Below are positions 1 through 41,343 of a stretch of 41,343 bases of DNA, piece after piece. Under the pieces are notes generated by a model. The model saw only the letters and a list, made by a program, of their open reading frames with translations, ran no database searches and was not told the DNA's origin. This stretch comes from Oscillospiraceae bacterium. GTDB taxonomy: Bacteria; Bacillota; Clostridia; Oscillospirales; Oscillospiraceae. Every line of letters begins with the position of its first letter. The first letter of the stretch is position 1. The stretch lies in assembly GCA_902765595.1 (NCBI GenBank), contig CACXAQ010000011.1, positions 1-41,343 of the forward strand. Direction: 5' to 3'. The position numbers were made by a program, and so were the translations under genes.

Positions 1-3000
1 GTCTCCCCGCCCTTCAGCACTTCCACATGGAAGCTCTTGTCCAGATCCCTGGCCACGATGCCGGTGATGTCGACGTAGTACAGGCCGCCCTTCTCTGCGA
101 TCTCGACCTCCGCGCCGTCCACGGTAAAGGTGTAGTCGCCGATCTCGCCGCCGTCCAGCTTGAAGTAGTGGCGGACGGTGGTGGCGTCCTTCAGCAGCAG
201 GCTGGAGCCGTAGTAGCGGATGCCGGCGCCGTCAGCGGTGGTGAGCTTCAGCTCATGATCCTTCACCATTTCGGCGGTGACGGAGGCCAGGTCGCCCACC
301 ACGTCCACGCGGGAATCCACGTTGTACTTGAACTGGGCCTGAGCCAGGCTTCCCAGGTCGGACAGAGCGTTCACCACGGCGAGCAGGCCCTCGTCCTCGG
401 AATTGGCGCGTACATACTCGATGTAGTCCTGGGCCCGGTAGGCAAAGCCGGTCTCGGTCAGGTCATTGCCCTCGGAATCCTTCAGCAGGACAGGTTCATC
501 CTTGCCGTTATACACGCGCAGCACCAGCGTATCGGTGAGATGAGCGAACTTCACGTTGGCGGTGAAGCGGTAGCCGGTAGCGGCGCGGACCTCGCTCTGC
601 TCAGCCTCGCTCACCAGGTACCTGACGTTATTAATGGTGACATAAGCACCCTCGTCGGAAAGGACACCCTGAGGCAGATCCAGATAGAAGTTCACCGCGA
701 TATTGCCCTTCAGGGACAAGCTCTTGCCGACAACAACAACCGGACTGCGATTGATCCAGATATAGCCGCCGAACGCGCTCCAGCCTTCATCATAGTTGGT
801 CTTGAAGAAGATGTCCACCGAGCCGGCGTGATCCGCATCCACGGTGTACTCGTTATTCAATCCTTCGGGATACCACCCGGTAATGGCGTTATTCTCGACA
901 CGGACAACCTTAATCTTGTCGCCTTTTTCCAGAGTGGTACTAAGCATGAACTCTTCGGGCTTTTCGGGATTGGTCACGAACTTCTCAGCCGCATCAATGG
1001 CGCTGATCGCCCAATCGGGTCCGATCAGATAGAAGCCGTCCTCCAGGGTAGCAGTTTCGGAGCAGATGATATCTGCGCGGTTGCGGATACGGATGCGCGG
1101 GAAGGGTCCCTCGGGAGCGTTGAAGGTATCGTCATAGGAAGCAAGGCCGGTTGCGCTGATCTGCGCACCCTCGACGCAGCCCACGACCTCGGCACCGGTG
1201 GTGATGTAGCCATCAATAAACACGCGGGCAAGACCACCTTCGGCGTCCTTGACCATGATGGTCTGGATCAGGCCGTTGACCACTTCAAAGCTCTCCACCG
1301 TGCCGTTCACAGTGACCAGCTTGCCCTCGGCACTGCGGTCGTTGAGCTCGGAAGCCTTGATCTCCGTAGGCGTAACCGTGCCTTCGCCGATGACCTCAAG
1401 GGTCTTGACCTGCAGTTCGGGCTCACCCTGGTAGAAATCGGTGTGGCCCACGATGCGGACCTTGTCGCCGATCTTGTACTCGCCGGAGACGGGGAAGCAG
1501 CAGATACCGGCAGTCTCGTCCTGCACGTAGATGCAGTCGAAGAAGGCGGTGTCCTTATCGAAGCCGGAGGCGTTGGAGGTGATCACACCTTCGATGATGA
1601 AGCGGTAGCCCGTATCCTCGGGATCGGAAGCGGCGCGAACGTCAGCGATGGAAGTGACTTCATTTGCATGCTCGCGATCCAGCAGATCCAGCTCAACGTT
1701 TGCGGTGTAGGTGTATTCCTTGCCGTCCAGTTCCACGATGGCCGTCACCGTAACGGTAGTGAGCTTGGCCAGAGTGAAGCTGTGTTTGAAGGTGGCCGCG
1801 ACCGTGCCGCCGGCGGGAATGGTGTAGGCATTGGTGTCGCTGCCGATGACCTGGTCGCCGTTGATGGTGTAGACCAGGGACTTGACTGTGGCCGCAGAAG
1901 CCTCATTGTTGTACAGGGTCGTGGTCAGCGTAGTCTCTTCGTTGACATACACCTGCTCGGAAGCGGCCTTGATGTCCGTGATACCGAGCTTGGCGGCATG
2001 GCCGACCCACACAGGGGCGGTAACGGCAAGGTCACCGTCGGTCTGGGTCACGCGGACGAAATAGTAGCTGTACTCCGGATCCAGTTCCGCCTCAAGCAGG
2101 CCATTGGCCAGGTCAGCGGCGTCATTCCAGGTATAGGCAACCGCGCCGCCGTTTGCCACCAGTTCCACCTTGCTGATGCCGTCGCTTGCGTCGGGATCAT
2201 ACAGGGTAATAACAGCATTCAGCTTTTCGGGGGCATCCTCGTCAGAGAAGATGGTACCCATGGGCATATCATTGACGCTGTAGGTGATCTGGAGGTTCTT
2301 GTCCTCGGTGGCGTACACCCGCAGAGCGCGGATCGCGTCGTAGATGCCCTGCTCGGTGAATTCATCCGTCAGAATAACGTCACGTGCGTCGTTGGCGTTG
2401 CCCCAGCGGCCCTTGTGGTTATCCTGGTTGTTGGTGGGGGCAACGTGCCAACCCTTATCCAGCGCCATGATGTACTGCTCATAGCTGGGATAGTAACCGC
2501 CGGCGCCGATCTGGCCCTCGCCGTTGCCGACTTCGACCAGGAACATATGCGCGTCGGTAGCCTCATCCCTGTAGGAGAAGTCGATAAAGTTGCCGAAGGT
2601 ATTGCCGGGATGGTTGAACTGGTTGAGAGAATCACCCTTGTTGATGGTCTCGTAATAGAGCTTCATGCCCGCGTCGCCGGTCTTATTGTTGAGTTCGGCA
2701 TTGTTGCGGGACACCAGACCGTCAGAATCAAAGGTGTTGATGTGGCCGGGGCCGCCGGACCAGGTCATCTCGAAGCCGGCGATGGCCAGAAGATCTTCAT
2801 GATTCTCGTTGAAGCTGGCGACCTTGCCCTTGTACTCATTCCACAGCGCGCGGCTGGCGTCGGTCATCAGGGCCTTGTCGTTCAGCGCGTCGGCGGGGTT
2901 GGCTGCGGAAGTGGTATCAAAGTAGTTGGAGTGGTCGGTGAAGGCCACGAACTGCACATTGGCGCTCTCGGGCAGAGAGGCGATGTACTCCAGGGCGGTA

Positions 3001-6000
3001 TCCAGGTCACCGGAGCCGTCAGAGTAGGTGGTGTGAGAGTGCAGCTGTCCGAAGTAAAGCTGATACGCCGAATAGCCGACTGTGAAGTTCCAGGTCTTCT
3101 CAGCCGTGACATTGTCGGCGCGCTTGACCTGGATGGCCACCGCGACACGGCCGTCCGCCATGTCTTCAGCGGGCGTGTAGGACAGGACACCGTTTTCAAA
3201 CACGGCTTCCACTTCCACTTCGTTGACAGTCATGACGATGGTGGGTTTCTCGCCCACGTTGCCGATCCTGGCGGAAATAACGGGGCGCTTCTCCTCCCTG
3301 GTCTGGCTGTTGGGGGCAGGCGTCAGTTCCGTAAAGAAGGGCTCGTCGATGATGGCGACCGTCTTCTCGCCGGTGTAGCTGATGTCATAGCTGTTGGTTA
3401 CGTTCACCTGGATCTTGAAGTTCTCCGGCGGCTCCTCTCCGTCGATTTCATCGGCAGGGATGGTGAAGCTGTAGGTCTTGCCATCGGAGGAAACCTCATA
3501 CTCCGTCACAATGCCGGTACGCTCACCGGCGGTGTAGGTGATGGAAATATTGGTGATGGATTCTGCCAGATCGTCCAGGCTGAAGGAAGCGGCGTAATCC
3601 TGCTCCACGTAGCGGGAATCCTCGCAGGCGAAGATGACGCTGGGATCCTGCACGACGCCTTCGCGGATCTCGGTGCCGTCCGCGACTTCATAGAAGTTGA
3701 AGAGGTAAATGTTGACGTCGTTCTTGGAGGAGAAGGTCCAGCCGGAGAACACACTGGAATAGTACTCTACGCAGACAGGGGTGCCGTTATAGGAAGCATC
3801 CTTGTTGTAGATGATATAGCCGTTCTCCTTTTGCTTCAAGAACCACTTGGCGTTCTCGGGGGCGCTGCCGTCCTCGTTGGGATCGACAAAGAGCAGCTCT
3901 TCGCTGTTGTTGGTGGCGAAGAACTTGTCACCGATCTTGAAGGTGTAGTAGCGGCCCATGGTGTCCACGGTGAACACATAAGCGCCGTTGCCGGCATTGG
4001 CCTTGCCGCCCTCAATGGTGGTGGGGATGGCACGCATGGAATAGTTGGCCTCGGCAAACAGACCGATGGAGGACTCAGCGGCGGCGTTATAAGCCACGTA
4101 CTGGCCGCCCTTCTGCAGGACGCCGTCCCACTCGCCGTCATCGAAAGCCTCAATGGCGTCGTCCGGGTTGACCAGGTAGAACTGGAGAGCATACTCACTC
4201 TCAGTGAACTTGTTGGAATTGGTATTGGTGAAGTAGCCGGAGAAAACCTCGAACTCGTTGCGGACATAGGCCTCGATGTAGGCCGGGCCGCTGGTGCCGG
4301 AAACGGTGGGGCTGCTGATGTAGAAGCAGTTGGCCGTCTTGGCAGGAGTAAGGGTCCAGGTGTTCTCGGGATAGGTGCCGACGTTCAGGCTCAGTTCGGC
4401 GTAGTTGCCGCTGGGCCAGACAGTGATGCTGCGGGTCTCGTCACCGTAGGCATAGAAGCTGTAGGTGCCGTTATCGTTGCGCTTCACGGTCCAGACGAAG
4501 TCATCGGTGAAGTTCACGACCTTGCCGTTCTCGATGGTGGCGTCGTTGGCCTTCAGGTACCAGTCGCCGTTGGGCTTGGAGCTGATGGCGGTCTTGTGGC
4601 CGGGGCTGTAGATGGCCACAGTGGCGCCCTCGGTCAGCTGATCCAGGCTGGTGACCAGATCGCCGGTCTCACCGGGGCCGGCAGGCGTCTCGGGCTCGGC
4701 GCCCTTCTTGTAGAAGGTGATGCCGAAGGCATCCTTATCGGGTGCGGTGCTGCCGTAAAGGGTAAAGCCGTTGTAGTACTCCAGGTAGGTTTTGCCAAAG
4801 TTGTTGGCCATATCACCCAGGTACATGAAGTAGTTGAAGTCGGTTGCGTCGGGGCCGGTCAGCGTCCAATTGGTATAGGTGGCTTCCGTCACAACGAGGT
4901 TGTTGTAGGTACCGCTTACCACACCGCCCAGTGTATAATCGCCCTGAGTAAAGGTGTAGGTGCCGTCGGCGTTGACGGTGACCTTCCAGGCAACTGCGGT
5001 CTTATCGGTGGTAATGACGCCATCGACAGGGGTCAGGGAGACGCCGGAAACCTTGTGGCTGGAGATGGTGTTGCCGATCGCCACACCGTTCTTGGCGTTG
5101 TAGAGGATCACGGTATCGCCGTCCGCCAGGGTGCTGGCCAGGCCGTAGGTCTCGCCGGTAGGATCTTCAGGAGTGCCGCTCTCTGCGATCTGACGGAAGC
5201 TCATGGCATAGGCCTTCGAATCGGCGGTAGCCTTCTTGCCATAGGTGGTAAAGGTGCTGTAGTACTCCAGATACTGGGCGCTGCCGTTATAGGCGGCGTT
5301 GGCGTTCTTCAGGAAGAACAGGCCCTCGCCCGCGTCCTCAATGACCCAGAGGCTATAGTCGCTGCTCTCTTCCGTAAAGCTCAGGCTTCCGCCGGTCTCG
5401 CCGGAGGTCAGATACTTGCCGTCCGCGGTAAAGAGGATCTTGCCCTCGTCGTCAACCGTAACAGTGAGCAGGGCAATACCTTCTCCGCTCAGTTTGCCCT
5501 CAGTATTCAGAGTGGCATCGGCGGCCGCTAGTTTGGTCCCGCTGGCGGTGGCCGTCAGAGCCTTGTTGTTGCCGTCGTTGAAGATCGCGACCTTGTCGCC
5601 GGTCTTCAGTCCGGAGACGGGATCAGTGTTGACAACTTCGGGCTCCGCATAAAAGTCAAACTTGTACTGCGCGTTGTCGGTCTTCACGCCGTAGGTGGTG
5701 AAGCCGTTGTAATACTCCAAGGCCTGGTTGTGGTTGCCGTTGTAGGCAGCGCCCACGTTCATCAGGTACCAGGTGCCGTCGGTCTGCTGCTCCAACGTCC
5801 ACTTCGCCAGATCGCTGTCAGCGTCAGCGGCAAAGCTCAGACTGTTGCCTGTCGCGCCGGAGGTCAGATAGCTGCCGTCCAGTTCGAAGGAGTAAACGTT
5901 CTCCGTCACATGGACAGTCAGGTACGCCATGGCATCGGTCAGCTCAAGTTTCCCCTCCGCAGGAGTGGCGGCGGTGCCGCTGAGTTTATTTCCGTTGGCG

Positions 6001-7790
6001 GTGGCAGTCAAGACCTCGTTACCGGCGGGATAATGGATCACGACCTGCATGCCGTCTGCAGGGGCCTCGGTCAGCTTCTCCAGCGTGACAGTCGTCGTCT
6101 CGCCGGATTTGATCGTATAGGCGAAGGAAACCGTCTCGCTCTCCAGCTCGTCCTTCACGGCCTTGGCCTTGATGGTCACAGCCTCGTTGACGGTGTAAGG
6201 GTTGGGAGCTTCCCAGGTCGCGCCGTCGTCAACGCTCAGGAGAACAGTCGCACCCTCGGTGACGGTGGTGAAGGTCACAACAGTGCCAGCCTCCACAGCA
6301 CCAGCCGCCACACTGGGAACGGGGGCCGCAGGCTTTTCTGCGGGCACCTCATCGCCGACCAGATAGAACTGCTGGATAAAGAGATCGCCGGTAGCGTTGT
6401 TGTTATACGAGCTCCAGTTGTTGTTGTTGGCATACCACTCGATGCGGTAGCCTGTGCGGCCAGTATTCTCAATGTAGAAACCGTCCTCGTGGCCGTCCGC
6501 CGCAGTGATGCTCCAGTTTGGGTTCGCTTCATCCAGCGGCATGCTGGTGCGAGTCGCCGCCATAGCCAGCTTCTTGCCATCGGCAGTGGCGAAGGTGTAA
6601 CTGCCGTCCTCATTCACGCCGATCGTCCAGATCTCGGTAGCACCGTACCCGGACAGGACATCGTCCGTCACAGCAACGGGAACGCCCTTGTTGTAGTAGC
6701 CGGTGTACTCCTGGCTCAAGGCCATCTTGTTCGCCTTGTTCAGAATGACGACCTTTGCACCGTCGGTCAGGTCCGCCAGGTCTGTCACAAAGCCGGTCTC
6801 AGTCACGGGCTCCTCGCCGGGCTTAATGGTATAGGCATAGGAGACTGTCTCGCTCTCCTGCTCGTCCTTTACGGCCTTGGCCTTGATGGTCACGGCCTCG
6901 TTGACGGTGTAAGGGTTGGGAGCTTCCCAGGTCGCACCGTCGTCAACGCTCAGGAGGACAGTCGCGCCCTCGGTGGCGGTGGTGAAGGTCACAACAGTGC
7001 CAGCCTCCACAGCGCCGGCCGCCACACTGGGAACAGGAGCAGCAACCGTGGGAGTAGGGGTCTCACCAGAGTTGTCCGTCAATTTCCAAAGCTGGAGATC
7101 GTGGATCTCATAGGTGCTGTTTCCGAGGTTTTGTGCGGTTGCAGCATACGCACGCACGGCGTATCCATTGTTATTTGAGAATGCAGCAAGGAATCGCTTG
7201 GACCCATCTTCCTGCAATCTATTGGAGTCACTAAGCGACCATTCGCTCTTGGAACTGCTGCCGGGAACAGCAACTTCAACGCCGGTGCTGCTCCCTTTAT
7301 AGCTCAAGTAAAGCGTGTCATTGTTGAATTGGATCTTCTCACTCGTGACCGTGGCAGTCCAATCGAACCCGGAGCCGAGATTTTCGGGGGTGATTGTGTT
7401 GTCCGCAGTCGTCACGGTTTTATCCGCGCGGGGATCCTTGTTCGTTCCAGCGTTAGAGATAAAGTAGTAGGTCGTGTCGTCCGACTTGCGGAGCGAAATC
7501 GCGACTGTGTCTCCGGTGACAACATCGGCAAAGTCGACCTTTTCCCAAGTCTGGTCGCCTTCCGCGTTCACGTCCACAGGATCCTCAACAGCTCGGATGC
7601 TGCCTTCATCCGGATCCGGCTCATAGGGTTCGGGATCCTCCTCCGGTACTTCTACCGCCCGGATGGTCCCTCCTTCGTACTCTTCTGCGCTTGGCTCCTC
7701 AGCAAATGCCAGTGTGGCCGGCATGAGCGAGAGCGTCATGGCGACCAGAAGGACAAATGCAAGGAATCTGCTTATCCTCCGTTGCTTCAT
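1..7790 (-). CDS. Giant secreted multidomain protein with PHP-type metallohydrolase (C-terminus beyond window)
   Basis: One uninterrupted minus-strand frame runs from ATG at 7790 off the left edge, about 2,596 codons seen and no stop. An AAGGAGG ribosome site lies just upstream. Residues 1-30 form a signal peptide (MKQRRISR, hydrophobic core, then AFAEE). Two nearly identical ~75-residue modules (about residues 249-323 and 487-561, 'TTEGATVLLSVDDGATW'-like) resemble Fn3-associated/chitobiase C-terminal domains. At least five diverged ~150-residue beta-rich repeats follow, each ending in a 'LEYYNGFTTYG'-like motif. Residues ~1575-1835 are a PHP domain of the CehA/McbA type: GQLHSHTTYSDGSGD, FTDHSNYFD, GFEMTWSGGPGH, NHPGN and NQDNH supply metal-binding His/Asp. 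Residues ~2046-2130 look like the OB-fold module of secreted nucleases. Family knowledge suggests a phosphoesterase; substrate unknown. Surface location is inferred; any wall-anchor lies outside the window. Confidence 0.88.
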   Translation of the reverse strand, partial: MKQRRISRFLAFVLLVAMTLSLMPATLAFAEEPSAEEYEGGTIRAVEVPEEDPEPYEPDPDEGSIRAVEDPVDVNAEGDQTWEKVDFADVVTGDTVAISLRKSDDTTYYFISNAGTNKDPRADKTVTTADNTITPENLGSGFDWTATVTSEKIQFNNDTLYLSYKGSSTGVEVAVPGSSSKSEWSLSDSNRLQEDGSKRFLAAFSNNNGYAVRAYAATAQNLGNSTYEIHDLQLWKLTDNSGETPTPTVAAPVPSVAAGAVEAGTVVTFTTATEGATVLLSVDDGATWEAPNPYTVNEAVTIKAKAVKDEQESETVSYAYTIKPGEEPVTETGFVTDLADLTDGAKVVILNKANKMALSQEYTGYYNKGVPVAVTDDVLSGYGATEIWTIGVNEDGSYTFATADGKKLAMAATRTSMPLDEANPNWSITAADGHEDGFYIENTGRTGYRIEWYANNNNWSSYNNNATGDLFIQQFYLVGDEVPAEKPAAPVPSVAAGAVEAGTVVTFTTVTEGATVLLSVDDGATWEAPNPYTVNEAVTIKAKAVKDELESETVSFAYTIKSGETTTVTLEKLTEAPADGMQVVIHYPAGNEVLTATANGNKLSGTAATPAEGKLELTDAMAYLTVHVTENVYSFELDGSYLTSGATGNSLSFAADADSDLAKWTLEQQTDGTWYLMNVGAAYNGNHNQALEYYNGFTTYGVKTDNAQYKFDFYAEPEVVNTDPVSGLKTGDKVAIFNDGNNKALTATASGTKLAAADATLNTEGKLSGEGIALLTVTVDDEGKILFTADGKYLTSGETGGSLSFTEESSDYSLWVIEDAGEGLFFLKNANAAYNGSAQYLEYYSTFTTYGKKATADSKAYAMSFRQIAESGTPEDPTGETYGLASTLADGDTVILYNAKNGVAIGNTISSHKVSGVSLTPVDGVITTDKTAVAWKVTVNADGTYTFTQGDYTLGGVVSGTYNNLVVTEATYTNWTLTGPDATDFNYFMYLGDMANNFGKTYLEYYNGFTLYGSTAPDKDAFGITFYKKGAEPETPAGPGETGDLVTSLDQLTEGATVAIYSPGHKTAISSKPNGDWYLKANDATIENGKVVNFTDDFVWTVKRNDNGTYSFYAYGDETRSITVWPSGNYAELSLNVGTYPENTWTLTPAKTANCFYISSPTVSGTSGPAYIEAYVRNEFEVFSGYFTNTNSNKFTESEYALQFYLVNPDDAIEAFDDGEWDGVLQKGGQYVAYNAAAESSIGLFAEANYSMRAIPTTIEGGKANAGNGAYVFTVDTMGRYYTFKIGDKFFATNNSEELLFVDPNEDGSAPENAKWFLKQKENGYIIYNKDASYNGTPVCVEYYSSVFSGWTFSSKNDVNIYLFNFYEVADGTEIREGVVQDPSVIFACEDSRYVEQDYAASFSLDDLAESITNISITYTAGERTGIVTEYEVSSDGKTYSFTIPADEIDGEEPPENFKIQVNVTNSYDISYTGEKTVAIIDEPFFTELTPAPNSQTREEKRPVISARIGNVGEKPTIVMTVNEVEVEAVFENGVLSYTPAEDMADGRVAVAIQVKRADNVTAEKTWNFTVGYSAYQLYFGQLHSHTTYSDGSGDLDTALEYIASLPESANVQFVAFTDHSNYFDTTSAANPADALNDKALMTDASRALWNEYKGKVASFNENHEDLLAIAGFEMTWSGGPGHINTFDSDGLVSRNNAELNNKTGDAGMKLYYETINKGDSLNQFNHPGNTFGNFIDFSYRDEATDAHMFLVEVGNGEGQIGAGGYYPSYEQYIMALDKGWHVAPTNNQDNHKGRWGNANDARDVILTDEFTEQGIYDAIRALRVYATEDKNLQITYSVNDMPMGTIFSDEDAPEKLNAVITLYDPDASDGISKVELVANGGAVAYTWNDAADLANGLLEAELDPEYSYYFVRVTQTDGDLAVTAPVWVGHAAKLGITDIKAASEQVYVNEETTLTTTLYNNEASAATVKSLVYTINGDQVIGSDTNAYTIPAGGTVAATFKHSFTLAKLTTVTVTAIVELDGKEYTYTANVELDLLDREHANEVTSIADVRAASDPEDTGYRFIIEGVITSNASGFDKDTAFFDCIYVQDETAGICCFPVSGEYKIGDKVRIVGHTDFYQGEPELQVKTLEVIGEGTVTPTEIKASELNDRSAEGKLVTVNGTVESFEVVNGLIQTIMVKDAEGGLARVFIDGYITTGAEVVGCVEGAQISATGLASYDDTFNAPEGPFPRIRIRNRADIICSETATLEDGFYLIGPDWAISAIDAAEKFVTNPEKPEEFMLSTTLEKGDKIKVVRVENNAITGWYPEGLNNEYTVDADHAGSVDIFFKTNYDEGWSAFGGYIWINRSPVVVVGKSLSLKGNIAVNFYLDLPQGVLSDEGAYVTINNVRYLVSEAEQSEVRAATGYRFTANVKFAHLTDTLVLRVYNGKDEPVLLKDSEGNDLTETGFAYRAQDYIEYVRANSEDEGLLAVVNALSDLGSLAQAQFKYNVDSRVDVVGDLASVTAEMVKDHELKLTTADGAGIRYYGSSLLLKDATTVRHYFKLDGGEIGDYTFTVDGAEVEIAEKGGLYYVDITGIVARDLDKSFHVEVLKGGE
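6127..6320 (-). repeat. Direct repeat copy 1 (Fn3-associated module)
   Basis: This ~194-bp stretch is nearly identical to 6841-7034, exactly 714 bp away, in the same frame of the giant protein. Differences are scattered single bases, mostly silent. It encodes the second of the two Fn3-associated/chitobiase-C-like modules. The high DNA identity points to recent duplication or gene conversion within the gene. Confidence 0.85.
6841..7034 (-). repeat. Direct repeat copy 2 (Fn3-associated module)
   Basis: Partner of 6127-6320, offset 714 bp (238 codons), so recombination between the copies would delete one module plus one intervening domain while keeping the reading frame. It encodes the first module after the N-terminal domain of the giant secreted protein. 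Confidence 0.85.
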
Positions 7791-7845
7791 CTGGGATCCT
7801 CCTTCAATATATTCCGTGCGCATCCCGCGCACAAATGTACAGGAT

Positions 7846-7851
7846 AATTAT
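7846..7851 (-). promoter_or_regulatory. Probable -10 box of the giant secreted protein gene
   Basis: The minus strand reads TATAAT here, about 55 nt before the ATG at 7790. No good -35 is seen at the usual spacing (TTTTCC-like at best), so the gene may need an activator or be weakly expressed under standard conditions. Confidence 0.45.
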
Positions 7852-7955
7852 AACACAGGAGGAAGTCGGAGGAAAAGAAGAATTTTTGAAAAACCCATGA
7901 GGAATTTTACCATTTTCTGACGACTGTTTTTGTAGGCTTTTCCAAATCTGCTTCC

Positions 7956-7984
7956 TTGACACCGTTTTTAATTCTTGCTATGCT
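7956..7984 (+). promoter_or_regulatory. Sigma-A-type promoter of the YibE/F gene
   Basis: TTGACA at 7956-7961, a 17-bp spacer, then TATGCT at 7979-7984. Transcription should start near 7991, about 30 nt before the ATG at 8023. This supports 8023 rather than an upstream in-frame ATG at 7975, which would lie before the transcription start. Confidence 0.75.
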
Positions 7985-8022
7985 ATGGAAAAGAAGTTTT
8001 TCAGATAGAAAGAGGGAGCGAA

Positions 8023-9237
8023 ATGAAAAACAGCGTCTCCTCTCCCGGGGGTATTCCCTGGCTGCGCAGGAATCTGTGGTCGCTGCTGGTATTGCTGCTG
8101 GCGGCGCTGCTGTTTCTGGGCTTTCGTCTCCTCCTGCGGGAGGAGGCAGCAGACGGCTCCCGTCCGGGCGATTACGTGGAGTATGAGCGAGGGGCGGTGG
8201 CCTCCATCCTCCAGGACAGTACCTTCTCCGATCCGGATTCCGACGGCGGTTTTCGCGGTGAGCAAATGCTCCTGGTGGACGTCAAAACCGGGCAGTACAA
8301 GGGCGAGCAGTTATTGGTTTATAACTATGTGGGTCCCCTGTCCGGCGTGCCTGTCAGGGAGGGCGACAGCGTCTCGCTGATCATTTCCACCTACAGCGAC
8401 GGCAGCCACCGGGCCAACGTCTTTGAATACGACCGTATCCCGGCGCTGCTTATAGTATTAGGGCTCTTTTTCGGGGTCACGGTCCTGGTGGGGCGCAAGA
8501 CCGGCGCCAAGTCCCTGCTGGCTCTTGTCATCACTGTGGCGGCTTTGTTCTATATCCTCTTTCCCCTGCTGATCCGGGGCGCTCCCACCCTGCCGACCGT
8601 GTTCCTGGTTTGCGTGTACATCACCATCGTGAGCTTTACGATCCTGGGCGGCCTCCAGCGGAAAACGCTATGTGCCATGCTCGGCACCGTGGCCGGGACC
8701 GCCTTTGCCATGCTTTTTGGGCTGCTTGCCCAATCTCTCTGCCGGGTCAGCGGGCTGCGGGTGGCGGACGTGGAGCCTCTGCTCCAGCTCCGGCAGACCG
8801 GGACCCCCATCGGGCTGCAGGGACTGCTGGTGGCCGGCATCATCGTCAGTGCCCTCGGCGCCGTGATGGACGTTGCCATGAGCATCTCCTCCGCGCTGGA
8901 GGAGGTCCACGCCGCCAATCCGCAGTTGGGTTTCCGGGCGCTCTTTCGCTCAGGCATGAACATCGGGCAGGACATGGTGGGCACCATGACAAACACCCTG
9001 ATCCTGGCCTTCCTGGGCAGCGGCTTTACCCTGATCCTGTATCTCTACTCCCTGGGCCTCTCAAGGTATCAGCTTCTCCCCTCGGCCTATCTCTCCATCG
9101 AGGTCATCAGCGGCGTCTCCAGCAGCATCGGCATGATCCTGGCGATCCCGCTCACCGCCGCCGTCAGCGCGCTGCTGATTGAGCGAAAAAAAGCACCTGC
9201 GGAGAAGCCGCAGACACAAAAGCCCAGGAAAAAGTAA
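8023..9237 (+). CDS. YibE/F family integral membrane protein
   Basis: This encodes 404 residues. The start at 8023 follows an AGAGGGAG ribosome site and is favoured by the promoter at 7956-7984. The N-terminus has one membrane helix (residues ~15-35), then an extracellular beta-rich segment (~45-140), then seven or so hydrophobic helices. The conserved stretch GAVMDVAMSISSALEEV near residue 290 is typical of the YibE/F family, and the tail is a basic KKAPAEKPQTQKPRKK. The family is widespread in Firmicutes; its biochemical role is not established, although a transport or export function is often assumed. The gene stands alone between its own promoter and a terminator at 9249-9284. Identification is firm, function is not. 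Confidence 0.9.
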   Translation: MKNSVSSPGGIPWLRRNLWSLLVLLLAALLFLGFRLLLREEAADGSRPGDYVEYERGAVASILQDSTFSDPDSDGGFRGEQMLLVDVKTGQYKGEQLLVYNYVGPLSGVPVREGDSVSLIISTYSDGSHRANVFEYDRIPALLIVLGLFFGVTVLVGRKTGAKSLLALVITVAALFYILFPLLIRGAPTLPTVFLVCVYITIVSFTILGGLQRKTLCAMLGTVAGTAFAMLFGLLAQSLCRVSGLRVADVEPLLQLRQTGTPIGLQGLLVAGIIVSALGAVMDVAMSISSALEEVHAANPQLGFRALFRSGMNIGQDMVGTMTNTLILAFLGSGFTLILYLYSLGLSRYQLLPSAYLSIEVISGVSSSIGMILAIPLTAAVSALLIERKKAPAEKPQTQKPRKK

Positions 9238-9248
9238 TAACAACGAAG

Positions 9249-9290
9249 ACACCGCTTCTCCCAAAGCTGAGGGAGAAGCGGTGTTTTCCT
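9249..9290 (+). terminator. Rho-independent terminator between convergent genes
   Basis: A perfect 14-bp stem (9249-9262 with 9271-9284) with an 8-nt loop, ending in a short T run (gtgttttcct). It ends the YibE/F transcript, and the hairpin also lies just past the stop of the converging DUF4867 gene. Confidence 0.75.
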
Positions 9291-9916
9291 TACGCGAGGT
9301 CGATATTTTCCCCTTTCAGGCCGATCCAGGCGCCGAGCCCAGCCTGCCGGGATTCCGGATGGGCCAGCAGCCATTTGTTGCGCGCCCAAAGCATCCGATC
9401 CTCGTCGTTTTGCGGCTCGATCGCGGGCTTTTCCGTGTTGGTCCCCAAGGGAAGCAGCACGGCAACCCGAAAGCCGGTCTCCCCATCCACGTGGCAGGGA
9501 GCAAAGTGCAGCGTGGTGGCGTAAACCTCCAGCACCGCACCGGCCGGAACGCGAAAAGCCTTTACCTTCGCGGTGTCCAAGACACCCCCTTCGATCTCGT
9601 CCCGCCGGGCCAGCAGCAGGATGAAGTCGTGGGTACCGATGTTAAACTCACTGTCCCGGTGATATTCCAGACAATTGAGCTTTGTATTACGGCCCCAGCA
9701 CATGCCGAGCTGGATCGGCATGCCGCCGTAGGCCCGCTGCTCCAGTTTCCGGAAGATCCCACAGGCCTCCAGGCTCTCGATGCCGGGCCGATACGCCGTC
9801 CCCTGTTCCGGCAGGGGGATCTGCTCCATCGCCCGCAGCAGCTCGCTCGTATCATAGCCATCCAGCACGCGCCCGTAAGGGATGAATTCCGGATCCAGAA
9901 CCGAATAGATCTGCAT
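9290..9916 (-). CDS. DUF4867 family protein (cupin-like)
   Basis: This encodes 208 residues starting MQIYSVLDPEF, with a GGGAGG ribosome site directly upstream. An open frame continues further upstream but lacks a good ribosome site and would cross the promoter at 9966-9994, so 9916 is preferred. Features typical of DUF4867 are YGRVLDGYD near the N-terminus, LEYHRDSEFNIG, the ATTLHFAPC segment and the closing GAWIGLKGENIDL. The conserved His/Glu in LEYHRDSE and LHFAPCH are consistent with a cupin-like metal-binding barrel. In relatives the gene is often near sugar-utilisation loci, but no such gene is here. The biochemical role is unknown. It is divergent from the Nudix gene and transcribed singly. 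Confidence 0.85.
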   Translation of the reverse strand: MQIYSVLDPEFIPYGRVLDGYDTSELLRAMEQIPLPEQGTAYRPGIESLEACGIFRKLEQRAYGGMPIQLGMCWGRNTKLNCLEYHRDSEFNIGTHDFILLLARRDEIEGGVLDTAKVKAFRVPAGAVLEVYATTLHFAPCHVDGETGFRVAVLLPLGTNTEKPAIEPQNDEDRMLWARNKWLLAHPESRQAGLGAWIGLKGENIDLA

Positions 9917-9965
9917 AATTGCCTCCCATATCCTCCGCCCAGAGCGGAGTTTTTTCTTCCAGCTC

Positions 9966-9994
9966 AGCATAAAGACAGGGATTTCAAATGTCAA
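9966..9994 (-). promoter_or_regulatory. Promoter of the DUF4867 gene
   Basis: On the minus strand TTGACA (9994-9989), a 17-bp spacer and TATGCT (9971-9966). The leader has a short hairpin (CTCCGC...GCGGAG, 9932-9949) that includes a GGAGG next to the start, so it could affect translation. The promoter abuts the divergent promoter of the Nudix gene. Confidence 0.75.
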
Positions 9995-10015
9995 GCTTTT
10001 CTTTTCGCCCAAATA

Positions 10016-10024
10016 TGTTACAAT
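10016..10024 (+). promoter_or_regulatory. Extended -10 element of the Nudix gene
   Basis: TGTTACAAT is an extended -10 (TG, one base, TACAAT) placed 17 bp before the ATG at 10042. The -35 region is poor, as is usual for extended -10 promoters. Given the very short leader it is the likely start signal. Confidence 0.5.
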
Positions 10025-10041
10025 AGCATAGAGGTGATCCC

Positions 10042-10512
10042 ATGCGAAATACAACGCTGTGCTATCTGGAACGGGGCCGGGAATACCTGATGCTCCACCG
10101 GGTCAAGAAAACGGTTGATGAGAACAAGGATAAATGGATCGGCATCGGCGGCAAGTTTGAGAAGGGCGAAAGCCCGGAGGACTGCCTGCTGCGGGAAGTC
10201 CGGGAAGAGACCGGGCTGCGCCTGCTGCGCTGGCGCTACCGGGGGATCGTCACTTTCGTGTCTGACGAGTGGGGCACGGAATACATGCACCTGTTCACCT
10301 CTGACGCCTTTGAAGGCAGCCTCCGAACGGACTGCGATGAAGGCGAGCTGGAGTGGATCGACCGGGACAGGCTGCTCAAGCTTCCCATCTGGGAGGGAGA
10401 TAAGATCTTCCTCCGCCTGCTGGATGAAGATGTCCCCTTCTTTTCCCTGAAGCTCCGTTATGCGGGAGACCGTTTGACGGATGCAGTCCTGAACGGGGAA
10501 ACGATCAAATAA
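10042..10512 (+). CDS. Nudix hydrolase (MutT/8-oxo-dGTP diphosphatase-like)
   Basis: This encodes 156 residues. The Nudix box is complete: GGKFEKGESPEDCLLREVRE then ETGL (residues ~36-60) matches G-x5-E-x7-R-E-x-x-E-E-x-G, including the metal-binding glutamates. MRNTTLCYLERGREYLMLHR before it, and a downstream WIGIGG / LEWIDRDRLLKLPIWEGD arrangement, match the clostridial 8-oxo-dGTP diphosphatase subgroup that sanitises the nucleotide pool. Substrate is inferred from subgroup resemblance only. The start has GAGGTGAT at good spacing. It is a single-gene unit ending at a strong shared terminator. Confidence 0.9.
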   Translation: MRNTTLCYLERGREYLMLHRVKKTVDENKDKWIGIGGKFEKGESPEDCLLREVREETGLRLLRWRYRGIVTFVSDEWGTEYMHLFTSDAFEGSLRTDCDEGELEWIDRDRLLKLPIWEGDKIFLRLLDEDVPFFSLKLRYAGDRLTDAVLNGETIK

Positions 10513-10555
10513 TAAAAAGTGCTGAAAGAGTAATACTCTCTCAGCACTTTTTATT
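10511..10555. terminator. Bidirectional terminator between Nudix gene and copA
   Basis: A ~22-bp inverted repeat (10511-10532 with 10534-10555, one mismatch) flanked by A and T runs on both sides, so it works as a Rho-independent terminator on either strand. It closes the plus-strand Nudix gene and the minus-strand copA gene. Confidence 0.85.
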
Positions 10556-10564
10556 TTCGGAAAT

Positions 10565-10768
10565 TCACTCGATGCCCAGCACCTTGTAGTCCTGTGCCTC
10601 CACGGCGGCCTTCATGGTCTCGAAATCGGCTGTGCCGGTGACGACGGCGGTGCCGGCCTCATGGCTGACCACGGCGCTCTCCACGCCCTCCAGGGCCTCC
10701 AGGGTCTTCTTGACGCGGGCCTCGCAGTGCTTGCACATCATGCCTTCGATTTTCAGGGTTCTCTCCAT
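10565..10768 (-). CDS. Possible internal translation product of copA: free CopZ-like chaperone
   Basis: Within copA, in frame, ATG at 10768 is preceded nine bases upstream by GGAG inside AAAAGGAGA. Translation from here would give a 67-residue protein (METMERTLKIEGMM-type start at MERTLKIEGM) with the full Atx1/CopZ fold and GMMCKHC metal-binding loop. This is the size of a normal CopZ. No separate copZ is seen nearby. Sequence shows the start signals; use of the site is inference. Confidence 0.45.
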   Translation of the reverse strand: MERTLKIEGMMCKHCEARVKKTLEALEGVESAVVSHEAGTAVVTGTADFETMKAAVEAQDYKVLGIE

Positions 10769-13093
10769 GGTTTCATTCTCCTTTTCTTCAAAGATTTCCG
10801 CAGGGATCTGGATATGCTTTTTCCGGGGTCGGTCCCCTTTGGGATCCCGGAGTTTGAACAGGTTCAGGCGCAGGGCGTTCATGCACACGGTAAAGCTGGA
10901 AAGGCTCATGGCCGCCGCGCCGATCATGGGATTCATCTCCCAGCTCCAGCCAAACAACGACTGATAAAATCCAGCGGCAAGAGGGATGCAGATGACGTTA
11001 TAGAAAAAGGCCCAGAACAGGTTTTCATGGATGTTCCGGATGGTGGCGCGGCTGAGCCGGACAGCCGCGGAAACGTCCGCCAGCCGGGACTTCATCAGCA
11101 CAACGTCGGCCGCGTCGATGGCAACATCCGCGCCCGCGCCGATGGCCACGCCCAGATCTGCCCTTGTCAGGGCAGGCGCGTCGTTGATGCCGTCGCCGAC
11201 CATGGCCACTTTCCCACTCTCCTGGAGCCTGCGGATCACCGCCTCCTTGCCGTCGGGCAGAACGCCCGCAACCACATGGTCTACACCGGCCTGCGCACCG
11301 ATGGCCTTTGCCGTGCGGGCGTTATCGCCGGTGAGCATCACCACGGTCATGCCCATGTTTTGCAGTTCCCGCACCGCCTGAGCGGAGTCGGGCTTCATGG
11401 TGTCGGCCACCGCGATGATCCCCAGGAGCTTTCCGTCCTCTGCGAAGAAGAGGGGCGTTTTCCCCTGCGCTGCCAGTTCATCCCCTCTGGTCTGGATTTC
11501 CCGGGGAATGGGGCAGCGGCTCGCCATGAACTTCCCGGAGCCTCCCAGAAGCATCTTCCCCTTCTGCCTTGCGGTCAGGCCGTTCCCCGGCAAGGCGCGG
11601 AAGCCCTCCGCCTCAGCGGGGCTGATGTCATTCTCTTTTGCGAAGGCCATGACCGCCTTGGCCAGCGGATGCTCAGAGTACTGCTCCAGGGAGGCCGCCT
11701 TGGACAGAAGCTCGGTATCATCAATCCCTTCGTTCGGCATCAGGTCCGTGACACGGGGCTCGCCGGAGGTGATGGTGCCGGTCTTATCCAGCGCAACGAT
11801 GTCCATCTTTCCCGCCTCCTCCTGGGAGACGGCGGTTTTGAACAAGATGCCGTTCCTGGCGCCCACGCCGTTGCCGACCATGATGGCCACAGGGGTTGCC
11901 AGCCCCAGCGCGCAGGGGCAGGAGATCACCAAAACCGAGATCGCCCGCGCGATGGAGAAGGCAAAGCTCTTTCCCGCAATGAGCCAGATCGCCAGCGTCA
12001 CCAGCGCGATCCCGATCACCGCAGGAACAAAAACCGCAGAGACCCGGTCCGCGATCCGGGCGATGGGTGCCTTCGTAGCGGCCGCGTCCGAGACCATGCG
12101 TATGATCTGGCTGAGGGTGGTGTCCTCGCCGACCCGGGTGGCCCGCGCTTTCAGAAAGCCCGACTGGTTGATGGTGGCGGCGGAGACCGTGTCCCCGGGA
12201 GCCTTGTCCACAGGGATGGACTCGCCGGTGAGGGCAGCCTCGTTCACCGCGCTCTCTCCTTCCAGCACCACGCCGTCCACCGGAATGCTCTCGCCCGGAC
12301 GGACCACGAACACATCGCCGCTCTGCACCTGGGAAATATCCACCTGGATCTCTTTCCCATCCCGCCAGAGCACCGCCGTCTGGGGAGCCAGCTTCATCAG
12401 GCTTTTGAGGGCGTCGGTGGTGCGGCCCTTGGACATGGCCTCCAGCATCTTGCCCACGGTGATGAGGCAGGGGATCATGGCGGCAGTCTCAAAATACAGG
12501 TTATGGGCGAAGCGGTGGACCGCCTCCAGCTCCCCCGCCGCCTGGGCGGCGATCATCAGGTATAGCTCCACCAGGCTGTATCCGAAGGCTGCGGCTGAAC
12601 CCAGTGCCACCAAAGTATCCATATTCGGTGCGCCGTGGAAGAGACTCCGAAAGCCGCTGGTGAAGAACTTTTTGTTGATGAGCATCACCACGATGGCGAT
12701 GAGCATCTGGGTCAAAGCCATCGCCACAGGGTTTTCCAGGAACGCCGGCACGGGGAAGCCCGCCATATTGTGCCCCATGGAGAGGTACATCAAAAGAGCG
12801 AGAAAGCCCAGGGAACTGAACAGCCGTTTTTTCAATACCGGCGTTTCCCGGTCAATGAGGGGGTCCTCATTCGAGGCTTCGGCTGTTTTCTGCGCCCCTT
12901 TGCGGCTTGCACCATAGCCCGCCGCCTCTACCGCGGCAATGATGCTCTTCTCGTCCGCCGTTCCCTCCACACCCATGGAGTTGGTCAGCAGACTTACCGA
13001 GCAGGCGCTGACCCCGGGGACGGCTCCCACCGCCTTTTCCACCCGGGCCGAGCAGGCGGCGCAGCTCATGCCGGTCACATTATATTGTTGCAT
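10565..13093 (-). CDS. copA: Copper-exporting P1B-type ATPase with a C-terminal CopZ-like domain
   Basis: This encodes 842 residues. An N-terminal heavy-metal-associated domain has GMSCAAC at 8-14. The core motifs are all present: TGES 289-292, CPC 392-394 followed by a conserved Pro, DKTGT 436-440 (phosphorylated Asp), SEHP 473-476 and GDGINDAP 633-640. YNVICIP (698-704) and MSLSSFTVCMN (729-739) are the membrane signatures of Cu(I)-transporting P1B-1 pumps. After the last helix an acidic/basic linker leads to a second metal-binding domain (776-842, GMMCKHC at 784-790), equivalent to the free chaperone CopZ. This C-terminal placement is unusual, and Met776 has its own ribosome site. The gene lies 39 bp after csoR in one transcript, so copper-induced expression is expected. 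Start has AGGTGAT. Confidence 0.95.
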   Translation of the reverse strand: MQQYNVTGMSCAACSARVEKAVGAVPGVSACSVSLLTNSMGVEGTADEKSIIAAVEAAGYGASRKGAQKTAEASNEDPLIDRETPVLKKRLFSSLGFLALLMYLSMGHNMAGFPVPAFLENPVAMALTQMLIAIVVMLINKKFFTSGFRSLFHGAPNMDTLVALGSAAAFGYSLVELYLMIAAQAAGELEAVHRFAHNLYFETAAMIPCLITVGKMLEAMSKGRTTDALKSLMKLAPQTAVLWRDGKEIQVDISQVQSGDVFVVRPGESIPVDGVVLEGESAVNEAALTGESIPVDKAPGDTVSAATINQSGFLKARATRVGEDTTLSQIIRMVSDAAATKAPIARIADRVSAVFVPAVIGIALVTLAIWLIAGKSFAFSIARAISVLVISCPCALGLATPVAIMVGNGVGARNGILFKTAVSQEEAGKMDIVALDKTGTITSGEPRVTDLMPNEGIDDTELLSKAASLEQYSEHPLAKAVMAFAKENDISPAEAEGFRALPGNGLTARQKGKMLLGGSGKFMASRCPIPREIQTRGDELAAQGKTPLFFAEDGKLLGIIAVADTMKPDSAQAVRELQNMGMTVVMLTGDNARTAKAIGAQAGVDHVVAGVLPDGKEAVIRRLQESGKVAMVGDGINDAPALTRADLGVAIGAGADVAIDAADVVLMKSRLADVSAAVRLSRATIRNIHENLFWAFFYNVICIPLAAGFYQSLFGWSWEMNPMIGAAAMSLSSFTVCMNALRLNLFKLRDPKGDRPRKKHIQIPAEIFEEKENETMERTLKIEGMMCKHCEARVKKTLEALEGVESAVVSHEAGTAVVTGTADFETMKAAVEAQDYKVLGIE

Positions 13094-13132
13094 ACGATCA
13101 CCTGCTTTGATTCTGTCCTATTCCGTCCGAAA

Positions 13133-13474
13133 TCATTTCATCATTTTCTGCAGAGTGTCCAGCAGTTCGTCAACCGTTTCGTCCTTCCCCGCCCTCAGAT
13201 CGTCCATCACGCAGGTGTGGAGATGCTGGCTGAGGAGCTCCCGGCTGAAAGCGTTGAGGGCGGCGTTGGCTGCCGCGGCCTGAGCCAGAATGTCCGGGCA
13301 GTAGGCTTCCCGATCCAGCATCCCCCGGATCCCCCGGATCTGTCCCTCGATCCGGCTGAGCCGGTTGCAAAGCTTTTTATACTCTTCTTCACTGCGATGG
13401 CGGGTCTTATGGCAGGAACAGGTCATATCTTCCTGTTTTTCCGCCGCTTCTCCGCAGCAGCATCTGTTCTCCAT
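13133..13474 (-). CDS. csoR: CsoR-family copper-sensing repressor
   Basis: This encodes 113 residues with the four-helix DUF156 fold: NRLSRIEGQIRGIRGMLD (residues ~38-55) is the family hallmark. The Cu(I)-binding Cys-His-Cys set is visible as Cys in AYCPDI, and His and Cys in HLHTCV. The N-terminal ~25 residues carry extra cysteines (CCCG, CSCHK) not found in most CsoR proteins, perhaps an added metal site. Known CsoR proteins dissociate from DNA on Cu(I) binding. The operator lies inside its own promoter (13498-13526), and copA follows after 39 bp, so the protein should autoregulate a csoR-copA operon. Copper rather than nickel or persulfide sensing is inferred from the neighbour. Confidence 0.92.
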   Translation of the reverse strand: MENRCCCGEAAEKQEDMTCSCHKTRHRSEEEYKKLCNRLSRIEGQIRGIRGMLDREAYCPDILAQAAAANAALNAFSRELLSQHLHTCVMDDLRAGKDETVDELLDTLQKMMK

Positions 13475-13497
13475 GCGCTCACGTCCTTTCGTGAGAC

Positions 13498-13526
13498 AAT
13501 ATATACCCCTAAGGGGTATTTGTCAA
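13498..13526 (-). promoter_or_regulatory. csoR-copA promoter with CsoR operator in the spacer
   Basis: On the minus strand TTGACA (13526-13521), exactly 17 bp, then TATATT (13503-13498). The spacer holds a palindrome ATACCCC-T-TAGGGGTAT-like (13503-13519, GC-centred arms TACCCC/GGGGTA), which matches known CsoR operators. Repressor binding would block RNA polymerase directly. Confidence 0.85.
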
Positions 13527-13555
13527 GCGACGGAATCAAACAATATGCATAGAAA

Positions 13556-13581
13556 AACCGCGCCGAAAAACCGGCGCGGTT
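13556..13581 (-). terminator. Terminator of the rnf operon
   Basis: A 10-bp GC-rich stem (13556-13565 with 13572-13581), followed on the minus strand by TTTCT. It lies 19 bp past the rnfB stop and separates the rnf operon from the csoR promoter. Confidence 0.75.
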
Positions 13582-13599
13582 GTGCTTGTATTCGCTTGT

Positions 13600-14397
13600 T
13601 CAGGCTTTGAAGGTGGTGATGATATGGCGCGGGCAGACCAGGGCGCAGTGACCGCACTGGGTGCACTTGCTGGTGTCGATCTTCGCCACAAAATTCTCCA
13701 CGTGGATGGCGTCCGCCGGGCACTCCCGCTGGCACTTCATGCAGCCGATGCAGCCCGTCTTGCAGATCTTCATGACCTGGGCGCCCTTGTCCTGGTTGCG
13801 GCAGGCCACCATGGTCCGCTGCTTCTCGGGGATCAGCTGAACAATGTCCTTGGGGCAGGCGTCCACACAGGCGCCGCAGCCGACGCATTTGGAGCGATCC
13901 ACCTTGGCAACGCCCTTTACCACATGCATGGCGTCGAACTTGCAGGCCTTGGCGCAGTTGCCCATGCCGATGCAGGCAAAGGTGCAGAGCTTGTTGCTCT
14001 TGCCGCCGAAAAGCATGGCAGCGCGGCAATCCTCGGGACCGGTATAGTTGAAGCGCATCTCCGCCACGTTGTTGCAGCCGGAGCAGGGCACAAACGCGAC
14101 CTTCTTTTCCGCTGCGTCCGCAGCCACGCCCATGATCTCCGCGATCTTGGCCGCAGCCTCCGGACCGGACGCAACACACTTGTTGCAGGGGGCCTCACCT
14201 TTTGCCACCGCGGCGGCATAGCCGTCGCAGCCGGGGTATCCGCAGCCGCCGCAGTTGGCGCCGGCCAGACACTCACGGACAGCAGCCTGCTTGGGGTCCA
14301 CTTCAACATGGAAGATCTTGGAGGCAAAAGCCAGCAGCGCACCGAAGACAGCGCCCAGGGCGCCGAGAACGAGGACAGCATATAAAATAGACATCAT
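13600..14397 (-). CDS. rnfB: Rnf complex subunit B, multi-cluster ferredoxin-like protein
   Basis: This encodes 265 residues. An N-terminal membrane helix (residues ~4-25) is followed by the RnfB Fe-S domain (ANCGGCGYPGCDGYA near 47-61 with a later Cys), then cysteine motifs CTFACIGMGNCAKACK, CVGCGACVDACP, CIGCMKCQRECP and CTQCGHCALVCP for several [4Fe-4S] clusters. RnfB takes electrons from reduced ferredoxin into the Rnf complex, which passes them to NAD+ while pumping Na+ or H+. It is the last gene of rnfCDGEAB; ten bases separate it from rnfA, and AAGGAGG precedes the ATGATG start. Confidence 0.97.
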   Translation of the reverse strand: MMSILYAVLVLGALGAVFGALLAFASKIFHVEVDPKQAAVRECLAGANCGGCGYPGCDGYAAAVAKGEAPCNKCVASGPEAAAKIAEIMGVAADAAEKKVAFVPCSGCNNVAEMRFNYTGPEDCRAAMLFGGKSNKLCTFACIGMGNCAKACKFDAMHVVKGVAKVDRSKCVGCGACVDACPKDIVQLIPEKQRTMVACRNQDKGAQVMKICKTGCIGCMKCQRECPADAIHVENFVAKIDTSKCTQCGHCALVCPRHIITTFKA

Positions 14398-14406
14398 GCA
14401 CCCTCC

Positions 14407-14994
14407 TTAGAAGATCTTCATGCCGCTGAAGCCCATGAAGGCCAGAGCGACCAGGCCCGCAGAGATCAGGCAAATGGGGAATCCGTCAAAGCACTCGGGG
14501 TAATCGGCAAAAGCGATCCGCTCCCGAACGCTGGCAAACAGCACGATGGCCAGCATAAAGCCCAGACCGCCGGTAATGCCGTAGATCACGGAGCCCAGGA
14601 AGTCATAGCTGTTCTGCACGTTCAGCAGCACCACGCCCAGCACCGCGCAGTTAGTGGTGATCAGGGGCAGGTAAATGCCGAGTGCGGAGTACAGGGAGGG
14701 AACGGCCTTTTTCAGGAACATTTCCACGAACTGTACCAGAGCCGCGATGACCAGGATGAAGGCCAGGGTCTGCAGGAAGGCCAGGTCCAGCGGGACCAGG
14801 ATGAACTCGTTGACCACATAGCAGATGGCGGATGCCAGGCCCATGACGAAGACCACGGCCAGGCCCATGCCGGTAGCCGTCTCCACCTTGCTGGAGCAGC
14901 CCAGGAAGGGGCAGCAGCCAAGGAACTGGGAGAAGATGAAGTTATTGATCAGGATCGCACCGATGGCGATGGACAGATATTCCGTAACGCTCAT
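14407..14994 (-). CDS. rnfA: Rnf complex subunit A
   Basis: This encodes 195 residues, nearly all hydrophobic, with six predicted membrane helices. MSVTEYLSIAIGAILINNF, GCCPFLGCSSKVETATGMG and the TNCAVLGVVLLN stretch are typical of RnfA/NqrE. RnfA and RnfE form an inverted pair of membrane subunits that hold an intramembrane [2Fe-2S] cluster (conserved Cys in GCCP.. and TNCA..). The start overlaps the rnfE stop by four bases (ATGA), showing tight translational coupling. Confidence 0.97.
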   Translation of the reverse strand: MSVTEYLSIAIGAILINNFIFSQFLGCCPFLGCSSKVETATGMGLAVVFVMGLASAICYVVNEFILVPLDLAFLQTLAFILVIAALVQFVEMFLKKAVPSLYSALGIYLPLITTNCAVLGVVLLNVQNSYDFLGSVIYGITGGLGFMLAIVLFASVRERIAFADYPECFDGFPICLISAGLVALAFMGFSGMKIF

Positions 14995-15680
14995 GCTGCA
15001 TCCTCCTCTTCCGCAGCTTTCGCCGCTTCTTCTTTCTTCTTGGCAGCCTTCTTCAGCGCGGCCTGCATGGCGGCAAAGATGAAGCCCAGAGTCAGGAAGC
15101 CGCCCACGGGCAGGGTCAGGATGGAAGCGCCGTAGTCAGAATTGAAGAGCTGGATCCCGGTGCCGGTGCCGTCCAGAGTGATGCCCTTGGTCACGTCGAT
15201 CAGGCCGCCGCCGAAACGGCCGCTGCCCAGGAATTCGCGGATCAGACACATGACCACCAGCACAGCGGTGTAGCCAAGGCCCTGGGTGATACCGTCGGTA
15301 AAGGAGACGCCGATGGGATTCTTCTGGCAGAAGGCCTCGGCACGGCCGATGATGATGCAGTTGACGACGATCAGGGGGATAAACACGCCGAGAGACTCAC
15401 TCAGCGCGGGGATGAAGGCCTGCAGCAGCAGGTCCACGATGGTGACGAAGCCCGCGATGATGACCACAAAGATGGCCAGACGGATCTCGTCGGGGATGAT
15501 CTTGCGGATGGCGGAGACCGCCACGTTGCAGCAGGTCAGGATGATGAGCACCGACAGGCCCATACCGACGCCGTTGAAGAGCGAGGTGGTGATGGCCATG
15601 GTGGCGCACATGCCAAGCTGCTGGACCAGAATGGGGTTATTGGTGATAACGCCTTCTTTAAGCTGTTTCTTGAAGTTCAT
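14991..15680 (-). CDS. rnfE: Rnf complex subunit E
   Basis: This encodes 229 residues. It begins MNFKKQLKEGVITNNPILVQ, and LGMCATMAITTSLFNGVGMG and VNCIIIGRAEAF are hallmark RnfE/NqrD segments, with conserved cysteines matching the intramembrane cluster shared with RnfA. There are six hydrophobic helices, then a charged lysine/glutamate/alanine-rich C-terminal tail (KKAAKKKEEAAKAAEEEDAA). It lies 12 bp after rnfG. Confidence 0.97.
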   Translation of the reverse strand: MNFKKQLKEGVITNNPILVQQLGMCATMAITTSLFNGVGMGLSVLIILTCCNVAVSAIRKIIPDEIRLAIFVVIIAGFVTIVDLLLQAFIPALSESLGVFIPLIVVNCIIIGRAEAFCQKNPIGVSFTDGITQGLGYTAVLVVMCLIREFLGSGRFGGGLIDVTKGITLDGTGTGIQLFNSDYGASILTLPVGGFLTLGFIFAAMQAALKKAAKKKEEAAKAAEEEDAA

Positions 15681-15692
15681 TTCCTCGCCTCC

Positions 15693-16286
15693 TTAACCCA
15701 GCATCTGTTCCACAAACTCGATGGCGGCGGCGGTGGCGTTGGTCACGCTGCGGGAGGTGATGGTGGCGCCGGAAAGGGCGTCGATCTCACCGCCGGCCTT
15801 CTTGAGCTGCACGAACTTGGAAACACCGATGAACTGATTGCGGAAATTCACACCCACATCCGCGGCGCTGGCGGCGTTGGCGCCAAGGCCGGCGGTCTCG
15901 GAGTGCTTGGTGATGGAAACGCCGGTGCAGGTCAGCCGGTTGCTGACGCCCACCACCATGACGATGGTGCCCTGGGCGCCGGAGAACTCGGTCTCCACCA
16001 CATAACCGGCATCGTCAGCCGCCTTGGAAACGGACAGGATCTTGATCTTCTGGCCGTTGGAGTTGATGGTGGTGCTCAGGCCCAGGGGCTTCAGATCCAC
16101 CGGGATGTATTGCTGCTCTCCCTCGGGAACATGGACGGGCATAACCTTGGAAAAGGCCTCGTTGGTCTTGTTGGTCTGGTACGCGTTGATGGGTCCTCTG
16201 GTGACCATGTCCACCGCGCCGAGCACGCCGGCCACAATGGCGCAGATCAAGAACAGGACCAGGGTCAGTTTCAGGATCTTATTCAT
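15693..16286 (-). CDS. rnfG: Rnf complex subunit G, covalent FMN protein
   Basis: This encodes 197 residues. One N-terminal membrane helix (~5-28) anchors an extracytoplasmic FMN-binding domain. The flavinylation motif is visible in DALSGATITSRSVT near the C-terminus, where the Thr in SGAT is the expected FMN attachment site. The HSETAGLGA segment is also typical. Its start overlaps the rnfD stop by four bases. A flavin transferase (ApbE) would be needed and must be encoded elsewhere. Confidence 0.96.
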   Translation of the reverse strand: MNKILKLTLVLFLICAIVAGVLGAVDMVTRGPINAYQTNKTNEAFSKVMPVHVPEGEQQYIPVDLKPLGLSTTINSNGQKIKILSVSKAADDAGYVVETEFSGAQGTIVMVVGVSNRLTCTGVSITKHSETAGLGANAASAADVGVNFRNQFIGVSKFVQLKKAGGEIDALSGATITSRSVTNATAAAIEFVEQMLG

Positions 16287-17332
16287 TTGGCAGCCTCCTT
16301 TGCGGCGAGCTTCTCCGCTTTCTTTGCCGCCTTTTCCGCTGCGATGTCCTCCTTGGACACGCCGAACTGGTGACGGTGGAAGCCCTTGTCAATGGCCCAG
16401 GCGCACAGGTTCATCAGCAGGATCGCGTAGCTGACGCCCTCGGGGAAGCCGCCGAAGTAGCGGATCAGCACCGTGATGGCGCCGCAGCCCGCGCCGTAGA
16501 GCAGCTGGCCCTTGAGCGTCACGGGGCTGGTGGCGTAATCGGTCGCCATAAAGAAGGCGCCGAGGAACAGGCCGCCGGAGAGGATGTTCAGGAGCATGAA
16601 GTCCACATTGCCCATCCCCTGGCCGCCGAAGATCAGCGTCAGGAGCGCGACCGTACCGATAAAGGACACGGGGATCCGCCAGGAGATGACCTTGCGGGCG
16701 ATCAGGTAGATGCCGCCGATGAGCAGGGCCAGGGCGCTGATCTCACCGATGGCGCCGGGGGTCAGGCCCAGGAACAGCGCCTTGGCGCTGTAATACTCGG
16801 GCATGCCCTCTCCCCCGTACAGGAAGGCAAGCGGCGTTGCGGTGGAGATGGCGTCGATGCCCTCGATGCCCTTCATAGCGGCGGGCGCCTGGAAGCGGCC
16901 CATGAGCATGGCATAAGAGGCCAGCAGAAATGCGCGGGCGGCCAGGGCCGGGTTCAGGAAGTTCTTGCCGATGCCGCCGTAGAGCTGCTTGACCACCACG
17001 ATGCCGAAGAAGGTGCCGATCACCGGCAGCCACCAGGGGGCGGCGGGGGGCAGCGTCAGCGCCAGGAGAAGGCCGGTGACCACGGCGGAGAGATCGCCGA
17101 TGGTGGCGGACTTGTGGGTGAATTTCCGGTACAGCCACTCGAAGAACACGGCAGACAGGACGGAGGACGCGATGACCACCAGCGGGTGCAGGCCGAATTG
17201 CCAGACGGACACCGCCACGGCAGGCAGCAGCGCCAGGATCACATTCAGCATCAGGCGCTGGGTATCGGTCTTGGTCCGGACCTGGGGCTGGTATGCTACG
17301 TCCAGGATGATACGTTCTTTTTTCTCGTTCAT
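16283..17332 (-). CDS. rnfD: Rnf complex subunit D, membrane FMN protein
   Basis: This encodes 349 residues with about ten membrane helices. The motif GIDAISTATPLAFL carries the Thr expected to bind FMN covalently. Other family marks are GKNFLNPALAARAFLL and FMATDYATSPVTLKGQ. The C-terminus is a charged alanine/lysine tail like that of rnfE and rnfC here. It starts on the last base of the rnfC stop (TAATG), so expression is coupled. Confidence 0.97.
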   Translation of the reverse strand: MNEKKERIILDVAYQPQVRTKTDTQRLMLNVILALLPAVAVSVWQFGLHPLVVIASSVLSAVFFEWLYRKFTHKSATIGDLSAVVTGLLLALTLPPAAPWWLPVIGTFFGIVVVKQLYGGIGKNFLNPALAARAFLLASYAMLMGRFQAPAAMKGIEGIDAISTATPLAFLYGGEGMPEYYSAKALFLGLTPGAIGEISALALLIGGIYLIARKVISWRIPVSFIGTVALLTLIFGGQGMGNVDFMLLNILSGGLFLGAFFMATDYATSPVTLKGQLLYGAGCGAITVLIRYFGGFPEGVSYAILLMNLCAWAIDKGFHRHQFGVSKEDIAAEKAAKKAEKLAAKEAAK

Positions 17333-18675
17333 TACTTGGCCTCCTTTGCTGCTGCCTCAGCCTTGGCCTTTTCCTTGGCGGCCTTGGCCTGGAACATCAG
17401 CTTTGCGGTCTTGAAGGCGTGGGTCAGGGGCATACGGGCGGGGCAGTTGAAGGAACAGCTGCCGCACTCGAAGCAGTCCATCACGTGGTATTTCTCCAGG
17501 TTCTCAAAGTCGCCCTTGGAGTAGTACATGTACATGAACACCGGCTCCAGGTTCATGGGGCAGACGGTGATGCACTTGCCGCAGCGGATGCAGGTGGGCT
17601 CATCCACGTGCCGATCTTCCTCTTCGGTAAAGAACAGCACGCCGGAGGTGCCCTTGATGGTGGGGGCCTCAAAGCTGGTGGCGCAGATGCCCATCATGGG
17701 TCCGCCCAGGACGATCTTTCTCGGCGTCTTCACGAAGCCGCCGCACTGCTCGGCCAGGTACTCAAAGGGAGTCCCCACACGGGTCAGGCCGTTGACAGGC
17801 TCCTTCAGCGCGCTGCCGGCAACGGTAACGATCCTCTCGATCACGGGGCGTCCCTCGTAGCAGGCCTGATAGATGGCATAGCAGGTACGGGTGGAGACCA
17901 CGTTGGCTCCCACGCCGGAGGGCAGCCCGCCGGGCTTCACTTCGCGGCCCGTGACAGCCTTGACCTGCATTTTCTCAGCGCCCTGGGGGTACTTGACCTT
18001 CTCGGGCACGATCTCGATGCCGTACTGCTCAGGATGCAGGGAGTTGAGCAGGTCGATGGCGTCCTGCTTGTTGGTCTCAATGCCGTAATAGGCTTTATCC
18101 AGACCGCTGGCGATACGGACCAGTTCAATGCCCTTGAGCAGATGCTCGGGGTAGTTGAGCATGGTCAGATGGTCGCCGTTCAGATAGGGCTCACATTCCG
18201 CGCCGTTGATGACCAGCTTATCCACCTTGCCGATGCCGCCGCGGATCTTGAACGCCGTGGGGAACATGGCGCCGCCCATGCCGACTACGCCGGCCTCGCG
18301 GATCCGCTCCAGGATGGCTTCGGGGTCCTTCAGCTGCGCTTCCGTCAGCGGCTCCATAAAGGCCGGGGTGTCCTGATAGTCATTCTCAATGACGATGGAC
18401 ATGATCATATCGCCAAGGGGGTGGGGCCGGGGCTCCACCGCCACGACCTTGCCGGAAACGGAAGCGTGGACAGGAGCGGAAACGGGAGCAGGATTCTCGC
18501 CGATCTTCTGGCCCATCTTCACATAGTCGCCCTTCTGCACCAGGGGCTTGCAGGGTGCGCCGATGTGCTGCGCCATGGGAATGACGACCTGCGGAGGCGG
18601 CGCAATCACGGTGATCGGAATATCCGGCCGTTTCATGTAATTCGGGTGTACGCCGCCTTTGAACGTGTGGGACAT
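17332..18675 (-). CDS. rnfC: Rnf complex subunit C, NADH-binding
   Basis: This encodes 447 residues from ATG at 18675, which has GAGGTGA upstream; an open frame further upstream would run through the promoters and was rejected. It starts MSHTFKGGVHPNYMKRPD. GVVGMGGAMFPTAFK lies in the flavin/NADH-binding fold, and two [4Fe-4S] motifs are present: CIRCGKCITVCPMNLEP and CFECGSCSFNCPARMP. RnfC reduces NAD+ on the cytoplasmic side. It is the first gene of rnfCDGEAB, the order seen in clostridia and acetogens. A K/A/E-rich tail ends the protein. Confidence 0.97.
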   Translation of the reverse strand: MSHTFKGGVHPNYMKRPDIPITVIAPPPQVVIPMAQHIGAPCKPLVQKGDYVKMGQKIGENPAPVSAPVHASVSGKVVAVEPRPHPLGDMIMSIVIENDYQDTPAFMEPLTEAQLKDPEAILERIREAGVVGMGGAMFPTAFKIRGGIGKVDKLVINGAECEPYLNGDHLTMLNYPEHLLKGIELVRIASGLDKAYYGIETNKQDAIDLLNSLHPEQYGIEIVPEKVKYPQGAEKMQVKAVTGREVKPGGLPSGVGANVVSTRTCYAIYQACYEGRPVIERIVTVAGSALKEPVNGLTRVGTPFEYLAEQCGGFVKTPRKIVLGGPMMGICATSFEAPTIKGTSGVLFFTEEEDRHVDEPTCIRCGKCITVCPMNLEPVFMYMYYSKGDFENLEKYHVMDCFECGSCSFNCPARMPLTHAFKTAKLMFQAKAAKEKAKAEAAAKEAK

Positions 18676-18728
18676 AAGCTTCACCTCGTATAAGAAGATT
18701 CTCAAACAGACGTATCCATGCGGGGTGT

Positions 18729-18758
18729 ATTGTACCACAATTTGTCGCAGGCTGTCTA
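18729..18758 (-). promoter_or_regulatory. Second candidate rnf promoter
   Basis: On the minus strand TAGACA (18758-18753), 18 bp, TACAAT (18734-18729) with an extended TG. It lies downstream of a stronger candidate at 18798-18827 and would give a leader of about 47 nt to rnfC. Confidence 0.5.
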
Positions 18759-18797
18759 CACGGAGGAGGCGGAAAAATGCCAAAATCAAAAGATAAG

Positions 18798-18827
18798 TTT
18801 ATAACAATCCTGTTAATTGCTTGTCAA
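18798..18827 (-). promoter_or_regulatory. Main candidate rnf promoter
   Basis: On the minus strand TTGACA (18827-18822), 18 bp, TATAAA (18803-18798). The resulting leader before rnfC is about 115 nt. No riboswitch was recognised in it. Confidence 0.7.
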
Positions 18828-18962
18828 AGTTCCCGGATTTGAATTTGCGATTTCAAGAATGAGACTTCTTTTCGTGCCGGTTTTTGCAAGAATTGCTTCT
18901 GCCGGGGGACAATCCACGTTATTTGGGGTATTTCTTTCCGGTCTGCATACGCAAGAAAAGCA

Positions 18963-19001
18963 GGCGGGCGGTTTCTCTTCGAGGAAGAGAAACCGCCCGC
19001 C
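18963..19001 (-). terminator. Terminator of the pseudokinase-lectin gene
   Basis: A perfect 18-bp stem (18963-18980 with 18984-19001) with a 3-nt loop, followed on the minus strand by TGCTTTTCTT. It sits 19 bp past the stop at 19021 and insulates rnf from this gene. The rest of 18828-18962 holds nothing I can identify. Confidence 0.85.
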
Positions 19002-19020
19002 CGATGAACCAATCTGGGAT

Positions 19021-20625
19021 TCAGTTTTCAAATTCACACACGTAGCCCATCACGCCGCTGTAGTACTGGGGGTAATCGGCGGCAGGATCATTGCGGTTAT
19101 CATTGTAAAACCAATCGTTGTCCGATTTAAATACCATGATATAGTCTTCGGGAACGGAATCGTAATCGTCCCAATAGCTTGGCTCCCCTTCCGCCCAGTT
19201 GGTGTAATTCACCGGGTCGTCAGTCTCCCATACAAGCTGATCGTTTTGACGGTGGCAGCCGATCCAGAACCTGGTGAGTCCCTGCGCCTCAGCCAGGGCT
19301 TTGACCTCTTCAAATTCCTCTCGTGAGGAAATCACAGCCAAATGTCCGCCCTGCGCGATGCAGGCGTCCCGGGCCTGGGTCCAGCTCATATCCGAAACCG
19401 TGACCGTGTAGCGCGGCTGCACAGGAACCACAATGGACTGCTCCGGCTCGACGACAGTTTCCTCGGTCTGTTCCGGTTCTTCAACCGCCTGCGCGTAGTA
19501 TGCGCTGGGATCCGGCGTAGGATTGATCTGGGTCGCCCGCTGAGGCGGGAAAAACAGCCAGTTGGCAAGAAGAGCCAGCGCCAGCAGCAGCAGGCAGCAG
19601 ATCAGTACCACGGCAAGCGGGCGGCGGCTGCGGCGTTTTTTCACTTCCTCATCCGCCTTTTGCTGCACCTTCGGATCTGAGGTGTTTCGGCTGTAGCGGG
19701 GCTGCTGACGAAGGACCACCGGTTCCAGCTCCGGATTCTCTTCAACGGTCAGGATCGGGATTGGCTGCCGGTCTTTCCGGTCATGGGAGGGCTCGTACAG
19801 GCGCACGTCCTCTGATTCCTCGGAGTTTTCCTCCTCTGTATCCTTCAACACGCCCATGGACCCGAAGAATTCTTCCACCATGGCGCTGACATTTTCCTTT
19901 TCCACGGGGACAGGATCCGGCTTTTCCATGCCTGCGATCTCCTCCGGGCTCAGATCCGCGCTCGGTACTTCGCTTTCCTCTTCCTCGCGCTCCGTCTCCT
20001 CTTCCCCGCTGCGCTCAATGATTTCCACCAACATGCGCTCAATGTCGCTGAGCTGATTTTCCTCTTTCTTGAAAACCGCTTCCGCGCCGGAGGAACCGCC
20101 CAGATACTTGTTGTCCAGGCAGCTTTCCAGCATGATCCCGAATTGTTCGGGGCTCTCGTAGCGGTCGGAGGGACGGAAAGACGTGGCCTTTTCCAGTACT
20201 TCGCCAAGGCGCTTTCCGGCGGACTTGGGTGCGGGGAGGACCTTGCCGCTCATACGGGCCAACTGGCCGCTGGAGGTCGCGGTGTCAAAGGGCAGCAGCC
20301 CGCCGCCCAGGCCGTAATACACCAGGAGGGCGAGAGAGTACACGTCGGCGGCGGGGCCGGTCTCGCCATGCCAATAGAGCTCCGGCGCAACGAACTCCAG
20401 CTCCTGTCCGGTCCACTTTTCCCGCTTTGCGGGACCGATGGCATACGCGCCCTCTTCATTTACGCAGATATTTTCAGGGAAAATGCCGCCGCGCCAGGCA
20501 TGGGATCCCAGCTCTGCCTGCAGGTGCAGGCAAAGCCCGGCGACGAAGCGGCAGAGCTCCTGCCGGTCCATATCCAGCAGGCCCTTACCGATGGCTTTTC
20601 CCGGGTCATATTCCAATTTGCTCAT
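19021..20625 (-). CDS. Pseudokinase - transmembrane - extracellular C-type lectin protein
   Basis: This encodes 534 residues. Residues ~20-175 resemble a Ser/Thr kinase C-lobe: WRGGIFPENICV occupies the catalytic-loop place, EFVAPELYW the APE motif and DVYSLALLVYYGL helix F, but there is no N-lobe glycine loop or VAIK lysine, the HRD Asp is Gly, and the DFG site reads AIGP. It should be catalytically dead. Residues ~180-335 are acidic and low-complexity with a basic stop-transfer (KKRRSRR). One membrane helix spans ~336-359. Residues ~405-534 are a C-type lectin-like domain (SWTQARDACIAQGGHLAVISS, FWIGCHR, NWAEGEP, GYVCEFEN with paired cysteines). The lectin would lie outside and the pseudokinase inside. 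It is a single-gene unit with its own promoter and terminator. Ligand and output are unknown. Confidence 0.88.
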   Translation of the reverse strand: MSKLEYDPGKAIGKGLLDMDRQELCRFVAGLCLHLQAELGSHAWRGGIFPENICVNEEGAYAIGPAKREKWTGQELEFVAPELYWHGETGPAADVYSLALLVYYGLGGGLLPFDTATSSGQLARMSGKVLPAPKSAGKRLGEVLEKATSFRPSDRYESPEQFGIMLESCLDNKYLGGSSGAEAVFKKEENQLSDIERMLVEIIERSGEEETEREEEESEVPSADLSPEEIAGMEKPDPVPVEKENVSAMVEEFFGSMGVLKDTEEENSEESEDVRLYEPSHDRKDRQPIPILTVEENPELEPVVLRQQPRYSRNTSDPKVQQKADEEVKKRRSRRPLAVVLICCLLLLALALLANWLFFPPQRATQINPTPDPSAYYAQAVEEPEQTEETVVEPEQSIVVPVQPRYTVTVSDMSWTQARDACIAQGGHLAVISSREEFEEVKALAEAQGLTRFWIGCHRQNDQLVWETDDPVNYTNWAEGEPSYWDDYDSVPEDYIMVFKSDNDWFYNDNRNDPAADYPQYYSGVMGYVCEFEN

Positions 20626-20657
20626 ACGATCTCCCCCGAATAAGGATTCGTAATTTT

Positions 20658-20686
20658 ATCTTATCATAGAGGAAAAATTATGTCAA
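20658..20686 (-). promoter_or_regulatory. Promoter of the pseudokinase-lectin gene
   Basis: On the minus strand TTGACA (20686-20681), 17 bp, TAAGAT (20663-20658) with an upstream TG (extended -10). The start codon is 33 nt beyond. This is among the best promoters in the window. Confidence 0.75.
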
Positions 20687-20710
20687 CCGAGAGAATTATG
20701 GAAATTCTCT

Positions 20711-22321
20711 CTAAATGTCTTTTTCGATCCGCTCCGCCAGCTTTTCAACCCGGTCGGCATGGCCGGCAAGCTCTTTGTTCGCGTGCCCTTCCAGTTTTCT
20801 TGCCGCCGCCAGCAGCCGCTCGGCCGCCGCAATAAGCCGCGCAAAGGCGGGGCTGACCTTCCTTCCGCCTGTATTTTTCTTCTCGATGGGAACGCCCTCG
20901 GGAATGCGGATGAACTGTCCGGACAGGGGATCAAATTCTGTTCCGCTGTAGGGTGCGAAGGCATGATAACCCAGTTCTTCGTTCAGGCACCTGGTAAAGC
21001 TGTCTGCGGTTTCCGGGTCGCCGTGATTGACGAAGACCAGCTTCGGCTTTTCCCGAAAACCGCCCAGCCAGCGCAGCAGGCCGTTTTTATCCGCATGACC
21101 GCTGACGCCGGGCAGCACGTCGATCTGGGCGCGCACCTCGATATCCTCACCGAAGAGTTTAACGCTCTTGACCCCGTCCACCAGGATTCTTCCCAGGGTT
21201 CCCACAGATTGATAACCCACAAAAAGCACCGTACACTCCGGCCGCCAGAGGTTGTGCTTCAGATGGTGCCGCACACGGCCCGCGTCACACATGCCGGATG
21301 CGGAGAGGATGACCTTGGGGGTCTTGTCATCGTTGATGGCCTTGGATTCCAGATCACTGACCGTGAGTTCCAGGCCGGGGAATACCATGGGGTTTACGCC
21401 GGAGCGGATCAGCTTCTGCATCTCCTCGTCCAAAAACTGCGTGTCGCACTGGAGAAAAATGGAGGTAGCCTCAATGGCAAGGGGGCTGTCCACATAGACG
21501 GGGAACGCCCCGTGTCCTTTGACCAGGCCCCGCTCCTTGATCTCCCGGATAAAGTAGAGCATCTCCTGGGTACGGCCCACGGCGAAGGAGGGAATGATCA
21601 TGTTGCCGCCCCGATCCAGGGTGGTCTGGATCCGTTTGGCAAGCTCCTCCACATAGTTGACCCGTTCCTCACTGTGGAGCCGATCCCCGTAAGTGGACTC
21701 GATCACCAGGTATTCCGTATCCTCCACAAATTGAGGGTCCCGCAGGATGGGCTGATCCAGATTGCCGATGTCCCCGGAGAAGGTGATCTTCCGGGTCTCT
21801 CCCCTCTCGGTAAGCCAGACCTCTATGGCAGATGAACCCAGCAGATGGCCCACGTCCGTCAAGCGGATCGAGACACAGTCATTGACCTGGATCACTTTGC
21901 CGTAGTCGCAGGGACGCAGGCAGCCGACGGCGCCCAGAGCATCGTCCATATCATAGAGCGGTTCCACCGGCGCCGCGCCGCTGCGCTGGCCCTTGCGATT
22001 TTTCCACTCGGCGTCGCTCATTTGGATGTTGGCGCAGTCACGCAGCATGATGTCGCACAGCGAACAGGTGGCGGCGCTTGCGTAAATGGGGCCTCGAAAG
22101 CCTTCCTTATACAGCAGGGGGAGCTTTCCGGAATGGTCCACATGGGCGTGGGTCAGCAGCACGAAGTCGATGTCCTTGGCCGCGACCGGGAGCTCCTGAT
22201 TGACGAACAGGTCCTTCCCCTGCTCCATGCCGCAGTCCACCAGGCCTTTTTTATCGCCCGCTTCGATCAGGGTACAGCTGCCTGTGACCTCATGGGTGGC
22301 GCCCAAAAAGGTGATCTTCAT
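20711..22321 (-). CDS. Metallo-beta-lactamase/beta-CASP protein (RNase J/CPSF73-like)
   Basis: This encodes 536 residues. The zinc-binding HAHVDHSG motif sits near residue 60, with further ligands in DVGHLLGSS and FSGDIGN. The central beta-CASP part has VESTYGDR, IPSFAVGRTQEML and ILSASGMCDAGRVRHHLK, and SGHADKNGL closes the active site. These are the marks of RNA-specific MBL hydrolases related to archaeal/eukaryotic CPSF73 (YSH1), distinct from bacterial RNase J. RNA cleavage is the likely role, with substrate unknown. The last ~70 residues form a charged helix (ARLIAAAERLLAAARKLEGH...) not usual for the family, possibly a dimerisation coil. It has its own promoter and lies between polC and the lectin gene. 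Confidence 0.9.
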   Translation of the reverse strand: MKITFLGATHEVTGSCTLIEAGDKKGLVDCGMEQGKDLFVNQELPVAAKDIDFVLLTHAHVDHSGKLPLLYKEGFRGPIYASAATCSLCDIMLRDCANIQMSDAEWKNRKGQRSGAAPVEPLYDMDDALGAVGCLRPCDYGKVIQVNDCVSIRLTDVGHLLGSSAIEVWLTERGETRKITFSGDIGNLDQPILRDPQFVEDTEYLVIESTYGDRLHSEERVNYVEELAKRIQTTLDRGGNMIIPSFAVGRTQEMLYFIREIKERGLVKGHGAFPVYVDSPLAIEATSIFLQCDTQFLDEEMQKLIRSGVNPMVFPGLELTVSDLESKAINDDKTPKVILSASGMCDAGRVRHHLKHNLWRPECTVLFVGYQSVGTLGRILVDGVKSVKLFGEDIEVRAQIDVLPGVSGHADKNGLLRWLGGFREKPKLVFVNHGDPETADSFTRCLNEELGYHAFAPYSGTEFDPLSGQFIRIPEGVPIEKKNTGGRKVSPAFARLIAAAERLLAAARKLEGHANKELAGHADRVEKLAERIEKDI

Positions 22322-22353
22322 TTCAGGATCCCCTCCATCCGTCTTTTTTATCT

Positions 22354-22382
22354 ATTTTACACCTGCCCGGACCGCCATGCAA
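22354..22382 (-). promoter_or_regulatory. Promoter of the MBL/beta-CASP gene
   Basis: On the minus strand TTGCAT (22382-22377), 17 bp, TAAAAT (22359-22354), about 32 nt before the ATG at 22321. GGAGGGG forms the ribosome site. Confidence 0.65.
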
Positions 22383-22412
22383 GCAACTTCAGAAAGTTTC
22401 AGATTTCCCGGG

Positions 22413-22462
22413 AAAGACGCGATCAAGCCCTCCCGAATATGGGAGGGCTTGATCGCGTCTTT
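22413..22462 (-). terminator. Terminator of the ispG-polC operon
   Basis: A ~22-bp perfect stem (22413-22434 with 22441-22462) with a 6-nt loop, overlapping the polC stop codon region. On the minus strand the stem itself ends in TCTTT. The stem starts within the last bases of the gene, leaving almost no 3' untranslated RNA. Confidence 0.8.
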
Positions 22463-25400
22463 ACAATTCGAAGAAACTGATCTGGCTGCTTTCCGGCATA
22501 TCGCCCAGGGCGCCCATGTTTTTGAGTGCCTCCAGGTGGGTCTGGCTGACCTTGGGGCAGGCGGCGGACAGCTCCTCGATGGAGATAAACTGCCGTCCCT
22601 CGCTGCCGACCCGATACAGGTCCTCCGCCGCGGTCTCGCCCAGGCCCGCCACCGATACGAAGGGCGGGCGGAGCTGCTTTTCCCCCGCCGGGAGGAACTT
22701 GGCAGCGTCCGATTTGTAGAGATCGATGGGCGCGAAGCTGAAGCCGCGCATATTGAACTCATACACCGCCTCCAGCGTCACCATCAGATCCTCTTCGTTG
22801 GCAGTCAGGTCGCTGCGGCGCTTCATCTCGTTGATCTTTCGACGCACGGCGTCAGTGCCGCCGCACATCATCCCCGCGTCAAAGCCGCCCTTCTGGCTGC
22901 GCCGGTAGAAATAGGCGCTGTAGAAAGCCAGGGGTTCATGGACTTTGAACCAGGCGATGCGGAAGGCCATCATCACATAGGCCACCGCGTGGGCCTTGGG
23001 GAAAAGGTAGGCAATCTTGCGGGCGGATTCGATCCACCAGTCAGGCACGCCCATGGCCTTCATCTGATTTTCAGCGTCACCGGGGAATTCTCCGCTCTTC
23101 TTGACCTTGCCCTTTCGCACGGCCTCCATGGTCTTGAAGGCCAGGGCCGGGGCCATGCCCTTCTGGATCAGGTAGATCATGATGTCGTCCCGGCAGCCAA
23201 TGGTCTGGTTGACGTCGGCGATGCCGTTAACGATCAGGTCGTGGATGTTGCCGGCCCACACGTCCGTGCCGTGGGAGAAGCCGGAAAGCCGCACCAGGGT
23301 ATCAAACTGCCTGGGCTGGGTGTCTACCAGCATCTGCCGGGTAAAGGGGGTGCCAAATTCCGGCACGCCGATGGAGCCGGTCTTGCCGATGATGGGGTCG
23401 TCGTCCGGCAGGCCAAGGGCGGCGGGGCTGGTGAAAATGGACATGGTTTCCGGGTCCGAGAGGGAAATCTGCTGGGCGTTCACCCCGGTCATATCCTCCA
23501 TCATGCGGATCATGGTAGGGTCATCGTGGCCCAGTTCGTCCAGCTTCAGGAGGTTTGCCTCCATGCAGTGGTATTCAAAATGAGTGGTGATAATATTGCT
23601 GTCCGGGTCGTCCGCCGGGTGCTGGACCGGGCAGAAGTCTGTCACGTCCATGTCCTGGGGAATGACGACCAGTCCCCCGGGGTGCTGTCCGGTGGTGCGC
23701 TTGATGCCGACCAAACCCAGGGCCAGCCGGTTTTCCTCGGCCTTGGTGGCTTGGATTCCCCGCTCCTCCAGATACTTTTTCACATAGCCGTAGGCGGTCT
23801 TCTCCGCCAGGGTGCCGATGGTCCCGGCGCGGAACACATGGTCCGAGCCGAAGAGGACCTCGGTGTATTTATGGGCCTTGGCCTGGTATTCGCCGGAGAA
23901 GTTCAGGTCGATATCGGGCGTCTTTTCATTTCCCGGGAAACCCAGGAAGGTCTCAAAGGGGATGTCAAAGCCCTCCCGGTTCATGCGCGCGCCGCATTCC
24001 GGGCAATCCTTCTCCGGCATGTCCGCGCCGCAGCCGTAGCTGCCGTCGGTGATAAACTCCGAGTGGCAGCACTTGGGGCAGACGTAGTGGGGCGGCAGAG
24101 AGTTGACCTCGGTGATGCCGGACATGTAGGCAACAATAGACGAGCCCACGCTGCCCCGGCTGCCCACCAGGTAACCGTGCTCCAGAGAATTCTGCACCAG
24201 CTTCTGGGCAGACATGTAGATCACGTCGTAGTTGTGGTCCAGAATGGTGTTGAGCTCCGTGTCCACCCGGCTTTGTACGATCTCCGGCGGGTTCTCGCCG
24301 TAAATGCGGTGCATTTTGCCGTAGACCAGATCCCTCAGCTGCTGGGCGGAGTTCTCGATCTTGGGCGGGAAGAGCTCCTTGGGCAGCAGCTCGATCTCCT
24401 CCACCTGATCGGCAATGGCCCGGGTGTTGGTGATGACCACCTCTTTGGCGGTATCCTCCCCCAGGTAGGCAAACTCCGCCAGCATCTCCTCCGTATTGCG
24501 GAAGTAGATGGGGCAATCCCGGTCCGCGTCGGAAAACTTCTTGGCAGCCTGGAGGATCTTGCGGTACTGCTCGTCCTCCGGGTCCAGAAAATGGACGTCG
24601 CTGGCAGCAATGACGGGCTTCCCCATCTTCCGCCCCAGGTCCAGGATGGTGCGGTTGTAGTCCTGCAGCACAGTCACGTCCTTGACGCGGCCGTTATCCA
24701 CCAGAAAGCCGTTGTTGCAGATGGGCTGGATCTCCAAATAATCGTAAAGCTCCGCGATTTTGCGCAGCTCCCGCTCGGGAGCGCCCCGCATCACGGCCCC
24801 GTAGAGTTCGCCCATCCCGCAGGCAGAGCCCACCAGGATCCCCTCCCGGTGCTGCTGCAGCAGACTCTTCGGCACGATGGGGCTGCGGTGGAAGAACTTG
24901 AGGTAGGACTGGGAGATCATCTCGTAGAGATTCTTCAGTCCTTTCCGGTTTTTCACCAGCAGCACCATGTGGTAGGTCTTGGCCACGTCGGTGCGGCGCA
25001 GGTCATGGTAAACCGTCTCGATGTCGTCCACGGTCTTGGCCCCCTGCTGACGCAGCATGGGCAGGAACTTGTCCATGATGCGGGCCACCACCATGGCGTC
25101 GTCCGAGGCCCGGTGATGGTTGAACTGGGGCAGGTTCAGATGATTGGAGACGATGTCCAGCTTGAAGCGCTTCAGCTCCGGCAGCAGCGCCTGGCTGAGG
25201 GCCAGGGTGTCCAGAAACACGGGAGAGAAGCGGATCCCCTGCCGCAGAGAGGCTGCGGTCATAAAGCCCACGTCAAAGTGGGCGTTGTGGGCGATCAGCG
25301 GCCGATCCCCCGCAAATCGGAGGAACAGCTCCATGGCTTCTTTTTCTCCCGGCGCGTCCGCCACATCCTCATCCCGGATGCCGGTGAGTTCGGTGATGTT

Positions 25401-26465
25401 GGCGGGAATGTGCATGCCGGGATTTACAAAGGTGTTGAAGGTCTGGCGGATCTCGCCGCCGGAGAAGATCACCGCGCCGATCTCGGTCATCCGGTCGTCT
25501 TTGGCGTTGAGACCCGTGGTCTCAATATCAAAGGCCACGAACTCCGTGTCCAGCGGCAGCTTGGACTTGCCGATGACGGCGGCGTTGCCGTCCATGTCGT
25601 TGAGGTAGTAGGCCTCCATGCCGTAGATGATCTTGACACCGTGCTTTTTCCCCGCCTTCCACATATCCGGGAAGGCCTGGGCCACACCGTGGTCCGTCAC
25701 CGCGATGGCCGGCATGCCCCAGTAGGCGGCCCGCTTCACAATAGCAGCGGGGTCGGTCAGGGCGTCCAGTGCGGAAAACCGGGTGTGCATATGCAGCTCC
25801 ACCCGCTTTTCCGGCGCGTTGTCCGGACGGATGTACTTTTTGCCCTTCATGATATTCCGGGGGTCCAGGATCATATCGTCGTCATACTTGGACCAGACGA
25901 TTTCCCCCTGGACGATCAGATGATCTCCCTCCCCTACCCGGTCGATGACTCCGCGGTCATCCTCCAGGCGAAGGAAGCGGGAGACGCGCACGGTGTTGCT
26001 GCGGTCCGTGAGATCAAAGCTCAGAACCGCTCCGCCGTTGCGGGTGGTGCGGCTGGTCACCGCCACCACGTCCCCTTCCACGGTCACGCGGCCGCTCTCA
26101 AGGGTCAGGGTGTTCATGGGCACGGGCTTTTGCTTGATGGCTTTGCCAAAGAGCACGTCGCCCTTGGGCGGCTCCTGCGCGCCCGGCGTGCCGGGCGCCA
26201 TGGCAGAGGTGGAGGCCTTCACCGTGCGCGGATAGTCCGGCACCAGGCCCACGCCGTCAAGGCCGTATTCTGTCTTGAGCCGCTCGGTGATGGCCGTCAC
26301 GTCCACAAGGGAGGGCATGGCGGAAAAGCGGGCGGAGACCGTCATGGTCCGCTCCCGCAGATCCACCTGCACGTCGGTGACAAAGGCCTTGTCCAGCCCG
26401 CCCGCCAGGGAGAGCAGGTCCGTGCAGCCGGGGAATATGGTCAAAAATGGGGTATGGTCAGCCAT
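22461..26465 (-). CDS. polC: DNA polymerase III alpha subunit, PolC type
   Basis: This encodes 1,334 residues. Order: short N-terminal domain; OB fold (~115-200); PHP domain starting ELHMHTRFSALD (~223) and AVTDHG; an inserted DEDDh proofreading exonuclease (FDIETTGL ~312-319, IAHNAHFDVGF, HHRASDDA); the second PHP half (ASDVHFLD); zinc-binding cysteines CPKCC, CGAD and CPECGAR (~795-830); polymerase palm with PDIDLNFSGEYQ; and a C-terminal QISFFEL that fits a beta-clamp-binding peptide. It is the essential replicative polymerase of low-GC Gram-positives. It is about 100 residues shorter than Bacillus PolC, mainly at the N-terminus. AGGGGAG precedes the start. It lies 39 bp after ispG in the same transcript. 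Confidence 0.97.
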   Translation of the reverse strand: MADHTPFLTIFPGCTDLLSLAGGLDKAFVTDVQVDLRERTMTVSARFSAMPSLVDVTAITERLKTEYGLDGVGLVPDYPRTVKASTSAMAPGTPGAQEPPKGDVLFGKAIKQKPVPMNTLTLESGRVTVEGDVVAVTSRTTRNGGAVLSFDLTDRSNTVRVSRFLRLEDDRGVIDRVGEGDHLIVQGEIVWSKYDDDMILDPRNIMKGKKYIRPDNAPEKRVELHMHTRFSALDALTDPAAIVKRAAYWGMPAIAVTDHGVAQAFPDMWKAGKKHGVKIIYGMEAYYLNDMDGNAAVIGKSKLPLDTEFVAFDIETTGLNAKDDRMTEIGAVIFSGGEIRQTFNTFVNPGMHIPANITELTGIRDEDVADAPGEKEAMELFLRFAGDRPLIAHNAHFDVGFMTAASLRQGIRFSPVFLDTLALSQALLPELKRFKLDIVSNHLNLPQFNHHRASDDAMVVARIMDKFLPMLRQQGAKTVDDIETVYHDLRRTDVAKTYHMVLLVKNRKGLKNLYEMISQSYLKFFHRSPIVPKSLLQQHREGILVGSACGMGELYGAVMRGAPERELRKIAELYDYLEIQPICNNGFLVDNGRVKDVTVLQDYNRTILDLGRKMGKPVIAASDVHFLDPEDEQYRKILQAAKKFSDADRDCPIYFRNTEEMLAEFAYLGEDTAKEVVITNTRAIADQVEEIELLPKELFPPKIENSAQQLRDLVYGKMHRIYGENPPEIVQSRVDTELNTILDHNYDVIYMSAQKLVQNSLEHGYLVGSRGSVGSSIVAYMSGITEVNSLPPHYVCPKCCHSEFITDGSYGCGADMPEKDCPECGARMNREGFDIPFETFLGFPGNEKTPDIDLNFSGEYQAKAHKYTEVLFGSDHVFRAGTIGTLAEKTAYGYVKKYLEERGIQATKAEENRLALGLVGIKRTTGQHPGGLVVIPQDMDVTDFCPVQHPADDPDSNIITTHFEYHCMEANLLKLDELGHDDPTMIRMMEDMTGVNAQQISLSDPETMSIFTSPAALGLPDDDPIIGKTGSIGVPEFGTPFTRQMLVDTQPRQFDTLVRLSGFSHGTDVWAGNIHDLIVNGIADVNQTIGCRDDIMIYLIQKGMAPALAFKTMEAVRKGKVKKSGEFPGDAENQMKAMGVPDWWIESARKIAYLFPKAHAVAYVMMAFRIAWFKVHEPLAFYSAYFYRRSQKGGFDAGMMCGGTDAVRRKINEMKRRSDLTANEEDLMVTLEAVYEFNMRGFSFAPIDLYKSDAAKFLPAGEKQLRPPFVSVAGLGETAAEDLYRVGSEGRQFISIEELSAACPKVSQTHLEALKNMGALGDMPESSQISFFEL

Positions 26466-26504
26466 GGAATCTTTCTCCCCTCGATGGGATCTTGTCTCGC
26501 AGCG

Positions 26505-27557
26505 TCAGCCGCGCTCGATCAGCTCCAGCAGCTTGCCCAGAAGCTGGTCATAGTCATAGGTGCCGACGACATGGCCTTTTTGAAAGAGCAGGCCCTTGTC
26601 CTTGCCGCCGGCGATGCCGAAATCGGCCTCCCGGGCCTCGCCCGGCCCGTTTACCACGCAGCCCATGACGGCCACGGTAATATCCTTGTCCAGGTTCCGC
26701 ACCAGCGGCTCGACCTGCTCGGCAAGGCCGATCAGATCGATCTCGGTCCTGCCGCAGGTGGGGCAGGAGACGAATTTGACGCCGCCTTTTCGCAGACCCG
26801 CCGCCTTTAAAATGGCGATGCCGGCGCTGACTTCCTTTACCGGGTCCGCAGTCAGAGACACGCGGATAGTGTCGCCGATGCCCTCGGAGAGCAGGGTCCC
26901 GATGCCGACGGCAGACTGGATGGTTCCGTTCCACTCGGTACCGGTCTCGGTAACGCCCAGGTGAAGCGGATAGGGGAAGCACTCCGCCGCCATGCGATAA
27001 GCGGCGATGGTCAGCGGCACGGTGGAGGACTTCAAAGATAGGGCGATGTCCTCAAAGCCGAAGCGGGTCAGCAGCTCCACATGGCCCCGTGCGCTCTCCA
27101 CCATGGCCTCCGGGCAGGGGTGGCCGTATTTCTCCAGCAGAGACTTTTCCAGGCTGCCGGCGTTCACGCCGATGCGGATGGGGATGTGCCGCGCCTTGCA
27201 GGCCTCCGCCACCGCCTTCACATTCTCCGGACCGCCGATGTTGCCGGGGTTGATGCGGATCTTGTCGATCCCCCGCTCCGCCGCCAGCAGCGCAAGGCGG
27301 TAGTCAAAGTGGATATCCGCTACCAAAGGCACGTCCACCTGTTCGCGGATCTGCTCGATGGCAAGGGCAGCACGCTCATCGGGAATGGCAAGGCGCACGA
27401 TCTCACAGCCGGCGGCCCGCAGGTCCTTGATCTGCTGTACCGTGGCCTCCACGTCCCAGGTTTTGGTATTGCACATGGACTGCACCGTGACCGGCGCGCC
27501 CCCGCCGACGAGCACATTGCCCACGCGGATCTGTCTGGTATCGTTTCTTGTTTTCAT
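26505..27557 (-). CDS. ispG: 4-hydroxy-3-methylbut-2-en-1-yl diphosphate synthase (IspG/GcpE)
   Basis: This encodes 350 residues, the usual length for bacterial IspG without the plant insert. VQSMCNTKTWDV, DIHFDYRLAL and KIRINPGNIG belong to the TIM-barrel half; CPTCGRTEIDL, GCVVNGPGEAREADFG and the later region supply the three Cys and the Glu that hold the [4Fe-4S] cluster. The enzyme makes HMBPP from MEcPP in the MEP isoprenoid pathway. The gene is first in an ispG-polC operon. In many clostridia dxr and rseP precede it; they are absent here, since feoB lies upstream in the other direction. Confidence 0.97.
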   Translation of the reverse strand: MKTRNDTRQIRVGNVLVGGGAPVTVQSMCNTKTWDVEATVQQIKDLRAAGCEIVRLAIPDERAALAIEQIREQVDVPLVADIHFDYRLALLAAERGIDKIRINPGNIGGPENVKAVAEACKARHIPIRIGVNAGSLEKSLLEKYGHPCPEAMVESARGHVELLTRFGFEDIALSLKSSTVPLTIAAYRMAAECFPYPLHLGVTETGTEWNGTIQSAVGIGTLLSEGIGDTIRVSLTADPVKEVSAGIAILKAAGLRKGGVKFVSCPTCGRTEIDLIGLAEQVEPLVRNLDKDITVAVMGCVVNGPGEAREADFGIAGGKDKGLLFQKGHVVGTYDYDQLLGKLLELIERG

Positions 27558-27593
27558 TCAATCTCCCTGCCCGAATAAAAATATCATTTTTGG

Positions 27594-27622
27594 ATTATAC
27601 CATGTCCGGGCAATTCTGGCAA
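27594..27622 (-). promoter_or_regulatory. Promoter of ispG-polC
   Basis: On the minus strand TTGCCA (27622-27617), 17 bp, TATAAT (27599-27594) with an extended TG. The leader is about 30 nt. It is divergent from and only 24 bp away from the feoAB promoter. Confidence 0.8.
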
Positions 27623-27646
27623 CGGTGAAAAAAGCGTGGAAACATC

Positions 27647-27675
27647 TTGCAAAGTATGGTCATTCGTATTAGAAT
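27647..27675 (+). promoter_or_regulatory. Promoter of feoAB, with a possible metal-regulator palindrome
   Basis: TTGCAA (27647-27652), 17 bp, TAGAAT (27670-27675). A small palindrome TTAG-6-CTAA (27669-27682) overlaps the -10 and the likely start site, so a DtxR-like iron regulator could act here. The palindrome is short and only suggestive. Confidence 0.6.
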
Positions 27676-27710
27676 TCACTAACAGAAAAATGTCGGATCG
27701 AGGTATTCTC

Positions 27711-30062
27711 ATGACGATACGAGACTGCAAGCCCGGGCAAAGCGCCCGCGTTCTCTCCGTGGGCGGCGAAGGCGCGCTGCGCCAGCATTTCCTGGACATG
27801 GGCGTGATCCCCGGCGCGGAGCTGACCGTGATCAAGTTTGCCCCCATGGGCGACCCCATGGAGCTCAGGATCCACGGGTATGAGCTGACGCTGCGCCTGG
27901 CGGACGCAGAAAAGATCACAGTCGCCCCGGCGGACGCCCCTGTTCACAGGGAGCCTGATGTGCGGCGTCCCAGGGAGAGCGACCACCCCGGTTTGGGCGA
28001 GGAGGGCAAATTCCATCCCAAAGGGACGGGTGATCCCCTGCCGGAAGAAACGGTTCTGACCTTTGCGCTGGTGGGGAATCAGAACTGCGGCAAGACGACT
28101 TTGTTTAACCAGCTGACCGGCTCCAACCAGCATGTGGGCAACTTCCCCGGGGTTACGGTAGACCGGAAGGACGGCGTCATCCGCGGCTATCCGAACACAT
28201 TGGTCACCGATCTGCCGGGGATCTATTCCATGTCCCCCTACTCCAGCGAAGAGCTGGTCTCCAGGGACTTTGTCCTGCAGGAAAAGCCCAAGGCGATCAT
28301 CAACATCGTGGACGCCACCAACATCGAGCGCAACCTGTATCTGACCATGCAGATCCTGGAGATGGGACTGCCCACCGTGGTTGCGCTGAACATGATGGAC
28401 GAAGTGGTCGGCAACGGCGGCTCTGTGGACGTAAACCAGATGGAGGCCATGCTGGGCGTACCGGTGGTCCCTATCTCGGCTGCCAAAAACCAGGGTGTGG
28501 GCGAGCTGATCCAGCATGCGGTCCATATCGCCCGCTATCAGGAAAAGCCCATGCGCCAGGACTTCTGCGGCGCGGATGACCACGGCGGCGCCGTGCATCG
28601 CTGTCTGCATGCGGTGATCCACCTGATCGAGGACCACGCCAAGCGGGTGGGGCTTCCCGTGCGCTTTGCCGCCGGAAAACTCATCGAAGGCGACGAACTG
28701 ATCCTCAAGCAGCTGCAGCTGGACCAGAACGAACACGAGATGCTGGAGCACATCAAGCTTCAGCTGGAAAAGGAACGGGGACTGGACTGCAGCGCCGCTA
28801 TGGCGGACATGCGATTTGACTTCATCGGGAGCGTCTGCGCCCAATGCGTGCGCAAGCCCCGGGAAAGCCGGGAGCACCTGCGCAGCCAGCGGCTGGACCG
28901 GATCCTGACAGGCAAATATACCGCTCTGCCGGTCTTTATCGGCATCATGGCACTGGTGTTTTATCTGACCTTTGCGGTGGTGGGGGCCTGGCTCCAGGAT
29001 CTGCTGGCCGCGGGTATCGAATGGCTCACCGGCGTGGTGGATGCGGCGCTGACCGCCTGGGGCGTGAATGCCGCCGTCCACGGTCTTATCATCGAAGGCA
29101 TTTTCGAGGGTGTGGGAAGCGTGCTCAGCTTCCTGCCCATCATCGTGACCATGTTCTTTTTCCTCTCTCTGTTGGAGGACAGCGGCTACATCGCCCGGGT
29201 GGCCTTTTTCATGGACAAGCTTCTGCGAAAGATCGGCCTCTCCGGACGCAGCATCGTTCCCATGCTCATCGGCTTCGGCTGCACGGTCCCGGCGGTCATG
29301 TCCACCCGCACCCTCCCCAGTGAACGGGACCGGAAAATGACCATTTTGCTGACTCCCTTTATGAGCTGCACAGCGAAGCTCCCCATCTACGCCTTTTTTG
29401 TCAGCGCCTTCTTCCCGCGCTACGGCTGGCAGGTGATGACAGGGCTCTATCTGCTGGGCATTCTGGTGGGGATCCTGGTGGCGGTCGTGTTCAAACGCAC
29501 CCTCTTCAAGGGCGAGGCGGTCCCCTTCGTGATGGAACTGCCCAATTACCGCCTGCCCAGTCCCCGCAGCGTGCTGCAGCTTCTCTGGGAAAAGGCCAAG
29601 GATTTTCTCCAGCGGGCCTTCTCCGTGATCCTGATCGCCACCATTGTGGTCTGGTTCCTCCAGAGCTTTGACCTGTCCTTCAATCTGGTGGAGGACTCCC
29701 ATCGGAGCATCCTCGCCGTGATCGCAGGCTGGATCGCTCCCCTGCTGCGTCCTCTTGGCCTGGGCGACTGGCGGATCTGCACCTCGCTCATCACCGGCTT
29801 CATGGCCAAAGAGAGCGTGGTGTCCACCATGGAGATCCTCTTCGGCACCGAAGGCGGTGTCCGCGCCGCGCTCTCGACCCTGTCCGCCGCGGCTCTCCTG
29901 GTATTCAGCCTACTGTACACGCCCTGCGTGGCGGCCATCTCCGCCATCAAACGGGAGCTTGGCCGGGGCTGGGCCATTGGTGTGGTGCTGTGGCAATGCG
30001 GCATTGCCTGGATCGCGGCCCTGCTGGTGCGGCTGATCGGGCTTGCCCTGGGACTCGGGTGA
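27711..30062 (+). CDS. feoB: Ferrous iron transporter, FeoA-FeoB fusion
   Basis: This encodes 783 residues from ATG at 27711 (GAGGT upstream); an earlier in-frame ATG at 27636 lies before the promoter. Residues 1-73 are a FeoA-type SH3 domain (MTIRDCKPGQ, FLDMGVIPGAEL, LRLADAEKI). A ~40-residue linker leads to the G domain with GNQNCGKTT (122-130), DLPG (167-170) and NMMD (227-230). The helical spacer follows, then the two Gate membrane halves with the usual Cys (GFGCTVPA, MSCTAKLP, YTPCVAAI). The protein imports Fe2+. FeoA is usually a separate gene, so the fusion is a lineage trait. The Cys-rich partner gene follows after 10 bp. Confidence 0.96.
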   Translation: MTIRDCKPGQSARVLSVGGEGALRQHFLDMGVIPGAELTVIKFAPMGDPMELRIHGYELTLRLADAEKITVAPADAPVHREPDVRRPRESDHPGLGEEGKFHPKGTGDPLPEETVLTFALVGNQNCGKTTLFNQLTGSNQHVGNFPGVTVDRKDGVIRGYPNTLVTDLPGIYSMSPYSSEELVSRDFVLQEKPKAIINIVDATNIERNLYLTMQILEMGLPTVVALNMMDEVVGNGGSVDVNQMEAMLGVPVVPISAAKNQGVGELIQHAVHIARYQEKPMRQDFCGADDHGGAVHRCLHAVIHLIEDHAKRVGLPVRFAAGKLIEGDELILKQLQLDQNEHEMLEHIKLQLEKERGLDCSAAMADMRFDFIGSVCAQCVRKPRESREHLRSQRLDRILTGKYTALPVFIGIMALVFYLTFAVVGAWLQDLLAAGIEWLTGVVDAALTAWGVNAAVHGLIIEGIFEGVGSVLSFLPIIVTMFFFLSLLEDSGYIARVAFFMDKLLRKIGLSGRSIVPMLIGFGCTVPAVMSTRTLPSERDRKMTILLTPFMSCTAKLPIYAFFVSAFFPRYGWQVMTGLYLLGILVGILVAVVFKRTLFKGEAVPFVMELPNYRLPSPRSVLQLLWEKAKDFLQRAFSVILIATIVVWFLQSFDLSFNLVEDSHRSILAVIAGWIAPLLRPLGLGDWRICTSLITGFMAKESVVSTMEILFGTEGGVRAALSTLSAAALLVFSLLYTPCVAAISAIKRELGRGWAIGVVLWQCGIAWIAALLVRLIGLALGLG

Positions 30063-30072
30063 GGATAGCGGC

Positions 30073-30252
30073 ATGAGCTGGATCGACATTCTTCTTCTGG
30101 CCCTGATCGGCCTGATCCTGGTCCTGGCGCTGCGGAAAGTCATCCGCTCCCGCGGGAGCTGCAGCTGCGGAGGAAGCTGCTCGAACTGCAGCGGAAACTG
30201 CACCGGCTGCGGCGCGGATTGCCCCCATCGAAAAAAGGAACGCAACGAATAA
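30073..30252 (+). CDS. FeoB-associated Cys-rich membrane protein
   Basis: This encodes 59 residues. One membrane helix (WIDILLLALIGLILVLAL, residues ~3-20) is followed by a cysteine-rich cytoplasmic tail (eight Cys, in SCSCGGSCSNCSGNCTGCGA and DC) and a basic/acidic end. This is the layout of the small proteins found after feoB in many Firmicutes; a role in binding or guiding iron is likely but unproven. GAGG precedes the ATG. Confidence 0.9.
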   Translation: MSWIDILLLALIGLILVLALRKVIRSRGSCSCGGSCSNCSGNCTGCGADCPHRKKERNE

Positions 30253-30254
30253 GG

Positions 30255-30490
30255 TTTAATGAATCGTCCCGGTCCGTTGGACCGGGACGATTCAGACTGC
30301 AGACAAACCCGTGCAGCAAGGCTTCGACACTCATGGGGTGATTGTGAAGAGTGGATGGTAGTCCCCTCTTCACGTTCAATCCATGCAAAACCGGGAACTT
30401 CCAAATAAGTTCCCGGTTTTGCGTCTCAAGCTGTCGACACTTTGTCGACGGCTTGAAGCGTCCCGGTCCGTTGGACCGGGACGCTTCTTA
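30255..30490. repeat. Cluster of five hairpins between convergent feoB and efflux genes
   Basis: The stretch has no gene. Hairpin 1 is 30260-30294 (16 bp stem, GTT loop); hairpin 2 is 30344-30373 (8 bp, 14-nt loop); hairpin 3 is 30385-30422 (16 bp, 6-nt loop); hairpin 4 is 30427-30455 (13 bp, one wobble); hairpin 5 is 30455-30487 (15 bp, GTT loop). Hairpins 1 and 5 share 31 of 33 bases, and the two changes are a T-A to G-C pair swap that keeps the stem. Hairpin 5 ends just before the efflux gene stop. None has a clear T tract, so classic termination is doubtful apart from hairpin 3 (GGTTTTG). Confidence 0.8.
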
Positions 30491-31360
30491 TTCCGAGGGA
30501 TTCACATGGATCATGATGTGCTTGACCTTGGGGAATTCCGCTTCGATGTCATCGTGGACCCTTTCGGCAATGGCATGGGCCTCTGAAAGCTTCAGCTCTC
30601 CATCCACGGCGATCTCCATCTCGATGTAGATCCGGTTGCCGAACTCTCTCGTCCGCAGCAGGTCGATCCGCGCCACCGCGTCCTGGCGAAGCGCACAAAG
30701 GCGGATAGCGTCCTCGGTATCCTCGTCGCAGCTGTGATCGACCATCTTATCCACAGCGTCCCGGAAAATGTCAAAGGCCGCTTTCCCGATGAACGCACAG
30801 ATGACCACGCTGGCAAGCGGGTCCAGCACGGGAAAGCCCGCCCGGGCGCCCACGATGCCGATCAGCGCCCCGATGGAGGACAGCGCGTCGGACCGGTGGT
30901 GCCAGGCCTCCGCCATCAGGGCAGTGGAGTCCAGCTTCTTTGCCCAGCGCCGCACATACTGAAACAGCAGCTCCTTGGCGAGGATGGAGACGATGGCCGC
31001 CACGACTGCCAAAAGCCCAGGGGCGGCGAGGCTGTCCCGATCAGACAGGATCTTGGTCACGCCCTCATAGCCGATGGCAAGACCGGTGATCAAAAGGATG
31101 ACAGACAGGATGATCGCCGCCACACACTCCATCCGCTCATGTCCGTAGGGATGCTCTTTGTCCGAGGCCTTGCCGGAGAGCTTGACGCCGATGATCACCA
31201 CCACGGTACTGAACACGTCAGATGCAGAATGGACCGCGTCGGAGATCATGGCGCCGGATCCGGCCAGGATACCTGCCGCCAGCTTTGCCAAGGTCAGGAA
31301 GATATTGACCAAAATGCTGATTTTGGAGACCCGGATGGCCGCCTGTGATGTGTTTTCCAT
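30488..31360 (-). CDS. Cation diffusion facilitator, probable Fe(II)/Ni/Co efflux
   Basis: This encodes 290 residues from ATG at 31360 (AAAGGAAG upstream). Six membrane helices are expected. The metal sites are visible: SDAVHSASDV in helix 2 and EAWHHRSDALSS in helix 5 (His-Asp rather than Asp-Asp). HPYGHERME marks the loop between helices 3 and 4, and a C-terminal cytoplasmic domain (IYIEMEIAVDGELKLSEAHA, VKHIMIHVNP) ends the protein. It is a cation/proton antiporter of the CzcD/FieF superfamily. The riboswitch-like leader at 31400-31495 points to Ni/Co or Fe(II), and the facing feoAB operon makes iron export attractive. Metal choice is inference. Confidence 0.93.
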   Translation of the reverse strand: MENTSQAAIRVSKISILVNIFLTLAKLAAGILAGSGAMISDAVHSASDVFSTVVVIIGVKLSGKASDKEHPYGHERMECVAAIILSVILLITGLAIGYEGVTKILSDRDSLAAPGLLAVVAAIVSILAKELLFQYVRRWAKKLDSTALMAEAWHHRSDALSSIGALIGIVGARAGFPVLDPLASVVICAFIGKAAFDIFRDAVDKMVDHSCDEDTEDAIRLCALRQDAVARIDLLRTREFGNRIYIEMEIAVDGELKLSEAHAIAERVHDDIEAEFPKVKHIMIHVNPSE

Positions 31361-31399
31361 CGTTCTTCCTTTCTCCGTTCCCCTAAAAAGGCAGTACGC

Positions 31400-31495
31400 C
31401 CCGGAAACAGAACAAATTGTTGCTGTCCCGTGGACGTAGCGCATCCACTATCACATTCGTGACCCGGCTCCCGAGGGCCTGCTCAGTCTGTCTTT
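31400..31495 (-). ncRNA. NiCo (czcD-type) riboswitch
   Basis: The leader of the efflux gene reads, on the minus strand, GACAGACTGAGCAGG (31492-31478), then GAGCCGGGTCACG, then a GTGGATG/CGTCCAC stem, then GGGACAGCA (31428-31420). These are the conserved joining elements of the czcD/NiCo motif, in the right order, and the gene downstream is the expected kind. After GGGACAGC a hairpin forms with TTGTTCTGTTTCC (down to ~31402), which would hide GGGACAGC and may be the switching element; TTTTTAGG follows. The motif is known to bind Ni(II)/Co(II) and has been reported to answer to Fe(II). The match is from memory of the consensus. Confidence 0.75.
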
Positions 31496-31497
31496 TT

Positions 31498-31503
31498 ATC
31501 ATA
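31498..31503 (-). promoter_or_regulatory. -10 box ahead of the riboswitch
   Basis: The minus strand reads TATGAT, placing the start near 31491, right at the beginning of the aptamer. The -35 is weak (GATCGT). Read-through from the cyclophilin gene upstream is also possible because only ~50 bp separate its stop from the aptamer. Confidence 0.35.
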
Positions 31504-31542
31504 TGCTCGGATCGCCGAAGACGATCCTCCCGTGCCCGCGGC

Positions 31543-32145
31543 TCAGTCCGTGATCACAATGCTCTCGATCACCGGCTGCTCGTCGGCGGGAATGGTGCCG
31601 TTATTGTCGGTGGGCCTGGCATCTTTTGCGATCTGTTCCAGGATCTCCATGCCCTCGGTCACCTGGCCGAAGGCGGCGTAACTGCCGTCCAGAAACGTGG
31701 CGTCCGCCACCGTGATGAAAAACTGAGAGCTGGCACTGTTCGGGTCATTGGCGCGGGCCATGGAAATCACGCCTTTTACGTGGCTGATAGGGTTATCCAC
31801 GCCGTTCAGCGAGAACTCCCCTTTGATCGTCCTGCCGGAACCGCCGGTGCCGTTGCCCGTCGGGTCGCCGCCCTGGATCATAAAGCCGTCCATGATGCGG
31901 TGAAAGGTCAGCCCGTCATAGAAGCCGTCCCGGGCAAGCCTGCAAAAATTGCTTACCGTCAGGGGCGCCGCATCCCCATCCAGTTCCAGCTTGACAGTAC
32001 CGTAGTCCTTGACGGTGATCTCCGCATGGTGAATGCCTTGTTCCAGTTCTGTCGGATCAGGCTCTGCCGACTCCGCCTTCGTTCCGCAGGCGCAAAGGCT
32101 AAAAAGCATGCCGGCAAGCAGCAAAAGGCAAATCGTTTTCTTCAT
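31543..32145 (-). CDS. Lipoprotein peptidyl-prolyl cis-trans isomerase (cyclophilin type)
   Basis: This encodes 200 residues from ATG at 32145 (AGGAG upstream). The N-terminus MKKTICLLLLAGMLFSLCAC is a lipoprotein signal with the modified Cys at about residue 20. The cyclophilin domain shows LTVSNFCRLARDGFYDGLTF, HRIMDGFMIQGGDP, SASSQFFIT and the later FGQVTEGMEI; the catalytic Arg in FHRIM and the Phe/Gln residues are kept. The conserved Trp of human CypA is absent, as in most bacterial forms. It likely folds exported proteins at the outer face of the membrane. Confidence 0.94.
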   Translation of the reverse strand: MKKTICLLLLAGMLFSLCACGTKAESAEPDPTELEQGIHHAEITVKDYGTVKLELDGDAAPLTVSNFCRLARDGFYDGLTFHRIMDGFMIQGGDPTGNGTGGSGRTIKGEFSLNGVDNPISHVKGVISMARANDPNSASSQFFITVADATFLDGSYAAFGQVTEGMEILEQIAKDARPTDNNGTIPADEQPVIESIVITD

Positions 32146-32206
32146 AGGTCGTACTCCTATCTCCCGGTTTCCCGCTGGGAAAGCAGTTGTTGCAATTCTG
32201 CGTATT

Positions 32207-32235
32207 ATCATAGCAGATTCTTGTCTGTAAAACAA
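32207..32235 (-). promoter_or_regulatory. Promoter of the cyclophilin gene
   Basis: On the minus strand TTGTTT (32235-32230), 17 bp, TATGAT (32212-32207). The leader is about 55 nt. A TTTACA-16-GATAAT pairing a few bases away is an alternative reading. Confidence 0.5.
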
Positions 32236-32289
32236 GAACGTGCGGGGAAGGCTGCGTTCATACCGATTTCTGTAAAATAGATCCTGCGG

Positions 32290-32330
32290 AAAAAGAACGC
32301 CGGCGCGTTATGGGCGCAGACGTTCTTTTC
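32290..32330 (-). terminator. Terminator after the 62-residue protein gene
   Basis: An inverted repeat AAAAGAACG / CGTTCTTTT (32291-32299 with 32321-32329) with a partly paired GC-rich interior (GCGCC/GGCGC region), ending on the minus strand in TTCTTTTTCC. It closes the operon that starts at 35035. Confidence 0.65.
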
Positions 32331-32342
32331 CCGGCGATCTTT

Positions 32343-32531
32343 TCATGACGCTTCTCCCGTCTCCCCCATTTTTACGCTCAGATCATGCAGGCTCTTGTCG
32401 TGCTGCGCCTGTGAGATCGCCCCATGGGCAAGGAAGGTGTCCAACAGAGCCTTCTGTTTCAGAAAGAGCAGATGCTTCTGTTCCGAGGGGGTCCCGGAGA
32501 AGTACGCCTCCTTGCTTTCTTTCGCTGCCAT
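32343..32531 (-). CDS. Conserved 62-residue protein
   Basis: A short acidic/basic protein with the segment LDTFLAHGAISQAQHDKSLHDLSVKMG, which has the look of a two-helix SHOCT-like module (a helix, GAIS turn, then a second helix). Such proteins are common in clostridia and lack a known role. It lies 15 bp after the LURP-one-like gene and just before a terminator, so it is the last gene of the operon. Confidence 0.7.
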   Translation of the reverse strand: MAAKESKEAYFSGTPSEQKHLLFLKQKALLDTFLAHGAISQAQHDKSLHDLSVKMGETGEAS

Positions 32532-32546
32532 ACGCCGTATACCCCT

Positions 32547-33155
32547 TTATGAATTGGAAGAGGAAGACGACGAGGACGAAGCGGACGATGCGTTCTCCCG
32601 ATCCCGGATCATATGCTGCAGGGTAATCAGGATCGCAACGACAGTCTTTTCATACTCGGGCCGATAGATGTCGACGCAGTACTTATCATGCAGGGAGAGC
32701 ATTTTCTGCCCGATCACCGCGATGATGTTCCCGCTCCCATCGTAAAGCTCGAAGTTCAGCCCGAGGATATTCCCCCGCAGCTGCCAGCCCAGTCCTTCGA
32801 TGTTGGTAATATCCTTGAACAGATGGAATAATTCGTTGGACAGTTCAAAGCTCTCCCCGTCCGCCATCGTCACGAAATGGCGCTGATGGAGCGAAAAGAA
32901 CTTCCGCTCGATGTGGGCCACCTGATGCCCGGCTGCATCGGTGATGTCCGTTTTGTCGTGCAGGGAGGGGAACTTGGTGTTTGCCTGGTATACGATGCTC
33001 TCATTTTCATCCACGATGTCGATGTGGTGATGCAGGGTCATGATCTTTGACGTGGTGAACAGAGAATGATGCGGCTGACCGAAGCGCGACACGTTGTTGA
33101 CGTTGGCTTCTTCTCCTGCCTCACGAAACCGATGGATCTTCGATAAAACGCCCAT
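32547..33155 (-). CDS. LURP-one-related/tubby-like fold protein
   Basis: This encodes 202 residues. Repeated strand patterns such as IDIVDENESIVYQANTKFPSLHDKTDI, VAHIERKFFSLHQRHFVTM, WQLRGNILGLNFELYDGSGN and IAVIGQKMLSLHDKYCVDI match the LURP-one-related (YxjI-type) family, which forms a tubby-like beta barrel with a central helix. A serine-rich tail (SSASSSSSSSSNS) ends the protein. Roles in bacteria are unknown; membrane phospholipid binding has been suggested for the fold. AAGGAGGATTAAGC precedes the start, overlapping the end of a tiny upstream ORF. Confidence 0.85.
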   Translation of the reverse strand: MGVLSKIHRFREAGEEANVNNVSRFGQPHHSLFTTSKIMTLHHHIDIVDENESIVYQANTKFPSLHDKTDITDAAGHQVAHIERKFFSLHQRHFVTMADGESFELSNELFHLFKDITNIEGLGWQLRGNILGLNFELYDGSGNIIAVIGQKMLSLHDKYCVDIYRPEYEKTVVAILITLQHMIRDRENASSASSSSSSSSNS

Positions 33156-33158
33156 TGC

Positions 33159-33242
33159 TTAATCCTCCTTTGTTTTTTTCGGACACTCGCCCAGATTCAA
33201 TGTGTTCATTTCCTTTTTCAGGGACGAATCACGTTCTTCCAT
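33159..33242 (-). CDS. Possible 27-residue ORF between operon genes
   Basis: ATG at 33242 lies three bases after the stop of the DUF1349 gene, with GGAAGG eight bases upstream. It encodes MEERDSSLKKEMNTLNLGEC plus seven more residues and stops at 33159, four bases before the next start. Its final codons form the AAGGAGG ribosome site of the LURP-one-like gene, so it could serve translational coupling. Nothing is recognised in it. Confidence 0.35.
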   Translation of the reverse strand: MEERDSSLKKEMNTLNLGECPKKTKED

Positions 33243-33245
33243 GCT

Positions 33246-33860
33246 TTAACCTTCCGAATCGTCCGGCTGCTGCCCGTCGTGCGCCCTCCAGGCGCAGTCC
33301 GTGACGGAAAGATTCGTGAAAACAGCTGTGAAACTGGAGTCTTCCGGGCTGCAGGCGTAAATCCCGAAGCGAATCGTCCCCGAGCCTTTCCACATGTGGC
33401 AGACGCGCATCTGCTTGAAGCGCACACCGTCAGGCGAGCACTCAACGCAGTAATCGTCCTCCCGGCGGCTGAAGCGGTACCACATGGTCTTCACCTCTGC
33501 CGGGATCGCCGTCGTGGCCCAGTCGGAATAGCCGTGGTTGGTCACAACGGAACCGAGATGCTGAAAGGCCTCGTTTTCGTACTCAACCGACGCCTTCAGC
33601 CAGTTTTCCGCGTCCAGATACATCACGATGCCGCACTGGTCGAAGCGGTGATGGCTTTCGGAGAAATCCGTTTTTACGATGAAGGAGAAATACTTCACCT
33701 CCGTCTCCAGCTGCAGCACCGGCGCGTTATCGTTTCGGAAATGATAATATGTCCTCTGCCAGAGGTCCGTGTGCGGCTCCGTGGTGATCGTGATGCGCTC
33801 CGGCCCAATGGTAAAGCGCCGGGGCGGCCTTGTCCATGTCAGCCGATCCGTCAGTTCCAT
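33246..33860 (-). CDS. DUF1349 family protein (concanavalin A-like fold)
   Basis: This encodes 204 residues. WTRPPRRFTIGPERITITTEPHTDLWQRTYY, DQCGIVMYLDAENWLKASVEYE, NHGYSDWATTAIP, MWYRFSRREDDYCVECSPDG and IRFGIYACSPEDSSFTAVF are all typical of DUF1349, a jelly-roll family related to the C-terminal domain of beta-xylosidases. The family is usually assumed to bind carbohydrate. No signal peptide is seen. AAGGAG precedes the start. It follows the U32-like gene after 50 bp. Confidence 0.88.
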   Translation of the reverse strand: MELTDRLTWTRPPRRFTIGPERITITTEPHTDLWQRTYYHFRNDNAPVLQLETEVKYFSFIVKTDFSESHHRFDQCGIVMYLDAENWLKASVEYENEAFQHLGSVVTNHGYSDWATTAIPAEVKTMWYRFSRREDDYCVECSPDGVRFKQMRVCHMWKGSGTIRFGIYACSPEDSSFTAVFTNLSVTDCAWRAHDGQQPDDSEG

Positions 33861-33910
33861 GTCTTTCTCCTTTTGCTGATAGCGGGTGTCTCAGCCTGTC
33901 CGAGCTGCGG

Positions 33911-35035
33911 TCAAAAGAGGTCCAGCGAACTGTCCAGATAGATCTCTTCCCGCACCTTCAGCTGATACTCCGGCTTTGTCATATAGTACAGCAGAAACTC
34001 CAGAATGACAGCGCTGCCCAGGCTCCGCCCCTCGATTTTAAAGCTGGAAAAGCCGTTTGGCAAATAGTTATTTTGAATATCTTCGATCCCGATGAAGCCG
34101 GGATTCTTCATCGCGTCAGAAAAGCGATAGCCCTTGTCGGCCTCCGGAGAAACGCAGACGTGATCCGCGCAGTCCTCTCCCAGATTCTTGCGGCACACAT
34201 TTTCATAACACTTCTTCCGGTCATAGCAGCCGAACCAGCAGCATTCGTTGCAGAGGAATTCCAGCTTTTGCTTTTGCGAAACAGCCAGCGTATTCAAACG
34301 GTCGAAAGCCTTGTTCAGCCGGAAATCCGGCACCACATAACGAAACTCCCTGCGCTTCAGTTCCTCCTCAAGCTGCTCAAACCGTGTCAGCACCTTTGTG
34401 GTGGAAGAGACGAAATAGAAACCGGAATAGTTCCTTTGCAGGAACGCAAGGAGCAGATCCGACGTAAGGATCACGCCGTTTTGGACCGTCCCGCCATTGG
34501 CAAAGAGCGTGCAAAGGGCATTGCATTTCTTGTCTGCAAGATGCTCCTCCCGAAGCAGCGAATTGCTGAAGGTGAGACGTGCAGAGACGCCATACTCCCG
34601 CATCAGCCCGGCAACATCTTCCGGTCGGTCTTCCCCGAAGCCGACGCGTCCCCCGCCCCAAAGGCAGTCGGCAGGAGCACCGTAGATGGAGCCGATCTCG
34701 CACCAGTCGTAAAAGTACTCTCTGTGGCTGCGAAACAGAGGCAGAAAAACGCGATAGAACTTGTAGAACTCAAACAGGCCCGGGAGATGGTACGTTGCTT
34801 TCATATCGGCGCTCATCCTTTTATTGGGGCCGCCCTGCAGCGCGGTATAAGCATTGCGGCCCACGGCGTCCCAGGCCCCGCCGCAGAACTTGCCGTTCAC
34901 GAGACGGCAGAAGACATCCTGCTGCGGTGTGGGTTTGGGCAGGAAGCTGACGACCTTTTGTTGGGATCGGACTTGGGATCGGCCGGATGAGCGGCTGAAC
35001 AGACTTGATAACCATATCCACACCTCACGCAGCAA
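33911..35035 (-). CDS. U32-peptidase-like protein with Cys cluster
   Basis: This encodes up to 374 residues. The start is uncertain: the longest frame begins at TTG 35035, but the -10 box at 35049-35054 would leave almost no leader, so GTG at 35023 is also possible; the first clear homology-like segment is VSFLPKPTPQQDVFC. The body looks like a TIM barrel (REYFYDWCEIGSIYGAP, RYVVPDFRLNKAFDRLNTLA) with an Fe-S-type cluster motif CNECCWFGCYDRKKCYENVC and the C-terminal FKIEGRSLGSA that recalls KIEGR of U32 proteins such as those for tRNA or ubiquinone hydroxylation. It is shorter than most U32 members. Actual reaction unknown. Confidence 0.75.
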   Translation of the reverse strand: MLREVWIWLSSLFSRSSGRSQVRSQQKVVSFLPKPTPQQDVFCRLVNGKFCGGAWDAVGRNAYTALQGGPNKRMSADMKATYHLPGLFEFYKFYRVFLPLFRSHREYFYDWCEIGSIYGAPADCLWGGGRVGFGEDRPEDVAGLMREYGVSARLTFSNSLLREEHLADKKCNALCTLFANGGTVQNGVILTSDLLLAFLQRNYSGFYFVSSTTKVLTRFEQLEEELKRREFRYVVPDFRLNKAFDRLNTLAVSQKQKLEFLCNECCWFGCYDRKKCYENVCRKNLGEDCADHVCVSPEADKGYRFSDAMKNPGFIGIEDIQNNYLPNGFSSFKIEGRSLGSAVILEFLLYYMTKPEYQLKVREEIYLDSSLDLF

Positions 35036-35048
35036 AACTTATAGTCAG

Positions 35049-35054
35049 ATTATA
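35049..35054 (-). promoter_or_regulatory. -10 box of the U32-like operon
   Basis: TATAAT with an extended TG on the minus strand. The -35 is weak. The short distance to TTG 35035 argues for a start at GTG 35023 or later. Confidence 0.5.
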
Positions 35055-35121
35055 CCATAAGTCCCGGTCTTTCGGAAGATGGATTATCCTTGTTTTTCAG
35101 AAGAAAAAGCATCCGACAGAC

Positions 35122-35158
35122 ACAGCCCGGGGGGAACGGACCCGTTCCCCCCGGCTGT
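35122..35158 (-). terminator. Terminator after the radical SAM gene
   Basis: A ~16-bp GC-rich stem with one bulged base (35122-35138 with 35143-35158) and a 4-nt loop, 38 bp past the stop at 35197. The T run (TTTTTC) lies a little further away, so strength is uncertain. Confidence 0.6.
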
Positions 35159-35196
35159 AGAACGATATTCTTCTCATGTAAAGCCCGCGGCTTATC

Positions 35197-36294
35197 CTAT
35201 TTACTCTGGGCCAGGAGAGCCTCCACCATCTCGCGCTTTTCATACAGGACGCAGCCGCCGGCGTGATCCTCCAGCAGATGACCGTTTTCCCGCAGGGCCC
35301 GGAAGATTCCGGAGTTGATGGCCTCCGCCAGAGAGGTATCCCGGACGTTGATATCCGAGTAGGGCGAGAAAGGACAGGGCTCCGCGCCGCCGTGGGAGTT
35401 GATGTGGAAGAAGCCGCGCCCGGCCGCCACGCAGCCGCCCGAGCTCTTCTCGTCGCCGGGGAAGGAGACGTAGACCATCTCCGGATGCTCTTCCCTGCGC
35501 CGCTTGAGCTCCTCCTGCAGATACTCCCGCTCCGCGTCGCCGGGGGCCAGTTCCCTGCTCACATCCGTTACGGGGACAAATTCCACGTAGATCACGGCTT
35601 TGCAGCCCCGATCGGACAGCTTTTTGAGAAACTCGTCGGAAGTGACCTCCTTGATGTTCTGCGTCGTCACGGTGACGGATGCGCCGAAGATCAGATCCCG
35701 CCGGTGCAGCTCGGCCATATTCTGAATCAGCCGGTCATAGATCCCTTTGCCGCGGCGCGAATCCGTGACCTCTTTTTCGCCCTCGATGCTCATGATCGGC
35801 ACCAGATTGCGGCATTTGTCAAAGAGTTCAAAATATCTCTTATCGATAAAGGTCCCGTTGGTGAAGATCGGGAAAAGGATGTTCTGCCGCTTGCCGGCGG
35901 CCTCGATGATGTCCCGGCGCAGCATGGGCTCGCCCCCCGCAAGCAGGATGAAGCTGATGCCCAGTTCATCCGCCTCGCTGAAAATGCGCAGCCACTCCTC
36001 GTCCGTCAGCTGCTGTACGGGCGCCTCGTCCACGGTGGCGTGATTGCAGCGGGAGTAGCAGCCTGCGCAGTGGAGATTGCACTGGCTGGTGATGCTGGCG
36101 ATCAGAAAGGACGGGATATGCTGCCCCCGTGCCTCGGCCTCCTTACGTTTTTGGGAGGCGGCGGCTGTCGCGGCGGCAAATCTCAGCATGAAGGCGCTCT
36201 CTCTGGGGTTTTTCAGCGTCGCCTTCACCACGTCCGCCACAAATTTTTCGATCCCTCTGGACAGGTATTCCTGCAGGTCAAAGCTCTCGTTCAC
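35197..36294 (-). CDS. Radical SAM protein
   Basis: This encodes 365 residues. The start is GTG at 36294, overlapping the flavodoxin stop (GTGA). After an ~65-residue helical N-terminus comes CNLHCAGCYSRC, the CxxxCxxC loop that binds the [4Fe-4S] cluster with SAM, then LLAGGEPMLRRD (the GGEP SAM-binding motif) and FPIFTNGTFID. The C-terminal part has GGCVAAGRGFFHINSHGGAEPCPF and a later GGC, resembling a reduced SPASM-type cluster-binding region. Such enzymes modify peptides or assist cofactor assembly. Co-transcription with a flavodoxin suggests the electron donor for SAM cleavage. Substrate unknown. Confidence 0.9.
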   Translation of the reverse strand: MNESFDLQEYLSRGIEKFVADVVKATLKNPRESAFMLRFAAATAAASQKRKEAEARGQHIPSFLIASITSQCNLHCAGCYSRCNHATVDEAPVQQLTDEEWLRIFSEADELGISFILLAGGEPMLRRDIIEAAGKRQNILFPIFTNGTFIDKRYFELFDKCRNLVPIMSIEGEKEVTDSRRGKGIYDRLIQNMAELHRRDLIFGASVTVTTQNIKEVTSDEFLKKLSDRGCKAVIYVEFVPVTDVSRELAPGDAEREYLQEELKRRREEHPEMVYVSFPGDEKSSGGCVAAGRGFFHINSHGGAEPCPFSPYSDINVRDTSLAEAINSGIFRALRENGHLLEDHAGGCVLYEKREMVEALLAQSK

Positions 36295-36698
36295 GCGATC
36301 ACGCTCCTTGCAAACTCTCTTGCGGCCTTCAGATCCGCCTCATCCGGGTGTCCGGCATGGAGCGCGGAGAATTTGCCGCGGCAGTGGAATTCCTTCTCGC
36401 AGAGCTTGACGCCCGCGCCGGATGCCAGCTTCCGCATCTGACCATAGCTGGACTCGATCAGCGCGGCGGTGCTCACATTCACGATCGTTCCGATCTTGTC
36501 GGCATTGTCCAGGACGAACTGCTTGACAGCCTTGTCGATCCCCGCCCAGTAGACGCTGTTGCAGAGAAAGACCAGGTCCGTTTTTTCTTCCAGCGGGATG
36601 CTGACGGGCTTGGCCTCAAGGCCGAGCTCGGCCGCAATGGCCTCCGCCAGCTTTTTCGTATTGCCGGTCTGGGTGTAGTAGCGAATAGCTATGTTCAT
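36291..36698 (-). CDS. Flavodoxin
   Basis: This encodes 135 residues from ATG at 36698 (AGAGGTAG upstream). YTQTGNTKKLAEAIA is the FMN phosphate-binding loop; LVFLCNSVYWAGID and VNVSTAALIESSYGQM are the other FMN-contacting regions. It is at the short end for the family. The likely role is low-potential electron transfer to the radical SAM protein whose start overlaps its stop. Confidence 0.88.
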   Translation of the reverse strand: MNIAIRYYTQTGNTKKLAEAIAAELGLEAKPVSIPLEEKTDLVFLCNSVYWAGIDKAVKQFVLDNADKIGTIVNVSTAALIESSYGQMRKLASGAGVKLCEKEFHCRGKFSALHAGHPDEADLKAAREFARSVIA

Positions 36699-36737
36699 TT
36701 TACAAACTACCTCTTTGGTCGGTCCGGATCGTATCAA

Positions 36738-37076
36738 TCAGGCCCGGTTGAATTTCTCCTTGGGCTGTTTGCAGCGCAGGCAGCGCCAGTCCTCAGGCAG
36801 ATCCTCAAAGGCCACGCCGTCGTGCTCGTCCGGGTCGTAGACATAGTCTTTCCCATTGATTCTGCCCATGATTGCTGCGGTCTTCCGGGCGTAGTCCCAG
36901 GCGATCAGATCATACTTGTCCTTGAAATGCCGATAGAAGGTAGCGGTCGAATAGTCACAGTTATTCACGATCTCCTGGACTGTGATCTTGTCCACGCTTT
37001 TGCCCTCGGCCAATTCCCGAAACGACTCGGCCAGGATCTCCTTTGTTGTTTTTCGCTTCAAATGTGCCAGCTCCAT
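36738..37076 (-). CDS. TetR-type regulator with the C-terminal half of a rubredoxin
   Basis: This encodes 112 residues. Residues ~5-55 are a TetR N-terminal domain: KRKTTKEILAESFRELAEG, then VDKITVQEIVNNCDYSTATFYRHFKDKYDLI, the helix-turn-helix. The usual ~120-residue ligand domain is missing. Instead residues ~75-112 read YVYDPDEHDGVAFEDLPEDW then RCLRCKQPKEKF, which is the second half of a short rubredoxin with only one CxxC. A lone CxxC could bind metal only as a dimer. It is 39 bp before the flavodoxin gene, so it may control the flavodoxin-radical SAM pair in answer to iron or redox state. The start lies over a corA remnant and has a weak ribosome site; an open frame continues upstream. 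Confidence 0.78.
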   Translation of the reverse strand: MELAHLKRKTTKEILAESFRELAEGKSVDKITVQEIVNNCDYSTATFYRHFKDKYDLIAWDYARKTAAIMGRINGKDYVYDPDEHDGVAFEDLPEDWRCLRCKQPKEKFNRA

Positions 37077-37083
37077 TTTCTTG

Positions 37084-37227
37084 CAGCCACTTTTTTCTTT
37101 TGAAAAGGATCGGGCAGCAGACGATTACCGCAGCGCTCAGCACCAAAACGGCCAGGTAACCGCAGCGCCACTCCAACTCAGGCATATATCGATAATTCAT
37201 GCCATACCATCCGATGATCATGATGAC
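37084..37227 (-). pseudogene. corA: Remnant of a CorA magnesium transporter (C-terminal end only)
   Basis: In one minus-strand frame the translation reads VIMIIGWYGMNYRYMPELEW, then a hydrophobic stretch and FKRKKWL. This matches the last ~48 residues of CorA, including the GMN signature and the final membrane helix with its basic end. The cytoplasmic domain and first helix are missing; the sequence just upstream belongs to the YdeI-like gene. No start or ribosome site is present, and the frame reads past the normal end into the TetR gene. Confidence 0.8.
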
Positions 37228-37256
37228 AGGCTCGGATTTGCTCGGCAAACTGGAAT

Positions 37257-37826
37257 TCAATAGTCCAAAAGTCTGCCGTAATCGGTCCACTCGCCGATCA
37301 TCCGCCCCTTTTTTGTCTCGCTGATCAGATGGTCCAGCATTTCTTGAAACGTTCTTGGATTCCGTTTTTTATAGAAAGCAACATTGTATGCCCGAATACG
37401 TTGATACAAAGGCGGAAGACTCCTAAACTTTGACCAGCATCTTGCCGCTTTCATAGAAGCTTCAATATCCGGATCGATCATAAAACTCCGCGCCCCCATC
37501 GCGGGAAGAACTTTTCTGCCTGCGTCAGTCATCAAATTGAGTTTTTCCAGACGGCGGACACGCTCTTTGTTCAATTCGGTCCAAGGACTGTTCTTCTTCC
37601 TCGGGCTGAATCTTTGAAGCCGCTTTCCGTCAATAAGTTTATAAGTGCTGTCGATCCACCCAAAGCAGAGGGCTTCTTCAACAGCGTCTATATAATAAAA
37701 GGTTTCAGAACTTGTTGGTCTGCCACGCTTCACATCGACCCAACATTCACTCTCATCGGCGGCATGAAGCATTAGCCATTCACGAAATTGCGTTCTATCG
37801 CATACCGAGAGGATATTATGCTCCAT
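37257..37826 (-). CDS. YdeI/OmpD-associated family protein
   Basis: This encodes 189 residues from ATG at 37826 (GGGGGTAA upstream). FREWLMLHAADESECWVDVKRGRP, ETFYYIDAVEEALCFGWIDSTYKLIDG, QRFSPRKKNSPWTELNKERVRRLE and the C-terminal TFQEMLDHLISETKKGRMI are typical of the YdeI (bacteriocin-protection) family. Some members are linked to stress or antimicrobial-peptide resistance, without a known mechanism. The C-terminal end lies next to the corA remnant. Confidence 0.88.
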   Translation of the reverse strand: MEHNILSVCDRTQFREWLMLHAADESECWVDVKRGRPTSSETFYYIDAVEEALCFGWIDSTYKLIDGKRLQRFSPRKKNSPWTELNKERVRRLEKLNLMTDAGRKVLPAMGARSFMIDPDIEASMKAARCWSKFRSLPPLYQRIRAYNVAFYKKRNPRTFQEMLDHLISETKKGRMIGEWTDYGRLLDY

Positions 37827-37851
37827 GATTACCCCCCATTCCCCGATTTGT

Positions 37852-37877
37852 CGGGATGATTTTGTTCTGCCCGGCAA
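37852..37877 (-). repeat. 26-bp dispersed repeat, copy A (leader of YdeI-like gene)
   Basis: On the minus strand it reads TTGCCGGGCAGAACAAAAT then CATCCCG. It matches 39604-39629 at 24 of 26 positions; similarity continues weakly towards the start codon. CGGG and CCCG at its ends can pair around a 14-nt loop. Confidence 0.7.
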
Positions 37878-37936
37878 ACTGGGTGCTATCGTTTTAGGCA
37901 TTTCAGTAGTGTTCTTGCGCCGACCGCCTCGCTATG

Positions 37937-37942
37937 ATTATA
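37937..37942 (-). promoter_or_regulatory. -10 box of the YdeI-like gene
   Basis: TATAAT on the minus strand, ~110 nt before the ATG at 37826; the -35 (GATCAT at 17 bp) is weak. The long leader includes the dispersed repeat copy A. Confidence 0.45.
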
Positions 37943-37966
37943 GCCGAACCCGAGTTGTCATGATCC

Positions 37967-38761
37967 TCAGTCGGCTGCAGGGGCTTCCATCTGCGGTTCC
38001 TGCACCGGCTGCAGCTTTGCCCACTTGTTGATTTTTATGATCATGAACACGGTAAGCCCGATCAACAGCAGCGCGGAAGCAAGGACAAGTGCAAAATAAA
38101 GATCATCCATCCTGATGGCGGAAATGGAACTGTCAAAAAGCGTATGCAGAAGTGCGGGGATCAGGACCGCCGGAATGTGATAGCCTTTTTTCCCCGATTC
38201 CAGCGCCTTTCCGATGAAGAACCCCATAATAGCGCCAAAGGTAAAGTGGAAAGGGGTAACGGCCCGGAATATTGCTGTGACCAGGTCACCATTCACATAG
38301 GTGATATCTTCCAGCAACTGGAAGCCTACGCCTACGATCCCGCCGCAAATCACCAGATCCAACCATGTATTTGCAAATCTTTTCTTTCTGGCAGAAAGCC
38401 GAATGAACAGAAAACGGCTCAGTTCCTCCACCAATCCGACAGACAAGAACGTGCCGGCAAACGTTGACCAGTATGTTTGGCTGGAACTCCTCGAGCGAAG
38501 CTCTTCTAAACTGTTCTTGATCATTTCCGGATCCGGATTGCTCATCCACAGTCTCAGCGTATCAATTCCGATCAGCCGATACGCCCGAACACAGAGGATC
38601 AGCAGGGAAACGGCCGCGGCGACCACCATGCTGAGAACACCGGCGAGAACCAGACTAAGGACGTCACCCTTCTCAAAAGGATTCTCGGTTTTCTTTTTCA
38701 TCAACCATCTGACCAGAAGAACAGAAACCGGAAGAGATAATATCGCACACAAAATACCCAT
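37967..38761 (-). CDS. PrsW-like intramembrane protease (CPBP/PrsW superfamily)
   Basis: This encodes 264 residues with about eight membrane helices. The family's motifs are visible: LVEELSRF (EExxR/K, catalytic Glu pair), GFQLLEDITY (FxxxE), HFTFGAIMG (His) and HTLFDSS (HxxxD). PrsW in Bacillus cuts the anti-sigma factor RsiW; this one has an unknown substrate and no anti-sigma gene is nearby. AAAGGAG precedes the ATG. The long gap of ~140 bp to the next gene suggests separate transcription. Confidence 0.9.
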   Translation of the reverse strand: MGILCAILSLPVSVLLVRWLMKKKTENPFEKGDVLSLVLAGVLSMVVAAAVSLLILCVRAYRLIGIDTLRLWMSNPDPEMIKNSLEELRSRSSSQTYWSTFAGTFLSVGLVEELSRFLFIRLSARKKRFANTWLDLVICGGIVGVGFQLLEDITYVNGDLVTAIFRAVTPFHFTFGAIMGFFIGKALESGKKGYHIPAVLIPALLHTLFDSSISAIRMDDLYFALVLASALLLIGLTVFMIIKINKWAKLQPVQEPQMEAPAAD

Positions 38762-39096
38762 TTTTGCTCCTTTCTCACAATAAGCCGCAATTGCCGCCGT
38801 GCGAAAACCAATGAGGCAGTATTCTCATGCTGAAAACACTGAGCATCGGGCGAGTGGTTTTGAGAAGCATTCGCTGCCATATGATGATCATTATCTCAAA
38901 GATGTCACACAAACACAGCCTTGTCAAGAAGGAATATACCGCCGTTACCAGGCTTTCGGAAGATGTTTTAAAGCCGCCCTGCCTATCGGTGGCGCTCGTT
39001 GTCCTAAGGCTGCGACATCTGCGGATGACAGGACAGCGCGTCATCTGCGGTTACATGAAAACGGCCCATGGGCAGCCCTCCTTCATGCAATAAAAC
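38762..39096. other. Gap without a supported gene
   Basis: About 335 bp. Several short frames exist on both strands (88 and 123 residues on plus, 89 on minus), but none has a recognisable family pattern, and codon use is unlike neighbours. The promoter of the PrsW-like gene should lie at the left side; I could not pick it out. Confidence 0.5.
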
Positions 39097-39118
39097 GAGA
39101 CCGGATTTCTCCGATCTC
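39097..39118 (-). terminator. Terminator of the SGNH-hydrolase operon
   Basis: On the minus strand GAGATCGGA-GAAA-TCCGGTCTC, a 9-bp stem with one G-T pair and a GAAA tetraloop, followed by GTTTTATT. It is about 50 bp past the stop at 39167. Confidence 0.8.
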
Positions 39119-39166
39119 TCAAATGATATTCAATTCGCCGAACCGGAAGTTCTCTGACTGTTTTGA

Positions 39167-39574
39167 TTAAAAGGTGGGCTTCCAAACAAAAAGGCCTTCG
39201 CCCGAAGCGATCTGCCTGAGCAGTTCCAACAGTTGTGGATCCGGATTAAAAACAGTCAAATGTGTGTCATCGGGTTCCGAAAGGATCATGCTTTCGCCTA
39301 TCATAATATAGAGAACCCTTTTTTTCATCTCGTCGGCAATGTGCTTCGGTAAGGGATTGATCACAGATTCATCGCTTATTGATATGTCTCTATAGCAATT
39401 CAGCTTCAGAATTAGGTCGATATGTTTTTGCTTGATCTCTTCAATCCGATCGCCTTGCAGGAAATACTTTTCAACCGCAAAGTATTGTCCAGGACTGTCT
39501 TTAGGCACTTGTGATGGCAATATGTCAATAATCCAGTATGGGCATTGAAGCAGTTCTTCTACCGTTTTCTTCAC
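39167..39574 (-). CDS. Conserved protein of unknown function (CPYWIIDILP-type)
   Basis: This encodes 135 residues. The start chosen is GTG at 39574, eight bases after GGAGG; a TTG 15 bases earlier would overlap that ribosome site. The sequence begins VKKTVEELLQCPYWIIDILP and has SPGQYFAVEKYFLQGDRI, then a helical stretch and MKKRVLYIMIGESMILSEPDDTH. It is soluble and acidic with no signal. I recall similar proteins from Lachnospiraceae/Oscillospiraceae but no known role. It follows the SGNH hydrolase by 51 bp and probably shares its transcript. Confidence 0.8.
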   Translation of the reverse strand: MKKTVEELLQCPYWIIDILPSQVPKDSPGQYFAVEKYFLQGDRIEEIKQKHIDLILKLNCYRDISISDESVINPLPKHIADEMKKRVLYIMIGESMILSEPDDTHLTVFNPDPQLLELLRQIASGEGLFVWKPTF

Positions 39575-39603
39575 TTCACAGACCTCCAAAAATTCCGAAT
39601 TAC

Positions 39604-39629
39604 CGGGATCATTTTGTTCTGCCCGTCAA
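39604..39629 (-). repeat. 26-bp dispersed repeat, copy B
   Basis: Matches 37852-37877 at 24 of 26 bases. It begins at the stop codon of the SGNH hydrolase gene and ends 29 bases before the next start, so both copies sit in the leader of a minus-strand gene. Confidence 0.7.
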
Positions 39630-40348
39630 CAGGAAGGATCGTCTGATTCGCTGCCGGAAGTATTACACAGCTTCCGGAACACCGCTTCGGCGATCCGCTT
39701 TGCTCCGTCTGCATTCGGATGCAGTCCGTCAGGCCCGAACAGCTCCCGTTTCCCCTGCGTGAGCGTGTACAGATCTACGAGCTCTGTGCCGTTTTCCGCC
39801 GCGATCGTTCTGATCTCTTCCGCGATCTCCGGGATGCGGTCAAGCTTCGCGTCGTTCGTGATATAGAAGAAACGGTTGATCGGTCTGAAAGCGCAGGGCG
39901 GTGTGCAGATCACGATTCGCGGGGCCGGAGTAATCGCTTGGTATCCGGCGATCAGCTCCGCATATTGCCGGCGGAATGCTGCGGGCGAGATCCAGTTGTT
40001 GTCTTTGGAATCGTTGGTGCCCAGCAGGATGACGACCGTATCCGGATGATATTCCATGCTCTGCCGAAAAGCACGCTCCTTTCGGAACGGCTTGTTGCCG
40101 GTGTTCTGCAGCGTCCTGTCGTTGACGGCGAAAGCTGCCACCTGCGTATCACAGCCGATCTTTAGCTGAAGCACAGCCGGGTAACGGTGCAGGAAGAACA
40201 GCGGCAGCGTGCATCCATAGGTCACGCTGTCACCGACACAGGCGATATGCCGTTTCCCTTCTTCGCGCCTGACGGGAAGCCGGGCGGTCGTATAGCCGCA
40301 CAGGACGACCGCCGCGGCAAGAAGCGCCGCTAAAATCAGAAGTAACAT
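39626..40348 (-). CDS. SGNH/GDSL-family hydrolase, membrane-anchored
   Basis: This encodes 240 residues. The N-terminus LLLILAALLAAAVVLCGY is a signal anchor. The four SGNH blocks are seen: IACVGDSVTYG (catalytic Ser), a Gly/Asn region around AFAVNDRTL, VVILLGTNDSKD (Asn), and DGLHPNADG (Asp-His). It is likely an extracytoplasmic esterase, for example deacetylating wall or dietary polysaccharide. The start has AGGAAAAG. It heads a two-gene unit with the unknown protein at 39167. Confidence 0.92.
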   Translation of the reverse strand: MLLLILAALLAAAVVLCGYTTARLPVRREEGKRHIACVGDSVTYGCTLPLFFLHRYPAVLQLKIGCDTQVAAFAVNDRTLQNTGNKPFRKERAFRQSMEYHPDTVVILLGTNDSKDNNWISPAAFRRQYAELIAGYQAITPAPRIVICTPPCAFRPINRFFYITNDAKLDRIPEIAEEIRTIAAENGTELVDLYTLTQGKRELFGPDGLHPNADGAKRIAEAVFRKLCNTSGSESDDPSC

Positions 40349-40906
40349 GCTGATCTTTTCCTGTTATCTGTCTTTGTGATCGACCTCTGTCCCCCGCTTC
40401 ATATTCCGACATGATTATACCCTGTTACGCTCTGCGCATCAAGAGGTCGTAAGTGTCCTTGCTGGACTATTTTCTCCTATTTGCGAACTTATTCGTCCGT
40501 TTCCAAGGGGAAAAGTGATCAGGATAGAGGGCAAGCTTTACAACGAACCACTATGTGAAGCGGAATTACCTTATACACAGCAATAATCGTCCTGAAGAGA
40601 AACATTTCAAAACGAATTCCGGTGGAGTGGGGAAGAAGGCTTCGAACAGAATTTGGGTATTTTTCGATACTTTTAAACGTCATTTTACGTCAATTTTGCT
40701 ATTTTTAAGAACTTTTTCAGGCCGGTCTGACCACTGCATTTTTTTAGGTTCAATAAGTTGGGGGTCAAGCAAGGGGTCGAAACGCACTCTGAAGGCGGTT
40801 CGCCGAGTGTCCTGATTTGCATTTGCATATATTCATTTTTCGGCTTGTTTCCCCCTCCACCGCCAAGAACAGAATCAACCATTTGACTTGAAAAGGAGTA
40901 CTGATT
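40349..40906. other. Gap of ~560 bp without a supported gene
   Basis: The left end holds the SGNH promoter (40414-40442). The rest is AT-richer with a T-rich part (40660-40745) and a short inverted repeat (CACTC...GGCG-GTT-CGCC-GAGTG, about 40785-40809). Short frames on both strands lack recognised patterns. It is probably the flank of the element carrying tnpV. No tRNA or clear attachment site was found. Confidence 0.5.
40414..40442 (-). promoter_or_regulatory. Promoter of the SGNH-hydrolase operon
   Basis: On the minus strand TTGATG (40442-40437), 17 bp, TATAAT (40419-40414). The leader is about 60 nt. Confidence 0.7.
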
Positions 40907-41254
40907 ATGGATCTGACATATACCCGAAACGGGGACAATCTGTTCCCCGCTCTCTACCTTGAAGACGCAAATCTGCCCATCGGCAAGTACGGGCTGCTGC
41001 GAAAGCGCTATCTGAAAGAGCACAAGCGCGGATGGTATTCCAGTCTGCTGCTGACCGGCAAGCTGGACGCGCATCTGGCCGAGATCGACCAAACTTGCAC
41101 AGAACGTATAGAACTGATTATGAATCAGCTGGCCCGGCGCGAGGGCATAACCGAAGCGCTCAAAGCGACCGATCAGATGGAGTGGGTCAGACGCATGAAC
41201 TGCATCCAGGCACGAGCGGAGGAAATCGTTTTGAGCGAATTGGTTTACTGCTGA
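40907..41254 (+). CDS. tnpV: TnpV family transposon-encoded protein
   Basis: This encodes 115 residues. YTRNGDNLFPALYLEDANLP, IGKYGLLRKRYLKEHKRGWY, SLLLTGKLDAHLAEIDQTCT and MEWVRRMNCIQARAEEIVLS are the conserved blocks of TnpV, a small protein first described from Tn4451/Tn4551-type elements of clostridia; its job in transposition is unclear. AAAAGGAG precedes the ATG at good spacing. No integrase, resolvase or mobilisation gene is within the window, so the rest of the element should lie to the right, or this is an isolated copy. Confidence 0.92.
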   Translation: MDLTYTRNGDNLFPALYLEDANLPIGKYGLLRKRYLKEHKRGWYSSLLLTGKLDAHLAEIDQTCTERIELIMNQLARREGITEALKATDQMEWVRRMNCIQARAEEIVLSELVYC

Positions 41255-41264
41255 TCAGAACAGC

Positions 41265-41295
41265 GAACCCGTGACAAATCGTCACGGGTTCATTT
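41265..41295 (+). terminator. Terminator after tnpV
   Basis: A perfect 11-bp stem (41265-41275 with 41281-41291), 5-nt loop, followed by ATTTTGTG. It lies 11 bp past the tnpV stop. Confidence 0.8.
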
Positions 41296-41343
41296 TGTGT
41301 GTTTCTTTTTGCGTTCAAACAACGCTTTGTTCAAACGCCCTAT

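Follow-up and report, generated by a model that had tools for sequence, protein, structure and literature searches.

A Membrane Protein of Oscillospiraceae Joining an Isolated Kinase C-Lobe, Devoid of Catalytic Residues, to a C-Type Lectin Domain

A gene in a 41,343-nucleotide stretch of DNA from an Oscillospiraceae bacterium (referred to as the window) encodes a transmembrane protein in which half a protein kinase, the C-lobe devoid of its catalytic residues, is joined to a C-type lectin domain (CTLD). Computational analysis revealed this architecture, the half-kinase fold, the loss of catalytic residues, the conservation of the family and a conserved promoter in front of the gene. The protein is probably a non-catalytic lectin receptor with the half kinase as its protein-docking domain, because the same design has been kept in many related species.

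Pseudokinases normally comprise two lobes, and most explanations of their function rely on what lies between these, namely the hinge or the ATP pocket. In a lone C-lobe held under selection in a bacterial membrane receptor, both hinge and ATP pocket are gone and a docking surface would be left, making it a clean test case for the role of a kinase fold without catalysis. A further implication is that bacteria of the herbivore gut may carry a set of lectin-type receptors.

Domain Organization

The 534-aa protein is encoded at 19021..20625 by an open reading frame that runs from 20625 to 19021 on the minus strand, as do all other features located below, begins with ATG and comprises 534 codons, the stop codon lying within this interval. 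An earlier sequence-only reading had placed the frame at the same coordinates, to which the strand can now be added. The order within the protein is a kinase-like domain, an acidic linker, one membrane helix and a CTLD. Full-length orthologues occupy 49 of 58 same-genus loci and form, together with the window protein, the 50 sequences counted below.

The acidic linker and single membrane helix of that reading were both recovered: residues 188-330 contain 43 D/E against 17 K/R, and the one hydrophobic segment, peaking at residue 336, coincides with a helix at residues 335-358 of the AlphaFold2 model (19552..19623). Since this helix is preceded by a basic stretch (KKRRSRRP), the positive-inside rule predicts that the C-lobe lies inside the cell and the CTLD outside.

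Two conserved cytoplasmic motifs flank a variable part of the linker. The first, AE..F.K....LS..ERM...I at residues 178-207 (20005..20094), has K187, L192 and I202 in 50/50 sequences each and was seen by eye in most orthologues lacking the kinase lobe, being invisible in L037 and in the short frame of L050. The second, IP.LT.E..PELEPVV at residues 285-312 (19690..19773), retains P302 in 50/50 and L300 in 49/50. The intervening acidic residues 208-284 (19774..20004), with a pLDDT mostly below 55 and a mean pairwise identity of 23%, are probably disordered judging by the model. Mean pairwise identity amounts to 51% for the C-lobe, 48% for the CTLD, 50% and 45% for the first and second motif, and 21-23% for the linkers. 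Columns of the full-length alignment that are invariant or nearly so contain no Ser or Thr, and Thr293 of the second motif occurs in only 25/50 sequences; a fixed Thr phosphorylation site acting as a switch in the linker is consequently unsupported.

An Isolated Kinase C-Lobe

Residues 1-172 (20110..20625) constitute an isolated protein-kinase C-lobe, spanning alphaD to alphaI, as revealed by AlphaFold2 models, Foldseek and alignments; the kinase lobe proposed earlier for residues 1-180 is thereby borne out. Two models, one of the full-length protein and one of residues 1-190 (mean pLDDT 87, pTM 0.84), agree except at helix ends. In the former, helices at residues 13-18, 21-39, 73-78, 81-86, 91-106, 120-125, 138-147 and 159-171 and strands at 53-55 and 61-63 follow the secondary-structure order of a kinase C-lobe. 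All 50 Foldseek matches listed for the C-lobe are protein kinases, the best having an E-value of 3.5e-7 and a TM of 0.69 over the query. Sequence profiles point the same way: Pfam Pkinase and PK_Tyr_Ser-Thr match residues 75-156 below cut-off (E 0.02-0.03), covering only profile positions 161-252 and 167-249, which belong to the C-lobe, while the NCBIfam PASTA kinase profile matches residues 78-211 with an E-value of 7.8e-8 and 31.8 bits against a cut-off of 450.

The absence of a nucleotide loop had been recognized from the sequence, yet this understated the case, as the whole N-lobe is missing and the protein starts near helix alphaD. All 50 full-length sequences begin where alphaD/alphaE aligns, and Gly loop, VAIK Lys and alphaC Glu are lacking in each of them as well as in the structure models. 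An N-lobe hidden upstream or behind a frameshift was considered and rejected: the stop codon of the preceding gene sits 85 nt before the ATG, which leaves no room for it, and none of the 50 sequences contains one. With the N-lobe absent, ordinary nucleotide binding by the half kinase is not expected.

The catalytic residues of the remaining lobe are lost as well (the kinase position names used here, HRD, DFG, APE, alphaF Asp and Arg, are those we take to apply). RGG replaces HRD at residues 45-47 (20485..20493), with G46 and G47 at the Arg and Asp positions in 50/50 sequences, so that the reported exchange of the HRD Asp for Gly holds throughout the family. The Lys position of HRDxK is occupied by Tyr (31), Phe (17) or Trp (2). 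At residue 65, assigned to the DFG Asp by aligning intact kinases to a profile of the lobe, Pro predominates (40), followed by Asp (3), Ala and Glu (2 each) and Gln, Thr and Leu (1 each). The claim that DFG is replaced is therefore correct for the window protein (Pro65) and for the 47 sequences without this Asp, but not for L066, L068 and L073, which read GDG by eye and are close relatives. By comparison, Asn52 (the Asn of HRDxxxxN), Pro81 and Glu82 of APE, the alphaF Asp94 and Arg155 are each present in 50/50, and 18 columns inside the lobe are invariant over these 50 divergent sequences, W85, R124 and K146 being further examples of invariant residues. The models and residue counts together uphold a kinase-derived fold without catalytic residues. 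Since catalytic residues are lost while Glu82, Asp94 and Arg155 are invariant, selection appears to keep the fold and not catalysis.

This pattern also bears on whether the C-lobe is a functionless remnant of a decaying kinase. The depth of the catalytic loss agrees with decay, as do those genus members without the lobe that are placed among full-length rows on the CTLD tree and so fit loss. Nevertheless, the invariant columns, the mean identity of the lobe and the recurrence of the same lobe in further records speak for purifying selection, and a vestigial lobe retains a very slim chance. An enzymatic activity of another kind, like that found in SelO and SidJ (AMPylation or glutamylation), is extremely improbable: it could draw on the conserved Asn52 and the three Asp at the DFG column, against which stand the missing N-lobe, Gly loop and VAIK Lys, an HRD Asp in 0/50 sequences and a DFG Asp missing in 47/50. 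Residual metal binding by the C-lobe is conceivable, since Asn52 is invariant and the DFG-column Asp occurs in three of the 50 sequences and in the more distant L116.

The C-Type Lectin Domain

Residues 403-533 (19027..19419) form a true CTLD, predicted to lie outside the cell, which confirms the C-type lectin fold proposed before. Pfam Lectin_C (PF00059) matches residues 412-483 with an E-value of 4.8e-11 and 43.8 bits against a cut-off of 22.6, and the full-length AlphaFold2 model contains a confident CTLD at residues 401-534. With the full model, Foldseek returned lithostathine (E 8e-8), SRCL, ASGR1 and others beside kinases, the TMt being 0.70-0.78 for several CTLDs. In a phmmer search of the PDB (E<=10), the best 60 of 204 matches are animal CTLD-type proteins, with a best E-value of 1.2e-18.

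Residues at what we take to be the ligand positions of Ca2+ site 2 are strongly conserved: E481, E493 and D509 in 50/50 sequences each and N508 in 45/50. In CTLDs, EPN denotes mannose-type and QPD galactose-type specificity. Here P482 is present in 50/50, and the third position of the motif, residue 483, is Ser in 43/50 and Thr in 7/50, giving EPS or EPT in place of the canonical EPN or QPD; because of this substitution, a classical sugar specificity is not predicted from the sequence. Vertebrate CTLDs (lithostathine, SRCL, ASGR1, Endo180) share the fold and the Ca2+-site-type residues with the window protein but carry EPN or QPD, whereas the CTLD of this protein family has EPS/EPT and sits in a bacterial membrane protein.

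Two further aspects of the domain were considered. A phage origin was rejected, as 50,697 phage records yielded one match, to the CTLD only (E 2e-9). In a check for a diversity-generating retroelement, a repeat search confined to 17300-22400 of the window found the end of the CTLD unrepeated within that stretch.

Orthologues and the Wider Family

The window protein found a match in 71 of 99 genomes. The same-genus set consists of 61 genomes (G000-G060), loci from 58 of which were compared with the window; G026 gave no match, and G056 gave a weaker kinase match only, to the intact kinase L182. Absences are soft, as the genomes are incomplete assemblies. The 49 full-length orthologues have open frames of 516-592 aa, and a lobe-less form of 318-428 aa, starting just past the kinase lobe and retaining the membrane helix and CTLD, occurs at the other nine of the 58 loci. 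The protein thus works, or persists, without the lobe in some species. On a CTLD tree (72 rows, 134 columns), the lobe-less rows stand among full-length rows with three label changes; many forks of this tree are unresolved, with several long-branch warnings, and the lobe-less rows may yet share one origin. Because relatives in other genera have the lobe, it was most simply lost inside this genus.

More distant relatives were collected with the lobe profile. Of 295 genomes searched within the order, 191 had matches at E<=1e-10, most of those looked at being ordinary kinases. At selected loci, 85 open reading frames matched, some rows being the same protein twice. Fifteen distant lobes scored E<1e-33, the next best match having 5e-26. 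All 15 proteins lack an N-lobe, the match starting within the first 36 residues except where an acidic tail moves its start to residue 96 in one protein and 134 in another. All lack the HRD Asp, reading HG(G/N/A) or RGG, and at the DFG column L116 alone has Asp. Two structural residues, the APE Glu and the alphaF Asp, are likewise retained. These proteins, which include two near-copy pairs (L114/L115 and L126/L127), lie on other contigs, from Oscillospiraceae, Ruminococcaceae or Clostridia records and from three genomes of other genera in the family; L197-L199 represent two such genera.

Twelve of the 15 match the CTLD profile. In L119, three SH3_3 repeats stand in place of the CTLD, L120 and L127 have one SH3_3 domain ahead of a weaker CTLD-type match, and L125 and L126 are ended by contig ends. 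The 70 weaker lobe matches differ: by hand count, 57 have the catalytic Asp, eight are unaligned there and five (L206, L207, L132, L134 and one of L136) lack it, and only one fits the CTLD profile, namely a protein of 717 aa from an uncultured Ruminococcus record, by eye likewise without the catalytic Asp. Proteins with intact motifs among the lobe matches are separate kinases, and no conserved homologue with intact kinase motifs was found, the catalytic Asp being missing in 50/50 close and 15/15 distant sequences. The search for the same architecture in other Oscillospiraceae that the sequence-only reading had proposed thus recovered it in the 49 same-genus orthologues and in the distant CTLD-bearing relatives. 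It is possible, though we put this forward tentatively, that these proteins make up a family of receptors in Oscillospiraceae of the gut and rumen. In such a family, an autonomous C-lobe would relay information, by docking only, from ectodomains that can be exchanged: a C-type lectin, SH3 repeats or the two together.

The closest relatives among 80 listed, L094-L122, come from records titled Oscillospiraceae, Ruminococcaceae, Eubacteriales, Clostridiales and Clostridia; isolate sources visible in their names are goat, sheep, roe deer, red deer and rabbit (Lapin).

The lobe-less orthologues raise the question of whether the protein is simply a surface lectin, adhesin or wall-sensing protein, its C-lobe being a cytoplasmic plug or assembly domain that sends no signal inward. 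Nine orthologues hold helix and CTLD without the lobe, and some CTLD relatives resemble lipoproteins or secreted proteins by eye (L064, 273 aa; L070, 220 aa; L090, 932 aa). The lobe is, however, as conserved as the CTLD, and its APE Glu and alphaF Asp persist in the 15 distant lobes; we judge this explanation unlikely, while giving it real weight beside the docking receptor.

Genomic Context and Transcription

Upstream of the gene lies a conserved neighbour at 20711..22321 (minus strand), identified by Pfam as a metallo-beta-lactamase / beta-CASP / RMMBL protein of the RNA-processing type. On the same strand and at a distance of 59-445 nt, it precedes the gene at 40 of the 49 full-length loci (39/49 by codon-position-filtered clustering) and at none of the nine lobe-less ones. 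A beta-CASP gene is present in 54/62 genus genomes, including seven of the nine lobe-less genomes, where it is non-adjacent and its product shares 56-60% identity with the window's copy; for this reason, the 0/9 adjacency may go back to a single event on the tree or to a few. For the nine full-length loci without adjacency, 2.9-7.2 kb of upstream flank was read, and beta-CASP was found elsewhere in four of these genomes and not found in five. Out of 17 loci inspected, of which several had short flanks, two further records (L116 and L125) have it upstream too. At 16/49 full-length loci, a gene read by eye as PolC lies upstream.

Between the beta-CASP and pseudokinase genes lies a promoter of the form TTGACA-17-TAAGAT in which TG precedes the second hexamer (20658..20686); it is conserved in orthologues, and a ribosome-binding-site-like GGGGGAG was read by eye at 20631..20637. 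A promoter with at least 9/12 matches occurs in the gap at 38 of 40 adjacent loci, whereas base shuffles would give 3.7. The TG-extended form is present within 150 nt upstream of 43/49 full-length genes compared with 37/428 other predicted genes, a control rate that may be too low as the gene starts were set mechanically. It precedes 36/40 beta-CASP-adjacent and 7/9 non-adjacent full-length genes and 4/8 lobe-less genes tested. Just past the stop codon, a terminator-like hairpin with a 20-bp stem and a T-rich tail (18961..19003) lies in a stretch (18945-19020) that folds at -40.3 kcal/mol, with a z of -6.1. Because of the conserved TG-extended promoter, the sequence suggests that the gene is probably its own transcription unit, although read-through from beta-CASP may also occur; an obligate operon with beta-CASP is weakened by the same promoter.

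A functional pair, in which the receptor tethers or regulates the upstream beta-CASP protein, could be proposed from the same-strand adjacency at most full-length loci and in L116 and L125, together with the upstream PolC. Against it, the promoter is present with or without adjacency, so that the two need not form one operon, nine full-length loci are non-adjacent, and most lobe-less genomes hold beta-CASP at a distance. The pair is accordingly given a slim chance.

The downstream genes in the window are of Rnf type (by eye). An obligate link with them was rejected, as an RnfC-type gene is found at only 4/49 loci and the terminator-like hairpin lies between. Counted within the fetched flanks, genes for a class A beta-lactamase-like protein and SBP_bac_3 are located downstream on the same strand at 13/49 and 16/49 full-length loci (one of the 16 weak, 22%) and at 3/9 and 3/9 lobe-less loci, upstream on the opposite strand at 8/49 and 8/49 full-length loci, and downstream on the opposite strand at one locus each of the full-length and lobe-less kinds. 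Elsewhere, the genome encodes three homologues of the beta-lactamase-like protein (E 2.5e-77, 2.6e-55 and 1.1e-18).

Candidate Partners and Proposed Mechanism

No intact kinase adjoins the gene, as had been stated. Searching the genome, which is 84% complete, with Pfam Pkinase revealed a single intact kinase, a PASTA kinase located elsewhere and adjoining a PP2C-type phosphatase (labelled by eye). One FHA protein was found, in which FHA is fused to a polytopic protein of FtsW/RodA type by eye. The PASTA kinase and this FHA-SEDS protein are regarded as leads to a partner.

From these leads, one could construct a cell-wall control arm, comparable to the mycobacterial MviN/FhaA/PknB circuit, in which the C-lobe docks either the PASTA Ser/Thr kinase or the wall polymerase of FHA-SEDS type. 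The PASTA kinase is present in 55/62 genus genomes and in 23/23 good ones, and beta-lactamase-like and SBP_bac_3 genes near part of the loci would also suit such an arm, as would the fusion of the one FHA protein found. To our knowledge, however, nearly all such bacteria possess PASTA kinases, so their co-occurrence says little; this kinase is encoded elsewhere in the genome, and the alignment offers no invariant Ser/Thr, Thr293 included. The arm is distinctly unlikely, even with FHA binding by YukC as a parallel (PMC9600267).

The preferred reading remains a lectin receptor that docks proteins. Briefly, a single-pass membrane receptor would take up its ligand through the Ca2+-type CTLD outside the cell, the ligand being most likely a glycan, or else another envelope or host surface molecule. 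The isolated C-lobe, expected to be incapable of normal ATP binding and of phosphate transfer, would provide a folded protein-docking surface, and the two short linker motifs would probably add further binding sites. Once bound, the ligand could alter how the docking surface is clustered or positioned, leading to recruitment and not to phosphorylation. Ca2+ and ligand binding, the docking role and the direction of signalling are what we infer; likewise, the earlier suggestion of a glycan receptor signalling by protein binding stays at the level of inference, the Ca2+-site residues being conserved and the sugar-specifying position being Ser/Thr.

Comparison with Known Systems

In the searches made here, the best-scoring intact relatives of the C-lobe are clostridial kinases with GRGS(F/Y)G-like Gly loops (L176, L182, L203; E 5e-26 and weaker), which, unlike the window protein, have two lobes, HRDIKPxN and other C-terminal domains. 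PASTA Ser/Thr kinases (PrkC/Stk1/PknB) share a cytoplasmic kinase-derived domain, a membrane helix and an outside sensor, with a weak sequence match; they differ in that the window protein has no N-lobe, HRD Asp or PASTA repeats, and the PASTA kinase of this genome is a separate gene.

Loss of catalytic motifs in a bacterial Ser/Thr kinase fold is shared with the pseudokinase families ActPs1-3, GLW, CP1, DYD and DLHK. In table 1 of a 2025 review, each pseudokinase entry has a VAIK-type motif (PMC12599244), a region that the window protein lacks. The terms 'lectin' and 'C-lobe' are missing from the main text of that review, and 'N-lobe' appears once, for ActPs3. Among titles and abstract openings in the literature, neither a C-lobe-only pseudokinase nor a bacterial pseudokinase-lectin receptor was found.

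The closest parallel in design is provided by EssB/YukC (T7SSb) and TraF (pIP501 T4SS), which, like the window protein, consist of a cytoplasmic N-terminal pseudokinase with degraded motifs, one helix and a C-terminal domain outside. These transmembrane pseudokinases are described as non-catalytic interaction hubs (PMC9600267, PMC13037476, PMC12599244); YukC is reported to lack ATP binding, and its pseudokinase domain copurifies with the FHA part of YukB, an ATPase (PMC9600267). In TraF, five strands persist at the N-terminus and the C-terminal domain is all-helical (PMC13037476), and YukC possesses a stalk as well as a Gly loop in degraded form (PMC12599244, PMC9600267), whereas the window protein has no N-lobe and carries a CTLD outside. 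Membership of EssB/YukC was rejected, since Pfam YukC (PF10140) matched neither the window protein nor any other in the genome and the modelled domain is not two-lobed. By analogy, the window protein may work as a transmembrane pseudokinase hub of the EssB/YukC kind with a lectin ectodomain, while being neither EssB/YukC nor a PASTA kinase.

Gene neighbourhood and kinase complement

An Rnf-type electron-transport gene cluster, with gene names assigned by eye, occupies window 13600-18789 on the minus strand, immediately downstream of the terminator-like hairpin that follows the lectin gene. Elsewhere in the genus, the lectin gene in some members lies close to a pair encoding a class A beta-lactamase-like protein and an SBP_bac_3 protein, found in this order at locus L058 (9019-11593, plus strand), where the former carries a membrane segment and an acidic tail as judged by eye.

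In 44 of the 62 genus genomes, the PASTA kinase model has 1-2 hits each at E<=1e-20 (hand count); expansions of Ser/Thr kinases were observed in genomes G022, G037, and G053, with 12, 8, and 13 matches, respectively. The single FHA protein found in the window's own genome, encoded at locus L226 on contig C1 (166-1866, minus strand), is a fusion of an N-terminal FHA domain with what appears by eye to be an FtsW/RodA-type wall polymerase.

Half-kinase lectin orthologues and proteins with similar parts

In three closely related orthologues (L066, L068, and L073), which have lost both the N-lobe and the HRD Asp, the DFG-Asp column still holds an Asp, in the sequence GDG. Relatives of the C-type lectin domain (CTLD) lacking the kinase lobe include two lipoprotein-like proteins (both by eye), one with an acidic repeat (L064:6712-7533, minus strand) and one of 220 aa (L070), as well as a 932-aa protein (L090) whose N-terminal part resembles a glutamine-amidotransferase fold by eye.

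Kinase-like N-terminal parts also occur on large proteins of 909-1049 aa at loci L131, L133, L134, and L140, in which the catalytic loop is degenerate or unaligned against the kinase-lobe profile; the L131 protein additionally bears fibronectin type III domains (Pfam). A Candidatus Ruminococcus avistercoris protein (L142:3953-5338, plus strand) begins with a kinase-C-lobe-like segment fused to an apparent polytopic membrane domain (by eye). Finally, a pseudokinase-like protein of 717 aa from an uncultured Ruminococcus sp. record (L136:1298-3448, plus strand) matched the CTLD profile and combines a membrane segment, seen by eye, with a longer N-terminal part; it is possibly a less reduced relative.
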